Below, piece by piece: positions 1 through 64,000 of a stretch of DNA of 64,000 nt (position 1 is the stretch's first letter; each line of letters begins with the position of its first letter). A program made the translations under genes and the position numbers. The DNA comes from Prorocentrum cordatum. Its lineage: Eukaryota > Sar > Dinophyceae > Prorocentrales > Prorocentraceae. The notes beneath the pieces are model-generated. The model worked only from the letters and a program-made list of their open reading frames with translations. It ran no database searches and was not told the origin of the DNA. The stretch covers positions 474,946 to 538,945 of the forward strand of contig CAUYUJ010017893.1 of the NCBI GenBank assembly GCA_963575745.1, written 5' to 3'.

Positions 1-3000
1 TCTGCGGCGCCAGGCGGCCGCTTCTCCAGCATCCACTTGGGCTTGGGGTTCGCCATCGCCAGCCCGTCGCCCAGGTAAGAAAGGCAGGTGCCGCTCGCAA
101 ATGTGATCCTGGAGCTGGGCCAAATCGAAATTCGAAGACGTGGCGCACACTGGGCAGACCAGCCTGGGGACGACCGCGGGACGCAGTGCATGCGCGCTGT
201 GAATATCACAAACTCCCCGACAAAAGGCCCGACAGAGATGAGCTTTCGCGGTCTTCTGGAAAGCAAAGGAAGTACGACACGCTGGACACTGGTTCGTGAC
301 GACACATCTGGCATAGTAGGAGAAGTTGCCATGAGAGCCGCCCTGGGTGTGGGTCTGGTGCGCGACGAGAGCAGCATGGGTGAAGAAGCGGGCGCCACAA
401 ACGTCTCCATCTTCTGTGGTGCATCTGCAAACGTGCACGCAGCCAGAGGGGCCCAAGAAGTCCTCAATCCCATCCTGTGAAGCGGAGAGGCAGGGTCCGA
501 AGTCGATAGTGTCCAGCTCAGTCTTACCGCTCTGCCAGATCTTGCGCAAAGCAGAAACATCAGCCGCCAGAAACTGATGTGATATGTAGTCGTCATGGAA
601 GAGCGCATGGATGTCCTCGCCCCAGACGGAGCGCCAGTCTTCATAATCAGTTAGAAGCTCGAGCCTGTAAGCGTCAGTCACGAAACGAACGGCGAACGGG
701 TTGGCGTGAACGGTGAGGCGGCCCTCGGACAAGGTGGGGGCATTCTCGAAGCCGAGGCGACCGAAGAGGAGGCCGATGACCTGGGAATGTTCTTCGGGCC
801 ACTTAACCATGGCCTGGTACCATCGAAGTCTCTGTATCAACAGCTCGACCCCCGACGGGGCAATATTCATCCACTTCCAGACGTCCCAAGAGTCCTTAAC
901 AATGGGATGGTCGCCAGATCGGTCACACAAAGCCCCCGCGGCAATGCATCGGATTTTGCCCAAGAGCGCGATGTCCAACTGGGCCTCTTGAGAGCTCGTG
1001 AGGAGATACGGTGTAAGTCCAGACAGTAGCGCACCTTGCACCGCGGATGTGAATACAAGCCTCTTCACCTTAAACGGGGCCCCCGAGGTCCACAAATACT
1101 TGAAAGACATCCACCCCCTGTTGGCCGCTACTTTACTCAGTGCAAGCTGATGAGAGAAAGCGCCAGAGGGCAAAAACTGCGGTCCCAAGTACCTGGTGTG
1201 CGGGGCCACGCGGGCCCCCCCGACCTCCGCCGCATAAAACAGGCGAGTGGCCTTGTAGCCGCAAAGGCGGGGGGCCAAAACTTGTTTCGACGTGTTTTGC
1301 TTGTATCCGTACGCAGCCAGGGCATTGCCGAGCTTAGTCTGGGCGTCGCGCGCTGTGGCGACGGCCCCGGAAAGTGCCCCCTCCTGGAGTAGCAAAAAAT
1401 ATGCCAGGTCGTCCACGTATTTGAAGAGGCCCGCATAGACCTCGCGCCCGAAAACGGGGCACGACGCGCACAGAGCTGGGTCCTGAAACTGGGCGAGCCA
1501 CTCCTGGAGGGGGCGGGCAAAATCAACTCGAAATTCGTCGGGCGCACTGGGATCCCCCATCAAGGCCCCGCTTTGGAGGTGGAGGGTGGTGGGTCGATCT
1601 ACGCCCTCGAGGTGAAGAAGGTGCGTGGTGCGCCTGTCGCTGAGCAGGTCAACATCCCCTGCTGGCAAATACTCTAAAAGTCCTTGATTCATGCGCTTGT
1701 GCTCGCAACAACCGAAAGCGTTCTTCATGTCATCGAAAACAGCAATGTGCCACACGCGTGCGCTACGCAAGCGATCCGCCAGGATGTGCGTGCCCAAGAT
1801 TGCATTCTCTCGCCTGCGCCGAGGGATGCATCCATGATCGTACTCGGCAGGCGCAGCGTGTGGGACCGCCCGATAGATGCCCCTGGCGATCGCTCTAAAG
1901 AAGGGGCAGAGGCCGTGCAGAAATCGGGTGCCGCCGTCAGGTTTGGGAGTCTGCCATCCGAGAGAAAACCCCGCACACGTAGGAAACCTCCCCACCGCCC
2001 GCCAACACGTGGCCAGACTTCCCAAACCTATCTTGATGGCCTCTACCTCAGGGGGCTCGGGCTTCCCGCCGACTCCGAAAGGAGAGATACGTGGCTTACT
2101 ATAATACTTGGGCTTGAGAAGCATGGGCCAAATCTCGCCTGGGAGAGACCAGGCAGGGACAGAACGTCTACGCGAAGCCTTGCGGAGCACTCACGAAGCT
2201 CTTCGAAGGTCTCTGGCTCCCAACTCCCCCGCCGAATCCCGCTCGCCCATCCCTTGAGGAGCCAAAGAGGCCCGCCGCTGCAAAAAAATGTCCAGCTGGA
2301 CTGGGGCCGCAGAGAGACCGCCCTCCGAACCAGGAAGGCCCAGGGTGCCCGCGAGCTCATCCGCCGATGCAACGTGCCTGCGCACCGCCGCGTAGCTACG
2401 CCGTTTGGGTCCCAGTTCAGTGCCCGCCAATCTACGAGAGAAGTATTGTACGCTGGCAAGGTCACGTTTGCGCCAGGCCTCATGGATGCCTTCAGTCCAG
2501 GTCCTGCGCAGCGAGCGTGTCCACCGTCGGACCTCCCACCTGATGCGATTCGTGAAGTCGCGGATCTGAAAATCATAGCGGCAATGAGGGAGGCCCATGG
2601 CGCGCAGCACAGCGCGCCCACGGAGGAGGCGACGAACCTGGAGACGATGTTGCGCCAGCTCGGCACCTGGAGTCCGCCTGGCCCTGCCGAAGTGCTTCTT
2701 GGCGACCGGTGCCAGCGCGTCCATGAGAGCGGCGTAGCCCGCGTCGATCATGTTGTTCTCAAAAAAACCAAGGTACGAGGGCGCCGCGCGCTGCAGGGCC
2801 AGGTTGGCCTCTTCCAGGAACCCCTCACGCAGGCCAGGCGTCTGCAGCGCGGTCTCGATGGCATCGAAGTTCCAGGGCGCCGAGATCTGCGAAGACCGCA
2901 AGCTCGGGACGCCCAGGTCCGCCTCCAGGAGCACAGGGGAGTGATCTCGTAGTGTCCCTTTGGATGGGTAGAGCTGGAGCTGCCTGGCCGCCTTAGTCAT

Positions 3001-3729
3001 GGTGAGCAACTTCGAAACTCGCGGCAGGGCTCCAGCAGGCAGGGCGAAGTGGTCGATCCAAGTAGACGACTTCTCGCCATTGTAAGTAAGAGCTATATTG
3101 TAGAAGGTGGTTGCGCAAGCAAAATGGTGTCGGTGCAGCACTTCTCGGAGTCCTCGAGCCGCGTAGCCCATGCGCGCCTGCACGTAGGGCCCGATGCAGC
3201 TGAAGGAGCCACTGGTCTCGTCCTCCGCAAACGAGTCGTTCAGGTCCGTGAAGATGATTGGGGTAGAACGCTCGGGGGTGGTGTCCAGCAATCCGTTGAG
3301 CCATTCGAGGAGCACGTCGACCGTGCGCCGCCAGGTGGCCGTCCCCGAGCGCGGGCCAGGCGGCGGGAAGTAGAGCGCGATGGCTGCAACATCAAGCGAT
3401 CCAGTGACCACTCGCACCATCCCAGCGCGGCCCAGCGCGGCAGCGGGCCCAGGTAGCACACGATGCACTCGCAGCCCCAGGTCTCGGCGGCGTACTCCGA
3501 TGGTGACGCCCGCAGCCCTGTTGGTGAAGGGCCCCCTGCCGTAGCCGAAGTGGTAGTAGTCGTGGTCTCCAATCTGCGCCTGCCGACGCACCGCCTCCGT
3601 CGGCACCGCCCGCAGGCGGGTGCCCAGCAAGAAGTGGAAAGGGAAGCCGCGCGCCAGGAGCGCGATCTCGTCCAACCTCCGCGGCTGGATCAGGCTGCAC
3701 ACATTGAACCCGAAAAACTTGCAGCGCAT
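1..3729 (-). CDS. LINE-1: non-LTR retrotransposon ORF (endonuclease + reverse transcriptase + zinc fingers), one internal stop, 3' end outside window
   Basis: One frame reads from an ATG at 3727-3729 to the window edge at base 1. An in-frame stop lies just upstream at 3778-3780. The only interruption is a TGA at 2191-2193. Residues 1-270 are an AP-endonuclease-like domain: N9, DLND at 162-165 (metal-binding GDFN position), TWIDH at 223-227 and RDHSP at 261-265. The frame continues after the TGA with a reverse transcriptase: VFDDMKNAF (motif A, from 1740 downwards), SGALMGDPSAP (motif B, about 1572-1540), YVDD (motif C, 1408-1419) and RYLG (about 1132). Near the C-terminus, 100-440, are Cys/His clusters including VCGARFFTHAALVAHQTH and CPACRTSFAFQKTAKAH, which look like C2H2 fingers and probably bind nucleic acid. 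No ORF1 is visible upstream. The element is recent or lightly decayed; whether the TGA is a mutation or an assembly error cannot be told here. Confidence 0.88.
2191..2193 (-). other. single in-frame TGA inside LINE-1
   Basis: The endonuclease frame ends here after LRRAS and resumes in the same frame with VLRKASRRRS, leading straight into the reverse transcriptase. No frameshift is needed. It is the only stop in about 1,240 codons. Confidence 0.9.
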
Positions 3730-4094
3730 GAATATACCCTGGGGAGTTCGATAGGGCGGTGCAGGGCCCCTCCTGAACTAGGGTGTGTCGTTGGGATGTT
3801 CAAAGCGGGGACCCCCTGCATGGGCCCACTGAATCGCGGCTCGACACAGAATGGGGCTGGAGGAGGAGGAGGAGGAGGAGGAGGAAGAGGAGGAAGGGGC
3901 CGACTGCGGTCCGCATGCAGGAAGCCATGATGTCAACGTCGCCGCCCACGGCTCCCGTGAACGGACGCCCCGCAGACAGCAAGCAAGGGCGGCGTGCCGC
4001 GAGGGCGCGGCGCGCGCCTCCGGCTCGCAGTCCACCCAGCGCGGGCCCGTCGCCTTCTCGATGGCGAGCTTCCCGAAGCTGGAGCGAGGGATCC
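3730..4094. other. spacer with a short GGA tract
   Basis: This is the 5' flank of LINE-1. A (GGA)n tract lies at about 3856-3893. I see no spliced-leader relict, target-site duplication or gene here. Confidence 0.6.
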
Positions 4095-4300
4095 TTGAAT
4101 GGGGCCCAGGGGCACAGACATAAAAAGACACAAATCCCAAGATTCCCCATATGGTTCCACATCTTCTGGGCTCTTGCCTTCCCCCCCGCTTCCCATACTT
4201 TCCCACACGTTTTCCGGGGAATCGCCGGCTCTTACTCGTGTCCGTGTGTTTTTTCCTCTCCCGAATCCTGGCGTCCAGAGGCAGCTCGTCGAAGAGGACC
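4095..4300 (+). repeat. Rep-H copy 1
   Basis: Begins GGCCCAGGGGCACAGACATA and continues with CCCAAGATTCCCC and TTCCCATACTTTCCCACA. The same order of words recurs at 57316-57500 and, interrupted, at 38428-38800. Non-coding as far as I can see. Confidence 0.7.
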
Positions 4301-4394
4301 TTGATGGCGGCGATCTGGCCGTCCTGGTACTGCCTCGGGCCCGGCCCCCCTGCCGCTGCGGCAGCTCATGCGAGGGGGCGTCACGAGCCACCTG

Positions 4395-4560
4395 GCTGGC
4401 TCCTGCGCGAAACCGACGCTGGCCGACGCCCAACCGACGCTGGTCGACGCTAAATCGGCACCAATCGACGCCAGCCGACGCCAACCGACGCTAGCCGACG
4501 CTGGTCGACGCTAACCGGCGCTGCCCGACGATGCTCGACGCCAGTTGGTGCCAATTCGGC
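4395..4560 (+). repeat. degenerate minisatellite, CCGACGCTGGT-like
   Basis: Short units built on CGACGC repeat about ten times with variants such as CTGGTCGACGCTAA and CCAGCCGACGCCAA. Confidence 0.8.
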
Positions 4561-4792
4561 ACTCAATGCAGACGCTACCGCACGCCAGTGCACTCTGGGG
4601 ACGGACTTGCGAGGACACTCAAAGCTCCCATGCTCTGCTACCGAATGCGCCCGCTCGGCTCCCCTGCTTGCGCCCCTTGGTGCGAGCGGCGAGCGTCTAC
4701 ACCCATGGTCCACGCACTCGCGGTCTGGACTCCGGTGCGCGATCCCAGGGGCACGCGGCCGCGCGGCTGCGTGCCGCGCGGGGCGTCCGCGC

Positions 4793-4806
4793 AAAAAAAA
4801 AAAAAA
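4793..4806 (+). repeat. A14 homopolymer
   Basis: Fourteen consecutive A in otherwise GC-rich sequence. I found no retrocopy upstream of it. Confidence 0.9.
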
Positions 4807-4957
4807 CGCCCCCAATCCTCGGGGCCGCGGCCCAAAGGCTTGGCCCTCGAGACTGTGGGCAGGGATCTGTTCTCCTCGGGGATGGTCAGAACCCCGCTCT
4901 TGTAAAACGTGGTTTAGGGAAAGCGACCTCGGGCCCAAACCTGGCGGGCGCAAGCCT

Positions 4958-5035
4958 GGAAGATGACGGCCGCGGCGCCCTCTCGAGAACCGAAGACGGA
5001 CAATTCACTACGTAATCGACGTGTCAGGGTGGGGC
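4958..5035 (+). repeat. Rep-C partial copy
   Basis: Carries the right half of Rep-C: ATGACGGCCGCGGCGCCCTC, GAACCGAAGACGG and ATCGACGTGTCAGGGT. The left half present at 8405, 18148 and 33086 is missing. Confidence 0.75.
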
Positions 5036-5069
5036 CTCTGTGCACCCCCGACCTCCGCCCACGAGCGGA

Positions 5070-5185
5070 CGGCCAAAATCCTGTGCGGAGGACTTCGAGG
5101 ACCTCTGAGATCCGGCGGCTCTAGAGGATGTCTCGGGCGCCGCGGCCTTCTGAGAGCGTTCTGGAACGCTCTGGAACGGACGGGC
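5070..5185 (+). repeat. Rep-M copy 1
   Basis: Contains GGCGGCTCTAGAGGATGTC, GGGCGCCGCGGCCTTC and GAGCGTTCTGGAACGCTCTGG. Related copies are at about 29750, 43275 and 48040. The last of these was the insertion target of LINE-2. Confidence 0.7.
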
Positions 5186-5629
5186 CCTCGACCCAGCATC
5201 GCCCGACCCACGGCTCCTGCTGGCCAACGAAGCCGGCCCCTTGTCAGCGCGCTGGAGGGCAATCGCTCCAACAGGTTGCGCCAGAGTGAGCCGCCGGACT
5301 GAGAGGGATTGCGCCCGCGCAATTGTGCGTCCGCGCGCAACTGTCATGCGCAATGGTCTCTCCGAGGCTGGTTCCCGGGAGGCCTTGTCTGCATTCTTCT
5401 GTCGCGACGGTAGACCAGCGGCTTCATGGGAGTTGGCCGCAAATGCATGGACCCCGCTGTAAATGGTGCTGCTCTTCGGCGCTTATTATCGGCTGTTTCA
5501 CCCTGCTCGCGCGTCGTCCAGCGCAAAGCTTACGTTCGTTCGCTCATTAGCGGGATTCGTCGTGATGAGGCTGGAACAGGACGCATCTCGGCCGCGGATA
5601 TGAAGCAGCGCCGATGCTGAATCTAACCT

Positions 5630-5790
5630 CCAAGGAGATGCCACCAAGCATGCGAGGCAATAGCGGTCGACACCGAATCGGGAAATCGAGTCGGAGCCGA
5701 TCCGGATCGTCGGAACGTCGGATCGAGTCGGCCGAAACCGACATCGAATCGGGTCGACCGGATCGAAATGGTCCCTGACGAGGTGACATG
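5630..5790 (+). repeat. AATCGG/GATCGG minisatellite
   Basis: Irregular 10-14-bp units built from AATCGGG, GAGTCGG and GATCGG. A similar tract is at 28800-29020. Confidence 0.7.
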
Positions 5791-5919
5791 CTGCTCGTCA
5801 GGGTCATGGCCTCGGCCGGGAATGCTGCCATGATCAGATTGGCGCAGAATGCGTTTCAGGACTTCCAGGGCGCATCTAGCAACCCTCGTTCCTGTATCCC
5901 CTGTGGATGACCCGGGAGC

Positions 5920-6012
5920 CTCGGACATCCTGGAACTAGAAAAAGAAACAACTTCATTAGCATAAACGTCTGGCGCTCCGCGCGGATGTCTTAGATCCGC
6001 GCTGGGACCCCC
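5920..6012 (+). repeat. Rep-F left arm only
   Basis: GAAAAAGAAACAAC, CATAAACGTCTGGCGCTCC and GCGCGGATGTCTTAGATC match the left arm of the Rep-F foldback; the right arm is absent. Just outside, a word starting ATCCCCTGTGGATGA occurs at about 5896 and again at about 6069. Confidence 0.65.
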
Positions 6013-6314
6013 GTTCATGTTTATGTTTACGTATGTGTGCTCTTCTTCGAATCTAGCCCCCCTACTTCCTGCATCCCCTGTGGATGATCAGGGAACCTTG
6101 GACACCCTGGAACGCACCACATGATCATGACCTCGCTGCTCCTCCCACGTCGTGCTGATCGCGGAGCCTCCACCCCGGCAGCACGCCCGAGGAGGCCACT
6201 CCCCGCCGGCCTCGGCCCGACGCCACGCCGACTAAGGGCGAGGCGGGCGCCGCAGGCGAGGCCCTGCGCCCCAGACCCCCGACGCCAGGATTTTTCCACG
6301 ACGCTGCCGTCCTA

Positions 6315-6660
6315 AGCATCCTCCTCCTCCTCCTCGTCCTCCTCGTCCTCCTCCTCCTCCTCCTCCTCCTCCTCCTCCTCCTGTTTCTCCTCCTCCTCCT
6401 CCTCCTCCTCCTCCTCCTTCTCCTCCCCCTCCCCCTCCTCCTCCTCCTCCTCCTCCTCGTCCTCCTCCTCCTCCTCCTCCTCCTCCTCTAGCTCCTCCAG
6501 TTCCTCCAGTTCCTCCTCCTCCTCCTCCAGTTCCTCCAGTTCCTCCAGTTCCTCCGGTTCCTCCAGTTCCTTCTCCTCCTTCTCCTCCTTGTCCGCCCCC
6601 TCCTCCAGTTCCTCCTCCTCAAGTTCCTCCTGCTCCTCCTCCCCCTCCCCTCCTCCTCCA
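6315..6660 (+). repeat. TCC/GGA trinucleotide tract
   Basis: Pyrimidine-rich TCC array with CCAGTT and CGTCC variants. On the minus strand it reads as Glu/Leu-rich low-complexity peptide, which I do not take as a gene. Confidence 0.9.
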
Positions 6661-6897
6661 CCGCCGCCGCAGACGAGGGCCTCCCAGACCCCTGACGCCA
6701 TGACTTTTGGGCGGCGCGCAAAAGTAGGTAGGGGGAGGGGGAAGGCTTCGTAGAAGGATGCTGCTTCTTAGAAGGCGCGGGCCTTACATCTACAGAGAAG
6801 GCCGACGCCTTCTGAGAAGCAGGGGTGCTTCTAAGAAATCTTCTCCCCTCCCCCACCCCCTCTCTGCGCGTGGTCGAGATTTTTCCATGGCCCGACC

Positions 6898-7027
6898 CCA
6901 GGAGAGGACACAAGACCCTTCCGAGGGCCACATCGCCATAGGAATGTAAGAAAGCACGTGTCGCGAGGCACAGGACACAAGGGTACCCTTGAGCTGGCAG
7001 GGTCGACCTACGAATCCGGGCCGACCG
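6898..7027 (+). repeat. Rep-B copy 1
   Basis: GGAGAGGACACAAGACCCTT, CACATCGCCATA, GTACCCTTGAGCTGGCAGGG and CGACCTACGAATCCGGGCCG match the copies at 18726-18873 and 45416-45543. Confidence 0.8.
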
Positions 7028-7129
7028 CACTTTTAACGACCGATGCGTAACTGTTTCCCCCTGCCGCAGGGCAGCTCTGCGGGGCTGGCGTGCCCAGCGG
7101 CCTCTGCGCGCTGACACAAATTCTCGGGG

Positions 7130-7465
7130 CGGGCGCCACCCGTCCTGCGAGATCCTGGCGTGGCAACTTTTGCCGCCACGGGCGCTCCTGCGTAATTCCG
7201 GGCCCTGAGGCCCTCACAGATCGATCCGGCTCTCAGAAGATGGCGCAGAAAGATGGGGTGCGGGACTCCGGTCGCGTGTTTTCTTGTGTTCTGCGAGGCT
7301 GCGTTGCACTTTTTGTCACACCGGGCGCTTCCGCTCCATTTCCGGCCCTGGGACCCCCACGGATCAATCTGGCTCGACAAATGACGCAGAAAGATGGGGT
7401 CCAGGGCTCCGGTCGCGTTTTTCTTGTTTGCTGTACTGTTGCATTCTTTTTTGCAACGTCAGATC
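7130..7465 (+). repeat. Rep-I, two tandem units
   Basis: Two units of about 150 bp share CGGGCGCTTCCG, GATCGATCCGGCTC-like and GCAGAAAGATGGGGT words, the second ending TTTTTTGCAACGTC. A third unit lies inside Rep-H at 38475-38655. Confidence 0.75.
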
Positions 7466-7680
7466 TCGGTGCAGTCCTGCGGAAACGGGTCTGCGCGTGG
7501 AGACCTGGTCTGCGCGGCGAGGCCTGGTCTGCTTGGCCGCCCCGCCGCGCAATACGCGCCACCCGTAGCGTGTGCACATGGCGCTCTCCGCCCGCGGGTT
7601 GAAAACGCAAGCTCTGGCGCGGTGCGGTCGCCAACACGTGCACCAACACGTGCCGAACCATCACGCAACGTGTTCAACCT

Positions 7681-7841
7681 TAGGTCGGGCGTGTCCTCCT
7701 ACAGGCAGATTTTGGACGAAACGATAAGAACGCCCCCAACAAAATTCAAAAATGTTCAAACATAGCCACAGAGCATCGTCCGCTGACTACTTTCTGACTA
7801 TTTTTGAATATTCCTCCTGTTGACGGGCAGGCCTGTCTTAA
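7681..7841 (+). mobile_element. Rep-E copy 1 (MITE-like)
   Basis: Left terminus TAGGTCGGGCGTGTCCTCCT is mirrored by the right terminus ending GGCAGGCCTGTCTTA. The core is AT-rich and ends TATTTTTGAATATTCC. No transposase is encoded. Flanks are only partly alike, so its duplication has decayed. Confidence 0.75.
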
Positions 7842-7859
7842 GACCAACCCAGAAGCTTG

Positions 7860-7990
7860 GAATACGGAGGAGAGAGGGAAGGAGGTAGGTAACCAGGTAA
7901 GGAGGTAAGAATGTAAGGAGGTAAGGGAGGAGGGAGGAGGAAGGTAAGCAAGTAAGGAGGAGGCTGAAGAGGAAGAGGAGGAGGAGGAAG
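7860..7990 (+). repeat. GGAGGTAA-type minisatellite
   Basis: AAGGAGGTAAG-like units repeat about ten times before passing into GGA repeats. Confidence 0.75.
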
Positions 7991-8261
7991 ACGTTTGGAA
8001 CACGCTTCGCATGGCGTTCCCAGCTCGGGCGCGTATCCGGGCAGCAAACAAAGAGCCCTTTGGTGAAGGCAGAGGCCCGACGGCCAGATGGCGCGAAGCC
8101 GTCCGTTGGAAAACATCGGACCACACGGGGAGACAGGAGTCGAGCGAGCAGCGGCCAGTCGCGACGACCTCGCGGGCCAATCTTTATTGGCTGCACATTC
8201 TGGGGACCTTCCTGGAGCCACTCGCTCCACTCGTGCGTCGAAGCTGCGTCGAACGCCCGTC

Positions 8262-8352
8262 GATTCGAGCCGATTTTGAGTCGAACCTGAGTCGAACCTG
8301 AGTCGAACTTGAGTCGAACGTGAATCGAACTTGAGTCGAACTGGGGTCGAAC
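8262..8352 (+). repeat. TTGAGTCGAAC minisatellite
   Basis: Seven or more units of TTGAGTCGAAC(G/C) with 14-15-bp spacing. Confidence 0.85.
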
Positions 8353-8404
8353 AGAACCGCTAGGTGGGCCCCAGGAAGGTCCCCAAAACGAGCATCTAAT
8401 CCTT

Positions 8405-8562
8405 GTCGGCAGTGGACGAACCTCCCTTTAGTAGACCACCCTTTCGTGAAAACGGCCCAAGATCGAAACCGACGGAACTGGACCCGCAAAAATGACGGCC
8501 GCGACGCCCTCTCGCGAACCGAAAACGGCCAATTCGCCAATCGACGTGTCAGGGTAGGAGGT
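8405..8562 (+). repeat. Rep-C copy 2
   Basis: CAGTGGACGAACCTCCCTTT, GACCCGCAAAAATGACGGCC and AATCGACGTGTCAGGGTAGG are shared with 18148-18311 and 33086-33245. Confidence 0.85.
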
Positions 8563-8584
8563 CGATCAACCTCCGACTCATGCG

Positions 8585-8782
8585 GGCGGCGAGCGAGGGG
8601 GGGAAGTGAGAGGGAGAAGGCCTCCTCAAAGGCTCGTAAGTCCTCCGACCTTCTGAAAAGTTGTCTCAGCCTTCCCAGAAGAAACAAACAAAGACTCCTC
8701 AGAAGGCGCGAGGGCTTCTGAGAGGTCCCGCCGCCTTCTGAGAAAACCTTCTCCTTCTCACTTCCCCCCCTCGCTCGCCGCC
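8585..8782 (+). mobile_element. Rep-D copy 1: foldback element with 35-bp inverted termini
   Basis: Left end (8585-8619) and the reverse complement of the right end (8748-8782) agree at 34 of 35 positions, beginning GGCGGCGAGCGAGGGGGGGA. The interior has several TTCTGAGAAGGC-type words that can pair with each other. No coding capacity; non-autonomous DNA transposon (MITE-like) is the simplest reading. Confidence 0.8.
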
Positions 8783-8891
8783 GATTATGGGCACTCTGCG
8801 CGTATGCGTGTTTGCACCACGCGCCCGGCCAGTCCCGCAGCTCGTGGGAGTTCCTCGCCCAACTCAGGGAGACGCCCTCGACAGATGATCA

Positions 8892-9071
8892 TACAGTGGA
8901 GGCCTGTCCCCAAGAAACCTTCCACAAAAAACTCAACCCTGAGACCCCAGGACGTCGATTGATTTCTGGTGCCGGAACGCCGCGCTCTCCATAGCCAAAC
9001 CGTCGGAACCCAAGAAATCCAGGGCACATTGGAGGCAAGCAGGGTATTTCTTGGCATGGGCCCCCACTGTA
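8892..9071 (+). mobile_element. Rep-A copy 1
   Basis: 180 bp starting TACAGTGGAGGCC and ending CCCACTGTA, an 8-bp inverted terminal pair. Inside are ACCCTGAGACCCCAGGACGT and CATTGGAGGCAAGCAGGGTA. No open frame worth naming. Found nine times in the window, always in this orientation. Confidence 0.85.
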
Positions 9072-10585
9072 TTGATGCTCTGTGGCTCTTTCCTGCGGGG
9101 GACCCACGCGGCCTGACCATCAGCAAAAAAGGAGTTGCTGTCTGGCGAATGCCGCCTCAAGATGGTTGTCCTCGTGTGCCGCAGGCGCTGCCTCTCTGCC
9201 GTCGGCCTCGGCCCAGGCTGAGGGTCCCCCCCTTGCACCGGAGCCACCCAGGCAGGATGGAAACCTCACTCGAGCACTTGATTACCTCTGGGGTATAGGC
9301 CGTCCTTGTTGAGGGATCGTTAAATAAGGGATCCAGAATCTCGTGGGCGACGGACCACGACACATCCCGTGACAGTCGTGGGCCATCAATCCCGCCCTGG
9401 CAGAATGAGGAAGACGACCAGAGTACGCCTCATCCTCTTCCCCTGCTGGGACGGACGAGGAGGAGGAGGAGGAGGAGGAGGGAGGAAGGGACCTACTCAT
9501 CCTACCTTTCGCGCTGGTGTTGCAACCTTTGCCCTGCAGATGAAAACTCCTGTACGCGTGCCCCAACCTGCCCAGCCCAGAAACGATCCCCCGTCGAACA
9601 GTCGTGAGAGGTCAATATCTGCCCTCCTCCCTCCTGTCCCCCTTCCCCTGCACCTCCTCCGTCCCCCTCTCCTCCTGCTTCCCATTCCTTAACTTGTTAT
9701 TGAATATTTTTCTCGCCGCTGTCTTCGTCGTCGTCCGTAAGGCCTTCGCCATAAAGGAGTGGCAGCAAAACGAGCCAGAGGCACGCTGCTCAGGCCGAAG
9801 CAGTGATCCGCCCGAGCAAGCCCCAGCGATGGTCAGCCTGGGGTCCTCCGCGGAGCTCTTTGGAGCCACACCTGCAATACAACTCTGGCACTCCTTTCCA
9901 CATCGAATGCCTTATCCAACACCCCCTTGGCCTTCTTAGGAATCCGTTATCCGCGAGCACCTCCCCACAACGCGCGCGGGCAGCCTCAACGTGATCTTCC
10001 CGCGCCAGCCCTTTCTGCAGATCAGCCCGTCAGCGGACTTGATCTCCTGCATCGCGCTCGCCCCAGACTGCATGCTCCCGCTAATATGATGGAAACCGCC
10101 GAAACGCTCAATAACGTTTCACCACCCTCCTTAACTCCCTCCATCCATCCTTAATGTTTCGGGGACCGTCAGACGTCATATTCAGGGTCTCGGAAGCCCG
10201 TCTGAAAAGTATGTGAAGCTCCATCGACGAGAACTGAGTGTGCCTCGGAACGGCCAGGGCGTTTCTTAATAGTTTCAAACCCGTACAAATTGTGAATCAA
10301 CGGCTGAGACCTGGAAACAATTAAAGACGGAACTCAATAACGTTTCCGCAAGATCATCTGGAAACTACTTTGGAACGATGCGGCGCAAGCTGGAAAGGGT
10401 AAGGAAACGCCCCCCCATGAAAACAATAAGATTATCCCGGCAAAGCAACCTAACAGCGATGTGTAGGAGCATATCTGCAAGCATTCCCCTTAAGATTCAG
10501 ATGAGAATCCTGTTGTAGAGTTCTGCTGTTCTCGCAGTCGTAGTCGCATTCGCGATGGCAGTCGCAGTGGCAACGGCGGTCGCAG
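9072..10585. other. no gene recognised
   Basis: Mixed sequence with a GGA tract at 9461-9484 and a lower-GC part at about 10160-10540. Degenerate GGAAAC/AATAACGTTTC words occur around 10270-10400, as also at 11960-12010 and 12340-12530. Nothing else could be supported. Confidence 0.5.
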
Positions 10586-10589
10586 TCAC

Positions 10590-11248
10590 AGCCTCAGCCT
10601 GCCTCAGCCTCAGCCTCAGCCCCAGCCTGCCTCATCCTCAGCCTGCCTCTGCCTCAGCCTCAGCCTGCTTCAGCCTCAACATCAGTCTGCCTTCAGCCTC
10701 GGCCTCAGCCTCAGCCTGCCTCAGCCTCAGCCTGCATCAGCCTCAGCCTCAGCCTCAGCCTGCCTCAGCATCAGCCTGCAGCCTCAGCCTCAGCCTGCCT
10801 CAGCCTCAGCCTCAGCCTGCTTCAGCCTCAGCCTCAGTCTGCCTTCAGCCTCGGCCTCAGCCTCAGCCTGCCTCAGCCTCAGCCTCAGCCTCAGCCTCAG
10901 CCTCAGCCTCCTCAGCCTCCTCAGCCTCAGCCTGCCCTCAGCCTCAGCCTCAGCCTCAGCCTCAGTCAGCCTCAGCCTCAGCCTGCCTCAGCCTCAGCCT
11001 GCATCAGCCTCAGCCAGCCTCAGCCTGCCTCAGCCTCAGCCTCAGCCTCAGCCTCAGCCTCAGCCTCAGCCTCAGCCTGCAGCCTCAGCCTCAGCCTCAG
11101 CCTCAGCCTCAGCCTCAGCCTCAGCCTCAGCCTCAGCCTCAGCCTCAGCCTCAGCCTCAGCCTCAGCCTCAGCCTCAGCCTGCAGCCTCAGCCTCAGCCC
11201 TCAGCCTCAGCCTCAGCCTGCCTCAGCCTCAGCCTCAGCCTGCCTCAG
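10590..11248 (+). repeat. CAGCCT hexanucleotide array
   Basis: (CAGCCT)n with CTGCCT and CATCAG variants for about 660 bp, the purest stretch at 11100-11175. Because the unit is 6 bp, all three plus frames stay open. The resulting Gln-Pro, Ala-Ser and Leu-Ser peptide of 434 aa starting at 10555 is not taken as a gene. Confidence 0.92.
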
Positions 11249-11445
11249 CATTCAAAATGTGGCCCGGGAATGGAGTTCTGGGAACTCGAAGAGCACGAAG
11301 TGGCCTACAGTTGGCTCCGGGCATTCAAAATGTGGCCCAGGAATGGAGTTCTGGGAATTCGAAGAGCACGAAGTGGCCTACAGTTGGCTCCGGACATTCA
11401 AAATCATGCCCAGGAATGGAGTTCTGGGACCTCGAGGACCTCGAA
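11249..11445 (+). repeat. 73-bp tandem repeat, about 2.7 units
   Basis: Units begin CATTCAAAATGTGGCCC at 11249 and 11322 and, diverged, at 11396. Each contains AATGGAGTTCTGGGAA and GAAGTGGCCTACAGTTGGC. It directly follows the CAGCCT array. Confidence 0.9.
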
Positions 11446-11649
11446 ATGTGTAACTGTTTGCTTAAAACGACTTCCGCGGATTCTCCCCGGCACCCGTCCG
11501 GCATCTGCCCAGACCCCCCTGAGGAGTCAAGATGCTTTCTTGTGAGACCATTAGAGACCTATCAGTCTTCGCTGTTAGGTAAAATCGGTTTGCTGACCAT
11601 TGGGCACAACACGAGGGTGCCGATGAGAATGACTACGGGGCGGCGCAGC

Positions 11650-11655
11650 GGGCAT

Positions 11656-11692
<37 letters not shown>

Positions 11693-12310
11693 CTGTAGCA
11701 GCAGGCAGTCGCAGCAGGCAGTGGCAGCACCGCGCAGCACAGGATGAAGATGGCGGCTGCGGTGGGCAGGAGGTGCCACAGAGAAGCCTTTTGGAGCGAG
11801 CGTCGAGCTCTCTCTTATCGTGCGTTACCTGTCGGTCGCTGTCCGACCCACCAGAGTGACTGATCGTGTTCTTATTCATTGTTTTGCCGATCGGCGCGGG
11901 CCCTCGCACCCACCCCCCATGGAGTGGATCTTGGCTGTTGTTTGGCGCTCACGTGAGGGGTTGGAAACGCGTTGAAAACGTAGTGGAAACGTACTGGAAA
12001 CGGTCTCAGACAGGCAACTTCGACCCCTTGGCCAAGGGTGGGGCGGAAACATTGAGGATGTCGCATCCGCCGCCGACGCCGCCGTTGTGACACCGACGAT
12101 GTCTCCGGCTCTGATGCGCACTCCGGGGGGTCGGACAGCGATTGACAGGCAACGCGCGATAAGAGGTCGACACTCTCTCCAAGAAGGCCTCTCTGGTGCA
12201 CCTGATGCCCGCTGCAGCGGCCAACTCCCTGCTTGATCGTGTCTGCCGTTCCCTGCTGCGCGCTGCTACTTGCTGCTTGTTACTGCTGCTGCTGCCTGCT
12301 GGTGCCTAAT
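11650..12310 (+). repeat. large inverted repeat with CAG/CTG outer arms
   Basis: The left arm has (CAG)n at 11655-11692 followed by GAGCTCTCTCTTATCG and GTCGCTGTCCGACCC (to about 11865). The right arm (about 12108-12310) is its inverted counterpart, GGTCGGACAGCGATTG and CGCGATAAGAGGTCGAC, ending in CTGCTGCTGCTGCC. The loop is about 240 bp. It has the form of a foldback transposon; no protein was recognised. Confidence 0.75.
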
Positions 12311-12339
12311 TGCCGCTTGGTGATTGCCAATGCACGCCA

Positions 12340-12530
12340 AGACAAAACAATCACGAATGCAAAAAGCACGTCGCGGGAGACGTGGAAATGACGAAAAAAC
12401 GTGTCTGGAAACTATACCAAAAAAACGTTCCCCCAGATCGGCGCCGGAAGCGATCCAAAAACGCATCGCCATGGAGACCTGAAAACGATTTGAAAACGGC
12501 AGCCGGAAACTATTGAAAAGCGAGTTGTTG
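12340..12530 (+). repeat. degenerate GGAAAC/GAAAACG tract
   Basis: Words such as CTGGAAACT, GAAAACG and AAAAACG recur every 15-30 bp. Confidence 0.5.
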
Positions 12531-13639
12531 AATGAAAGCTGGAAGCTATAACGCCCTGTGCGTTGCCAAGGCGCACTAAGGCCGAAAATACCTCAACAGG
12601 CTGGCAACAGGTGTGCGGCCCAAGTTTCTTAGCTTCTTAGCAAGGCTGAGCAGTGCAGCGCGGTCGCATGTAATCTCCATCAGCGACTTTGCGGGATAGT
12701 TCGGTAATTGCGAGACCCCCAACTTTCCACCGATTCATCCTTTTGTCCCTCCTTCTGCATCCCCTCCCTCCCGCCTCCTGCCTCTTTCCTCCCTGAACCC
12801 TCTGCTCTCATCCCGTCTCCCTCCATTACACTCGTTCTTTGCTCCATACCTCCGCCCCGCCAATCTGTCCACCCATCCCTGTTTGACAAATCCAACCCTC
12901 AATCCATCCAACCCTCCTCCATTCCACATCTCTCCCCCGGTCTCCTCATCGTCCTCCTCCTCCTCCTGCTTCTCATCATTCTCCCGCGTCTCCTCGTCGT
13001 TCTCGTCCTCCTCCATCCACTTACTCCTTTTCTCCTCCCTGGCTGCTTACACTTGTTGTTCCAGTCACTGCTTGCAAGCGCCAGCCGCAAGCCCAAACTT
13101 GTAAAGGACGGTCCGCAGAGGGCACCAGGATGCGTCAGGAATGCGAAGCTCCAGGATGGCCGACCACAGCTCCGAGGTGCCCAAGCTGGCCCCCAGAGAG
13201 CTCAGAAAGTCCCAGATTGCAGAACGGAGGGCGCATGATAACATGAAGCCGTTGAGCAGCGATTGCTGCTTAGCGCTTTAGTCTTAGCCACGCGTCGGCT
13301 ACATATGGGCGACGGAGAGAAAAAGGGATCCCACGCGAGCGCGCAACTGACGCGCGCAACTGACGCGCCAATGTCGGTGGAGATGAACCCGCTTTCCCTC
13401 CGTCGCCCGCATGGCTCCAAGGGGGGCCTCAGTCCTCCGGGAAGGCTCAACACGCCTCCGAGAACGGCCACAACCTGCCTGCAGGCCGAAGGGAATGATG
13501 GGCCCGCGGATGTGGCATGCGCCCGTTGGGCCATCCTTGCGCGCAGCCTGCACCCTGTCCTGTCATGCTGCTGGAAAGAGGCGAACGAACAGCGTGTACC
13601 CAGTGCTGAGGAGCGGCACGTGGATGTGAAGGAAGGAAT
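12531..13639. other. no gene recognised; pyrimidine-rich tract inside
   Basis: 12730-13060 is rich in CCTCC/TCCTCC. The remainder, to the membrane-protein-like fragment, shows no supported gene. Confidence 0.5.
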
Positions 13640-13980
13640 CATGTTGTCGGCCAGTGACTGGCTCCACGCGCTGCTCACAGCATACATCGCTAGCAGCATG
13701 GCGAAGACGGACGTGGTCAAACAGGCATATTCTAGCTTGTTCAACGATTCCTCCTCGTACGGCCAATTGAGGAGTTGCACGATCAACACAGTTACCATCA
13801 CCCCCATGGCCAGAAAACTTTGCGTCAGCACTGCGTAAGTCAGCGGCGCAATAAATGCAAGCCCCCCAATGCAGCAGCGACGACATGCGAAAACCCCAGC
13901 CTCCCAGAATTTCTGCTTTGTGTTTGTAACCGCTGGTGAGAAAGTGGAGAGTCCCTGGTGGAAGCGCCTCTTCTTTCACG
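13640..13980 (-). pseudogene. fragment resembling a multi-pass membrane protein
   Basis: Reading downwards from about 13975, LPPGTLHFLTSGYKHK is followed, after a one-base frame change at about 13915, by QKFWEAGVFACRRCCIGG. Two hydrophobic segments (GLAFIAPLTYAVLTQSFLAM with GVMVTVLIVQLL, and LTTSVFAMLLAMYAV) are separated by NWPYEEESLNKLEYA. The order, Gly-Tyr, Phe-Trp-Glu, basic residues, two membrane spans, Pro-Tyr and Asn-x-Leu-Glu, resembles the C-terminal membrane block of large TRP/adhesin-type proteins of protists. That is a remembered family pattern, not a search result. The fragment is probably one decayed or partial exon; no start or stop can be assigned. Confidence 0.4.
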
Positions 13981-14049
13981 ATCACCGCAAAGCATGCCCC
14001 TGGGCCTAAAAAGGCACAGCCCAATCCGCCACCGCACTTTATGCACGCT

Positions 14050-14215
14050 GGGGCGGGAGGAATCCACCGACGCGGCGACTGCGCCTAGGACGAAGAAACG
14101 TTCTTCGGTGAATACCATAGCTAGCACCGCATAACTTAACGACATAGCTTGCACCACATGGCTTGCACCGCATAGCTTGCACAACATAGCTTGCACCATG
14201 TAGATAACACCGCCT
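14050..14215 (+). repeat. TAGCTTGCACCACA degenerate repeat
   Basis: Ten-base-scale units CATAGCTTGCACCA and CATGGCTTGCACCG recur. The style is the same as the TAGCA tract at 33705-34140. Confidence 0.7.
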
Positions 14216-14559
14216 ATACAATGCAATCATCACTTACTGTGTGGGTCCACGCTTGCAAACAATTTTCGAGGCCGCGAAGGCAATCGGGCGCAGCCGGGCT
14301 CCTCAACAGCTCCGCAGGGCGGTCTGCATTGGGCCCTCGCTTCGCGAGCGGACTCGTGAATCGGAGAAGGCTCTCCGACGTACATGGACGACAAAACCCA
14401 GCGGATCCTACCCGAGAAGGCACAGCGCATAGCGAGCTTCAGCCGCGGCGTACGCGGCCGCTAACGTGGCAGTCCGCGTGGAAGAGAGGAGGCTTGCGCG
14501 AGGCCATTATTAGGAGGGCGCGCCGCTGGATGTCCCCATTGGGGGAGGAGGGTTGGGAC

Positions 14560-14745
14560 CCCCCCCCCTTTCCCCGATCCGTCGTCGGGGACCCCCCCCC
14601 CTCCCCCCCCTTTCCCGATCCGTCGTCGGGGACCCCCCCCCCTCCCCACTTTTCCCGGTCCGTCGTCGGGGAACGCCCCCGCCCCCTCTCCCCCTTTGGC
14701 CGCCACATTCGACTCCCCCCCCTCCCCCCCTTTCGCCACGGCGCC
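14560..14745 (+). repeat. C-tract repeat, about 40-bp units
   Basis: Three units of GATCCGTCGTCGGGGA joined by C8-C10 runs at about 14575, 14617 and 14658. Confidence 0.85.
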
Positions 14746-14759
14746 CCCGGTCTCCAGAA

Positions 14760-16790
14760 CCCGACCCCTGCCACCCCTAGCACTAATCCTCACCCTTACC
14801 CCAAACCCATAAGCCGAACCCCAAACCCAAACCCAAGCCCCAAACAGTACTCACTACTCATTACGCACTACTCACTACCCCAAAATTCACTACTTGCTAC
14901 TCACTACTCACTTCTCACTAATCACGACTCACGACTCACGACTCACTACCCACTACCCACGACTCACTACCCACTACCCAGTACTCACTACTCCCTACTG
15001 CCTACTCACTACTCACTACACACTATTACCCACTACCCACTGATCAATACTCACTAGTCACAAAACACAACTCACTATCCACTACTCACCAACCTCAGAT
15101 CACAGATCATTACTCACTACCCAATAACCACTACCCACTACTCACACTTCACTACTCACTACTCACTGCCCACAATTCCCTGTTCAATATCCACTACTGG
15201 CTACTCGCTACTCCCTACTCCCTACACAGTACGCGCTATTCACTACTCGCTACTCCCTACGCCCCATTCCCTACCCAAAGCGAACTGTTTCCACCCACTA
15301 CTCACTACGCTCCCACTCGTCACTACCCACTACTTCCTACTCCCCACTAACTTCTCCCAACTCACCACGCACTACCCAATATTCAATACTCACCTCTCAC
15401 TAAACATTACTCAATGCCCACTACTCACAACTCACTAAGCACTACGCACTACCCACTAACCACCATCCACTATTTACTACTGGGTACTCACAATTGACGA
15501 CTCACTACGCACTGCCCGCAACTCACTACTCTCTATCCGCTACTCGCTACCCAATACGAAATATTCACTACCCACTACGCACTACTCGCTACTCACTACT
15601 CACTACCCCCTCCTTCCTACTCACTAGTCACTAGTCGCAAGTCGCTACTCACTACTCGCTACCTCCTCACTGATTTGTACTCCCAGCTCACTACCCACTA
15701 CTCGATACCCACTTCTCGCTTCTCACTACTAACCACTCACTACCCACTACTCCCTACTCACTACTCACTACACACTACTCACTACTCGCTATTCCCTGCC
15801 CGCTACGTACTACTCCCTATTCACTACGGACTCCTGACTACTCCCCCCACATTACTCACTACTCACAACGCCCTACTCGCTACTCGCTACTGACGACTCG
15901 CTACTGACTACTCGATACTCCCTACTCGTTACTCCCTACTCGATACTCCCTACTCACTAATCACTACTCTACTCACTGCGCACTACTCACTACTCACTAC
16001 TCACAACTCACTCCTCGCTTTTCGTTACTGTCTACTGTTTCATCCCTACCACCTGCATACTACTCACTATGCACTACTCACTACACACTACTCACTCCTC
16101 ACTACTCACAATTCCTTACTCACTACTTCCTTCCCGCTACTCACTACCCACTACTCACTACTCACTGATCTCTACACACTACTCACTACTACCACGACCC
16201 ATAAAAACTACTCACGACCCACTGCGCACTACTCACGATCAAATACCCACTAGTCACTACTCGCTATTCCCTGCCCGCTACGTACTACTCCCTATTCACT
16301 ACGGACTCCTGACTACTCCCCCCACATTACTCACTACTCACAACGCCCTACTCGCTACTCGCTACTGACGACTCGCTACTGACTACTCGATACTCCCTAC
16401 TCGTTACTCCCTACTCGATACTCCCTACTCACTAATCACTACTCTACTCACTGCGCACTACTCACTACTCACTACTCACAACTCACTCCTCGCTTTTCGT
16501 TACTGTCTACTGTTTCATCCCTACCCCCTGCATACTACTCACTATGCACTACTCACTACACACTACTCACTCCTCACTACTCACAATTCCTTACTCACTA
16601 CTTCCTTCCCGCTACTCACTACCCACTACTCACTACTCACTAATCTCTACGCACTACTCACTACTACCACGACCCATAAAAACTACTCACGACCCACTGC
16701 GCACTACTCACGATCAAATACCCACTAGTCACCCATCGTTACTCAAAACACTCTACTCTCTACTCACTACCCGAGAGGTCCCCTCCCCAG
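14760..16790 (+). repeat. CACTACT satellite block, about 2 kb
   Basis: Degenerate CTCACTA / CCACTAC / CGCTACT heptamer-like units run almost without a break. No coding is credible: the Thr/His/Tyr/Ser/Leu open frames are translations of the repeat. It contains a 475-bp direct duplication listed separately. Confidence 0.93.
15784..16733 (+). repeat. 475-bp tandem duplication inside the CACTACT satellite
   Basis: ATTCCCTGCCCGCTACGTAC occurs at 15791 and 16266, and CCCACTAGTC at 16246 and 16721: both pairs are 475 bp apart. The two units differ at only a few bases, so the duplication is much younger than the satellite. Confidence 0.93.
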
Positions 16791-16797
16791 CCCCCTG

Positions 16798-16950
16798 TTC
16801 GGCGCCGCAGAGGGGGGAGGGGGGGGGGTTCGAACCCCCCCCCCCCCTTTCCAGCGCCAAGGGGGGGAGGGGTGGGGGGGGGTCGAAAATCTCACCCCCC
16901 CTTTGAAAAGGGGAGGGGGGGCGAATTCTGCGAGCACCCCCCCCTTTTGT
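16798..16950 (+). repeat. G/C homopolymer runs around TTCGAACC
   Basis: Runs of G and C up to about 14 flank TTCGAA, giving self-complementary sequence. Similar to the arms at 30600-31735. Confidence 0.8.
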
Positions 16951-17204
16951 GTATCCAAGGACATCCACTGGCGCGCTTTCCATGATTAGGACACTCCCAC
17001 GCGAATGTCGGCGCAGTCGAGCACGTGGTCTTTTTTAGGCTCACTTGACATTCGAGCACATGCAGTCACCAATGCAGAGCAAGCTGGCGCTCTTCGCGGG
17101 TCATGGGGTGCCTTCCCTTCGCGCGCGTAAACAGCGGCCTCAGTAACGTCCCGCCGAGCCCATGGAAAGCGCCCACGGCCTCCCAAACCAGCGCACCAAC
17201 CGCT

Positions 17205-17395
17205 TCTTAAGATTGGAGGGTGAAAGAGGGGGTATGCAACAGGGGGTCTCCAATGGGAATGTATGCTCAATGTATCGCTCATGTAAGCGCTCGGGTACGA
17301 TTGGCATCCAATGTTGGCGGTCATGGACGGCCAGTCATTCGTTCCCAGGCGGCAAACGGGCCGTCCATTCTTGAGGACGGCGGCCCTCGCGCCGT
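17205..17395 (-). repeat. Rep-N copy 1
   Basis: The reverse complement carries GACTGGCCGTCCATGACCGC, CAACATTGGATGCCAATC and GAGCGATACATTGAGCAT, as in the plus-strand copy at 32510-32755. Confidence 0.75.
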
Positions 17396-17779
17396 GGCCA
17401 AATCCGCTCCGAGCCTGTCTCCTGACCCCTGCAAGGGCCCATCCTGACACGCTTCTCGAGGCAGCTCCAGCCGTGGCGCCGAGAAGCCGCGAGGAGGCCC
17501 AGGACCGGGCGAGGCACGCCAGGAAGGGCCAGCCGTGGACTCGACTGGCACTCCTCCGAATCAAGGGACGCCCCCCGACAACAAAAAACGCACGTCCGAG
17601 CGAGCACCGGAGGAGAACGAAGAGGAGGACGAGAGGAGCAGGAGGACGAAGAGGCGGAGGAGGAGGAGGAGGAGGAGGAATGCCCCCCGACAGCACAAAA
17701 ACAACCGCACGCCCGAACGGGCTCCGGATCCACGAGCCGCAGGGAGGCCCGCCGCTCTACTGCGCGCGGGGCGCGCCCA
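17396..17779. other. no gene recognised; short GGA tract
   Basis: GAGGAGGA repeats lie at about 17620-17682. Nothing else was identified. Confidence 0.5.
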
Positions 17780-18153
17780 CACAGCGGAGGCCAGTCCGCA
17801 AGAAACCTTCCACGAGAAGCCCAGCCCTGAGACCCCAGGATTGTGGAAGACGATCAATGGACAGGCAGCATATTGCCAAATCATTTCCAGATGTCTACAG
17901 CATGTCTCAAGCATGCTTTGAACATGTGTTAGACATGTCTCAAATATGTTCAGAACATTTTCCGGCATTTTGAACAAATTTGAATTTCAATTGTAGGACT
18001 GTTAGGGTGTATATTGTCGTGACATCCGCAACCCCAGGACGTCCACTGGTTGTTGGCGTGGGGACGTCGCGCTCTCCATCGCAGAGCCTGCGAAGCCCAA
18101 GCAGCCCAGGGCACCCTGGAAGCAAGCAGGGTGCTTCTTGGCACGGGTCTCCA
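17780..18153 (+). mobile_element. Rep-A copy 2, split by a 191-bp insertion
   Basis: Rep-A runs from CACAGCGGAGGCC to GGGTCTCCA, but is interrupted after CCCCAGGA (17833-17840). It resumes with a second CCCCAGGA at 18032-18039. Removing the insertion restores about 175 bp, the normal length. Confidence 0.85.
17841..18031 (+). mobile_element. 191-bp AT-rich insertion with 8-bp target-site duplication
   Basis: Flanked by CCCCAGGA on both sides. The ends TTGTGGAAGAC and, reversed, TTGCGGATGTC agree at 8 of 11 positions. An 8-bp duplication plus short imperfect inverted ends is what hAT-type non-autonomous elements show; assignment to hAT is inference. It is clearly less GC-rich than its surroundings. 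Confidence 0.7.
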
Positions 18154-18311
18154 ATCGGCGGTGGACAAGCCTCCCTTTAGTGAACCACCCTCTAGTGAAA
18201 ACGGCCCAGGACCGAAACCGACGGACCTGGACCCGCAAAAATGACGGCCGCGACGCCCTCTCGCGAGCCGAAAACGGCCGATTCGCTTATCGACGTGTCA
18301 GGGTAGGAGGC
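18148..18311 (+). repeat. Rep-C copy 3
   Basis: AATCGGCGGTGGACAAGCCT, GACCCGCAAAAATGACGGCC and ATCGACGTGTCAGGGTAGGA. It abuts the right end of Rep-A copy 2. Confidence 0.85.
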
Positions 18312-18493
18312 CTACAGTCGGGCCGCTGAAAGAAGGAACGCCAAATAAGGAACGAAGCCCCTTCTTTGACCCCAAACCCGCCTGCGTGGACGAGGTACGC
18401 TAGAGAAACGGCCATGGAAGGACCTACTGCATGTAAGGAACGCCGAGCCCCTTCCCAACCCGAACGGTTCCTTACTTCAGCGTCTTGGCTGTA

Positions 18494-18566
18494 CCAATCT
18501 CCGACAGGAGCCCAGGGGCACCCTGGAGGCAAGCAGGGTGCTCCTTGACATGGGCCCCCGACTGTA
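18494..18566 (+). repeat. Rep-A 3' fragment
   Basis: CACCCTGGAGGCAAGCAGGG and CATGGGCCCCCGACTGTA match the right third of Rep-A. The left two thirds are absent. Confidence 0.75.
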
Positions 18567-18725
18567 CCGGCCACAGCCGAGTCGTCCGCCGCAGGGCGGC
18601 CTGCGGGCTCCCCGGGCAGACCGGCGCCTTGGGGGGTGGTTCTCTGGCGCGCGCGGGCGCCAGGCCCCAGCAAGGCGGCGCAGCACAGCACAGCACAGTC
18701 CCAGGAGAGCCCCAGGAGTCGGGAT

Positions 18726-18873
18726 CGATTGGAGAGGACACGCGAGAGGACACAAGACCCTTCCGAGGGCCACATTGCCATAAGAATGCAAGAAGACGTG
18801 GGTCGCGAGGCTCAGGACACAAGTGTACCCTTGATTTGGCAGAGTCGACCTACTAATCCGGGCCGACTGTAGA
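18726..18873 (+). repeat. Rep-B copy 2
   Basis: ATTGGAGAGGACACGCGAGA through TCCGGGCCGACTGTA, the longest version of Rep-B in the window. Confidence 0.85.
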
Positions 18874-18894
18874 GTTATGTTGCCCCCTTCGTAC

Positions 18895-19080
18895 TCGAGG
18901 ACCACATCCCAGAGATAAGTTCGAGCGCCCCGAGAGGTGTCGAAACGGTGTCGAACGAGCATCGCCCCCCAGGGCCCGACACGTGAAAACCCTCAAGCTT
19001 CGGTACTTTCGTGGTGCTCGACATTCTTCCTGGTGACCAAGGCTGCAATAGGTTGGGACATCATTACTAAGGCGACCCAA
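18895..19080 (+). repeat. Rep-L copy 1
   Basis: ATAAGTTCGAGCGCCCCGAG, GACACGTGAAAACCCTCAAG and GGTTGGGACATCATTACTAA recur at 35205-35395 in the same orientation and at 27895-28080 inverted. Confidence 0.8.
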
Positions 19081-19410
19081 GAGGACCCCAAAATCAAACC
19101 CGGAGCACCATTCCCAAGTTGGCACTTCGGCATTGCGGGTCGTTCTCGAGAAGTTCGCTTCTCAAGAAGTGCGCTGGACGAGCCACGGATCGGTGACGAT
19201 CGGTGGATCCCGACACACGCTCTTCGTGGGCGGCGGGGCAGAGGCAGTCCGCTCCAGCGTGTGGCCATTCGGGGCAACCGACCTGCGACTTGTCCGGCGT
19301 GCACGAGGGACGGATCCCGAGACGCGAGGTCGCGGTCGCACGACTCGGCGACGAAGCGCGCCGGTGCCGCATGGAAGCGGGACCCGCCGCTGATCAAGGC
19401 GCCCTGATCC
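19081..19410. other. no gene recognised
   Basis: GC-rich unique-looking sequence between Rep-L and a GGA tract. All frames give Arg/Ala-rich peptides without recognisable motifs. Confidence 0.4.
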
Positions 19411-19417
19411 ATGGCTA

Positions 19418-20030
19418 CGCTGGAGGAGGAGGAGGAAGAGAAGAGAAGATAAGAAGGAGGAGGAGGAGGAAGAGAAGCCTCGACCCGAGGGAGGGGCGGA
19501 GGGGAGGAAAGCCCCGTCGAGGCCGCTGAGCACCGGACCCTGCGGCTGTGGCTGTGCGCCTGGCCCAGACGTCGCCGCGATGCTGCGCAGACGGCTACCG
19601 AGCAAATAGAGCAGGAGAGGACGTCCCCCCTGCCACAACAAAAACAGCTATGCCTCGATCATTGACTCGTCTGGTGTGTGTGTGTCGTCATCATCTGAGA
19701 CAATTACCAAGACGAGGAGGGAGTAGGAGAGGAGGAGGAGGAGAAGGAGGAGGAATAGGACGAGGACGAGGAGGAGGAGGAAGAGTGGAGGAGAAGGAGG
19801 CGGAGGACCGGGGGAGAGACAACCCAAGCACACTCTCCCCTGGTCTCTCTCTCGCTCTCTCCCTCTCCCTCTCTTGTGCGCTTCCAATCGCGAGGGAGGG
19901 GATGAGGAGGAGGAGGAGGAGGAGGACGAGGAGGAGGACGAGGAGGAGGAGAAGGAGGAGGAAGATTGCAGGAGACGGCGGCGGAGGCGGAGGCGCAGGA
20001 GGAGGACCGGGGGAGAGGCAAGCCAAGCGC
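19418..20030 (+). repeat. GGA-rich purine tracts
   Basis: GGA arrays at about 19420-19470, 19710-19810 and 19900-20010, interrupted by CTCTCTCCCTCTC at about 19840-19870. Confidence 0.85.
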
Positions 20031-20689
20031 GCTGGCGCCAGATCTGACATCCTACCATTCCCACCCGTCCCTTCTAATTGCGCTGATTGCGGTTCTGTCA
20101 TCCTACCCCTCCCACCCATCCCTTCCCGTTGGCTGATTTTGCTCTATACGCCGACGCGTGTCATAGCAGACCTGGAACTCCAAAAAGGACTCAATCGTGT
20201 TATGCGCGATCGGATAAAGGGAGCTGCGTACATCGTTGGAGGAGATGGCGGATGAGCAGGAGGACGGGCAGGAGGAAAAGGAGGATGAGGAAGGATGAGG
20301 AGGAGAACTGGGACGAACGGCAGCAGCAGGAGCTGGATGGGGAAGGAGCTGGCGGAGCAGGAGGACCAGGGGAAGGCGGAGGAGGGGAAAGGAGGGGTGC
20401 ACCAGCGATGAGGAAGGAATCATATCCAGAAGCGCGGCCCACGCTGTGGCGAGTGCGTCCTCCTGAACGACGGCAGCAAAGCCACCATCGCAAAACGAGG
20501 CCCACGCTACAGCGGGAACACCATCTGTAAGGACTGAGAACGCTCGGATGGGAAAACGTATATGAGAACATCACATCGGCATCATCCTGTGTGTAGGGAA
20601 GGGAACGTGGAGGAGGTCGCGCTGCTCCTCGGCCATCTTCGCGAGAAAAGGGAGAGTAGAATTCATATTGAATCTGTGTGGAGCAGGAC

Positions 20690-20875
20690 TGAATCTAAAC
20701 GGTGTGTTTTGTTCCCAACCATCCTGTGGTGTTGGGTCCTCGTTTTGAAGAGACAGCGCCCCGCGTCCCTCCTCTCCTCTCCTCTCCTCCTTCCCTCCTC
20801 CCTCCTCCTCGTCATCGTCACGCAACCATCCTGTAGTGTTGGGTCCTCGTTTTGAAGAGACGGTGCCCCGCGTTT
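20690..20875 (+). repeat. two copies of a 60-bp repeat (third at 21312-21368)
   Basis: CAACCATCCTGTGGTGTTGG followed by GTCCTCGTTTTGAAGAGAC and GCCCCGCGT occurs at about 20715, 20823 and 21318. The copies are separated by TCC and ATC microsatellites. Confidence 0.85.
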
Positions 20876-20913
20876 CTCCTTCCTCCTCATCCCCCTCCTC
20901 CTTCCGCTATCAT

Positions 20914-20985
20914 CGACATCATCATCATCATCATCACCACCACCACCACCACCACCACCCCACCGCCACCACCACCACCACCACC

Positions 20986-21041
<56 letters not shown>

Positions 21042-21221
21042 TATCATCATCATTTTCATCATCATTTTCATCATCATCATCATCATCATCAGCAGCATCA
21101 GCATCAGCATCATCATCATCATCGTCATCATCATCATCATCATCATCATCATCAGCATCGTCATCGTCATCGTCATCATCATCATCATCACCACCACCAC
21201 CACCACCACCATCACCACCAC

Positions 21222-21308
<87 letters not shown>

Positions 21309-21310
21309 TT
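20914..21310 (+). repeat. ATC/ACC trinucleotide microsatellite, about 400 bp
   Basis: Blocks of (CAT)n, (CAC)n and (TCA)n with GTC and TTT interruptions; the last about 90 bp is a pure CAT array. Confidence 0.95.
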
Positions 21311-21367
21311 TCTTCCCAACCATCCTGTTGTGTTGGGTCCTCGTGTTGAAGAGACGGTGCCCCGCGT

Positions 21368-21940
21368 CACACCCAGTACAGCGTTTCGTAGCCCCACAAG
21401 GAGCTCCACCGAAGGGCCCAGTGAGGGTGCCCGCATGCGTCCCGCACACCCAGTACAGCGTTTCGTGGCCCCACAGGGAGCTCCACCGAAGGCCCCAGTG
21501 AGGGTGCCCGCATGCGTCCCGCACACCCAGTACAGCGTTTCGTGGCCCCACAGGGAGCTCCACCGAAGGCCCAGTGAGGGTGCCCGCATGCGTCCCGCAC
21601 ACCCAGTACAGCGTTTTTCGTGGCCCCACAGGGAGCTCCACCGAAGGCCCCAATGAGGGTGCCCGCATGCGTCCCGCACACCCAGTACATCGTTTCTTGG
21701 CCCCACAGGGAGCTCCACCGAAGGCCCCAATGAGGGTGCCCGCATGCGTCCCGCACACCCAGTACAGCGTTTCGCGGCCCCACAGGGAGCTCCACCGAAG
21801 GGCCCAGTGAGGGTGCCCGCATGCGTCCCGCACACCCAGTACAGCGTTTCGTGGCCCCACAAGGAGCTCCACCGAAGGCCCCAGTGAGGGTGCCCGCATG
21901 CGTCCCGCACGCCCAGTACAGCGTTTCGTGGCCACACAGT
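21368..21940 (+). repeat. 77-bp tandem array, about 7.5 units
   Basis: Units begin CACACCCAGTACAGCG (21368, 21445 and so on) and include AGGGAGCTCCACCGAAGG and GGTGCCCGCATGCGTCCCG. Divergence is a few per cent. A lone partial unit is at about 25280. Long minus-strand open frames here are repeat translations. Confidence 0.95.
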
Positions 21941-22116
21941 AAGGGCCGCGCGGCGGCCGCCGACCCTGACGCTCCTGACGACGACGATACCCAGGAGGAG
22001 GAGGATGAGGAGGACGGGAAGGTGGAGGATGACGGGTAGGGGAGGACGGATATCAGAGTGGAGCAGAAGAGCACGGGGAGACATCTTGGCCAGGAGGGTG
22101 AGACCTCAGACCTCCG

Positions 22117-22292
22117 ATATTTTTTTCGCGTCGCGAAGCCCCCGGACCTCTCGACTCCATCCTGGTGGCCAGTCCCGGGTAGTATCGTCTAGGGCCCCAG
22201 CTTCCGATTTTTGGTCGCGTCGCGAAGCCCCCGGACCTCTCGACCCCATCCTGGTGGTCAGTCCCGGGTAGTTTTGTTTAGGGCCCCAGCGC
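22117..22292 (+). repeat. 88-bp tandem repeat, 2 units
   Basis: CGCGTCGCGAAGCCCCCGGA is at 22128 and 22216. Each unit ends GGGTAGT(A/T)T and GGGCCCCAGC. Confidence 0.93.
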
Positions 22293-22399
22293 CCAGAAGC
22301 GGCCTCCAGAGGCCGCGTTGTGTTCATGGCATCGGGGCTCAAACATCGAGGCCTCGATCGAGGAGAGGGCGAATTGCAGACCGCCGAGCACGCAAGACA

Positions 22400-22710
22400 G
22401 CATGGCGAGGATACGGGGGGAAGGGGAGAGGAGGGGGGAAGCGAGGGGCCAGCAGCGGAGGGAGACGAGGGAGGGAAAGGGAGGGACATGCAGAGGGTGA
22501 GGAGGGAGGGAAAGGGAGGGAAAGGGAGGGAGGGGGAGGAAGGAAAAGGACGGAAGAAGAGGGAAGAGGAGGAGAAGGAGGAGGGGAAAGAGGAGGCTGA
22601 GAAGAGAGGGGGAGGAGAGGAGGAGGAGGAAACGGAGGAGGAAGAGGAGGATGAGGGAGAGGGGAGAGGAGGGAGGAGAGAGCAGGGAGGAGGAGGCAGG
22701 AGGAGGAGGC
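22400..22710 (+). repeat. GGA/GGGA-rich tract
   Basis: Purine-rich array with GGAGGGAAA and GAGGAGGAG units. The minus strand reads as a Ser/Pro/Leu-rich 304-aa frame that I reject as a gene. Confidence 0.85.
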
Positions 22711-22750
22711 TCGCGAGCTGCCAGCTCGGCTGGAGTCGTGCGGCAGCGAC

Positions 22751-22842
22751 CGCCTCTCGCTCCGGGCTGGAGTCCTCTTGTGCGAGCTTGGGGCCCGCCT
22801 CTCGCTCCGGGCTTGGGTCCTCTTGTGCGAGCTTGGGGCCGT
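22751..22842 (+). repeat. 45-bp direct duplication
   Basis: CCTCTCGCTCCGGGCT starts at 22753 and 22798; both are followed by GTCCTCTTGTGCGAGCTTGG. Confidence 0.9.
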
Positions 22843-23019
22843 CTTGGGGCCTCGAGGATCGAGGTTCGAGGCTTTTTGCCATTCGGGGGAACCCCTCGTC
22901 ACCACGGCTGGACGCGGTCCGGAAAACTGGCCAGCTTGGGAACGGGAGGGGTCCGAGGATAGATTTCGAGCGGGTGCTGGCCCAGGGTGGCGCGAAGGTG
23001 GTGGCCTTCCAAGAAGCCA

Positions 23020-24430
23020 ATGGGGGGTTATTGGAGGGGCTAGCAACGCAGCTAGCAAGGCTTTCCGTACTAAGCCACTTGTGCGCAAGGCGGTTTCACC
23101 ATCAACTGGCGTTGTTCGTGTTTCTCTGCCAACCGACCGCGCTTCGGGATGAAACGGAGCTTATGGGAACAAGTCCACTGGTTTGATGAAGAGGCACCAC
23201 CTGATCGTGACCCAACAAACAATCATAAGGTGGAAACTTGCCAAAGTAGTGGAGCTATTGTGCGCGTTGGTAAGATAGCAACGCATGGCATTCCACGCAG
23301 CGACATGAAGCTAAAGGTTTCGGACGAAGAATTACAGCACTTGCTAAGCAAGTGTGTTCGAGCGCCGACATATCTTTATGCGACGCCGTTCTTGTCATCA
23401 AGTCGTGTTTGTGAGGAGTTGACCAAATATTTATGGCAGTGTAGAAAAGCTACGTGCCATGACGTTCACCGACGCCGGTCGGCTCAAGTTGTGTTCAGAT
23501 ATCATTACTGTACGTAGAACCGTTGGCTTGTCGATTCGCATGTCAAACACCCGCGGCACCGACATATTCACAATGTTACAGCGCTGTGTTTTGGAGGCTC
23601 ACGACGCCGTCGCGGCAAAAACATCATTTCTGGAAGATTTACGCGTTCTTTATCTGAACGTGTATTTGTCGAAGACTGCCCTTTTTTGAGCAATCAAGAA
23701 ACGCCCTGGCCACGAATGCCTTCCCATTCTTCCAGAACGACGTCTTCTCTTTAGGCATGGACGCTTTTCTGGACAAGATTACTGACGTTTTACTCGATCT
23801 CCTCAAAGCCACGTCCTTGGCCCCGTATGGGCGGGCCCTGATGCCTTATGCAAACTGGGTGGAGAACCGCGCTCTGTATTTCAAGGTTGGCCATAACCTG
23901 TGTGCACTGGAGGACGCATTGGTGTTTGCAGCTACCCTTGCCGATTGTTCATGGCACGATCTGACGTCGCGAGCGAAAATGGAAGCCATCATTGCTGGGG
24001 CGCCACACCTTGGTACTTTCAGGTCGAAAGAAATTTGGATTGATGTTGCTGAAATCATGCTGAAAAGCCCGGACCGGCATCGTCCCTCACCAGCTGACAC
24101 TTCGAGGGTCTCGGAGGAGCTGCTAGCGGTGGGCGAAACTGGACCTGGCCCCCGCCGCGTCATCCGATTCGTCGCTGGCGATCCCGTATCCAAAGAGCCC
24201 TTTAGCATCGCTGAAGTTCAGGAGTACAAGGACGTCGCTGAGAGCATTCTGAAACACTTCCAGATGCGTTTCAATATCGATGGGGCCATCCAGGCTTGGT
24301 TTCAAGTTTGCGAGGCATCCAAAGGAGTGGTCGGTTTATTCTGTGGAACAGGCGTGCCTTCTGAGCCGTTCAAGGGCTACGCGCCCCGCAGAAAGATGCA
24401 ACGGACGCAGAACTCCACGATCCGGCCACT
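23020..24430 (+). pseudogene. broken coding block, function unknown
   Basis: About 1.4 kb of markedly lower GC and non-repetitive sequence that reads as ordinary protein across three linked frames. Part 1: from about 23040 through the ATG at 23149, with SSGAIVRVGKIATHGI and VSDEELQHLLSKCVRAPTYL. The frame changes at about 23435 to IYGSVEKLRAMTFTDAGRLK. It then continues with SIRMSNTRGTDIFTMLQRCV and LEDLRVLYLNVYLSKTALF. A T6 run at 23681-23686 shifts it to EQSRNALATNAFPFFQND, the ATG at 23757, ALMPYANWVENRALYFKVGH and LCALEDALVFAATLADCSW, ending in GC-rich sequence after about 24430. I recognise no domain. It may be a decayed gene or cDNA copy; a viral origin is possible but unsupported. No poly(A), spliced leader or splice site was located. 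Confidence 0.5.
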
Positions 24431-24499
24431 GTCCGCAAGAGAACGACTATACTGGCCAATCGTATCTTTAGTAAATACCCGACACTGGAGAGCAAGCTC

Positions 24500-25110
24500 C
24501 GGGGCAAATTGCCGCGGTAGTGTTTGGCCTCGGACTCCGCGCTGCGCTGCGCTCGCAGCCTTGGACTTAGAAGTGCGCGGGCACGATCCGCCCCGGAACG
24601 CTCCTCGTTTGGGATGGGCCGTCGTCGTCGTCGTCGTCGCCGCCGTCGCAGGACGGAGGCCACGACCCTCGCCAGGGAGCTGGGCTTCACCGAGTTTATC
24701 CGCGAGGCATGACCTGGGGAGCGGCCCGCCCGAGCCGCGCCATGTCCAGGCTGTCCAACAGTTCGGCCGGGCGCCGCGGACGTCCTGTGCGCGTCGCTGG
24801 GACCCTCTCGGGGTGACCAGCGTGCTTCGCGGGGACTCCGTGCTACGCACTGCCCAGTGCCTCGTTCGCCCGTCGTCGCTCTGCCCGGCGGCCAGAGCCA
24901 TGCCCGCTCCCAGCCAGCCCGCTAGCTCGCTTTGCTCCGCGCAGCGGACGACCCGCGGGCGTTGCTGGGACCCCTTCGGGGCGACCGGCGCGCGTCGCGG
25001 GGACTCCGTGCTGCGCTGCGCCCGCAGCCTTGGGCAGTGGAGTGCGCGGGCAAAGACGGAGAAAAAGAGCGGGAGGAAGCGGGGGCGATCCACGCGAGGG
25101 GGGTGCCGAT
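24500..25110 (+). repeat. diverged GC-rich direct repeats
   Basis: GCGGGGACTCCGTGCT occurs at about 24829 and 24997. CTGCGCT(C/-)GCAGCCTTGG and GTGCGCGGGCA occur at about 24545-24585 and 25013-25055. Irregular units of roughly 170-300 bp. Confidence 0.6.
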
Positions 25111-26955
25111 ATGGGCGTCGACATTCGTACACGTAGATTCCCCCGCACGCAGATTCATACACAATCAGACCCACTCATGCGCAGACTCACCCGCTCTCAA
25201 GCTCTCGTTATCAGACCTATCGTCTTCTTCCGCGTTGCGTTCCCCGCCATACATCGGCATGCCCCTCACGCGGTTCTTGGCCTCATAGGGAGCTCCACCG
25301 AAGACGAGATTCACAGTTGCGTCGCTCTCAACTGCGTATGGTTGGGCCTTTGGCCAGGCTAATTTTCGTTGTGTTTTCGTTTTCCCTCGTTCTGTCTTCA
25401 ATTCGCCTTTACAGCAAAACGAAGTCGAGACGAAAACGGCCCACGAAATCGCCAAAACACTGTTTACGTCCAGCCGTGGTGTGGAGGAGGATCAGAAGGA
25501 AAAGAGGGAACAGGAAGAAGATCATGCAACAGGGGCGCTCGATTGAGCATTTTCCTTGGGTGGAGGGCTCAGGGTGACATCCATATGCGCGCTTGCGCCT
25601 CGAAGAAGAAACGCGAGAACTGAGGGGTGGGGAGGGACCAGGAAGGGAAGCAGGAGCAAAGCCACCGTCCAAACGGTCCTGCGTTATGGTGACGCCATCC
25701 CCGTCCATCAGGCCCTCCAGCATCACCCGGAAGTCCCTGCACTTCTCGCACACCACGAAATCGCACTTGCCACCCCATTTGCTGCCGCCCGGCGTCGGGT
25801 TGAGAAGGAGGAACCCGTGCTCATCTGCGAGCGCCTGCGGCAGATCCGCGCTCGCATTGAGAAGGAAACTTGCATCCCTCCGCCAAGCTTCACAGCATTT
25901 TTTTCCCGCGCCGCGTCGGCCCCCCGGACCCCCTAAATTTCAATGCTGATGCCGAAACGCGCGACTGTTTCTTTTCCGTAGGCGTCCGCGGACCGCGCCG
26001 CGCGCGCAACTGGGCATTGAAGTTGGGGGCGGGGGAAGGGGGGGAGGGCAGGAAAACTTGCGCTAAGATTATCGGAGGGTTGTTAGGGGGGGGGGGGAGG
26101 CCGGCTCGGGTGGAAAGCGTCGAGCCGGCATCGGCGATGCGTCGCCGACGGATCGGCGGTGTGCCTCTGAGGTGGAAGCAGGGCGACGACGCTTCTGCAC
26201 ATCCGCCGCCGCTGGCCAAGCCACACCCTGGGACCCGGAGCAGCGTGCACGCCTTCCCGGCCAAGCCACGGGGCGTAGGCGCACCGTTCCTGGGCCCAGG
26301 ATGGGCCTGGCCAGCGGCGGGGGCTGTGCGTGCTCTGGACGGGTCACTCCTCAAGGGGGGGGGGAGGTGCCTCCATGCTCCTCCCCCTCCTCATCCTGCT
26401 CCTCTTCCTGCAACCCCCGCTCCACCCATTCCGACAGCACGTGCCCACCCACCCCCTCCGTGGATCCAAGAGGGGGCGATGATTGCCCCCATCCAGAGTG
26501 GGTCTCGTCGCCCCGTGAGGGCAAATCCGCGCGCTCCTGGGCGGGGCGGGTGATCGGGCACCTACCAGCGATCAGTGGGCGATCGGGGTCGATGCGTCCC
26601 CCCTTGCGCCTACGTGCCCCTAAGATTGCCCCTGATTTTGCAAGAGACGGACACCCTTCCATCTGCAAGCGCGACGTCCTCTGCCACGGCTGCCGCCTCT
26701 CCCGCAACGTCCGCAGCCGATTGAACACAAGAGCTCCGACACCGTCTACCAAAAATCAAATGATCCAGTGGGGGGAGCTGGACCTGAGCAAGGACCGACA
26801 CGAGCATATTCCCATAACGCAATGATACTCTGAGATCCAGGGCGATGCTCGTACCACACAACGCCGATGTCTCAACTCAGTGCTGTCTCAGCCAGACGTG
26901 CTCCGAGAATATCTGATTCAAACCACACGAGGTTGGTCAGAAGGACAAGCACCAC
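25111..26955. other. no gene recognised
   Basis: Mostly unique GC-rich sequence with a fragment of the 77-bp unit at about 25265-25300, a G10 run at about 26088 and CCTCCTCATCCTGCTCC at about 26385. No protein family motif was found on either strand. Confidence 0.4.
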
Positions 26956-26959
26956 ACAG

Positions 26960-27030
26960 GCGCAGATCCAAGAAATCCGCGCGGAGCGCCAAACGTCTAT
27001 GTTTATGGCGTCGGTTCTTCTTCGAGTTAG
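26960..27030 (+). repeat. Rep-F right arm only
   Basis: GCGCAGATCCAAGAAATCCG, GCGGAGCGCCAAACG and TTTATGGCGTCGGTTCTTCT match the right arm of Rep-F. Confidence 0.75.
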
Positions 27031-27154
27031 TGGTACATCTTCTGGCGGGCCTGTAGGCAGACCAGGACGCCCCACCACTGCTTGAGGCACCTTGCTGCGG
27101 CACCACAACCCCCACCTGGGGCTCGGACATCTCGAACGCTGAGGGGCGCCGCCC

Positions 27155-27240
27155 GAGGAGGAGGAGGAGGAGGAGGAGAAGGAAGAGAAGGAAGAGGAGG
27201 AAGAGGAGGAGGAGGAGGAGGAGGAGGAGGAGGAGCAGTA
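27155..27240 (+). repeat. GGA trinucleotide tract
   Basis: Near-pure GAGGAGGA array with GAAGAGGAAG interruptions. Confidence 0.9.
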
Positions 27241-27894
27241 CCACCACCCACGCAAAACGTGCCGGAGGCACAGCAGACCTCGTCCGGCTGCTCGAGGGTG
27301 CGAGCGACGCGGGGAGGTATCCTCCACCACCGCCTGGAGGGTCGATCTTCGGGGTCCTCGGCACGAGGCGGATGTGGATACATTTGGCCACGCCCCATGT
27401 TCCGAATCTGTCCACATCCGCCGCGTGCCGAGGCCCTCGAAGACGGATGCCCCAGGCCGGTGGTGATGGAGAAATCTTCGCCTCGGGGTGCGAGCGTCGC
27501 GGGGGCAACACCGGGGACCTCGAAGCCGTCTCACATCCTGGGTGGCTACCTACCCCGCCACCCCAACCCAACCCGAAGACCCGAATTTCGGGTACCGGGG
27601 AGGTACGGGCTTCAGATATGTGTTTTTTCCATGTTCCCCGCCCCCCCCCCACACTGAAAATGGAGGGCAGATCGGGGCCTTCGGGTTGGGCCAGGGTGGT
27701 TTGGTGGGCGGTGATGGGTTGGCACAAACCCAGGTTGGCCAGGGCCCCGTCGCGAAGCCTGGCCAGCCGCTCACATAGCTGGCTCGCGAGCGCGGGTCAG
27801 CGGAGGGCGGACGAAGGGAATCGGCCCCACCGGGCTCCCAAACTCGGGGGCGACGATAGGGGGCGAATTGCCCAGGGGGGGAGCAATACATGCG
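27241..27894. other. no gene recognised
   Basis: GCCGAGGCCCTCGAAGA at about 27428 and GGTCCTCGGCACGAGG at about 27354 form a loose inverted pair around 27300-27440. Otherwise unremarkable. Confidence 0.35.
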
Positions 27895-28080
27895 TCCAGG
27901 GTTATGATGTTCCAACCTACTTTAGTCTTGACTACCAAAAAGAATTTCGAGCACCAGAAAAAAAAAGGAAATTCGATGGGTCTCACGTGTCGGGCCCTTG
28001 GAGATACTCGCCCGACACTGTTTCGACACTCTCTTGACACTTTTCCGGGTGCTCGAAACTATTTCTGGGATACCGCAGAG
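27895..28080 (-). repeat. Rep-L copy 2, inverted
   Basis: GGTTATGATGTTCCAACC, TTTCGAGCACCAGAAA, CTCACGTGTCGGGCCC and GGTGCTCGAAACTATTTC are the reverse complement of the copies at 18895 and 35205. Confidence 0.8.
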
Positions 28081-28109
28081 GCTCCCTCCCCACCAAGCTG
28101 CAGCGTGCT

Positions 28110-28262
28110 GGGTTCGGCCGGCACCCCACGCCCTTCCGGACGCCCTTCCCGACGCCCACAACGCTCCCGACGACCACGACGTCCTTCCCGACGCCCACAA
28201 CGACCCCGACGCCCTCCCCGGATCCCGACGCCCTTCCCGACGCCCACAAGGGTTCCTGACGC
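28110..28262 (+). repeat. CCCGACGCCC minisatellite
   Basis: CTTCCCGACGCCCACAACG-like units recur six to seven times. Confidence 0.85.
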
Positions 28263-28439
28263 CCATCACGACCGCTTCCTGTCGCCGCCGTAGGGTCCGC
28301 AGTTTCGTCGCGGGCGGCCCTTGCCTCCCGGCCCCTGGCCCGGCCCTCTTGCTGCCCCTCCTTTTCCTTCTCCTCGTCCTCTTCCTCCTCCCCACCCTGC
28401 TCGTCCCTCCTTTCCTCCCCGGAGGCTCGCCGCAGGACC

Positions 28440-28565
28440 TGCGTGGAGCCGTGAGGCCCGTGGAACCTGCGTGGCCTGTGGGGCGTGTGCGACTCGTAGG
28501 GCCCATGGGACCTGTGCGACTCTGTCAGCTTGCGGGGCCTGTGCCAGAGATGCCAGGGGTTCCTG
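28440..28565 (+). repeat. degenerate GGCC(T/C)GTG minisatellite
   Basis: Units such as CCTGCGTGGAGCC and CCTGTGGGGCGTG recur about seven times. Confidence 0.6.
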
Positions 28566-28799
28566 GACGACAAGTGGGCACGACGCCGAGATGCGAGGAT
28601 GCCAGCGACGAATCAGTCCCTGGGAACAACAGAAGTTCAAGGGCGCCGATGGTCCATGCCTTCGGCGACGCTCCCCAACGAATGCGTGTACCGTGTACTG
28701 CCCGCCACTGGGCTAGTCGCTCCTGGCGTGGCCTCCGATACATCCGGGTCTGCCAGAGGCGATTGGCTGAACACCGTTGGCGCTAACCCCCGCTGAGTG

Positions 28800-29020
28800 A
28801 GCCCCGAGAGCCCAGAGTCGAACCGATAAGCCGGATCGGCGATCGAAATGAATCGGATCGGCGAAAATCCGCAGCAAATCGGGAGAAGTCGAATCGGCGG
28901 AAATCGGCAGGCTAGTAAAGCCTCCACTGAGAAATCGAAACCCAGAGCGGAATCCGAGGCCGCAGCGAATCGGAATCGGGAGCCATCGGAATAAACCAAA
29001 TCGGATCGGAGGAGTCGAAA
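28800..29020 (+). repeat. AATCGG minisatellite
   Basis: GAATCGGATCGGCGA-like units, 10-25 bp, through the whole stretch; related to 5630-5790. Confidence 0.75.
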
Positions 29021-29049
29021 TGAGCCCTGCGGTTGCATGAGGCAGACAA

Positions 29050-29225
29050 GTCTCAGCAGCGACCGAGGGGGAAAGTGAGAACGGGCGGGCCTTCTCAGAA
29101 GGCTCGGAAGTCCTCTGTCCTTCTGGGAAGCGTTGTGAGCCTTCCCCAAAGACACAGAACACTTCGCAGAAGGCGCGAGGGCTTCTGAGAAGTTCCGCCG
29201 CCTTCTGAGGAGGCCTTCGAAGACC
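29050..29225 (+). mobile_element. Rep-D copy 2, right terminus lost
   Basis: Left end AGCGACCGAGGGGGAAAGTG and interior CTTCTCAGAAGGCTCGG, GGCGCGAGGGCTTCTGAGA and CCGCCGCCTTCTGAGGAGGC match Rep-D. The terminal inverted copy is missing. Confidence 0.75.
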
Positions 29226-29334
29226 CACGTCGACACATTGCTAGCGCGGCCAACAATGGGCCAAAGGGGAAGGATGCAAGGGCAACCTTGGAACGTTGCT
29301 CATCCTTACTATGCGGGTTGACTGTACAGTAAGA

Positions 29335-29503
29335 GCTCGACCACAAGAAACCTTCCGCAAGAAATCCACCCTGAGACCCCAGGACGTCCATTGATTTTTG
29401 GTGTGGGAACGTCACGCTTTCCATCGCAAAACAATCAGAACCCAGGACACCCAGGGCACTCTGGAGGCAAGCAGGGTGTTTGGGGGCATGGGTCTCCACT
29501 GTG
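29335..29503 (+). mobile_element. Rep-A copy 4
   Basis: TACAGTAAGAGCTCGACC to GGGTCTCCACTGTG. It is preceded by ATGCGGGTTGACTG, which resembles the end of Rep-B. Confidence 0.85.
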
Positions 29504-29749
29504 TCCCAGGCTCCGTGGGGTTTTCGAAGGGACCAGGAACTTGGGGCCCGACCCTGGGAGGTACAATGGGGGGGCGCTCATCCTCGATGCGGGTGCGTCC
29601 GAGTAGCCCCTAAGAGGTGTATCCCGGAGCTCCCGCCCCTTTCTAAGCGGCCAAACTCTTCGGGCGAACCTCAGGACTCGAAGGAGAAAGACCGCCTGTG
29701 AGCACACGGCACGCCGTCTCACGGGCCAAGAGACGACGCCAGGACTGGG

Positions 29750-29835
29750 ATGACATCGTGTGCAAGGAAATCGAGAATCTCTGGGATCTGGCGGCTCTGG
29801 AGGATGTCGCTGGCGCCGCGGCCTTCGGTCTGAGC
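29750..29835 (+). repeat. Rep-M copy 2
   Basis: GATCTGGCGGCTCTGGAGGA and TGGCGCCGCGGCCTTC match the left and middle of Rep-M; the GAGCGTTCTGGAA end is absent. Confidence 0.7.
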
Positions 29836-30049
29836 CCAGCCCCGTCCGAAAGGAGCTCGGTGTGCGGACGCCCCAGCTCCCAAAGCCGCGAGATACTGCA
29901 GCGTCTGTACACCGAACTCCTTCGCCAAAGTGCTGACCCAGATCGCAGAGATCGCTGCAGAGGGAAGGGGCCCGCCCAGCGTTGGCGACCCTCCGTGCCG
30001 GGAGGGGGACACTGGCTCTCGTCTGGCCATCATCCTTCTTCAGTTCTGC

Positions 30050-30185
30050 GTCCTCCCTTCTCTCCCTCTCTCTTTCTCCCTCCCTCTCCCTCTTTCTCCC
30101 TCTTCTCTACTTCTTCCTTCTACCCCTTTCCCCTCCTCACCCTCCTCACCCTCCTCCTCCTCCTCCTCCTCCTCCTCCTCCAGCT
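30050..30185 (+). repeat. CTCCCTCT / TCC pyrimidine tract
   Basis: TCTCCCTC repeats pass into a (CTC)n run ending at about 30183. Confidence 0.85.
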
Positions 30186-30438
30186 CCTAGGCCCTGGGTC
30201 GCTGCCAGAGGCGGGGGCAGCCCTGCAGGCTGCGGCCTGCGCGGGAGGCGGGGAGGCGGGGGCCTGCAGAGGCAGCAGAGCGTCGGCCCCTGCTCGGGTG
30301 CGGAGGCCGCGTCAGAGGAAGAGGCCCGCAACACCACAGGAGGCAACTCCTGGGAGGTCTTCGTCGGACGATGAAGCGATTGAAAACAATGCGGCCCGGA
30401 AGGAGCTCCTACCGGGCCGACTTGTTTTCGTAGGGGGA

Positions 30439-30456
30439 CGTCCTCCTAGGAGGACG
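30439..30456. repeat. 18-bp perfect palindrome
   Basis: CGTCCTCCTAGGAGGACG. Confidence 0.9.
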
Positions 30457-30599
30457 CTGAGCCGCATCAGGGCGGATGAAGCCCGGGACTAAGGCGGCTT
30501 CGTCAGGACTGAACAAGATGAAGCGGCATCAAGCCACATGATATGGGGAGAGCGTGATCCACCGCCGCTTTACTGTGGAAAATTGCCAACCTTTTCCTC

Positions 30600-31735
30600 T
30601 GGAACCCGGGGGTCGCCCCCCCCCCCCCCTCCGAAAATCCCCCCCCCCCCTGCTGGAACCCCTCCCCCCCCCCCCCCCCCTCCCCCCCTCCCCCCGGCAA
30701 AAACCCCCCCTCCCCTAACCCCTCCCCCCCCCCCCCTCCCCTCGAAAACCGGGGGGGGTCACTACCGGTTCGAACCCCTCCCCCCCCCCCCCCCTCCGGA
30801 TCCGGAAAACCGGGGGGGGTCACTACCGGTTCGAACCCCCCCCCCCCCTCACCACCGCCAGCAAACGACTCCCGGTCCCCACCACCGTCCGCATCACATC
30901 CCCCACTGGTGTTCCCAGCACCACTGTCCTCACCACCGCTGTCCCCACTGGTTCCACCACCGCCCCTACTGTCCCCACCAGTGGCCCCACCACTGTCGCA
31001 CTGTCCCCGCTGTCCCCAGAACTGTTCCCACCACGGTTCCACTCTCCCCACTGTCTCCACGGCCCCAACCACTGCCCGACTATCCCCACTGTCCCCACTG
31101 TCCCACTGACTCCTCCGCTGTCCCACTGAGCTGTCCCACTGTTCCCACCACTGTCCCCACTGTCCCCACCACTGTCCCCACTGTACCTCTGTCCCATTGT
31201 CCCACCGCCGTCCTCGCCACCGCCTTCACCACTGTCCCCACCACCATTGTACCCTCCACTGTCCCACTGTTTCCACCTCATTCCCATTGTCCCCACACCA
31301 CTGTCCCCACCACCACCGTCACCACCACTGTCCACTGTCCCCCCCTGTTCCCACCATTGTCCCCACCACTGTCCCCACCACTACCGTCCCCACCACTGTC
31401 CCACTGTCCCACTGTCCCCACCACTGTCCCGCTATCCCCTCACCACTGTCCCCACCAACACCGTCCCCACCACTGTCCGCACCCCCACTCGGTTTTCGAG
31501 GGGGGGGGGGGCTTCGAACCGGTAGTGACCCCCCCCCGGTTTTCCGGATCCGGAGGGGGGGGGGGGGAGGGGTTCGAACCGGTAGTGACCCCCCCCCCTT
31601 TTCATGATGAGCAGGGGGGGGGGGGGGAGGGGTTCGAACCGGTAGTGACCCCCCCCGGTTTTCCGGAAGGGGGGGGAGGGGGGGGCGGAGGGGTTCGAAC
31701 CGGTAGTGACCCCCCCCGGTTTTCCGCCAGCAGCG
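30600..31735 (+). repeat. foldback: C/G-tract arms around a CCACTGTCCC satellite
   Basis: The left arm (30600-30850) has units of AACCGGGGGGGGTCACTACC followed by GGTTCGAACC and long C runs. The right arm (31495-31735) has the inverted units, GGTTCGAACCGGTAGTGACC with long G runs, four times, about 60 bp apart. Between them about 640 bp is a degenerate (CCCACCACTGTCC)n satellite. The open frames across it are Pro/His/Thr/Val repeats. The arms could pair, or form G-quadruplex/i-motif structures. Confidence 0.88.
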
Positions 31736-31856
31736 GTAGAACACGCTCTTTCTGATATGGGGACTGAGCCTGGTTAGCGGCCAGTTTCCGACCAGGGACG
31801 CACCAGCGCCAGCGCCGACTCTGCAGTTGACCTCCCAGGAGTTGCACCCGAAAGTC

Positions 31857-31900
31857 AGGTCGGGCGTGCCCCCCTCCAGGCGGATTTGTTGAAGGGTGAA
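31857..31900 (+). repeat. Rep-E left end (possibly paired with 32764-32853)
   Basis: AGGTCGGGCGTGCCCCCCTC and CAGGCGGATTTGTTGAAG match the left terminus of Rep-E. The matching right terminus lies about 0.9 kb on, so one copy may be split by insertion of the intervening repeats. Confidence 0.6.
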
Positions 31901-32237
31901 AGTGGGGGTCGGGCGCAGGGTCCCGGCAATGGTGCCATTATGGGCCACGCATGGGCGATACATTCTCGTTTGCTGTGATCGGCGGGGGAGCCCATTGAAG
32001 CTCCCCGCCTGCACCCATGCGCGAGACTTGAGGGTAAACGAAGCAGGGAGCGGGGGGCTCGGGAAATGCGACCAAGGCAACGTGCGCGGAGGGCGCAAAC
32101 AAAAAGGTTTCAATAAACGAAAGCGGTGAGGTCAGTGTCAAAATCTGCTCAGCCAATCTGACATGCGGAACACTGCGCCTCAGTGCTGGGGATCTTGAAG
32201 GCCAGGGCAAAATGATAATTTACATTGCGGGGAAAAC

Positions 32238-32430
32238 AACATGTGAATTCACATGTTGGGAAAAGGCGAATGTGAGTTCACATCTTGGGAAAAGAGGAAC
32301 CTGTGAATTCACATGTTGGAATGTTGTTTAGGAATCTTTGTGAACGGGGCCAGAATTCAGAGTGGAAAAAACAAAATGTGAAATCACCTTTTGGATGAAA
32401 GGAACATGTGAATCCACATTTTGGGAGAAT
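32238..32430 (+). repeat. 30-31-bp tandem repeat with palindromic core
   Basis: Five units of (A/C)TGTGAATTCACATGTTGGG-type sequence at about 32241, 32270, 32301, 32375 and 32406. The core ACATGTGAATTCACATGT is a perfect 18-bp palindrome. Confidence 0.9.
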
Positions 32431-32509
32431 CGCGGGGCCCATTCCAAATCTGCCTTGGGGGTCGACAAGTCATCGGTTGGGAACATACGCGATCATCAAT
32501 CGCACAATC

Positions 32510-32755
32510 AAGACACACTTGCACTCCACTTCGCCGCCCCACGCGCAATGCGCAAGAACGATAATGGATGGACGGCGCGTTTGCCCACGCGGGCAACGCG
32601 CGGGCACGAACGACTGGCCCTCATGACCGCCAACATTGGATGCCAATCATACCCGATCACATACATGAGCGATACATTGAGCATGCATGGGCCATTCAGC
32701 CCCCATTGAAGACCCTCTGTTGCAGATCCCCTCTTTCACCCTCCAAATTTGGGAC
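32510..32755 (+). repeat. Rep-N copy 2
   Basis: CGACTGGCCCTCATGACCGC, CAACATTGGATGCCAATC and GAGCGATACATTGAGCATGC are inverted relative to 17205-17395. A weaker relative is at 31940-32045. Confidence 0.75.
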
Positions 32756-32763
32756 GAAAGTAA

Positions 32764-32853
32764 AACATACCCCGAGAGCATTCAAAAACACAAAGGAAAA
32801 ACTCTCAACACATCGTCCCCTGACTCTCCTGTAGAGGGGCAGGCCCGACTTAA
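32764..32853 (+). repeat. Rep-E right end
   Basis: CATCGTCCCCTGACTCTCCT and GTAGAGGGGCAGGCCCGACT followed by TAA match the right part of Rep-E. Confidence 0.75.
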
Positions 32854-32869
32854 CCCTCGGGGTTCTTCT

Positions 32870-33060
32870 GACCCGGGTCAATCCAGACCCCGACCAATCA
32901 GGCCTTGCAAGATCCTGCAAGATCCTACACCCAAATCCGGGACAACGCGAAGCATCCTGCAACATCCTGCAAGATCCTGCGCCCAAACCCAATGCGACCC
33001 TGGCCCTGCAGGATCCTGCAAGATCGTGCGCTCTGGCTGACCCCCGTTTGCACTGACTCC
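32870..33060 (+). repeat. Rep-K copy 1
   Basis: GACCCGGGTCAATCCAGACC, repeated GATCCTGCAAGATCCTGC and CTGACCCCCGTTTGC. The same order occurs at 35560-35715 and the first word alone at 37192. Confidence 0.8.
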
Positions 33061-33085
33061 CGTCTCAAGGCTCCCAAAACCCTAA

Positions 33086-33245
33086 ATCGGCGGTGGACAG
33101 ACCAACCTTTAGCAAATCTCCCCTCAGTGAAAACGGCCTGGGACCGAAACCGACGAACCTGGACCCGCAAAAATGACGGCCGCGACGCCCTCTCGCGAAC
33201 CGAAAGCGGCCAATTCGCTAATCGACGTGTCAAGGTAGGTCTGCC
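33086..33245 (+). repeat. Rep-C copy 4
   Basis: AAATCGGCGGTGGACAGACC, GACCCGCAAAAATGACGGCC and ATCGACGTGTCAAGGTAGG. Confidence 0.85.
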
Positions 33246-33467
33246 CACCTCCGACCTGCAGCGTCGGCGAAATCTCCGGGCACACCTCCGACCCATGGTC
33301 GTGCGGCCGGGAGCCAGCGGATCGCCCGGCCGCGGCGGCTCGCGGACGCGCGCTGATAGCTGCGGCATGCATCCCGCCCCCCTTCCGGGGGCGGAGGCGG
33401 AGCTGCGCCACGAGCATAGAAACAGACACTTCTACTCTGTGCCCCTCAAAAATGATTGGGGGTATGA

Positions 33468-33515
33468 CCTGTAGTCCGGGGAGGGTACCCGTAGTCCGGG
33501 GGAGGGGTACCTTTA
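33468..33515 (+). repeat. GTAGTCCGGGG minisatellite, short tract
   Basis: Three GTAGTCCGGGGGAGGGTACC-like units; the main array lies at 34905-35157, beyond the TAGCA and CTA blocks. Confidence 0.8.
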
Positions 33516-33704
33516 CCAGGAGGGCAACACATAGCACCAGGACATCGGCACTTTCATTCCTGTCGAGGTTTTAGGCAGTCCAGATAGGTCTATAGGTCTG
33601 GAGGGATATTTCCCTACCTAGGCTCTGCCAAGAAGGGTTCTTACTCTCTTGGCTTCAAGGGCCGGGCAGTGGGAACCGGCCCGGGCGGTTCCCCCAGTTG
33701 CGCC

Positions 33705-34140
33705 CCCTTAGCTTAGCTTTGCTTATACCATCTTAGATTAGCCTAGCTTAACTTAGCTTAGCTTAGCCGGGCTTAGCTTAGCTTATCTTGGCTTAGCTTG
33801 GTTTAGCGCAGCATTAGCATAGCATGGCATAGTAAAACATAACATGACATATCATAGCATAGCATAGCATAGCCTCGCGCAGCATGGCATATCATAGCAT
33901 ATCATATCATAGTCTGGCGCAGAATAACATAGCATAACATATCATAGCATATCATACCATAGCGCAGCATAGCATAGCATAACATAGCTTAGCTTAGCAT
34001 AGCACAGCGCAGCATAGCATAGCACAGTATAACATAGCATAGCGCAGCATCGCATAGCATAGCATAGCATAGCATAGCGCAGCATAGCATAGCACAGCAT
34101 AGCATAGCATAGTGCAGCCTAGCGTAGCGCAGCATAGCAT
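33705..34140 (+). repeat. TAGCA / TAGCT pentanucleotide block
   Basis: (TTAGC)n and then (ATAGC)n with GCGCAGC and ACATAGC variants. Confidence 0.93.
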
Positions 34141-34203
34141 GTGTTCATGTAGATGTAGCTGTAGGTGTAGATGTGGATGTAGGTCGAGATGCAGATTATG
34201 AAT

Positions 34204-34796
<593 letters not shown>

Positions 34797-34904
34797 GCTA
34801 CAACTGCGTCGATGAGGAGAACGAGGAGGACGGCATTTACCGTTACTACTAATATTGCTCTCCCCGGGGCTCCAACTCCTAGGTAGGGTCGCTCTGGGAT
34901 AATT

Positions 34905-35157
34905 TTTAGAAGGTCAGGGTCGTCGGAGGGGGTACCAAAAGTCCGGGGTGGGGTACCTGTAGTCTGGGGGAAGGGTACCTGTAGTCCGGGGGGGGGGGGT
35001 ACCTGCAGTTGTAGTCCTGTGGGGGTACCCGTAGTCCAGGGGGGTACCTGCAGTCCGGGGGGGGAGTCCCTGTAATCCGGGGGAGGGGTATACAGTATAC
35101 CTGTTGTTCGGGACGGGGGTATCTGTAGTCCGGGGGGTACTTGTAGTCCGGGGACCC
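34905..35157 (+). repeat. GTACCTGTAGTCCGGGG minisatellite
   Basis: About ten 18-25-bp units of GGTACCTGTAGTCCGGG with variable G runs. Confidence 0.92.
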
Positions 35158-35204
35158 AGAACTATTGAGGGACACAGAGTCTCTTGTTCCCATCGCACTT
35201 AAGG

Positions 35205-35395
35205 ACCACATCCAAAAAATAAGTTCGAGCACCCAGAAAGGTGCCGAAAAGGTGTCGAACGAGTATCGCCTCCCAGGGCCCTACACGTGAAAGTCCTCAA
35301 GTTTCGGTACTTTCTTGTTGTTGGTGCTCGAAATAATTTGTGGTGGTCGAAGCTAAACTGGGTTGGAACATCATAACCAAACACCCTGCGACGAA
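35205..35395 (+). repeat. Rep-L copy 3
   Basis: AATAAGTTCGAGCACCCAGA, CACGTGAAAGTCCTCAAGTT and GGTTGGAACATCATAACC. Confidence 0.82.
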
Positions 35396-35559
35396 CTTCG
35401 CATGCACCTTCAAGGAGGGCGGCGGCGTATCGAGTCGCTGGCTCCCGCAGGTGATATCTGTACACCGCCACCCTCCCCCCGAGGCCCAGAGGCAGTCCAC
35501 TGGAGGATGTGCGCGTATGTATTTTTGTGGCGGAGAAGGAGTCGGGGATCTCTTCCGAC

Positions 35560-35715
35560 CCGGGTCAATCCAGACCCGGGTCAATCCGGCCGTGCAGGAT
35601 CCTGCAGAACCCTGCAGGGTCCTGCAAGATCCTGTGCCGAAGCCTGGGTCAGTGCGCCCCTGGTCCTGCAGGATACTGCAAGATCTGGCGCTCTGACTGA
35701 CCCCCGTTTGCGTTG
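35560..35715 (+). repeat. Rep-K copy 2
   Basis: GACCCGGGTCAATCCAGACC, CTGCAGGGTCCTGCAAGATC and CTGACTGACCCCCGTTTGC. Confidence 0.8.
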
Positions 35716-35809
35716 ATGGCGGGTTCAGCCATGGAGACGAAAAGCCTCCAGGAGGCCCGAGAAGGACGAAAGGGAGAGCCGCCATTGCCTCGACCGACTC
35801 TCTTCCGAT

Positions 35810-35829
35810 TCTCCTCCTCCTCCTCCTCT

Positions 35830-35861
<32 letters not shown>

Positions 35862-35945
35862 CACCTCCTCCTCCTCCTCCTCCTCCTCCTCCTAATACTC
35901 CTCATTATCCTCCTTCTCCTCCTCCTCCCCCTCCCCCTCCCCCCA
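35810..35945 (+). repeat. TCC / TCG trinucleotide tract
   Basis: CTCCTCCTCC and CCTCGTCCTCGTCC arrays. Confidence 0.9.
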
Positions 35946-36256
35946 TCATCCGCATCGGGCGGCTACCACCTACCTGCGAATCCCACCGTCGCCTTGCCCG
36001 CGCAGAGAGCGAGGCCGCGGGAGGCCTCTCGGCGGCAGCAGAACAGCTTGACCTTGCTGACGTCTCCAGCCTCGTCTGTCCTCCCACGCCGCACTCTCTC
36101 CGCCGCCCTGCAGCTCACCGTGCACGTCGCGAACGGAACACGTCTGAAGCAACCTGTGCAAGCCCACCGAGTGCGGAGCCGATGCCCGAGCGCTTCGAGA
36201 TGCAACAGCTGTGGCATGTTCCGGACGCCCCGAGCCCAAACATGTTGGCGTCTCTG
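35946..36256. other. no gene recognised
   Basis: Unique GC-rich sequence. On the minus strand CACAGCTGTTGCATCTCGAAG and a Cys/Arg-rich frame were considered, without a supported motif. Confidence 0.4.
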
Positions 36257-36510
36257 GAGGCCTCCTAGATGGGGTCCGAGTAGATGGGGTCAAACGATCG
36301 CGCCGCATTGCCAATGCATCGGCGAACGGCGATGCGTCGGCGGTGCATCGGCGATGCATCGGCGATACACCGGCGTCGTCGGCGGCTCGCCAGCGACGCC
36401 GGTGTGGAGAAAGTAAGGCTCCACGTCGAGCCACATCGCTGACGCATCGGCGATGCGGCGCGATCCACCGACCCTATCGATCCGGAAGCAATATAGAAGG
36501 CCTGGGAGAC
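36257..36510 (+). mobile_element. Rep-G copy 1: foldback with CGATGCATCG palindromes
   Basis: GGAGGCCTCCTAGATGGGGT starts the left arm. The interior carries repeated CGGCGATGCATCGGCG, then GGCTCCACGTCGAGCC. The right arm has decayed to GAAGGCCTGGGAG. Confidence 0.8.
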
Positions 36511-36925
36511 CTATAGACCTACTATGAAATGTTCTTCAAAACCCCAAATGCTCTCATAACAAAAGCAATGTTCTTAGAACATAAAAACCCGCTCCGACGT
36601 GTTAAAACAGGACAGTCTCAGCCAAGACCGTACTGAGTATAGTTCGTGCAGACCACAGAGGGTTACCAGAATTTCTTGGGTGGGCCTACAGGCCAGCAGG
36701 GACGCTTCGCCACTGGCAGATAGAGTCTCACCTGTGCTTCCGCCGCCTTCCGCCGGCGGAGCCGACCCGTCTAACTCCCGCATGCCTCCCGCGGGCCCTT
36801 CGCAGAGAGGAGGATCTGCGGCCAACGACTCCCGCGCGGATCTGCTCGGGCACGGCGGGCTCGTGCCATGACCACCCCGAGGATGGGGCTTCTGACACCG
36901 CCTGGACCGTCCACCCGGGAACGAT
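36511..36925. other. no gene recognised
   Basis: A lower-GC part at 36520-36680 and a GGAAGC-type region with TTCCGCCGCCTTCCGCC at about 36738. No motif on either strand. Confidence 0.4.
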
Positions 36926-37090
36926 CATTACGCTGCATCCTCGGGGGCCCTGGCATGTCACGTCGCGGCCCCATCCGCGTCGAATCCGTGTCGGACTCGT
37001 CGAAGCCGTGTCGAAGCCGTGTCGAACCCGCGTCGAATGCCCGCGCCCAATCCGCGCCGAGCCCGCATCGAGCCCGCGCCGGGCCCTAGA
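36926..37090 (+). repeat. GTCGAACCCGC-type minisatellite
   Basis: GTCGAAGCCGT / GTCGAACCCGC / CGAGCCCGC units recur 10-12 bp apart; a relative is at 58790-58872. Confidence 0.8.
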
Positions 37091-37399
37091 AACGACACCC
37101 ATTTGGGGGGGCAGGCGAGGTCCCCCGAAGCTGCAACGGAACGATCAGCGGCTTTCGATCGCCATGCCGTTCCATACTCTGGGGATCTACTGACCCGGGT
37201 CAATCCAGACCCGTTGGCCCCCGTCTCTTGAGCCTCCAATCCCAGACCCCCGACGCCGTGAGTTCTTCATCGCGCGGCCCCCCAGAGATGCGGACCCGTT
37301 CCCCAAGGCCGGCGTTTCACCCTGCGTCGTTTTGTGACGGCCCCGAGGCACGGTGAGGGCCCCCAGAGTCCGGAAATAGCGAAAGACCTTCTGTCCTGA

Positions 37400-37626
37400 C
37401 TTTGTCATGACTCGAATCGAAGAAAAGAAACAACTACATAAGCAGAAACTTTTGGCGCTCCGCGCAGATTTCTTGGATCTGCGCTGGACACCCCTCCCTG
37501 GCGCGCGGAGCGCGCCGGGGGTTGCGCCATAGGCGCCGCCAGGCAGGCCCAGGCGCGGATCCAAGAAATCAACGCACGCGGAGCGCCAACAGGTTTCTGG
37601 TTGTGGCGTTCTTTCTTCTCCGAGTC
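37400..37626 (+). mobile_element. Rep-F copy 1: GC-rich foldback
   Basis: The left arm (CATGACTCGAATCGAAGAAA, AACTTTTGGCGCTCCGCG, GATTTCTTGGATCTGCG) is mirrored by the right arm (GCGCGGATCCAAGAAATC, CGGAGCGCCAACAGGTTT, TTCTTCTCCGAGTCGTCAT). The centre GGCGCGCGGAGCGCGCC can form a second hairpin. No ORF. Confidence 0.82.
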
Positions 37627-37737
37627 GTCATCTTTGTCATGGCTCGAGGGGGTCTGGGATACGCGCGAACGCCGGCGAAGACGTATACATCAGCTTCCTC
37701 CCGCCGCTCCAGTGGCAAAAAGCCGCACCTGCTGGTG

Positions 37738-38105
37738 GAGGAAGAGGAGGAAGGAGGGGGAGGAGGAGGAGGAGGAGGAGGAGGAGGGGGAGGAGGAGGA
37801 GGAGTAGGAGGAGAGGAGGAGGAAGGAGGAGGAGGAGAGGAGGAGGAGGAGGAGAAGAAGGAGGAGGTGAAAAAGGAGGAGGAGGAGGAGAATGAGGAGG
37901 AGGACGAGGAGGAGGAGGACGAGGAGGAGGAGGAGGAGGAGGAGGAGGAGGAGGAGGAGGAGGAAGGGAGGAGGAGGAGGAGGAGGAATGGGGGGAGGAG
38001 GAGGAGCAGGAGGAGGAGCAGGAGGAGGATGAGGAGGAGGAAGAGGAGGAGGAGGAATAGGAATAGGAGGAGGAGGAGGAGGAGGAGGAGGAGGAGGAGG
38101 ACTCG
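37738..38105 (+). repeat. GGA trinucleotide tract, about 370 bp
   Basis: Near-continuous GAGGAGGA with GAA, GAC and AAT interruptions. It gives Glu/Gly/Arg-rich and Ser/Pro/Leu-rich open frames that I reject. Confidence 0.95.
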
Positions 38106-38273
38106 AGGAGGTCTGGGATGCTGGCCGTTGCCGAGCGGCGCTCCGCCTCTCGCACGCCCGCGCTGCGTGCGTGCGGGGAGCGCAGCCGCGCTGGCATGCG
38201 TCGTTTGCGCGCGCCCGCCGCACCACCCCGGGAAATACGGGGCGAGGAACGCCGGGAGCGAGGAGACTGGAGG

Positions 38274-38427
38274 TAGGTCGGGCATGTCCTCCTACATCCG
38301 GATTTTGGAACAGAATTTCAAGCTATCCAAAAGTGATCGAATAGCCAAAAGAGCACGAATAATCGTCCCCGTACTATTTCTTGACTGTTCTTGAGTAGTC
38401 CTCCTGTAGAGGGACATGGACGACTTA
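38274..38427 (+). mobile_element. Rep-E copy 3 with 10-bp target-site duplication
   Basis: TAGGTCGGGCATGTCCTCCT to GGACATGGACGACTTA, flanked on both sides by AGACTGGAGG (38264-38273 and 38428-38437). The right duplicate is the start of Rep-H, so Rep-E inserted at the edge of Rep-H. Confidence 0.85.
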
Positions 38428-38800
38428 AGACTGGAGGGGACCCAGGGACACACGAACAAAGAGACACAAACCCTGCGATGCTGGCGTTGCATTTCTTTCA
38501 CAACGAGCGTTTTCGCTCAATTTCGAGCCCCAAGACCCTCACAGATAGATCCGGCTGGAAACATGACGCAGAACGATGGGGTCCAGGTGTCTGGTCGTGA
38601 TTTTGTTTTGCGATGTTGCCTTCTTTTTTGCAACGTCGGAACTCAGAGACTCCCAGGACTCCCCCATATATCATATACCTCCCCACCTCTCCCAGGATTT
38701 CCCCCCCCCACTCCCCACAGTTTCCCAGATCTTCCTGGGGATGGACGATTATTTGTGTCTGCGTGTGTTTCCCCACCTGAGAGACAGAGGATGCAGTTGA
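38428..38800 (+). repeat. Rep-H copy 2, interrupted by a Rep-I unit
   Basis: The Rep-H start GGGGACCCAGGGACACACGA runs to about 38474. It is followed by about 180 bp of Rep-I (ACAACGAGCGTTTTCGCTCA, CAGAACGATGGGGTCCAGG, TTTTTTGCAACGTCGG). Rep-H then resumes at about 38656 with CCCAGGACTCCCCC and ends near GACAGAGGATGC. Confidence 0.75.
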
Positions 38801-39095
38801 CCCGTCTGGTAAGGACGCGCGGTACGGATGCAAGGGCCTTGGAGGGCCATGCATGGTAGCGCTGTTCGAACGAGGTTGGCCAGCGAAAGTCACCGAGGAT
38901 GGGCCGAAGGGGCAAGGATGCAGGGGTGGGCTTGGCAAGTCGTTCACCCGTGCGGTGCGGGCTGTCTGCCCAGGCCCCCGACGTCATGTTTTTTTCATGG
39001 TGCGACCCCTGCATCGTTTTTTTGGGCGGTCGCGAGGTCTGGTAAGGGCCTCCCCAGAGGCCGGGAATAGCGAAACAACTTCCGTCCTGATTTTC
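38801..39095. other. no gene recognised
   Basis: GC-rich spacer; CGACGTCATGTTTTTTTCATGG at about 38980 in pieces resembles neither Rep-F nor Rep-E. Confidence 0.35.
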
Positions 39096-39318
39096 GTCAT
39101 GACTCGAGTAGAAGAAAAAAAAACACCTGCATAAGCAGAACAGTTTGGCGCTCCGCGCGGATCTCTTGGATCTGCGTCGTACCCCCCTCCCTACGCGCGC
39201 GGTGCGCGCCAGGGGCGGCGCCCGAGGCGCCGCCCGGGGCGCCCAGGCGCGGATCCAAGAAACCCGCGTGGAGCGCCAACAAGTTTATGTTCATGGCGTT
39301 TTTCCTTCTTCGAGAGGA
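39096..39318 (+). mobile_element. Rep-F copy 2
   Basis: TCATGACTCGAGTAGAAGAA, TTTGGCGCTCCGCGCGGATC, the centre GCGCGCGGTGCGCGCC and GGCGGCGCCCGAGGCGCCGC, then GCGCGGATCCAAGAAACCCG and GAGCGCCAACAAGTTTATGT. Both arms and both central hairpins are present. Confidence 0.85.
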
Positions 39319-39398
39319 GACCTCTCATCGTGATTGCTTCGCACCAGGAGGGGGTCTGGAAAAGTCGCTCGTCCTCGCGGTGCGGGCTGGCTGTAGCC

Positions 39399-39560
39399 TT
39401 AGGACGGGCCTGTCCCCCTACAGGGGGATTTCAAACGAGAAAAAGAACAGAGTCAAGACATACTCAGACATAGTCAACAATTGTCAAACAAACTGACCCC
39501 ACATCAGTTTCGGACATTTTGTTGAGCATTCCCCCTGTCGAGGGACACGCCCGACTTAAA
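39399..39560 (+). mobile_element. Rep-E copy 4 with 14-bp flanking duplication
   Basis: TTAGGACGGGCCTGTCCCCC to ACACGCCCGACTTAAA, flanked by GGCTGGCTGTAGCC at 39385-39398 and 39561-39574. The AT-rich core is typical of the family. Confidence 0.85.
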
Positions 39561-39699
39561 GGCTGGCTGTAGCCGCCGCGGCCAGGACCAGAGGACGCCC
39601 TCTCGGCGGTGCCCTCTCCCCGTCTCGCGGTCAGCAGACCCGCCGGGCGAGGGCGGCCGCGCGGCCTCCCGCCTCTCCCGGCGGTAGGCAGCTTCAACT

Positions 39700-39762
39700 G
39701 TAGGAGGAGGAGGAGGAGGAGGAGGAGGAGGAGGAGGGGGAGGAGGAGGGGGAGGGAGACAA
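39700..39762 (+). repeat. GGA trinucleotide tract
   Basis: (GGA)n of about 60 bp. Confidence 0.92.
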
Positions 39763-39879
39763 GCTAGGTGCGCTCGCGTCATACCTGACATCCTACCCCT
39801 CCCTCCCATCCCTTACCATGGCGTAGTAGATCCCCTCTCTACTCGCACAGTCGGATGTCGAGCAGGGCAATGGGCAATG

Positions 39880-40150
39880 ATCCCGAAAGGGTACGCGATG
39901 CATTGTAGAGCACGGCATGGCATGGCGTAGAAGAGCACCGCAAAGCGTAGTATGTCACAGCATGGCGTGGCGTGGCGTAGTGACGAATTGCATCACAAAG
40001 CTTTGCAACGCAAAGCATGGCATCGCACAGCGGCCCCGAACATAAGATTGCATAGCATGGCGTTGAAGATCAAAGCGTAGCATGGCATAGCACGACGTGG
40101 CACTTAAGCACTGCATATCACAGCTCCAGCTGAAGGCATGGCATCGCGCA
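39880..40150 (+). repeat. GCATGGCATAG-type degenerate pentanucleotide block
   Basis: CATGGCATGGCGTAG, AAAGCATGGCATCGCACAG and similar words recur. Confidence 0.75.
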
Positions 40151-40196
40151 GCGGAACGCAACCTAGCATTGCATTGCATGCCGTGGCATGGCACGG

Positions 40197-40325
40197 GAAA
40201 TGAGGCCAGCGCTGCAGCGGAAACACGATTCGGAACGAGCGGAAGCACGGAAATGAGGCCAGCGCTGCAGCGGGAGCACGATTCGGAACGAGCGGGGCCC
40301 GAAAATGAGGCTGGCGCCTCAGCGA
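40197..40325 (+). repeat. 52-53-bp tandem repeat, 2.4 units
   Basis: GAAATGAGGCCAGCGCTGCA is at 40197 and 40250; a diverged third unit starts at about 40302. Confidence 0.92.
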
Positions 40326-40472
40326 GAGCAACATCTTGAAAAAAACTGCAGGCGAAAACCCAACTCCGGGGAACCCTGTGAAAAATAAACAATACGCGGG
40401 GGGGGGGGCGAACACTCCCAACCCGTCATCAGGGGAAGGAGGAGAGTAGTATTCATGTTGAGTAATTGTGGA

Positions 40473-40548
40473 GGAAGGGGAGGAGGAGGAGGAGGAGGAG
40501 GAGGAGGAGGAGGAGGAGAAGGAGGAGGAGGAGGAGGAGGGAGGACCA
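40473..40548 (+). repeat. GGA trinucleotide tract
   Basis: (GGA)n with GAAGGGG and GAGAAGG interruptions. Confidence 0.92.
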
Positions 40549-40562
40549 GACCACAGACAAAT

Positions 40563-40824
40563 AAAGTAGGAGCCCGACCACAAGAGACCTTCAACCAGAA
40601 ACCGAAACCCCACAGGACCCCCCTCGAGTCATGAACAACTCACGACGAGAGGTCACGTCGTGGACAGATCACGACGTCGGGGGTCTGGGAACCGAGACCC
40701 CAGGACGTCCATGGATTTTTAGAGCGGGAGCGTGTCGCCTTCCATGGCAAAACCGCGGCAACCCAAGAAACTCGGGGCACCCTGGAGGCAAGAAGGGTGT
40801 TTCTGGGCGTGGGTTCCCACTGTA
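40563..40824 (+). mobile_element. Rep-A copy 5 with an internal insertion of about 85 bp
   Basis: AGTAGGAGCCCGACCACAAG to TTCCCACTGTA. It is about 80 bp longer than usual because GGACCCCCCTCGAGTCATGA through CGACGTCGGGGGTCTGG is inserted before GAGACCCCAGGACG. No clear target duplication. Confidence 0.75.
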
Positions 40825-40970
40825 CCCTCGGAGCCTCCCAGGGACGCCCCTCAGAGGCCGACATCAGACAGACACCACAGATGGTTCAGCGAAACATTCC
40901 CTTCTCGCCTTCTCCCTTCTGATGGGCCTCTGATTGGTGCCCCAAGATGGCCCCAAGATGGCCCCAAGAT

Positions 40971-41168
40971 CGGCGGCAAGCCTGGGCGGGAAGTGAGAAG
41001 GGACGGGCCTCTTTAGGAGGCTCGGAGGTCCCCTGGCTTTCCGAAACGCTTCCTAAGACTTCCCCGAAGACACAGAAACCTTCTCGGAAGGCGCGAGGGC
41101 TTCTGGCAAGTCCCGCCGCCTTCTGAGAAGGCCTTCTCCCTTCCACTTCCCCCCCTCGCTCGCCGCCG
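40971..41168 (+). mobile_element. Rep-D copy 3
   Basis: CGGCGGCAAGCCTGGGCGGG on the left, CTTCCCCCCCTCGCTCGCCG on the right. The interior has GGCGCGAGGGCTTCTGG and CCGCCGCCTTCTGAGAAGGC. 198 bp, the same as copy 1. Confidence 0.8.
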
Positions 41169-41424
41169 ACAAGTGGAACCTACAGAGGCCAAGGGAGCCC
41201 CATGAGGGCCCCCACTGAGCCCCAGGAGAGCCCCAAGGGAGGCCCGAGACCGCCCCCCACGGGTGGCCCCACGAGAGCCCCCAGAAGGGGCCTGCAGCGG
41301 CTCCCAGACGGCCCCCAGCGCGCCCCAAGGCGCCACAGGAGTGCTCCGGCGGGGCGAGGCCAAGCAATGCAGGTTCGTGCCGTGCCGACCCCAGCGTTGG
41401 CTGCCGACACCGCGGGATCTGCAG

Positions 41425-41640
41425 TAACAAGCAAAAACATAGACAGCAGCTTTTGGTGCTCCGCGCGGATTTCTTGGATCTGCGTCGGGTCCCCCTGCCT
41501 ACGCGCGCGGTGCGCGCCAGGGGCGGCGCCGGAGGCGCCGTCAGGGGGCCCAGGCGCGGATCCAAGAAATCCGCGCGGAGCGCCAAACACTTCATGTTTA
41601 CGGCGCTCTTCCTTCTTCTTCTTCTTCTTCGAGAAAACCC
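41425..41640 (+). mobile_element. Rep-F copy 3
   Basis: CAGCTTTTGGTGCTCCGCGC, ATTTCTTGGATCTGCGTCGG, central GGCGGCGCCGGAGGCGCCGT, right arm GCGCGGATCCAAGAAATCCG and GGAGCGCCAAACACTTCATG, ending in a TTC run. Confidence 0.85.
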
Positions 41641-41669
41641 TCTCACCGTGATTCTTGCTCACACCGCGA

Positions 41670-41745
41670 GGGGGCCCGGATCCAAGAAGTCCGCGCGGAG
41701 CGCCAAAAAAGTGCATGTCGATGCCGCTGTTGCTCCTTCGAGGCT
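41670..41745 (+). repeat. Rep-F right arm only
   Basis: CCCGGATCCAAGAAGTCCGC and GGAGCGCCAAAAAAGTGCA, directly downstream of Rep-F copy 3. Confidence 0.75.
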
Positions 41746-41948
41746 CGCTCCACAGCAGCGCACAGAGGCCCCGCATGCCTCGACGGCGGCCCCAGCAGCG
41801 CCCTGCCCACGAGGGGCCCTCGAGCGGCCAGCACGGTCGGCGCCTCTGCGACGGCTGTTTGTTCTCGCTGCTTTTCCTGGGCCTGCTCGGGCCGACCCCG
41901 AGCTTCGGCCTGACGGCTGCCCCCCTCCCTGTTCCACGGCATCCTCCT

Positions 41949-42130
41949 GCAGGAGGGGGCGCGACCACAAGACGCCCTCCGCAAGAAACCCCAACCCTGA
42001 GACCCAAGGACGTCCGTGGATCTTTGGTGTGGGAACGTCGCGCTTTCCGCAGCAGAGCCATCGAAAGCCAGAGAAACCAAGGGCACCCTGGAGGCGAGCA
42101 GGGTGTTCCTTGGCACGGGTTTCCACTGTA
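41949..42130 (+). mobile_element. Rep-A copy 6
   Basis: GCAGGAGGGGGCGCGACCAC (left end decayed) to GGTTTCCACTGTA, 182 bp. Confidence 0.83.
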
Positions 42131-42972
42131 CGCTTCCCCGATCAATCCAACTCAGCCGAGGACTGGGAGCACACGACGAAGCGTCAACAGTCTGTCTGGT
42201 CAGATTCAGCCGACGTCCAGGTCGACGCGCAGCAGCGACGGCGACACGAAGCAGGCGTGGGGCGCAGCCACCGTCAGAGAAGCTGTGCGGCACCTCGCTA
42301 CTATAGGGCTTGCACAACAAAGGAGGGAACACAATGCAATGCCAGCAGCGCGCTGCGGTTCCTGCTGGCTCTTCAGCCAGAACGGCGAGTGAGGAGGGTC
42401 AAGGAACTGGAGACGAGGAGGAGGAGGAGGAGGAGGAGCAGGAGGAGCAGGAGGCGGAAGAAAGACGAGGAGAGCAGCAAGAGAGCAACCCCAAATCCCT
42501 GAAAGCTGCCATGCTCCTGGACAGCCGACGAGAGCGGTTTCGATGCGCGGCCCCAGAGGTCCCCAACCTTCCCTGTGGCTAATCTGCCGCACCACGTCCA
42601 TGGTCGATGATCCCGGGGCCCAAATGCAGGCCACCCGAAAAAGACGCCCGGATGGCGGCACTCATATCGTCGGAGATCTGGGTTTGCCAGGGTGCCCCGG
42701 GTGGCGCGGGCGGCCCAGCCTCTCCGACACGCTCGAATCATTACGTTTGTTTTTCTGTAAGCCCCTCTTAGTCCAGATGTCTGTGGATTACTTGAAAGAG
42801 GCGGCAAGTAGCAGCAGATGGCTAGCGGCAACTGGCGGCACACTCGCCCCGAGCCGACAGTCCACCAGTCACCCCCTATTCGCCCTTGATGGCAGCGAAA
42901 CGCCCCAAAAACCCTCTCGGCGAAAATCAAAGACTCCCAAAAACACAAACCTGAGACGCACACCTGGACCAG
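42131..42972. other. no gene recognised; short GGA tract
   Basis: GAGGAGGAGG lies at about 42414-42450. I see no motif in either strand of the remainder. Confidence 0.4.
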
Positions 42973-43152
42973 TACAGTAGGAGGTCAACCACAAAAAACT
43001 GTCCACAAGAAACCCAGCCCAGAGACACCAGGACGTCCATTCATGCTTGGTGTAGGAGCGTCACGCTTCCCACAGCAAAACAATCGAAACCCAAGAAACC
43101 CAGGGCACCCTGGAGGCGAGCAGGGTGCTTCTTGGCAAGAGATCCCACTGTA
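42973..43152 (+). mobile_element. Rep-A copy 7
   Basis: TACAGTAGGAGGTCAACC to GATCCCACTGTA, exactly 180 bp like copy 1. Confidence 0.87.
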
Positions 43153-43269
43153 CTCGAGACGATGTCAGGGCTGCCGCGGTCGTTGCCATCCTCCTCGCCG
43201 GTACACTTCGTTGTGAACATTGTCTGGCCCTGCTGCCGCGATGCACGCCCCGTGATGCACACACGACGA

Positions 43270-43400
43270 GGCCAGGACCGGGAGCCACCAAAGTGGGGAC
43301 CTCGGAGATGCAGCAGCTCTGGAAGATGCATCGGGCGCCGCGGCCGTTCCAAAGCGCTCCGGGAGCGTTCTGGACTGGTCTGGAACGAGTCATCCCAGAA
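43270..43400 (+). repeat. Rep-M copy 3
   Basis: GCAGCTCTGGAAGATGCATC, GGGCGCCGCGGCCGTTCC and GAGCGTTCTGGACTGGTCTG. Confidence 0.75.
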
Positions 43401-43641
43401 GCCCCGCCCGATCACGCGTGCTTGCCTGCCTACTCGAAACATTGGGAAGCCTCCTTGCCCTACTTCCCCAGGCACTCCCCGTCGGCAGCCCGCTGAGACA
43501 CTCGCCGCCGAGCTCCTGTGCGGGTCTGGTTGGGAAGAGAAGCCGGACGCACCAAGAAAAATGGGACAGTCTGCTCTTACCTATCGTATGGTAGAGTGTG
43601 GCGAAGGGGGACACGTGAGCATCGCCAGCAGTCATAACAGT

Positions 43642-43647
<6 letters not shown>

Positions 43648-43671
<24 letters not shown>
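43648..43671 (+). repeat. TA dinucleotide microsatellite
   Basis: About 12 TA units followed by CATACACATG. Confidence 0.95.
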
Positions 43672-43676
<5 letters not shown>

Positions 43677-43709
43677 CACATGTGAATATGTAGACAGAAC
43701 ATAACTTAC

Positions 43710-43978
43710 ATATTTTGAATGAGCTTGGCGCGTGCCAGTACAAATAATCGCGAACAAACGCTGCCTGCTCGCGAGGAGCATCTGAATGATACTTGGGAAA
43801 GCCGATGTGGAGCATCACATCTATAGAAAGGACTCGACATGAAAACCACATCATCGAACCCAGCGACAGCGAAAACAGCCAAGCATCTCGGGGCTTAACG
43901 TTGCAGTGCGAAAGTGGAAGACCATTGCACGTGCAGTAAAACTTAAGACGTTCAGAGTAAGCTGGGCCCATAGGCACT
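43710..43978 (-). CDS. putative internal exon of an unknown gene
   Basis: On the minus strand a pyrimidine tract (CTTCCTCTCCCCCTCCTCG then TCACAG, about 43979-44000) precedes 89 open codons. The segment ends at a perfect GTAAGT donor (43709-43704). The peptide includes AYSERLKFYCTCNGLPLSHC, NVKPRDAWLFSLSLGSMMWF and GFPKYHSDAPREQAAFVRDY, which look like ordinary protein and are unlike the surrounding repeats. GC is lower than the flanks. No partner exons or protein family could be identified; chance occurrence is possible. Confidence 0.35.
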
Positions 43979-44049
43979 CTGTGACGAGGAGGGGGAGAGG
44001 AAGCAGACTAAGGGGCCAGGGGCGGAGTGATCGATCCTGCATTCGCTAC

Positions 44050-45415
44050 ACACAGGTAAGTGCAGAGATGTTGCATTAATTGATGGCTCTTGCGCGGGCC
44101 CACGCTTAGAGGGCCGGATCTGGTTGACATCTCTATGGGCCAACGCGGGCCTATCTGGGGGAAATGTCCTCCTCGAGTACCCAGCGCAGGCTAGCCTCCA
44201 AAGGCCCCAAATGTGGTCCCATGTTGCGCCATGCAGGGCCCAGTTATGGCCCGGACCTCACTGAACACACCTTCGATGCAGTCGAATGGACTTGTAAAGT
44301 TGCTGAATAATGCTGGACGTCCCTTGACATCTCCTTGGGGCCAAGACTATTGAAACATGTAGCTGTGTTGCTTTCGGAAGTTGCTCGGATTCGAAGTCCA
44401 ACGAACCTATGTGCCTCCATGGCTCAAACTGGCTCTGAGGGGGCCCCAGGAGGAGTTTCAAGATCTCGGAAAAAGGTCCATTGAGGGACCGAAGACAGCC
44501 CAAAGATTCATCAGGTCCGCCTTATGGCTGCCACATCTGGGACCATGCCTGTCCTCCACGACGGCCGAAAAATCACCAGGAGACCCCTTGGATGCCCCCA
44601 GAATGCGCCCCAGAGACTCCCAAGAGGCTCGTGAGGGGTTCCCACCGGGGCACCCATTGCTCACCAGCACTTGCTCTGCACAACAGCTGGGGCCGAGAAC
44701 AATGGAGCATCTTCAAGATGTGCCCTACGAGACAATGGTTGGTACCTTACACAGGCTTCACAAAAAAACGGGTAGCAGCTTTCCGCTCCAAACGACAATC
44801 AGGTAACGAGACAGGCTGGCAGAACAAAAAACGTTGTGGCGGTGACAGCTCGTGCAGACCCCCACCAGAACCCCCCGCATTCCACTGGCCATCCTCAGAG
44901 GGCCCCACCAGCCTGCGCCCCCCCCCAGAGCCTTCTGTTCAGCTGCTCAGCCCAGATTCGCCTCCAGACCGTCGAAGAGCGCCTCAATTTGATCCACAAT
45001 TGCCTCCAGTGGGCCACGCCAGACATGGACTCTGCCTCAACATGAGCGGCGAAAAAGAAACGGGTCTCACGCGAGACGACATAGCGACCTTGCGCCACGG
45101 CTTCCGCGAGCCGCGAGCGCGGCACGCTGCATTGGGAAGCGAGGGCGCTCACGCGCGAACTATACGCGCGATTGGCGGCGCGATCGACCCCGCTTCACAC
45201 GTCGCTCAACGTGGACTCCACGATGGGGCGAACGTCACAGCACAACCTTTGGCTTATCCGCGTGGTCGCAGCAACCGCACACTCTATGGCTCCGGGCCTT
45301 GCCGCGGGAACCGCGATCACCTTCTCGCCCCCACGCGTGACCCAAGGCGCGTGTGTCGACGTGTATACTCTTTATGCGCAGTGCTGGCTCTAAAACATGG
45401 GATACGGTCGAGTTG
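44050..45415. other. no gene recognised
   Basis: Unique sequence of medium GC. Plus-strand open frames at 44381-44806 and 44481-45497 were inspected; neither shows a motif, and they overlap in different frames without a compositional signal. ACACAGGTAAGT at about 44048 is an isolated donor-like word. Confidence 0.4.
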
Positions 45416-45543
45416 GATTGGAGAGGACACGCGAGAGGACACACGACCCTCCCGCAGACAGCACTACACCAGTAAGGCAGAAGGCATGGGCCGCTAAACC
45501 CAGGACACGAGGGTACCCTCGATTTGGCAGGGCCGACCTGATC
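45416..45543 (+). repeat. Rep-B copy 3
   Basis: GGAGAGGACACGCGAGAGGA, ACACGAGGGTACCCTCGATT and TGGCAGGGCCGACCT; the middle has diverged. Confidence 0.75.
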
Positions 45544-45954
45544 ATCAAACTCGACTGCTTCCCAAATCTCGGCGATTCGTAGCTTCCTGAGCGGCCTGCC
45601 AGGTATGGGGCAGGGGGGGGCGAGCTCGCCGCCTGCAGGACCTGGAGAGCTGCAAAACTTGGCTAGCCTCTTCTGGTATGGGCGTCTGCGCTTAAACAAG
45701 AAACCATACTATTTCACGCCGTTCCCCAGCCAGGATGTCAGATGTTGTTTTCCCGTGTGCCGACCGATCCACTGGGGCCTCTTGTCGATAGCTCGTCGCT
45801 GTCCGGTGCACGAGCTTCGAGATCAAGCACGCGACAGCGAACGACGAATTACCACATCGAGCCACGATGCGGCTACGACTCCGAACACTCGCACGAAACC
45901 CCCGAGAGCAGGAATGCCGATGCTTGCCCACGTCTGTCAACTGGGCGTTCTCAT

Positions 45955-46365
45955 CCCCCCGTCCTCTTCCTCCTCTTCCTCCTCCTCTTCCTCCTCCTCC
46001 CCCTCATCCTCTTCCTTCTCTTCATCCAGCTCCTGCGAAGTCGAGCCGTGGAAGCCTCGTGGGGTGCGTCGTGACCAAGATTCTCAAGCCGTCCCGGCGA
46101 GGAGCCTTTCCTACTCGTCCTCCTCCTCCTCCTCCTCCTCCTCCTCCTCCCTCCTCCTCCTCTCCTCATCCTCCTCCTCCTCCTCCTCCTCCTCCCTCCT
46201 CCTCCTCCTCCTCCTCCCCTCCTCCTCCTCCTCCTCCTCCTCCTCCTCCTCCTCCTCCTCCCCCTCCTCCTCCTCCTCCTCCTCCTCCTCCTCCTCCTCC
46301 TGCTGCTCCTCCTCCTCCTCCTCCTCCTCCTCCTCCTCCTCCTCCTCTTCCTTTCCCCCCTCTGA
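45955..46365 (+). repeat. TCC trinucleotide tract, about 400 bp
   Basis: (CTC)n/(TCC)n, interrupted at about 46025-46110 by unique sequence. Confidence 0.95.
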
Positions 46366-46439
46366 TGTCCGCGATGGCGCCGCAGGTGTGGATGCCTCCC
46401 TTGTTGTCCTTGGTGCTGCCTCGGCGCACCTCCTGGGCG

Positions 46440-46575
46440 GCAGGAGGCGCGGGGAGGGGGGAAGCGAGGGGGGAAAGACGGCAGAGGAGGGGGAAGGGGA
46501 GGGAGGAAAGGGATGGGGGAAGAGGAGGGAGGGGAGGGAGGGTGCAGGGGAGGGAATGGGAGGGAGGGGGAATAG
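46440..46575 (+). repeat. GGGA-rich purine tract
   Basis: GGAGGGGGGAAGCGAGGGGG and GGAGGGAGGG runs. Confidence 0.85.
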
Positions 46576-47020
46576 AAAAGACACACCTGCGCACCTGGCG
46601 CATCTGGCTGAGGGCGCCTTGGAGTCGGATTTACGGGGGGGAGCGGACTGCGTCGTTCTCCCGTTTCGATCTTGAGCCGTTCTGCTTGGGGCACTTCCGC
46701 TGCATTCGACGCTTTGCCCCCTACAGCGAAGCGGAGGAGGGAATAAAAAGGACATCGGTCCTCCTGGAGAAACCCTCGCTGAAACTACTGATCATAATGC
46801 GCCCCAGGATAGGCATGGGGGTCGACTGCTGGATGGAGAGAGGTAAACAAAACCGGTGGAAGGGGAGGAAGGGGAAAGGGCGAGGGCAGACTGAGGACGG
46901 GATGGTGGGGGGGCGGGAGAATAAAGGGTGCTTGGCCGAGGAGGGGGGGGGATAGGAGAGGCGAAGCTGGAAGTAGGCCGCTCGGGTAGGAGAGGAAGCA
47001 GGGACAGAGAGACGAGGAGG
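46576..47020. other. no gene recognised
   Basis: Between two GGA tracts; contains a G9 run at about 46943. No motif. Confidence 0.4.
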
Positions 47021-47024
47021 GCTG

Positions 47025-47425
47025 AGCGCTGGAGGAGGCGGAGGGCGAGGAGGCGGGCTGACATGAGGAACGAGGAAGAGGAGGGGAGGATGAGGAGGAA
47101 CGGAGGAACAAGGGAGGGAGACGCTACAGAGGCAGAAGGAGGAGGAGGAGGAGGAGGAGGAGGAGGAGAAGGAAAAGGGGGGGGGAGCAGGAGGAGGAGA
47201 AGGAGGAGGAAGAGCAGGAGGAGAACGAGGAGGAAGAGGAGGAGGAGGAGGCGGATCAGGAGGAGGAGGAGGAGGAGGAGGAGGACAAGGAGGAGGAGAG
47301 GAGGAGAGGAGGAGAGAGAGGAGCAGGAGGAGGAGCAGGAGGAGGAGCAGGAGGAGGAGGAGAAGGAGGGAGGAGCAGGAGGAGGAGGAGGAGGAGGAGG
47401 AGGAGGAGGAGGAGGAAGGAGGGAG
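47025..47425 (+). repeat. GGA trinucleotide tract, about 400 bp
   Basis: (GGA)n with AGGAGCAGG and GGAGAGAGA variants. Confidence 0.95.
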
Positions 47426-47669
47426 GAGCGGCCCTGTCTCCCTGCGACGCAGCGGCACGCGCTCCCCGCGAGTGTGTACCCCACACGGCCCGACAGGGCG
47501 TTCTGTGTGACGCACGCAACAGGGGAAGGGGCGAGGCTGTGTCTTCGCAGCGGCTACGAAGTCGGACCTCTGATGTCGTTTTGTCTCCAGGGGGAAAGGA
47601 TCAACGAGAGGCATAGAACGTCGAGGTTTTCCCTCCTCCCATATCACCCCTCCTCGTCTCGAGAGGCAT

Positions 47670-47795
47670 CACAACCGCATAAACGTAGACTTCCAGACGT
47701 CTTGGCGGACATCTTCGATCGGCGCTGGGCCACCCCCTTGGGCGCGTTGAGAGCGCCAGATGTGGCACCAGAGGCGCCGCAAGGGGGTCCAGCAT
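47670..47795 (+). repeat. Rep-F relative, strongly diverged
   Basis: CATAAACGTAGACTTCCAGA, ATCTTCGATCGGCGCTGGG, GGCGCGTTGAGAGCGCC and AGAGGCGCCGCAAGGGGGTC follow the order of the Rep-F left arm and centre. Confidence 0.5.
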
Positions 47796-48039
47796 AGAAC
47801 TGTCAACGGTCCTTGAATCTCCAGATCGAGCGCACAGCGTCAGACGCAAACTCTTCGAATCCACCCTCCGAGCGCCAAGCGGCAAACGCGAAAACCAAAG
47901 GTCCTCTGGATGCCCTGGGCCCTGGGGGCCTACCACTACCATCCCCCCGACAGACATCCCCCCCCCCCCCCCAGACGCCAACGATCCTCGAACCTCGACC
48001 CCAGGCACCCGTCGATCCGATTCCTCCATCCGCGGGCTC

Positions 48040-48151
48040 CAGGTATAAGACGAAGCCAAGGCTGGCACAACATCTGACCACAATAAATCGGGGACTTCTG
48101 AAGTCCCGCGACTCCGCAAACTGCATCGGGAGCCGCGGCCATTCCAAAGCG
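48040..48151 (+). repeat. Rep-M copy 4, left part (target of LINE-2)
   Basis: GACTCCGCAAACTGCATCGG, GAGCCGCGGCCATTCC and AAAGCG lead into the target-site duplication at 48152. Beyond LINE-2 the repeat resumes at 54513-54555 with GAGCGCTCCAGCACGCTCTG, as in copies 1 and 3. Confidence 0.75.
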
Positions 48152-48167
48152 CGCCGGAACGCGCTGC
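48152..48167 (+). repeat. LINE-2 target-site duplication, left
   Basis: CGCCGGAACGCGCTGC, identical to 54513-54528. Confidence 0.95.
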
Positions 48168-48174
48168 TTTTTTT
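48168..48174 (-). other. A7 tail of LINE-2
   Basis: Seven T on plus, hence A7 at the 3' end of the minus-strand element, immediately next to the target-site duplication. Short for a poly(A) tail. Confidence 0.85.
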
Positions 48175-48225
48175 CACTCATGGGCAGAAGGTGCGCCGCT
48201 CCGTGGTCGGCGAACCCGTAGGCCT

Positions 48226-51200
48226 TCAGCCTCTGGAGCTGGAGGCCCTGGCCTTCTGGTGTCTCTGGAATGCCTGGAAATGCTCAATGTCCTGAAACGG
48301 CTTCCCGTCCACAGGGTGAAGACCATTGAGCAACCTCTTTAGGGCCATATACCTGGAGCCACACTTTGGTGGCCCTTTGCACTCCACCAGAAGGCCTCTG
48401 AAGACACACGTGGCATGATTGCCACATTTCGCACAGAAAACCAGCAGGCCGTCTCCACAGGTGCCTGCCGAGAGAGCGTGTGAGGAGTGCACTTGACTGA
48501 GGCGCTCCCTAAACTCGCTCGAGAAAGGCTTGCAGGGTTCCTTGCATCGCCTCGAAACTGCTTCGTGAGAGTGGCTGACAGAAAAACAAGCCGAGCATCG
48601 CCACTCCAAGTGTTCAGCTCTTTGCCAGTCGTGCATTAGCCCGAGCTGAATCTTAACTTCTCCTGGCTTACGTATTCTATCATTGCGTGAATTGCTAGGC
48701 CAAGCCTCTCGCATCCTCGGAATGAACTTAAGAATGCGAGCGGCGTCATCCATTTGTTCCTCAAACAAAAATACCGCCGTCGGATCGAATGACGGATGCA
48801 TCTGGAGGGCCGACTTAGCAAACCTGTCACACTGCTTGCTAATATTAAAAGGCAGACTGTCCTCAGGTCGAACTTTATCTTCGCCCTGCTGCGCTTTAAC
48901 CTTCAACGCTGCTTTAAGGAAATGCCTGCTGTCACTCCCTAGTGCCGTGCGAAACGTGCCTGAATACATGCTCCTATAAGATGGCCTAGCAGCCAAAGGT
49001 TTGTGAAACCCGTCCAGCACAGCTTTGCAATCAACATGGGCTGTTGACTCCTGCGTTAGCATCTGTTGCAACACAAGGAACCCTAAGTGTTCGGCCGCCT
49101 GGGGGGTCTGCGGCAGAGGGAAAACAACGGGGCCAGCGATGACAACCTCAAGCTCCTCTTCCCTAGAAGACCCACAGACAGCCCAGGCGGCCCGATCTAG
49201 GCATCTGAGCCCCGATCGAGTGCAGGTGCGATCGGAGCCCGTGTGAGGTCCCAAAGAGCATCTGGCAACTGGCTCCGAAGAGTCTACATGTCTAATATTC
49301 ATGGAAAGCTCCCTAGCAGGTGGGGGGAAACCATCTGGGTCCGCCTCAGGGTGCGGGAGAAGTCCTAACGACAAAACTAGATCATGTTCAGCGTGTTCTA
49401 TACATGTAGCTAAAAGTTGCTGGTCGATTAGCTCATTTCTACGGGTCACGGCCTCCTCCGCCTGGCAGTGGTGCAACCTGTGCGCGAGGGTGTCGCCTGC
49501 TCGTCCGCACAGTGGGCAGGAGTCCTCTGGGTCATATCCAGCAGAAGCCGCCCTACTGGTGGCCCAGTAAGCCTGGCGCAATACGGCCCTCAGAAGGGCC
49601 GCCTGACCCCCAGACAGATTTGCTTTTCCAGAGGCGGTCAGAACTCTCCTAGCGACATCAAGACACACCCTGGGAACATCCTGGATCTGTCTGAGACTCT
49701 TGGCAGCTTTAATCTCCGAAGTCCTGGTGCAGGCATCCTGAAGCCAGTACTCCAGCAGCTTGGGCGACACATCAACGAGCGAGAACAGCTTGCCCTCGTG
49801 CGTTTTCAGCACGAAGGGCCCTTGAAATGTCCATCCGATCCTGTCGAGGGCGTGGGCCGCCGCTGTAACAGGTCCTTGAACTTGACGATCCTTGAATCCA
49901 GAGCGTGGTTCAATACTCTCCCAGAATGATTTTAATTGTCTGATCCCCAGGGTTCCCATGGGTCCAGCTGTGCCAATACCTGCGGCCCAAACCCCCTGAG
50001 CCCATCGCACCACTGGCGCCATGGCCCACTTGTCAGCTTTGGACTCCTACAGTGCGAAAGTAACTGGTCTGCTTTTGCCTCTACGCTGTGGTCCAGTGGC
50101 CGATAATTCCATAGCTCTGAGTTGCTCCAAACACTTGTTAGACGAACCACCAATACATGAGGCAAACGCTCAAGCAGGCAAGAGTCCACAAGTTACCAGT
50201 TTGAGTGCTCCCTGGCCCGCAACACGAACTAGCTGCCTCAAACGCGCAGCTCTCTGTTTGACTTTCTAAATCCTCTTGGCCCTCTTGGTGCCCCTGGAAA
50301 CGGTAACATATTCCCCAGCTCTGAAGTCGGACCCCAGGTTGGCGGCGATCTGCTGTTGTTTCCCTGCCCAAGGCCCTAGGGCCTTTAATATGTTCCTGCC
50401 GAGTGCTGCAGATGATGCAACTAGAGAACACTTTTCCACTGACAAGGTGGCGTCCAGCTCATCCTTGATCATTGCGGCAAGCTGCTTGGCGGCCTGCACA
50501 ATCCACTTAAGCACGCCCTGGCTCACGCCGAACGCCGTGAGCGAAGAGTCATCCACATAGAAATCGAAGTAGATGGCCGAGTTGAGGGAGGTAATTATGA
50601 GGAAACCTTGGAAGCAGTAGGTCCTGACATAACTATGGCGAACGAACGTCCCGCCACAATGCCTCTGAAAGCGTACAAAGCTTTAGACGCTGCTCTCTTG
50701 TATCCTACAAACCTCGCAGGGCCATGCGCAGCAAGATGGAACTGCATAAGCGTAGGACTAAAACCTAGCTCTAGGCCTCTGGCAAGCAACCTGGCTCTCG
50801 CAAATCGTCCGTGAAAGGGGGCCAGGTCCCAAAAGAGGCCCACTGAGGCCTCACCAGAGGCCTTAGATGCTTCACTTCTAACACTCTGCCTCCAAACAAC
50901 GTCAATAGGGGAGCTACCAGGCCCACAGCTGAACCACGGGTGGTCAAACTTGTACATCCAATCCCTGGCGCATGATAACCTGATCTTCCCAGAAACCTTG
51001 TAGAACACACTGAAGATCCCAATGGTGCGTGCGATAGCCCTTGGAGGCCTTAGGGAGCAGCGCCATGAGAACCCACTGAAGCTGAGGCGTGAGCGCTCCT
51101 AGGCACTCAGAAATCCCAAGAAGGTATATGAATACTTGTACTCCTCGCTCGGACAGGCAAGATAGGTGACGGCAGTGAAAGCCATCTAGACGGACTGCTG

Positions 51201-53060
51201 ACCTGGTGGAGTACGCCTTGCATATGTCCTGCACCGCGGTGACAGATGGCAAAGGCAATGCTGGCTGTGCAACGGGCGTGCATTGATGAGGCTCAGGTGT
51301 GGCCTCCCACAACTTGTCGTATTTGCGGTTATACTCATCAATCAAGGCCTGCACGCTGTTAGACCCCACCCCTTCAAACACAAATACTTCAGGTTCCCCT
51401 TGACCGGTTTTTCTTATATATATATAAACAAAAACCGACGTGCTGGGCCCGCTCCTTTGTTAAGCGCATTTGTGGCCCAATCTCTCAAACTTTCCCTGTG
51501 CTTGCTGTGGGGGTCTGAAATGACTGCCCTTGCATATTCTACCACCAAGCCAGATTCTTCCACAAGCCCGAAGCATAAGTCGTTACGGTCCCCTGGATCG
51601 AGCCCCGACTGGCAATGCAGATGCGAACGAACCCGTCGGGCAATGTCCTGAATAGTCCGAAAAATGTTGCTGGTACTAGCGCGCCCTAGCACATGATGTG
51701 GCTTGGCGGTAGCAAACTTGCGGCGGAGACTGTCTAGATCTCTCGCGCGCTCTGAAAAGATGGCCGGCTTGGCGAAGTCCACCAAGCTCAGCAGCTGGAT
51801 CAGTCGCCCGATGCGCGACGCAAGCCAGGAAGGGCCTTGCGCGACTGCTGCGAAACATTTGTGGACTGGATTCCTCTGGACCAGCGGGGCGGGACGCGGT
51901 TTCGGCAGTAATCCTCGAACTCCTGGCCTGGTGAGTTTCGATGTCGTCCGATCCGCCGCCTCCCTCTCCGCCTTCTGAGCCCAGTATCGGTGCAGAACTC
52001 CTAGATGTCTCCTCACTCCTGTTGGCTTGGTTTCCCCTGCTAGTCCTTGGAGCTGAAAGAAAATATCTTCGCAGCGCTCCAACAGCTCCGCCCAATCGAC
52101 GGACGAGACTCCAATCTCGTTCTCCCCTGGCAGCTCGCACGACATAGCTGGTACTGCGTCGAACTGTAAAATTCTCACTTGATGCATACTGGCTGGCAAA
52201 CCTATGCGCACAGGAAAGTGAGGCCTGCCGTGCCAGTCAAAGTCTGTTGAAACTGACGTGACCAGTTTAGCCAACTCTGACTCAACCACGAAATAATCTA
52301 TTACCTTTAATTTGCCTTGGCTTGACAATGGGGGCTCTGAAACCAAAACTTGGGCCCCGAGCGCCTCTGAAAACCCAGGGGAGGCCAGGGGCTCATGCAG
52401 CATGTTGAAATCTCCCCCCAAGAATGAACTGCGTGCTTGACGCTTTGCAGGGCGTGGCAACACGCTCCAGCATCTCCAAGTTGGTGGCAGAAAGGCCCTC
52501 TGAGACTTTCCCATAGACAGAGACACAAAGGGCGCCTGGGGCCCCTGGGAACTCTACCACACATGACAGCGCACGCCCCTGAAAGAGGATACCCTCGGGG
52601 GAAAGGAAGGTGGCTCAAGATTGTAGGCCCCCAGAGTGGCTCTGACGAAGATGGCCACTCCAGATGACACGCCCTCGTCCCCCAGCTCGTTGAGACTGGA
52701 ACGAGACGCACCAGAAGGGCCCGTGAAACTCGGCGCCCAGAATGGCTTCCAGCCATTTTTTAGCCCCCAAGCACTAGCGGTTCCCAGGGACCATTCGAAA
52801 AGCTTGATCTCCTGAGCAAGCAAAACTGCGACCGTGGAATTCTGCAACTCTCCCAGTCTCTGCTTCATGGTACCCCAGGACGAACCATTAAATTTTTCCA
52901 CCAGCATAGCTTCCCCACCATCACCAATTTCCCATTCAAGCTGGCTCTGGTCGAAATCAAAATCGCTGTCGGAAAATTCTGTCCCATAATGGCTGAAGTC
53001 ACTATGGTATGCTGTGCTACATGTGCCTGCAGCAGCGCCGGGCTCACAGCAACCTGCAGG
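48226..53060 (-). pseudogene. LINE-2 ORF2: endonuclease - reverse transcriptase - zinc knuckle - RNase H, disrupted
   Basis: Endonuclease: LLAQEIKL, GVSSGVAIFVRA, then a frame change at about 52555 to VEFPGAPGALCVSVYGKVSE and back at about 52430 to FLGGDFNM, with IDYFVVE. A stop follows at 51414. Reverse transcriptase: ALLPKASKGYR, WDLAPFHG (motif A), FRGIVAGRSFA (motif B) and FYVDD (motif C; YVDD at 50548-50559), spread over two frames. After YVDD the frame is broken by stops at 50266, 50170 and 50047. The final open stretch (50022-48226) holds a CPLCG..H...C knuckle (residues 169-186). It also holds an RNase H-like region in which the expected TDGS reads TGSD (262 region), with E311, D331 and CDRFAK (about 398-403), and a Cys-rich tail WRCSAC...CAKCG. 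Clearly a decayed retroelement polyprotein. Confidence 0.88.
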
Positions 53061-53076
53061 AACTGAAAAACATGTG

Positions 53077-54330
53077 CTACCCTGGCGACCTCCTGGCCGC
53101 CTCAGATGCATCATCGTCAGACAATTCCGCGGCTGCACCTCCAGCGCCACGAGGGGATCTTGACCCGCGATCTCGGTGTTGTCCCTCCTCATGTGCTGGT
53201 GACTGGCCCTTGCCCACTCCCGCCCCTCGCCCAGCACCAGGTCCAGGCGGGGCTCGTGGGCCTGCTGGCTGCGGCACGGCTGGCTGCTTGGCGACCGTGG
53301 GCCGCGGCGTCGGTGGATGGGATGCAGGCGTAGGCGGCTGTGACACCGCCGCCTTCGCGAGCTCCTTCTTCTTGGCCTCCCAGGCTGCACGTTGCTCACC
53401 TGGCAGAAGTGACTCCAGAACCTCGAGCTGCTGCTTCTCGAGGCTGGGGCCGTGCTCATCGTCGTCCACTCGCATCTCACGAATGGCCGCCTCCTCAAAC
53501 TTTTGTGCCAGCTGCTGTGCTGCGGTGAGCAATTGAGCGATCTCGGCGTCCTGAGGGGCCTTGGCGACCAACGACTCCAGCGAAAGCTTGAAATAATTGA
53601 AGTCGCCCAAGTGCGCACGAGCTGTTGTCGCCCATGTATGTGATTGCTGATCCTCCTCCGTCTTGAGCTGCTTCTCGGCCACATCGAGCCTCTGCTGTAG
53701 CTGCTTGCTGTCATCTCGCATGGTGTCCAATAGTGATTCCATCTGCCCAATGTACTCAGTATCCTCTTCCAGTTGCTTTCGCAGTTTATCCACTTTGTCC
53801 CGTGCTCGCTTGACTCGAACCGTCGCTCGATGCACTTGGTTGTGGTGGGGCAGGTGCACGGCGGCCTGCTCCTTAAGCTGTGCAAGCTTCTGTGTGGGTG
53901 CTGAAAGGCTCTGCTCGTGACCAGGGACGAGCTCGTCAGTAACTGAGCTGGCGTAGGCGATGTACTTCTCCAGAGACTCAATCTGGCTGTGTATCTTGTC
54001 TGCCGCCACTGTTGTGGCCGCTTGCTGTTGGTCATCATCCCCATCTCCTTTAGGCTGTAGCTATAGTTTGGCTGGAGGGGTGGCTCCCCCGTGCCGATTG
54101 TGGCAATATTTGAACAAATTTGTCTGCTTTGCTCCAGCTGCATATTGGGCTGACGACGCAACTCCAGTTCCTCCTTGATCATTCCCCTTGCCCTTCTTCG
54201 GAGGCCAACCGTTTGGCGGCTGAAAGTTGGCTCCGCAATACTTGCACTGGCGAATGCCAGAGTCGATAAATACCCAACTGCGCGGGCAACTCTTGCAGCA
54301 CACCCATTGCCTCGGCCTGCCGCTGACCAT
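53077..54330 (-). pseudogene. LINE-2 ORF1: zinc-ribbon and coiled-coil protein, one internal stop
   Basis: From an ATG at 54330, MVSGRPRQWVCCKSC opens a Cys-rich module CCKSC...CKYCG (zinc-ribbon-like). The frame has a TAG at 54061-54063 and resumes as LQPKGDGDDDQQQ. There follows a long charged helical region rich in heptad-like Leu (VKRARDKVDKLRKQLEEDTE, KQLQQRLDVAEKQLKTEEDQ), then a Pro-rich stretch and an acidic/basic end SDDDASEAARRSPG before the stop at 53077. About 417 codons. The layout parallels LINE-3 ORF1. It is probably a nucleic-acid-binding ORF1p analogue; function is inferred from position and layout. Open frames upstream rely on a GTG start at 54438. Confidence 0.8.
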
Positions 54331-54490
54331 GGCTGATGTGGGCGGGTTGACACGTGAATGGTGATCTAACTCTGTGGCTGCGGCTGCACCACTAGGGGAG
54401 GAGAATGACAGACGGCCCCCTGGCCAGGGCAAGGCCACCTGTGGGGGCCGTCAGAAAACTGGTCTCTGCATCACCTCGATAAATGTTTTA

Positions 54491-54512
54491 CTTGAGCCAA
54501 AATGGCTACGGA
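54491..54512 (-). other. relict dinoflagellate spliced leader
   Basis: Read on minus from 54512, all 22 bases match the known dinoflagellate SL, which starts with a variable base then CCGTAGCC, continues ATTTTGGC and ends TCAAG; here the variable base is T. It is followed by TAAAAC, so it lacks the GT donor of an SL RNA gene. It abuts the target-site duplication. Confidence 0.97.
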
Positions 54513-54528
54513 CGCCGGAACGCGCTGC
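54513..54528 (+). repeat. LINE-2 target-site duplication, right
   Basis: CGCCGGAACGCGCTGC, identical to 48152-48167 and directly next to the spliced leader. Rep-M sequence continues beyond it. Confidence 0.95.
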
Positions 54529-54574
54529 GAGCGCTCCAGCACGCTCTGGAAGGATTTATTCCAGCCCTCTATAG

Positions 54575-54802
54575 AGAGGTCTCCCAGATGGGGTCCGAGT
54601 AGATGGGGTCGGAGGATTGCACCGGATCGCCGATGTATCATGCATCGGCGATACATCGACGATGCATCGGCGACGCCGGCGACGCATCCGCGACGTCTGC
54701 ATGGTGGAAATCGGGCTCCACGTCGAGCCGCACCGTCGATGCATCGGCCATGCGGCGCCATTTTCCGACCCCATCTACTCCGACCCCATCTGGGGGGGCC
54801 TG
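54575..54802 (+). mobile_element. Rep-G copy 2
   Basis: GAGGTCTCCCAGATGGGGTC and GTAGATGGGGTCGGAGGATT on the left; TTCCGACCCCATCTACTCCG and ACCCCATCTGGGGGGGCC on the right. The interior has CATCGGCGATACATCGACG and related words. Confidence 0.85.
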
Positions 54803-54892
54803 GACTCTAGCCTCGAGGGTTCCGACCCTCTCTCTCGGGGTGGGGGGAGGTTTCTCCCTGCCGCGGAGCCACAGGACACACCCCTGGGGCCC

Positions 54893-55058
54893 TGCAGTGG
54901 GGGCCCGACCACAAGAAACCCAACCCTGAGACCCCAGGACGTCCATTGAATTCTGGTGTGGTAACGTCACGCCGTCCATAGCACAACCATCGCCATCCAA
55001 GAAACCCAGGGCACCCTGGAGGCGACCAGGGTGTTTCTTGGCATGGGTCTCCACTGTG
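54893..55058 (+). mobile_element. Rep-A copy 8
   Basis: TGCAGTGGGGGCCCGACCAC to GGGTCTCCACTGTG; about 14 bp are missing near the left end (the CTTCCAC segment). Confidence 0.85.
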
Positions 55059-55260
55059 CAGGTCGAGGCGGAACTGCCATGGACCGAGGCCTGGAGGGTG
55101 CAACTGCTCTGTTACGGATCTACCGGAGGTATAGACAGGAGCGCCGTGGAGCACAGAGCGCCCTGCTGAACAGCTCGCGGGCCAGGCCTGGCGGGCGCGG
55201 GCCTGCAAAAAGAGCTGCGGCCGCAGCGCTCTATCGAGAAGCGCAGGTGGGCACTTCGCC

Positions 55261-55407
55261 AGGTCGGGCGTGTCCTCCTACAGGTGGATTTTGAAAGAAA
55301 AATTTTAAAACATCAAATAATACCCAGAAAGAGCTCAAGAGCACTCCAAAAATCGTCCTCAGACTATTTTTGAATATTCCTCCTGTAGAGGGACAGGCCC
55401 GACTTAA
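55261..55407 (+). mobile_element. Rep-E copy 5
   Basis: AGGTCGGGCGTGTCCTCCTA to GGACAGGCCCGACTTAA with an AT-rich core ending TATTTTTGAATATTCC. Flanking duplication not evident. Confidence 0.85.
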
Positions 55408-56205
55408 ACCTTGCAGGGTGGGGGCTCGATCAGCCTCCGACCCAAAGTCAAACGCCCAGCGTCAGACGCAACCGAGGGGAGGCCCGCAGAATGCGCAAGA
55501 GCGATCCTAGACAGGAGTGACCTCTGCTTGGAGCCGCGTGTACACACATATACACATTTACACTCATGACGATGACAAAAAGGTGTGCGGACCTTCGCCC
55601 GAAACATGTCTTGCACATATTTTCATATGTTGTGGATCGTCTCACGCTCGCGAGACTGCCCCGAAGAATGACCATTGAGCATTCCTGGGGGGCCAGGCCT
55701 AGAGGGTGTGGACGCAGGGCACTCGGGAGGCGTGCCATGTTCTGCTCCAATTTGCAGTGTCTGTTTGGGATCAGCTGCTCGCCATGGGCGACGCGCCGAC
55801 ACCTCCAGAGTTGCACCGACGACCAGCAAATGAAGTCGCCAGGTTCCTGCGCGCAGCTCTACAGAAAGGCAGGGGACCTGGCCCAGGAACATACTCAATG
55901 TGTCCACTAGACTGTGCGCGGCGGCGGTTGCGAGCGCGAGCGTGCTCTCACGGCCATTCTCCTGTCGCCACCTCGGCGCGCGGCTTCGGGGGGGGGGGCG
56001 CGCCGTGGGAGGACCAAGCCTGTAGGCACGCGGGCGCGGATGCTGCAGGGGGGGGGGGCACGGCGGGCCGCACCCAACATGTCACCCTGAGCTCGAGCAG
56101 GAGACCGGCTACAGAGTTGACGTAACCTCGGGAGGTCTGAGTTTTGATCACCCCCTTTGAACTCGGCGGTGACTAGGACTGGTCCTGAAGCCTATTCCTC
56201 CTCCT
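55408..56205. other. no gene recognised
   Basis: A less GC-rich part at 55440-55900 followed by G9 runs at about 55988 and 56048. Open frames on both strands (for example plus 55566-55910) show no motif. Confidence 0.4.
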
Positions 56206-56300
56206 CCCCCCTCTCCCCCTCCTCCTTCTCCTCCTCCTGCTCCTCTTCCTCCTCCTCCTCCTCCTCCTCTTCCTCCTGGTTGTCGTCGTCGTCGATGCGC
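56196..56300 (+). repeat. TCC / GTCGTC trinucleotide tract
   Basis: CTCCTCCTCCT array ending TTGTCGTCGTCGTCG. Confidence 0.9.
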
Positions 56301-56439
56301 GGCGTGTGCTGCGGAACAAGATGGTTACCCGCTATTGGTGAGACCCCAGTCCGAGAACTTCAATAAGGCCGCCGATGCAAATAATTAGCTACCCCTTTTG
56401 GGGGGGTCTAAAGACTTGTCGCGGTTATCCCAAAGTTCA

Positions 56440-56516
56440 TGCTCGTTGAATCTACGACACATACGCGTAATGTTCGTAGATCTACGAACATGATACGATT
56501 GTTTTGTAGATTCGAC
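56440..56516 (+). repeat. imperfect palindrome of about 75 bp
   Basis: The centre GTTCGTAGATCTACGAAC (about 56468-56485) is a perfect 18-bp palindrome. The outer words GTTGAATCTACGACACATAC and GTTTTGTAGATTCGAC also pair. Confidence 0.75.
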
Positions 56517-56649
56517 GAAAACTTCGATCCTGTGGTAAATCAATGCTGTAGTCGATCTGTACTCGAAGAGTCGTGTCGTGGCGACCCGTGCGCTGGCTTC
56601 TGACACTGTGCCGCACGGATTCCTTGCCTCGTCGCTGGCCCGACCCTCC

Positions 56650-57000
56650 CTGTCGCTCCGAGCGCCAGGAGCATGCCGGGGGCGGTGCCCCAGGCGCCGC
56701 CAGGGGGGCCCCAGTGCAAACCCAATAAATACGCGCAGGCCATCGAAGCTTTATGCGCATGCAGATGTGCCTCACTCGAGGGGTCGCGGCCGCGTCGACA
56801 CGGCACGATGCCGCCGTAGCTCCTAGGGTGGAAACAGGTCTTGGACTCTGGGGCCTTCCACCAGGACCAGCTCTTCACCATGAGTCTTCATCTTGAATCG
56901 TTTTGGGCAATCCCGTGGAGCCCCGGGAAGGACCCGGAGAGCCAAAAAAACGTAAACACAAATCCAAGATCTGTGCCCCTTAGGCCCTAGCGCCAACCCG
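56650..57000 (+). repeat. diverged Rep-F pieces
   Basis: GAGCGCCAGGAGCATGCCGG, GGTGCCCCAGGCGCCGCCAG and GGGGGGCCCCAGTGC (56655-56720) resemble the Rep-F centre. AAAACGTAAACACAAATCCA (about 56945) resembles an arm. Confidence 0.45.
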
Positions 57001-57080
57001 AGACACACGAACGGACCTCCGAAAGTTGACGGTTGTGCCGCACTGGGGGCGAAACTTCAAGATACCGATGCCGCACTCAA

Positions 57081-57318
57081 GAGGCCTCCTAGATGGGTCG
57101 GAATAGATCGCGCCGCATCGTCGATACATCGTCGATGCATCCGCAATGCATAGGCGATGCATCGGCGATGCACCAGCGATGCATCGTCGACGTCGGCGAT
57201 GTATCGGCGACGTCGGCGTGAAGCAAATCGGGCTGCACATCGAGCCGCGTCGCCGATGCATCGACGATGCGGCGCGAACCTCAGACCCCATCTACTCGGA
57301 CCCTATCTACGAGGCCTA
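57081..57318 (+). mobile_element. Rep-G copy 3
   Basis: GAGGCCTCCTAGATGGGTCG to GGACCCTATCTACGAGGCCT with at least seven CGATGCAT words and the shared inner GTGAAGCAAATCGGGCTGCA. Confidence 0.88.
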
Positions 57319-57500
57319 GATTGAGGGGGCCCAGGGACACACAAATAAAGAAGTACAAACAAATCCCAGGATTCACCCATAGTTTCTCATATTTTCTGGA
57401 TTCTCGTCTCCCCACCCACTTCCCATGCTTTCCCACATTTTCGAAGGCATCGACGATGAATTGTGTCTGTGTGTCTGTGTCCCTCCAGACCCTCCTGTGG
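57316..57500 (+). repeat. Rep-H copy 3
   Basis: GGGGGCCCAGGGACACACAA, AAATCCCAGGATTCACCC, CCCATGCTTTCCCACATTTT and GTGTCTGTGTGTCTGTGTCC. It is the uninterrupted reference copy and starts at the edge of Rep-G copy 3. Confidence 0.8.
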
Positions 57501-57770
57501 CACGTTCGGGATCAGGACTTCCGGGCGCACCCGGCTGTGCCGACGAGGCACGGGCAGCGGCACGGGCACCTCCCGCTCCTCTCAGGCGCTTCCTCTTCGA
57601 CGCACGCGTGCAGCGGGAGCTGGACCACGACGGGCGCCTCTTCTTCGGCGCATGCAGTGGGCGCTTCTTCCTCGACGCATACAGTAGGGTAGGAGGCGGT
57701 ACCCTCGATCCGTCATTCTTCGCCTCGCCCTTCCCTCCCCCTTCTCGCCGTCGTCCACCTCCTCCTCACT

Positions 57771-57947
57771 TACAGTGGGGGCCAGTCCACGAGAAACCTT
57801 CCACAAGAAACCCAATCCCAAGACCCCAGGACGTCCAGTGATGTTTGGTGTGACGTCACGCTGTCCATCGCAGAACCATCGAAATCCAAGGAACTGGGGG
57901 CACTCTGGAGGCGAGCAGTGTGTTTCTTGGCATGGGTTTCCACTGTA
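57771..57947 (+). mobile_element. Rep-A copy 9
   Basis: TACAGTGGGGGCCAGTCCAC to GGTTTCCACTGTA, 177 bp with both termini intact. Confidence 0.88.
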
Positions 57948-58049
57948 ATTTCGAATCCGGTCCACATCCGTCACTGGACCCCTCCCGGGGTCCGAGCGCA
58001 CCGGCGTTCCGAGCTGGGTTCAGCCGTCCATGGTGAGGAGGGGGGGCGC

Positions 58050-58215
58050 CAGGAGGCCACAAACGATGCCGAGACAATGGGAAAACACAAGATTTTCCAT
58101 GAAGGCCGCGCGAATTTTTTTTGGGGGGGATCGGTGTTGGGCCCCGCTCCCCAGTGCGCGGAGCGCGCCACGCGCGGCGCCTGAGCACCGCCATGGGGGG
58201 GGGACCCAATGCCGC
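58050..58215 (+). repeat. diverged Rep-F copy
   Basis: GGGAAAACACAAGATTTTCC, GCGCGGAGCGCGCCACGCGC and GGCGCCTGAGCACCGCC follow the Rep-F order of arm then GC-rich hairpins. Confidence 0.5.
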
Positions 58216-58397
58216 TACAGGAAATCCGCGCGGGCCTGCGAGAAGCTACGTTTGTGCCGCTTGCTCCAGAAAGAGAACTCTAACTCTGTCGGGTTGGGAG
58301 GATAGGGTCTGGGAAGATGCGGTGCACGACTGTGCCATGAGCACGCTCGGCGTACGCGATAAGACGGATGATCTGGTCATCTCCCCCAGCCCCATTA

Positions 58398-58628
58398 GAG
58401 GCCTCCTAGATGGGGTCAGAGTAGGTAGATGGGGTTGAAGGATCGCGCCGCATCGCCAATACATCGGCGATGCATCGGCGATGCATCAGCGATGCATCGT
58501 CGACGTCGGCGGTGCATCGGCGACGTCGGCGTGAAGCAAATCGGACTCCGCATCGAGCCGCATCGCCGATGCATCGACGATGCGGCGCGATCCTCCGACC
58601 CCATCTGCTCGGACCCCATCTCAGAGGC
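58398..58628 (+). mobile_element. Rep-G copy 4
   Basis: GAGGCCTCCTAGATGGGGTC on the left; CGATCCTCCGACCCCATCTG and CGGACCCCATCTCAGAGGCC on the right. The arms pair over about 70 bp, including GGATCGCGCCGCATCG on both sides. Confidence 0.88.
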
Positions 58629-58789
58629 CCAGACCCCTCCTCCCAACCCGATCACTGTCCTTCAGCCGTGGTGCCGAGGGGGGCCCCCCTGAGGCCAAAG
58701 ACGCTGCCCCGGACTCGACCGGACGTATGCTGCAACTTCGGGGGGCTTCGTCTGCCGCCGCTACTTGCGTCGACACCGCGTCGGATCCG

Positions 58790-58872
58790 TGCCGAACGCT
58801 TCGGATCCGCGTCGAGTCCGCGCCGGATCCGCGCCGCATCCGCGTCGGGTCCGCGTCGAGGCCACGCCGGAT
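58790..58872 (+). repeat. GGATCCGCGTCGAG minisatellite
   Basis: Ten-base-scale units CGCGTCGAGTC / CGCGCCGGATC. Confidence 0.8.
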
Positions 58873-58931
58873 ACAGGAAAAGACTGCGCTGTACAGGACA
58901 GGCAGGGCCCCGCAAAGATGCAGCATGACGG

Positions 58932-59000
58932 GCCCCTCCTCCTCCTCCTCCTCCTCCTCCTCCTCCTCCTTCTCCTCCTCCTCCTCCTCCTCCATTCCTT
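58932..59000 (+). repeat. TCC trinucleotide tract
   Basis: (CTC)n of about 65 bp. Confidence 0.92.
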
Positions 59001-59079
59001 TTCCTTACGAGCAACTCCTCCCGAGGCCAGGTTCTAGAGCGGGCCGGGCGTTTCGCCTGAGACCTCCTCACCATTTATG

Positions 59080-59395
59080 AAACATGCTCTCCCTTAGCGC
59101 CGCGTGAATTCGTCAAAAAAACTGTAAGAACTTCTCAGATTGAGGGTGGGTCGCTTTCAAAATGCGATTCCCGCCTTAGCACCGCGCACATTCATTCTAA
59201 ACATCTGCCAGAGCTTCACGGATTGAGGGCGGACGGTTTTCACAAAATGTGGCTCTCGCCGTAGCGCCGCGTGCTTTCGTTTCAAAAACTTGCAAGAGCT
59301 TCATGGATTGAGGGCGGCTCCTTTTCTAGATGTGGCTCTCGCCCTAGCGCCGCGCACATTCCATGTTTAGCATTTGTAGGAGTTTCACGGATTCC
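59080..59395 (+). repeat. 83-bp tandem repeat, about 3.8 units
   Basis: TAGCGCCGCG(T/C)(G/A)C-type words at about 59095, 59177, 59262 and 59345. Each is followed by (A/G)AGCTTCA(C/T)GGATTGAGGG and a TGTGGCTCTCGCC-like word. Confidence 0.88.
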
Positions 59396-59729
59396 CATGA
59401 GCAGCGTATCAGAGATGGCGTTTTGGAAGGATTCAGGATTACGAGGGTGCAACAGTTACGATTATTCGCGGCGCTGCAGTCCCAGGAACGGCGCTCTGGC
59501 ACGATTCAGCATCGTCATGGCGCAACAGTCAGGTTGATCCGTGGCGTTGGAATCCCGAGAACAATCAGTTGGCATGCTTCAGGGTCTTCAACCGGTTATC
59601 TTCCAACGAGGCCGTTCCCTCAGTGGAAATGAACACTTGCATGGGCCTATGGAGAGGAAGCTTGGAGGGAGGGTTTATTTCAGCATCGTTGATGAATGGC
59701 TCTTGGGTTTACACTGGTCCTCCTCCTCC

Positions 59730-59855
59730 TGACCCCCCCCCCCCTCCCCCCCCCTCCCCCTCCCCCTCCCCCTCCCCCTCCCCCCCCCCTCCCCCCCGTC
59801 CTCATCCCCCTCCTCCTCCTCCTCCTCCTGTCAGTTCTCCTCCTCCTCCTCTTCC
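59730..59855 (+). repeat. C-run / TCC tract before LINE-3
   Basis: C8-C9 runs alternating with CCCTCC, then (TCC)n. Any plus frame through it is Pro/Ser- or Leu-rich, which artificially extends the ORF1 frame upstream of its ATG. Confidence 0.9.
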
Positions 59856-59955
59856 TCAGCCATTGCCCGACTCGAGGACTTCCAGGTGCCAGGAGATTTC
59901 TCGCGTCGCAGGGTGCGGCAAGCTTGGCAGTGGCACCGCCGCCCCGAGCACCCAG

Positions 59956-60924
59956 ATGCCCCCCAAGTCTGGCGATGCGTGGACCTGCTCAGTGTGCCAC
60001 ACGGACGATTGTTGGGGAAGGACGAAAGTATGTTACTGGTGCGAGAAGCCTCGGCAGACACCCAAGAGAGACGGGCAGGGCGACGGACCGAAGGACACAC
60101 ACCAGGATGCCGATGGCGACGCCTCCAACGAAACCACGTCGGGCATCGCGAAGAAGCTGGAGATCTACAGGGCCCGCCTCAAGGATCTCGAACAGCTCGC
60201 GCAGGAGCCAGGCATGGAGTTCGCATCGGATGCCACGTCGAAGTTGCAGGAACAGATCGACGGGCTGCTGGCACAAAAGGAAGCAACGCTACCAGCATGC
60301 TACGCGGAAGTGGCAGTGCGCCGCCGCCTCCGTGGAGCAGAGAAATCACAGTCGAAGGCTGATGCCCATGTGGCAAAGCTCAAGCAGCATCTCGAGGACA
60401 TCCAGACTCAGCTGCGCACCGCGGAGAACAAGGCCGAGCAGGCGAATAAGAAGGTCGAGTCCCTCCGTGCCAAGGAGAAGGCGCTCGCCAGGCCCCCCAC
60501 GTCCAAGGGCTGGGACTCGGTCTGCGCGCGCCTGGAGCTCGCCAAGAAGTCCCTGGGGGCCGACGGCGAGGAGCAGGATGCGGAGGTCATCAAGCAGTTG
60601 GAAGCGGCCCTCGCACTCGCGGCGAAGAAGAAGGCGAGCGCTGCGGAGAAGATGGCCGTGCCGATGGATGAAGACGGGGACAGCCTCAGCGGCGACGGAC
60701 CACGCCACAAGAGGCGCGCTTGCATCGGCACCGAGGAGCAGAGCGAGGACGTCCTCAAGCACAAGGCTAAAGCACGCCCCCAGGAGATCACGACAGCCCT
60801 CAAGCAGGCCGGTGTCAAGGATGAGGAGATCCAGAAGCATGGGCCGATGTTGCATGCGATTATTGCTGACATGGCTGAAAGTTTCCACTTTGCAATGCGG
60901 ATATCGAGCCTGTCGCGTTCCTAG
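59956..60924 (+). CDS. LINE-3 ORF1: zinc-finger and coiled-coil protein
   Basis: The start chosen is ATG 59956-59958 (MPPKSGDAWTCSVC); the frame is open further upstream only because of a Pro-coding repeat. 322 residues. WTCSVCHTDDCWGRTKVC followed by YWCEKPR is a compact four- to five-Cys zinc module. Residues about 50-240 are strongly charged and helical (KLEIYRARLKDLEQLAQEPG, AHVAKLKQHLEDIQTQLRTA) as in coiled coils. The end is acidic, then basic (MDEDGDSLSGDGPRHKRRAC). The layout matches LINE-2 ORF1, which supports a role as a nucleic-acid-binding ORF1p. Intact within itself; the stop at 60922-60924 follows SSLSRS. Confidence 0.82.
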   Translation: MPPKSGDAWTCSVCHTDDCWGRTKVCYWCEKPRQTPKRDGQGDGPKDTHQDADGDASNETTSGIAKKLEIYRARLKDLEQLAQEPGMEFASDATSKLQEQIDGLLAQKEATLPACYAEVAVRRRLRGAEKSQSKADAHVAKLKQHLEDIQTQLRTAENKAEQANKKVESLRAKEKALARPPTSKGWDSVCARLELAKKSLGADGEEQDAEVIKQLEAALALAAKKKASAAEKMAVPMDEDGDSLSGDGPRHKRRACIGTEEQSEDVLKHKAKARPQEITTALKQAGVKDEEIQKHGPMLHAIIADMAESFHFAMRISSLSRS

Positions 60925-60954
60925 TGACCCACCAGAGCAGTGTGCAAGTACCAG

Positions 60955-63900
60955 GGCAGAGAAGCAGGTGTTCATCACATGCAATGCGAACACCGCGAAC
61001 CAGTTCGAGAAGGTTTTGCTCCAACTGCGCTACCAGGTCGAGGCCCCAGTCGTCCTAGGCCAGGAGTTACAGTTGGCGCCAAAACAAGTAGAGCTGCTGT
61101 CGGCCAGGCTCATCAAATATGGCTGGAAGGCGGCAGTGGTGCCTAGTGCGCCTACCAAGCAAGGCATGTGGGCGGGGGTGATGATCGCGGTGCCAAGCCG
61201 CATGGGGATTACCTACCTGCCCGAGCTGATGAAGTGGGACGCCTCGCCTACGGAGTCACCAGGGAGACTCTGTGGGCTACGTCAAGACATGCCGCAAGCA
61301 CGGCATCGCGGTGGGCTCTGTGTACCTCTGAGTGGCAGAAGGGCCCACGAACCGCAACCTCACAATACTCAGCCGCTTCGGGGCGCTCATGGCCGTGGCA
61401 GGCCAACCGCGGGTGCTCGGCGGCGACTTCAACATGGAGCCTCAGGAGCTGATGAGCACGGGTATCATCGCCAAGCTGAAGGGGCACCTGGTCTACGACA
61501 GGAGTGAAGGCACGTGCAGGGGAAGTACGGGCAACTACTCGGTCAGGGACTACTTTATCGTTTCGGAGAGTTTGCTGGAGAATGGGCTTCGAGCGGAAGT
61601 CATGACGTCTTTTGCGGCCAAGCCCCATAGGCCCATCATGATGAAGATAGGACGCCGATCGCCTGTGCCACAGGCCCTCCAGCTCATACAGAAGGCACCG
61701 TGGCCTTTGACTGTGCCAACAGGGTGCCCTACCCCACCAGTGCAGTGGCCACGTCCTCTCCGTAGGGAGCGTGTCGACCACGAGACTCTGAACGCCTTCT
61801 GGCACGATCTCATGCACGCCTAACGAGATGCACTGGAACAGATATCACTGCTTTGACGGCGACGAGCTGCTGGCCCACAGTGGGCATGGCGAAAAGGCTG
61901 TCTACAAGATGCGAGAGCTAGCGCCCCCGACGGTCAGGGACAAGGGAGCCCCGACGGCGCGAACTATGGCAACATAATGGGTGGCGAATATCCTGCGGGA
62001 CCTGGCCCACAGCCTCAGCAGCGACTCGCGCGAGGCAGGCGGCCAGGAGGTGAGCCGCATCAAGTCCATCAAGGAGGCGATGACCCAGCAGTGGGCCCTC
62101 GCACAAGTCCACCAGTATGGAAAGGAGCTGAAGACCCCGTGGCCCCACGTCCTCGAGACCATCCTGGAATGCATGGAAGAGCAGCAGGAGCTGACTGAGA
62201 GCCTGGAGTACCTCAATTACTGGCAGCAGGCCGCGGCGAGAGAGGCTGAAGAGGCGAGGCGGGGCGAGGTCAAGGAGGCCACCAAGGCCTGGCGGGCATG
62301 GGTTCGCAACCACAGCGAGAAGTCCGCGGGGGCCCTGCACAAGTGGACCAAGCCGAAGGTCCCGTGGGAGCCCTTGGTACCACAGAATACGAGGGAGGCA
62401 AAACCCAGACTCGGTGAGCCTCCACAGACTGTCACAGCGGGTGAGACGCCCCAGCACGTCGCCATGATGGACCCGCAGACAGCCGCCAACACAGCGTTGC
62501 AGGAGTGGGAGAGCATATGGCGGTACCAGGTGGACTGGGCTGCGCCATGGTTTGAGCCGCCTGCGGTAGACGAGCCCATGCTACCGCCTATCCTCGGCCA
62601 CCACGTGCTGCACGCCTGCAAGGCTTTCTCCCCCAAGACGGGCCTGGGCGAGTCCAACGTCCACCCCCAGGCTGTGGGCCCAAGGGCCAGCTGTTGGCCT
62701 AGCAGGCCTGGCGAGTATCCTGAACTGCATCGAGCGCGGATCCGACTGGCCCGTCTCGCAGCAGTGCATCATTTTTTGGCTTCAGCCCAAGCCCAAGGGC
62801 GGCATGGGGAATTTGGGGCTTCTACCAGAGCTCGTGCGAGTATGGGAGAAGTCAGGCGCCCGAGATCCAGAAATGGCAAAGCCGAAACCCACGAGCATAC
62901 GATTGGGCTGTGAAGGGCAGGTCCGCTGAACGAGCGGCCTGGATGCAGGGCCTCCTAGCTGAAGGGTCGTTGGCGCAGGGCGAAGCCATCGCCACCGCAT
63001 ATTACGACTTGAGGAAGTGCTACGAGACCGTGCTGCATTCTCTTATTTGGAGCGGTGGCCTGCGCTGGGGATTCCCAAGGCCCTTGCTGCGTGTCATATT
63101 GAGAGTATTTTCTTTGATGAGGAGAGTGGTGCTGAATGGGTGTTACACCGAGGGCAACTTCTGGGCGCAAGGGGTCGTGGCAGGACCCGTGTTCGGCCCA
63201 TTGTGTTTGTCCCTCGTGCTCATCGGCGCTATCGACGACCTCTATATAGCGAACCCGAGGGCCGACATGTGCCTCTACTTCGACGACCTCGCGGCGTCGA
63301 CCAGGGGCGACGTGACCGCCGTGGCAGCGCTCCACATGAAGCTGACTGACGAGATCGTCTTCGCTCTCGAGCAGGTGCTCAAGCTGCAGGTCTCGAGAGG
63401 CAGGGGCGGCAAGACCGTAGTCGCAGTCTCGCATGGCAAGGTGGAGCGGCAGCTAGGCAGCCAGAACACGCAGATGGGCATTCAGGTGGTGCGTGAAGCC
63501 GCGCACTTGGGCGTGACCCAATCAGCTGCGCGGCGACGACGTGCCGGAGCCCAGTCCAAGAGGATCATCAAGGCCAAGGCCAGGAGCTGGAAGATCCAGC
63601 GGGTCAAGGCCGCAGGAAGTGCAGCGCAGAAGGTGGTCAGGCTCGGGATCGCGCCGTCGGAGCTCTACGGCGCGCGCGTGCAGGGCGCCACGGGCGCGCT
63701 GATCACCACGCTCAGGCAGACTGTGGCAGCGGCCTTCCCTGGACGCAACAAGGGAAGGTCGGCCGCGCTGGTGCTGCTGGCGGAGGGCGCGGACCCAGCC
63801 GTGGTAGCCAACGCGGGGCCCGTCGTGGAGTGGGCCAGGGCGTGGCAGGAGGCGACGGACATGGCCACGCGGGACCTCCTGGTGGCGAGCTGGCGCACGT

Positions 63901-64000
63901 GGGTCATGCGACTCCACGGGCATCCGAGGCCGTGGGGCCTAGTGAGAGGACCAGCAGGCGCTTTCATTGCAACTGTAATTCGCCTCGGTTGGAGCACCCA
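60955..64000 (+). pseudogene. LINE-3 ORF2: endonuclease and reverse transcriptase, frameshifted, runs off the window
   Basis: Endonuclease part 1 (frame of 60955-61258): EKQVFITCNANTANQFEKVL, VVLGQELQL and LIKYGWKAAVV. The frame changes at about 61260 to GDSVGYVKTCRKHGIAVGSV, is interrupted by TGA at 61329-61331, and continues EGPTNRNLTILSRF, VLGGDFNMEP and VRDYFIVSE to 61823. The linker is in a third frame (61981-62850): KEAMTQQWALAQVHQYGKEL and HVLHACKAFSPKTGLGES. Reverse transcriptase in the last frame: NPRAYDWAVKGRSAERAAW, YYDLRKCYETV (motif A), QGVVAGPVFGPL (motif B), YFDD (motif C, 63276-63287) and AHLGV. It stays open to the window end. Three or more frameshifts and at least one stop: decayed, or poorly assembled. 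Confidence 0.85.

Follow-up and report, generated by a model that had tools for sequence, protein, structure and literature searches.

LINEs headed by a DNA-encoded spliced leader in the genome of the dinoflagellate Prorocentrum cordatum

An insertion that begins with a spliced leader

The window analysed here is a stretch of 64,000 nucleotides from a Prorocentrum cordatum contig (CAUYUJ010017893.1, positions 474,946 to 538,945). On its minus strand it contains, in order, a 16-bp target duplication (16/16), the 22-nt dinoflagellate spliced leader (DinoSL, here SL), a LINE of about 6.3 kb, an A7 tract and the second copy of the duplication. The features, all on the minus strand, are as follows.

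54513..54528: target site duplication (16 bp), 5' copy, exact and present just twice in the window
54491..54512: the dinoflagellate spliced leader, complete at 22 nt; its first base abuts the duplication, and no GT donor follows
54459..54490: 5'-terminal sequence TAAAACATTTATCGAGG..., common to other SL-headed copies in the genome
53077..54330: ORF1 region, in which a Cys-rich N terminus is followed by coiled-coil-like and Pro-rich stretches (labels assigned by eye)
51414..53105: endonuclease region with a linker, broken into pieces, with frame changes at about 52554; the endonuclease pieces match the SL-headed LINE L047
50266..51459: reverse transcriptase (RT) region with the motif FYVDDSS; the pieces match the SL-headed LINEs L036, L039, L047 and L048
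48226..50046: C-terminal open frame of 606 aa with a zinc knuckle, an RNase H-like stretch and a Cys-rich tail
48168..48174: A7 tract at the element's 3' end
48152..48167: target site duplication (16 bp), 3' copy, exact and present just twice in the window

The SL, TCCGTAGCCATTTTGGCTCAAG, is matched at 22/22 positions (54512..54491), and this is the sole match in the window to the 21-nt SL at up to three mismatches; none of 100 dinucleotide shuffles had a match under the same limit. The duplicated sequence, GCAGCGCGTTCCGGCG, occurs exactly twice, at 54528..54513 right before the SL and at 48167..48152 right after the A7 tract (48174..48168). In the shuffles it averaged 0.09 matches at up to two mismatches, and two matches were seen in 0/100. 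The arrangement reported in the first-pass annotation, that is a 22/22 SL at the 5' edge of a LINE, perfect 16-bp duplications, the A7 tract and no GT, was thus confirmed exactly.

After the SL comes TA instead of GT, so this is not an SL RNA gene, a reading that we ruled out. Scanned against Rfam at gathering thresholds, the window gave no match. At the very 5' edge of the insertion and abutting the duplication, the complete SL is placed as in an SL-bearing retrocopy, but the body of the insertion is a LINE and not a host protein-coding parent of the kind expected of DinoSL retroposition. Elements of the SLACS/CZAR type, which insert into SL RNA genes, are likewise LINEs adjoining SL sequence. 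In their case the SL gene is the target, whereas here the SL, the single match in the window, lies inside the target duplication without a GT donor, and the insertion went into unrelated DNA.

Assignment of the body to LINEs follows from RT and endonuclease in order, recognised because the pieces resemble other LINEs and a LINE-like protein, P0001, together with the 16-bp duplication, the A7 3' end and the lack of LTRs; no other terminal direct repeat was found between 48000 and 54700. Among other LINEs of this genome there are matches to the endonuclease, the RT and the C-terminal pieces alike. The C-terminal frame is homologous to P0001 (E 7e-28), and the alignment, along with inspection by eye, suggests that it includes an RNase H. 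Pfam searches with the broken pieces called neither RT nor endonuclease, the only match being zf-RVT in the C-terminal frame (E 0.0019, below the Pfam cut-off). The copy had been described as autonomous, which does not hold for it as assembled: its frames are broken several times by in-frame stops and frame changes, of which some may be sequence errors. There is an in-frame TAG at 54061-54063 within the ORF1 region, and the RT region falls into at least three frame pieces (50944-51459, 50595-51098 and 50266-50682).

A second LINE in the window, on the plus strand at about 61.3-63.2 kb, has protein similarity to the SL-headed element and no recognisable SL, which counts against the SL-LINE reading. 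Elsewhere in the window the SL-headed element has no DNA copy; protein similarity to it is also seen in a fragment near 43 kb.

Spliced leaders and LINEs across the genome

Sites matching the SL at up to two mismatches number 33,832 in the genome, against nine for the reversed pattern. We sampled 20 exact-SL sites from the first 22 places listed; the two left without a stretch of their own were C1:639, near the contig start, and C1:893877, within the stretch fetched for C1:888022. On reading about 9.4 kb downstream, a same-strand LINE RT was reached from 13 of the 20, starting 2.7-3.8 kb from the SL, and an endonuclease was also present at eight. LINE RT on the opposite strand was found at none of the 20. 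No LINE RT was found at the other seven, which counts against the SL-LINE reading. The SL-headed arrangement is common genome-wide, and the other SL-initiated LINE copies that had been suggested as a check do exist. Full-length 5' ends, expected from the first pass to be unusual for LINEs, are common in this genome.

The SL-headed LINEs comprise at least 12 families in two divergent RT groups, which show no mutual match at 1e-3; identity between families is 22-39%. Long open frames with endonuclease and RT lie right behind the SL in L035 (1864 aa), L048 (2781 aa) and L040 (1439 aa), and Pfam calls RT/endonuclease in L035, L040 and, more weakly, L048. In L036 a perfect non-repeat duplication, GGTCCCTGCCGACC, precedes the SL and recurs after an A8 tract 6.6 kb on, so that with the window there are two non-repeat cases of perfect target duplications at the SL edge. 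Most SL sites lie within TCC or GGA repeats, where target duplications are unreadable, which also counts against the SL-LINE reading; candidates there were judged uninformative. A scan of IMG/VR for the SL yielded one contig, without a LINE.

The SL junction of the window itself recurs at 106 places in the genome (control 0), with SL|TAAAMCATTT fixed over many copies. Among the 100 of 106 matches listed, mismatches make up 0.57% of SL positions (12/2100) and 8.8% of those in the adjoining element (150/1700), although the mismatch limit of the junction search restricts the SL divergence that can be seen, and a low value could also reflect recent insertion or selection. For ten junction copies one kilobase was fetched at the guessed 3' end (+5.9 to +6.9 kb). 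None was alignable at the DNA level to the window element, and six had no LINE match in that kilobase, both of which count against the SL-LINE reading. The other four, with bodies about 90% identical, have LINE C-terminal homology some 6-7 kb downstream; these belong to the copies, described below, in which the SL is followed by a relic of a second one.

Tandem relics, a proposed cycle and its rivals

The tandem SL relics proposed as a further check were found in a sister family. A search with its SL-free 5' end returned 49 copies: 21 have one SL directly upstream, 16 have the tail of an SL followed by an SL relic of 15 nt, and 12 could be assigned to neither state. All six fetched flanks carry SL plus relic. 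Genome-wide, the tandem pattern has 148 matches (control 0), and relics occur in four of the 13 sampled SL-LINEs. From the 100 of 148 matches listed, 78 rows printing letters were used to define haplotypes; both states, single SL and SL plus relic, were found in 7/13 recurrent element haplotypes. Little or no change is seen in outer SLs; inner relics have either degenerated or been cut at an AG. Three points count against the SL-LINE reading: in L047 the inner relic is a degenerate SL of the full 22 nt and not the 15-nt form, the window copy has no relic (6/15) and broken frames, and 12 of the 49 5' ends fit neither state.

We propose that the window LINE derives from insertion of an SL trans-spliced RNA and that many LINE families move in this way, being spliced again after insertion; from comparison of sequences we put the probability of this at about 0.88. 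LINE RNA would be trans-spliced to the SL before reverse transcription, and the cDNA, reaching the first nucleotide of the leader, would be inserted with, in the window, a 16-bp target duplication. The inserted copy would then be transcribed, and a further round of splicing would use either of two AGs in the DNA-encoded leader. Use of the AG at its 3' end would replace the old leader without trace; use of the AG after TCCGTAG would leave it as the 15-nt relic CCATTTTGGCTCAAG. Splicing of the LINE RNA, the choice of AG and copying by the enzyme of the LINE itself are all things we infer, and trans-mobilisation of the RNA instead of use of its own machinery is possible. The earlier suggestion of a trans-spliced LINE RNA reinserted at full length is supported by the SL-LINEs at 13/20 sites, the 106 junctions and the L036 duplication. 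The idea that the SL travels as a fixed 5' end stands in part: it does recur, and the tandem relics support re-splicing, yet it looks renewed at least in part and not only inherited.

Alternatively, the SL might have been captured once and now be a fixed part of the 5' end or promoter, template-copied and kept by selection without renewal by trans-splicing. This would suit the fixed SL|TAAAMCATTT junction and the sharing of 5' termini among LINEs with far-diverged bodies or RTs, as in L036 and L047, whose 5' ends are 78% identical over 108 nt against an RT identity of 29%. We nonetheless reject, as the main reading, an SL that is the elements' own promoter: it is found on LINEs whose RTs are unrelated, and the inner relics have diverged or been cut. 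Such an origin had been named as grounds for refutation. With both RT groups SL-headed, outer SLs near intact and the same haplotypes found in both the single-SL and the relic state, single capture appears very improbable.

A host RT or another LINE might instead have copied an SL-bearing LINE mRNA in trans, just as happens with host retrogenes, the LINE being a passenger and the SL having no role in its life cycle. The broken state of the window copy and the existence of SL-tagged host retrogenes fit this, but it is very improbable given LINEs at 13/20 SL sites, three of them with long open frames, and tandem relics that point to repeated rounds in the same family. Finally, RNA-seq transcripts were used to scaffold the published assembly, according to the available text of its description (PMC10666404), but SL-primed or transcript-derived sequence joined to genomic sequence is hardly credible given the perfect duplication at both ends and the second case, L036, with its own; a single join at 54512, the other refutation envisaged, cannot explain like junctions at 106 places.

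Known systems and implications

DinoSL-tagged retrogenes, the products of mRNA recycling in dinoflagellates, were reportedly described by Slamovits and Keeling in 2008. As far as the accessible text of later accounts goes (PMC6050394, PMC12014239, PMC3229502), such retrogenes resemble SL-LINEs in that the reinserted cDNA has at its 5' edge an SL encoded in DNA, and in their serial relics, which begin after the AG of TCCGTAG. The retrogenes reported there are host genes, with retrotransposons merely suggested as the RT source, whereas here LINEs themselves carry SL and relics. With non-LTR retrotransposons (endonuclease, RT and, in some, RNase H) the SL-LINEs share domain order and target duplications and, in the window copy and L036, an A-rich 3' end; they differ in having the host SL as 5' end in place of an element-specific start. 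Trypanosomatid L1Tc/ingi elements are also LINEs with a common 5' sequence, Pr77, in a host with SL trans-splicing. In the text available to us, however, Pr77 is an internal promoter with reported unspliced transcripts (PMC8190864), whereas the common 5' sequence of SL-LINEs is the SL itself. Endogenous dinoRNAV elements, with an SL within 500 bp of 6/26 RdRp ORFs, are likewise insertions of RNA-derived sequence into dinoflagellate genomes that have an SL nearby, and LINE involvement has been proposed; in the portions consulted these are viral sequences, not LINE 5' ends (PMC10235124). SL-headed, re-spliced LINEs were not found in the literature searched.

DinoSL relics are the usual retrogene tag in dinoflagellates, and the RT source has so far been left as probably retrotransposons. 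Retrotransposons that carry the tag in many families, with successive rounds apparently preserved in DNA, are a candidate engine for mRNA recycling. Relic decay offers a record of those rounds, and retrogene counts based on the SL may include LINEs. A LINE life cycle that depends on trans-splicing also becomes testable with SL-primed cDNA data. More tentatively, and with the balance somewhat against it, dinoflagellate LINEs might use the host SL as a self-renewing, portable 5' terminus replacing their own promoter and fixed 5' end, the inserted SL serving as both record of the last round and trans-splice acceptor for the next. Where the insertion is at pyrimidine-rich (TCC)n, the repeats could serve as the polypyrimidine tract, and splicing of a new copy that lies within a host transcription unit would release a full-length LINE mRNA capped with the leader. 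In that case many of the DNA-encoded SLs of this genome would mark LINEs and not host retrogenes, and SL-tag retrogene counts may need correction.

An intact leader at the edge of the window LINE

The first-pass annotation placed a complete spliced leader (SL, or DinoSL) at the 5' edge of a LINE, framed by 16-bp duplications. This stands, the insertion being read directly from the sequence as follows.

54528-54513, minus strand: 5' target duplication, GCAGCGCGTTCCGGCG
54512-54491, minus strand: SL, TCCGTAGCCATTTTGGCTCAAG
between SL and A-tract, minus strand: LINE body, about 6.3 kb
48174-48168, minus strand: AAAAAAA
48167-48152, minus strand: 3' target duplication, GCAGCGCGTTCCGGCG

The 16-mer occurs exactly twice in the window, a count reached in none of 100 shuffles. 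The SL is a single match: at up to three mismatches no other was found in the 64-kb window, nor did any of 100 shuffles give one. As also annotated, no GT donor lies behind the SL; TA comes next, and the window SL is therefore ruled out as an SL RNA gene.

We take the LINE to comprise an ORF1 whose N terminus is Cys-rich, an endonuclease region and a reverse transcriptase (RT) with FYVDDSS. On the C-terminal side come a zinc knuckle, a stretch resembling RNase H and a tail rich in Cys. Pfam yields zf-RVT alone, below threshold. The C-terminal frame has a protein homolog (P0001, E 7e-28), and the endonuclease, RT and C-terminal pieces are all matched by other LINEs of the same genome. As assembled, the frames are interrupted several times, by real changes or by assembly indels, some of them at short runs (TA, G). 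A second, different LINE occupies about 59900-64000 on the plus strand and runs past the window end; no SL-like 15-mer (up to three substitutions) was found near its 5' side.

SL-headed LINEs across the genome

A pattern search of the assembly (4,128,499,153 bases in 21,875 contigs) with the 21-nt SL at up to two mismatches found 33,832 places, against 9 for the reversed control. Twenty exact-SL places were sampled, each together with 0.4-0.5 kb of upstream and about 9.4 kb of downstream sequence, and RT and endonuclease profiles, seeded with three loci containing Pfam domains (L035, L048 and L040), were iterated over the same loci. An RT on the same strand was present in 13 of the 20, its match starting 2.7-3.8 kb downstream, and eight loci had an endonuclease as well; neither domain was found on the opposite strand in any of the 20, and the profile detected no RT in seven. 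The window is thus not alone in carrying a LINE that starts with an SL, a point the annotation had put forward for checking. If 13/20 holds everywhere, there would be about 22,000 such SL-LINEs genome-wide, a figure extrapolated from few places, all of them exact matches.

The 13 RTs fall into two groups with no mutual blastp match at 1e-3, and identity between families is 22-39%. The sole same-family pair, L035 and L046, is 91% identical over 5.7 kb, both copies starting at the SL. Long frames persist: directly behind the SL, an ATG opens 1864 aa with endonuclease and RT in L035, and 2781 aa with RNase H in L048, whose RT and endonuclease lie below Pfam cut-offs; L040 has a 1439 aa frame with endonuclease and RT. 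One SL-LINE has three homologs, 26-28% identical, that carry the label Prorocentrum cordatum. The first ~100 nt after the SL are 78% alike (over 108 nt) in L036 and L047, yet their RTs share just 29% identity; the likeness may reflect 5'-end exchange or constraint.

Among 30 SL places (L002-L031), an ATG follows the SL immediately in seven (L002, L006, L008, L018, L020, L028 and L030), the 5' UTR there being the leader only. Separately, an AT-rich contig of a viral collection (IMGVR_UViG_3300045993_001077) bears two exact 21-nt DinoSLs on its minus strand, at 2746-2766 and 2893-2913, 147 bases apart and both in spacers ahead of a 267-aa frame. It is either giant-virus-like, its leaders derived from the host or imitating it, or chimeric.

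Target sites and 3' ends

L036 offers a second readable insertion, with GGTCCCTGCCGACC ahead of the SL and repeated after A8, 6.6 kb on; L047 has a 13/13 duplication, though its target is GA-rich. At the 30 SL places, the upstream 30-mer is at least 90% pyrimidine in 15, at most 10% in seven and neither in eight. Pyrimidine tracts upstream of the SL would serve as good acceptors, but there is no strict rule, since other SL places lack them. A (TCC)n-like tract precedes the SL in 15/30 and a (GGA)n-like tract in 7/30, a strong bias towards microsatellite targets.

A tails are present in the window copy and in L036, whereas L035 and L046 end in ...CAAGGTTACGTTCGC and then TCC repeats without one. 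In L037, the 3' TCC tract, about 5.8-5.9 kb behind the SL (G000:C1:893877), leads into a further SL, which has a degenerate relic; SL insertions can thus stack within one repeat. L031 is a short SL insertion: a match of 16 bases, next to the SL on its upstream side, is repeated about 1.3 kb downstream after CCAAGCCAAAAAAC. It may be a host retrocopy.

Leader conservation, relics and proposed re-splicing

The window junction (SL plus 17 nt) recurs at up to three mismatches in 106 places (control 0). In the 100 listed places, one of which is the window's, mismatches to the majority affect 12 of 2100 SL positions versus 150 of 1700 element positions; 88 of these 100 have an intact SL, and they comprise 39 different element 17-mers. 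All ten copies inspected for flanks read TAAAMCATTT directly after the SL, with TCC repeats upstream in eight and GGA repeats in two. A 1-kb stretch of each, from about +5.9 to +6.9 kb, was homologous to the LINE C terminus in four, whose bodies are 90-95% identical there; the other six gave nothing. Eight of the SL copies fetched in all (L058, L062, L064, L068, L073, L074, L075 and L077) have C in place of the usual T before CCGTAG, which may be target sequence or a capped-end effect.

Relics, 15-nt leftovers of an older SL behind the outer one, were also put forward by the annotation as something to look for in other LINE copies; the tandem pattern of SL plus relic has 148 matches (control 0). 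A search with the 33-nt 5' end of a sister family, free of SL letters, gave 49 copies (control 0). An SL with at most one mismatch lies directly upstream in 21. Six of the other 28 were fetched, and each has the relic behind an SL that is complete or has one mismatch; in one of the six the relic, too, has one mismatch. In total, 16 of the 28 are present among the tandem matches listed, the other 12 being assigned to neither state. Seven of 13 element haplotypes recurrent in single-SL copies also occur among the tandem matches listed, the commonest shared one 34 and 24 times, respectively; those matches lack the window haplotype (2 copies), and the window copy has no relic (6/15). Relics are present in four of the 13 sampled SL-LINEs (L036 11/15, L038 15/15, L043 15/15, L047 12/15) and, with 11/15 as the minimum, in 8/30 of all SL places.

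In the DNA, then, SLs stand at LINE 5' ends; target duplications abut them where the site is readable, and LINE families contain traces of older leaders. We infer that LINE RNA is trans-spliced to the SL, that an RT, perhaps the LINE's own, copies the SL through to its first base, and that after insertion a copy is spliced again at AGs of the SL itself. Use of the 3' AG would give single-SL copies, and use of an internal AG would leave relics. The 15-nt relic starts just behind TCCGTAG, whose AG is named as a re-splicing site in PMC3229502.

SL-tagged retrogenes and serial relics are already known from PMC6050394, PMC12014239 and PMC3229502, and PMC10235124 reports SLs near endogenous viral elements and suggests LINE involvement. 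No description of LINEs as SL-headed or re-spliced was found in the literature searched, which covers subscription journals thinly. Full SL sequences are reported to number 496 in S. tridacnidorum and 244 in S. natans (PMC8045281), and P. cordatum may therefore be extreme in SL number.
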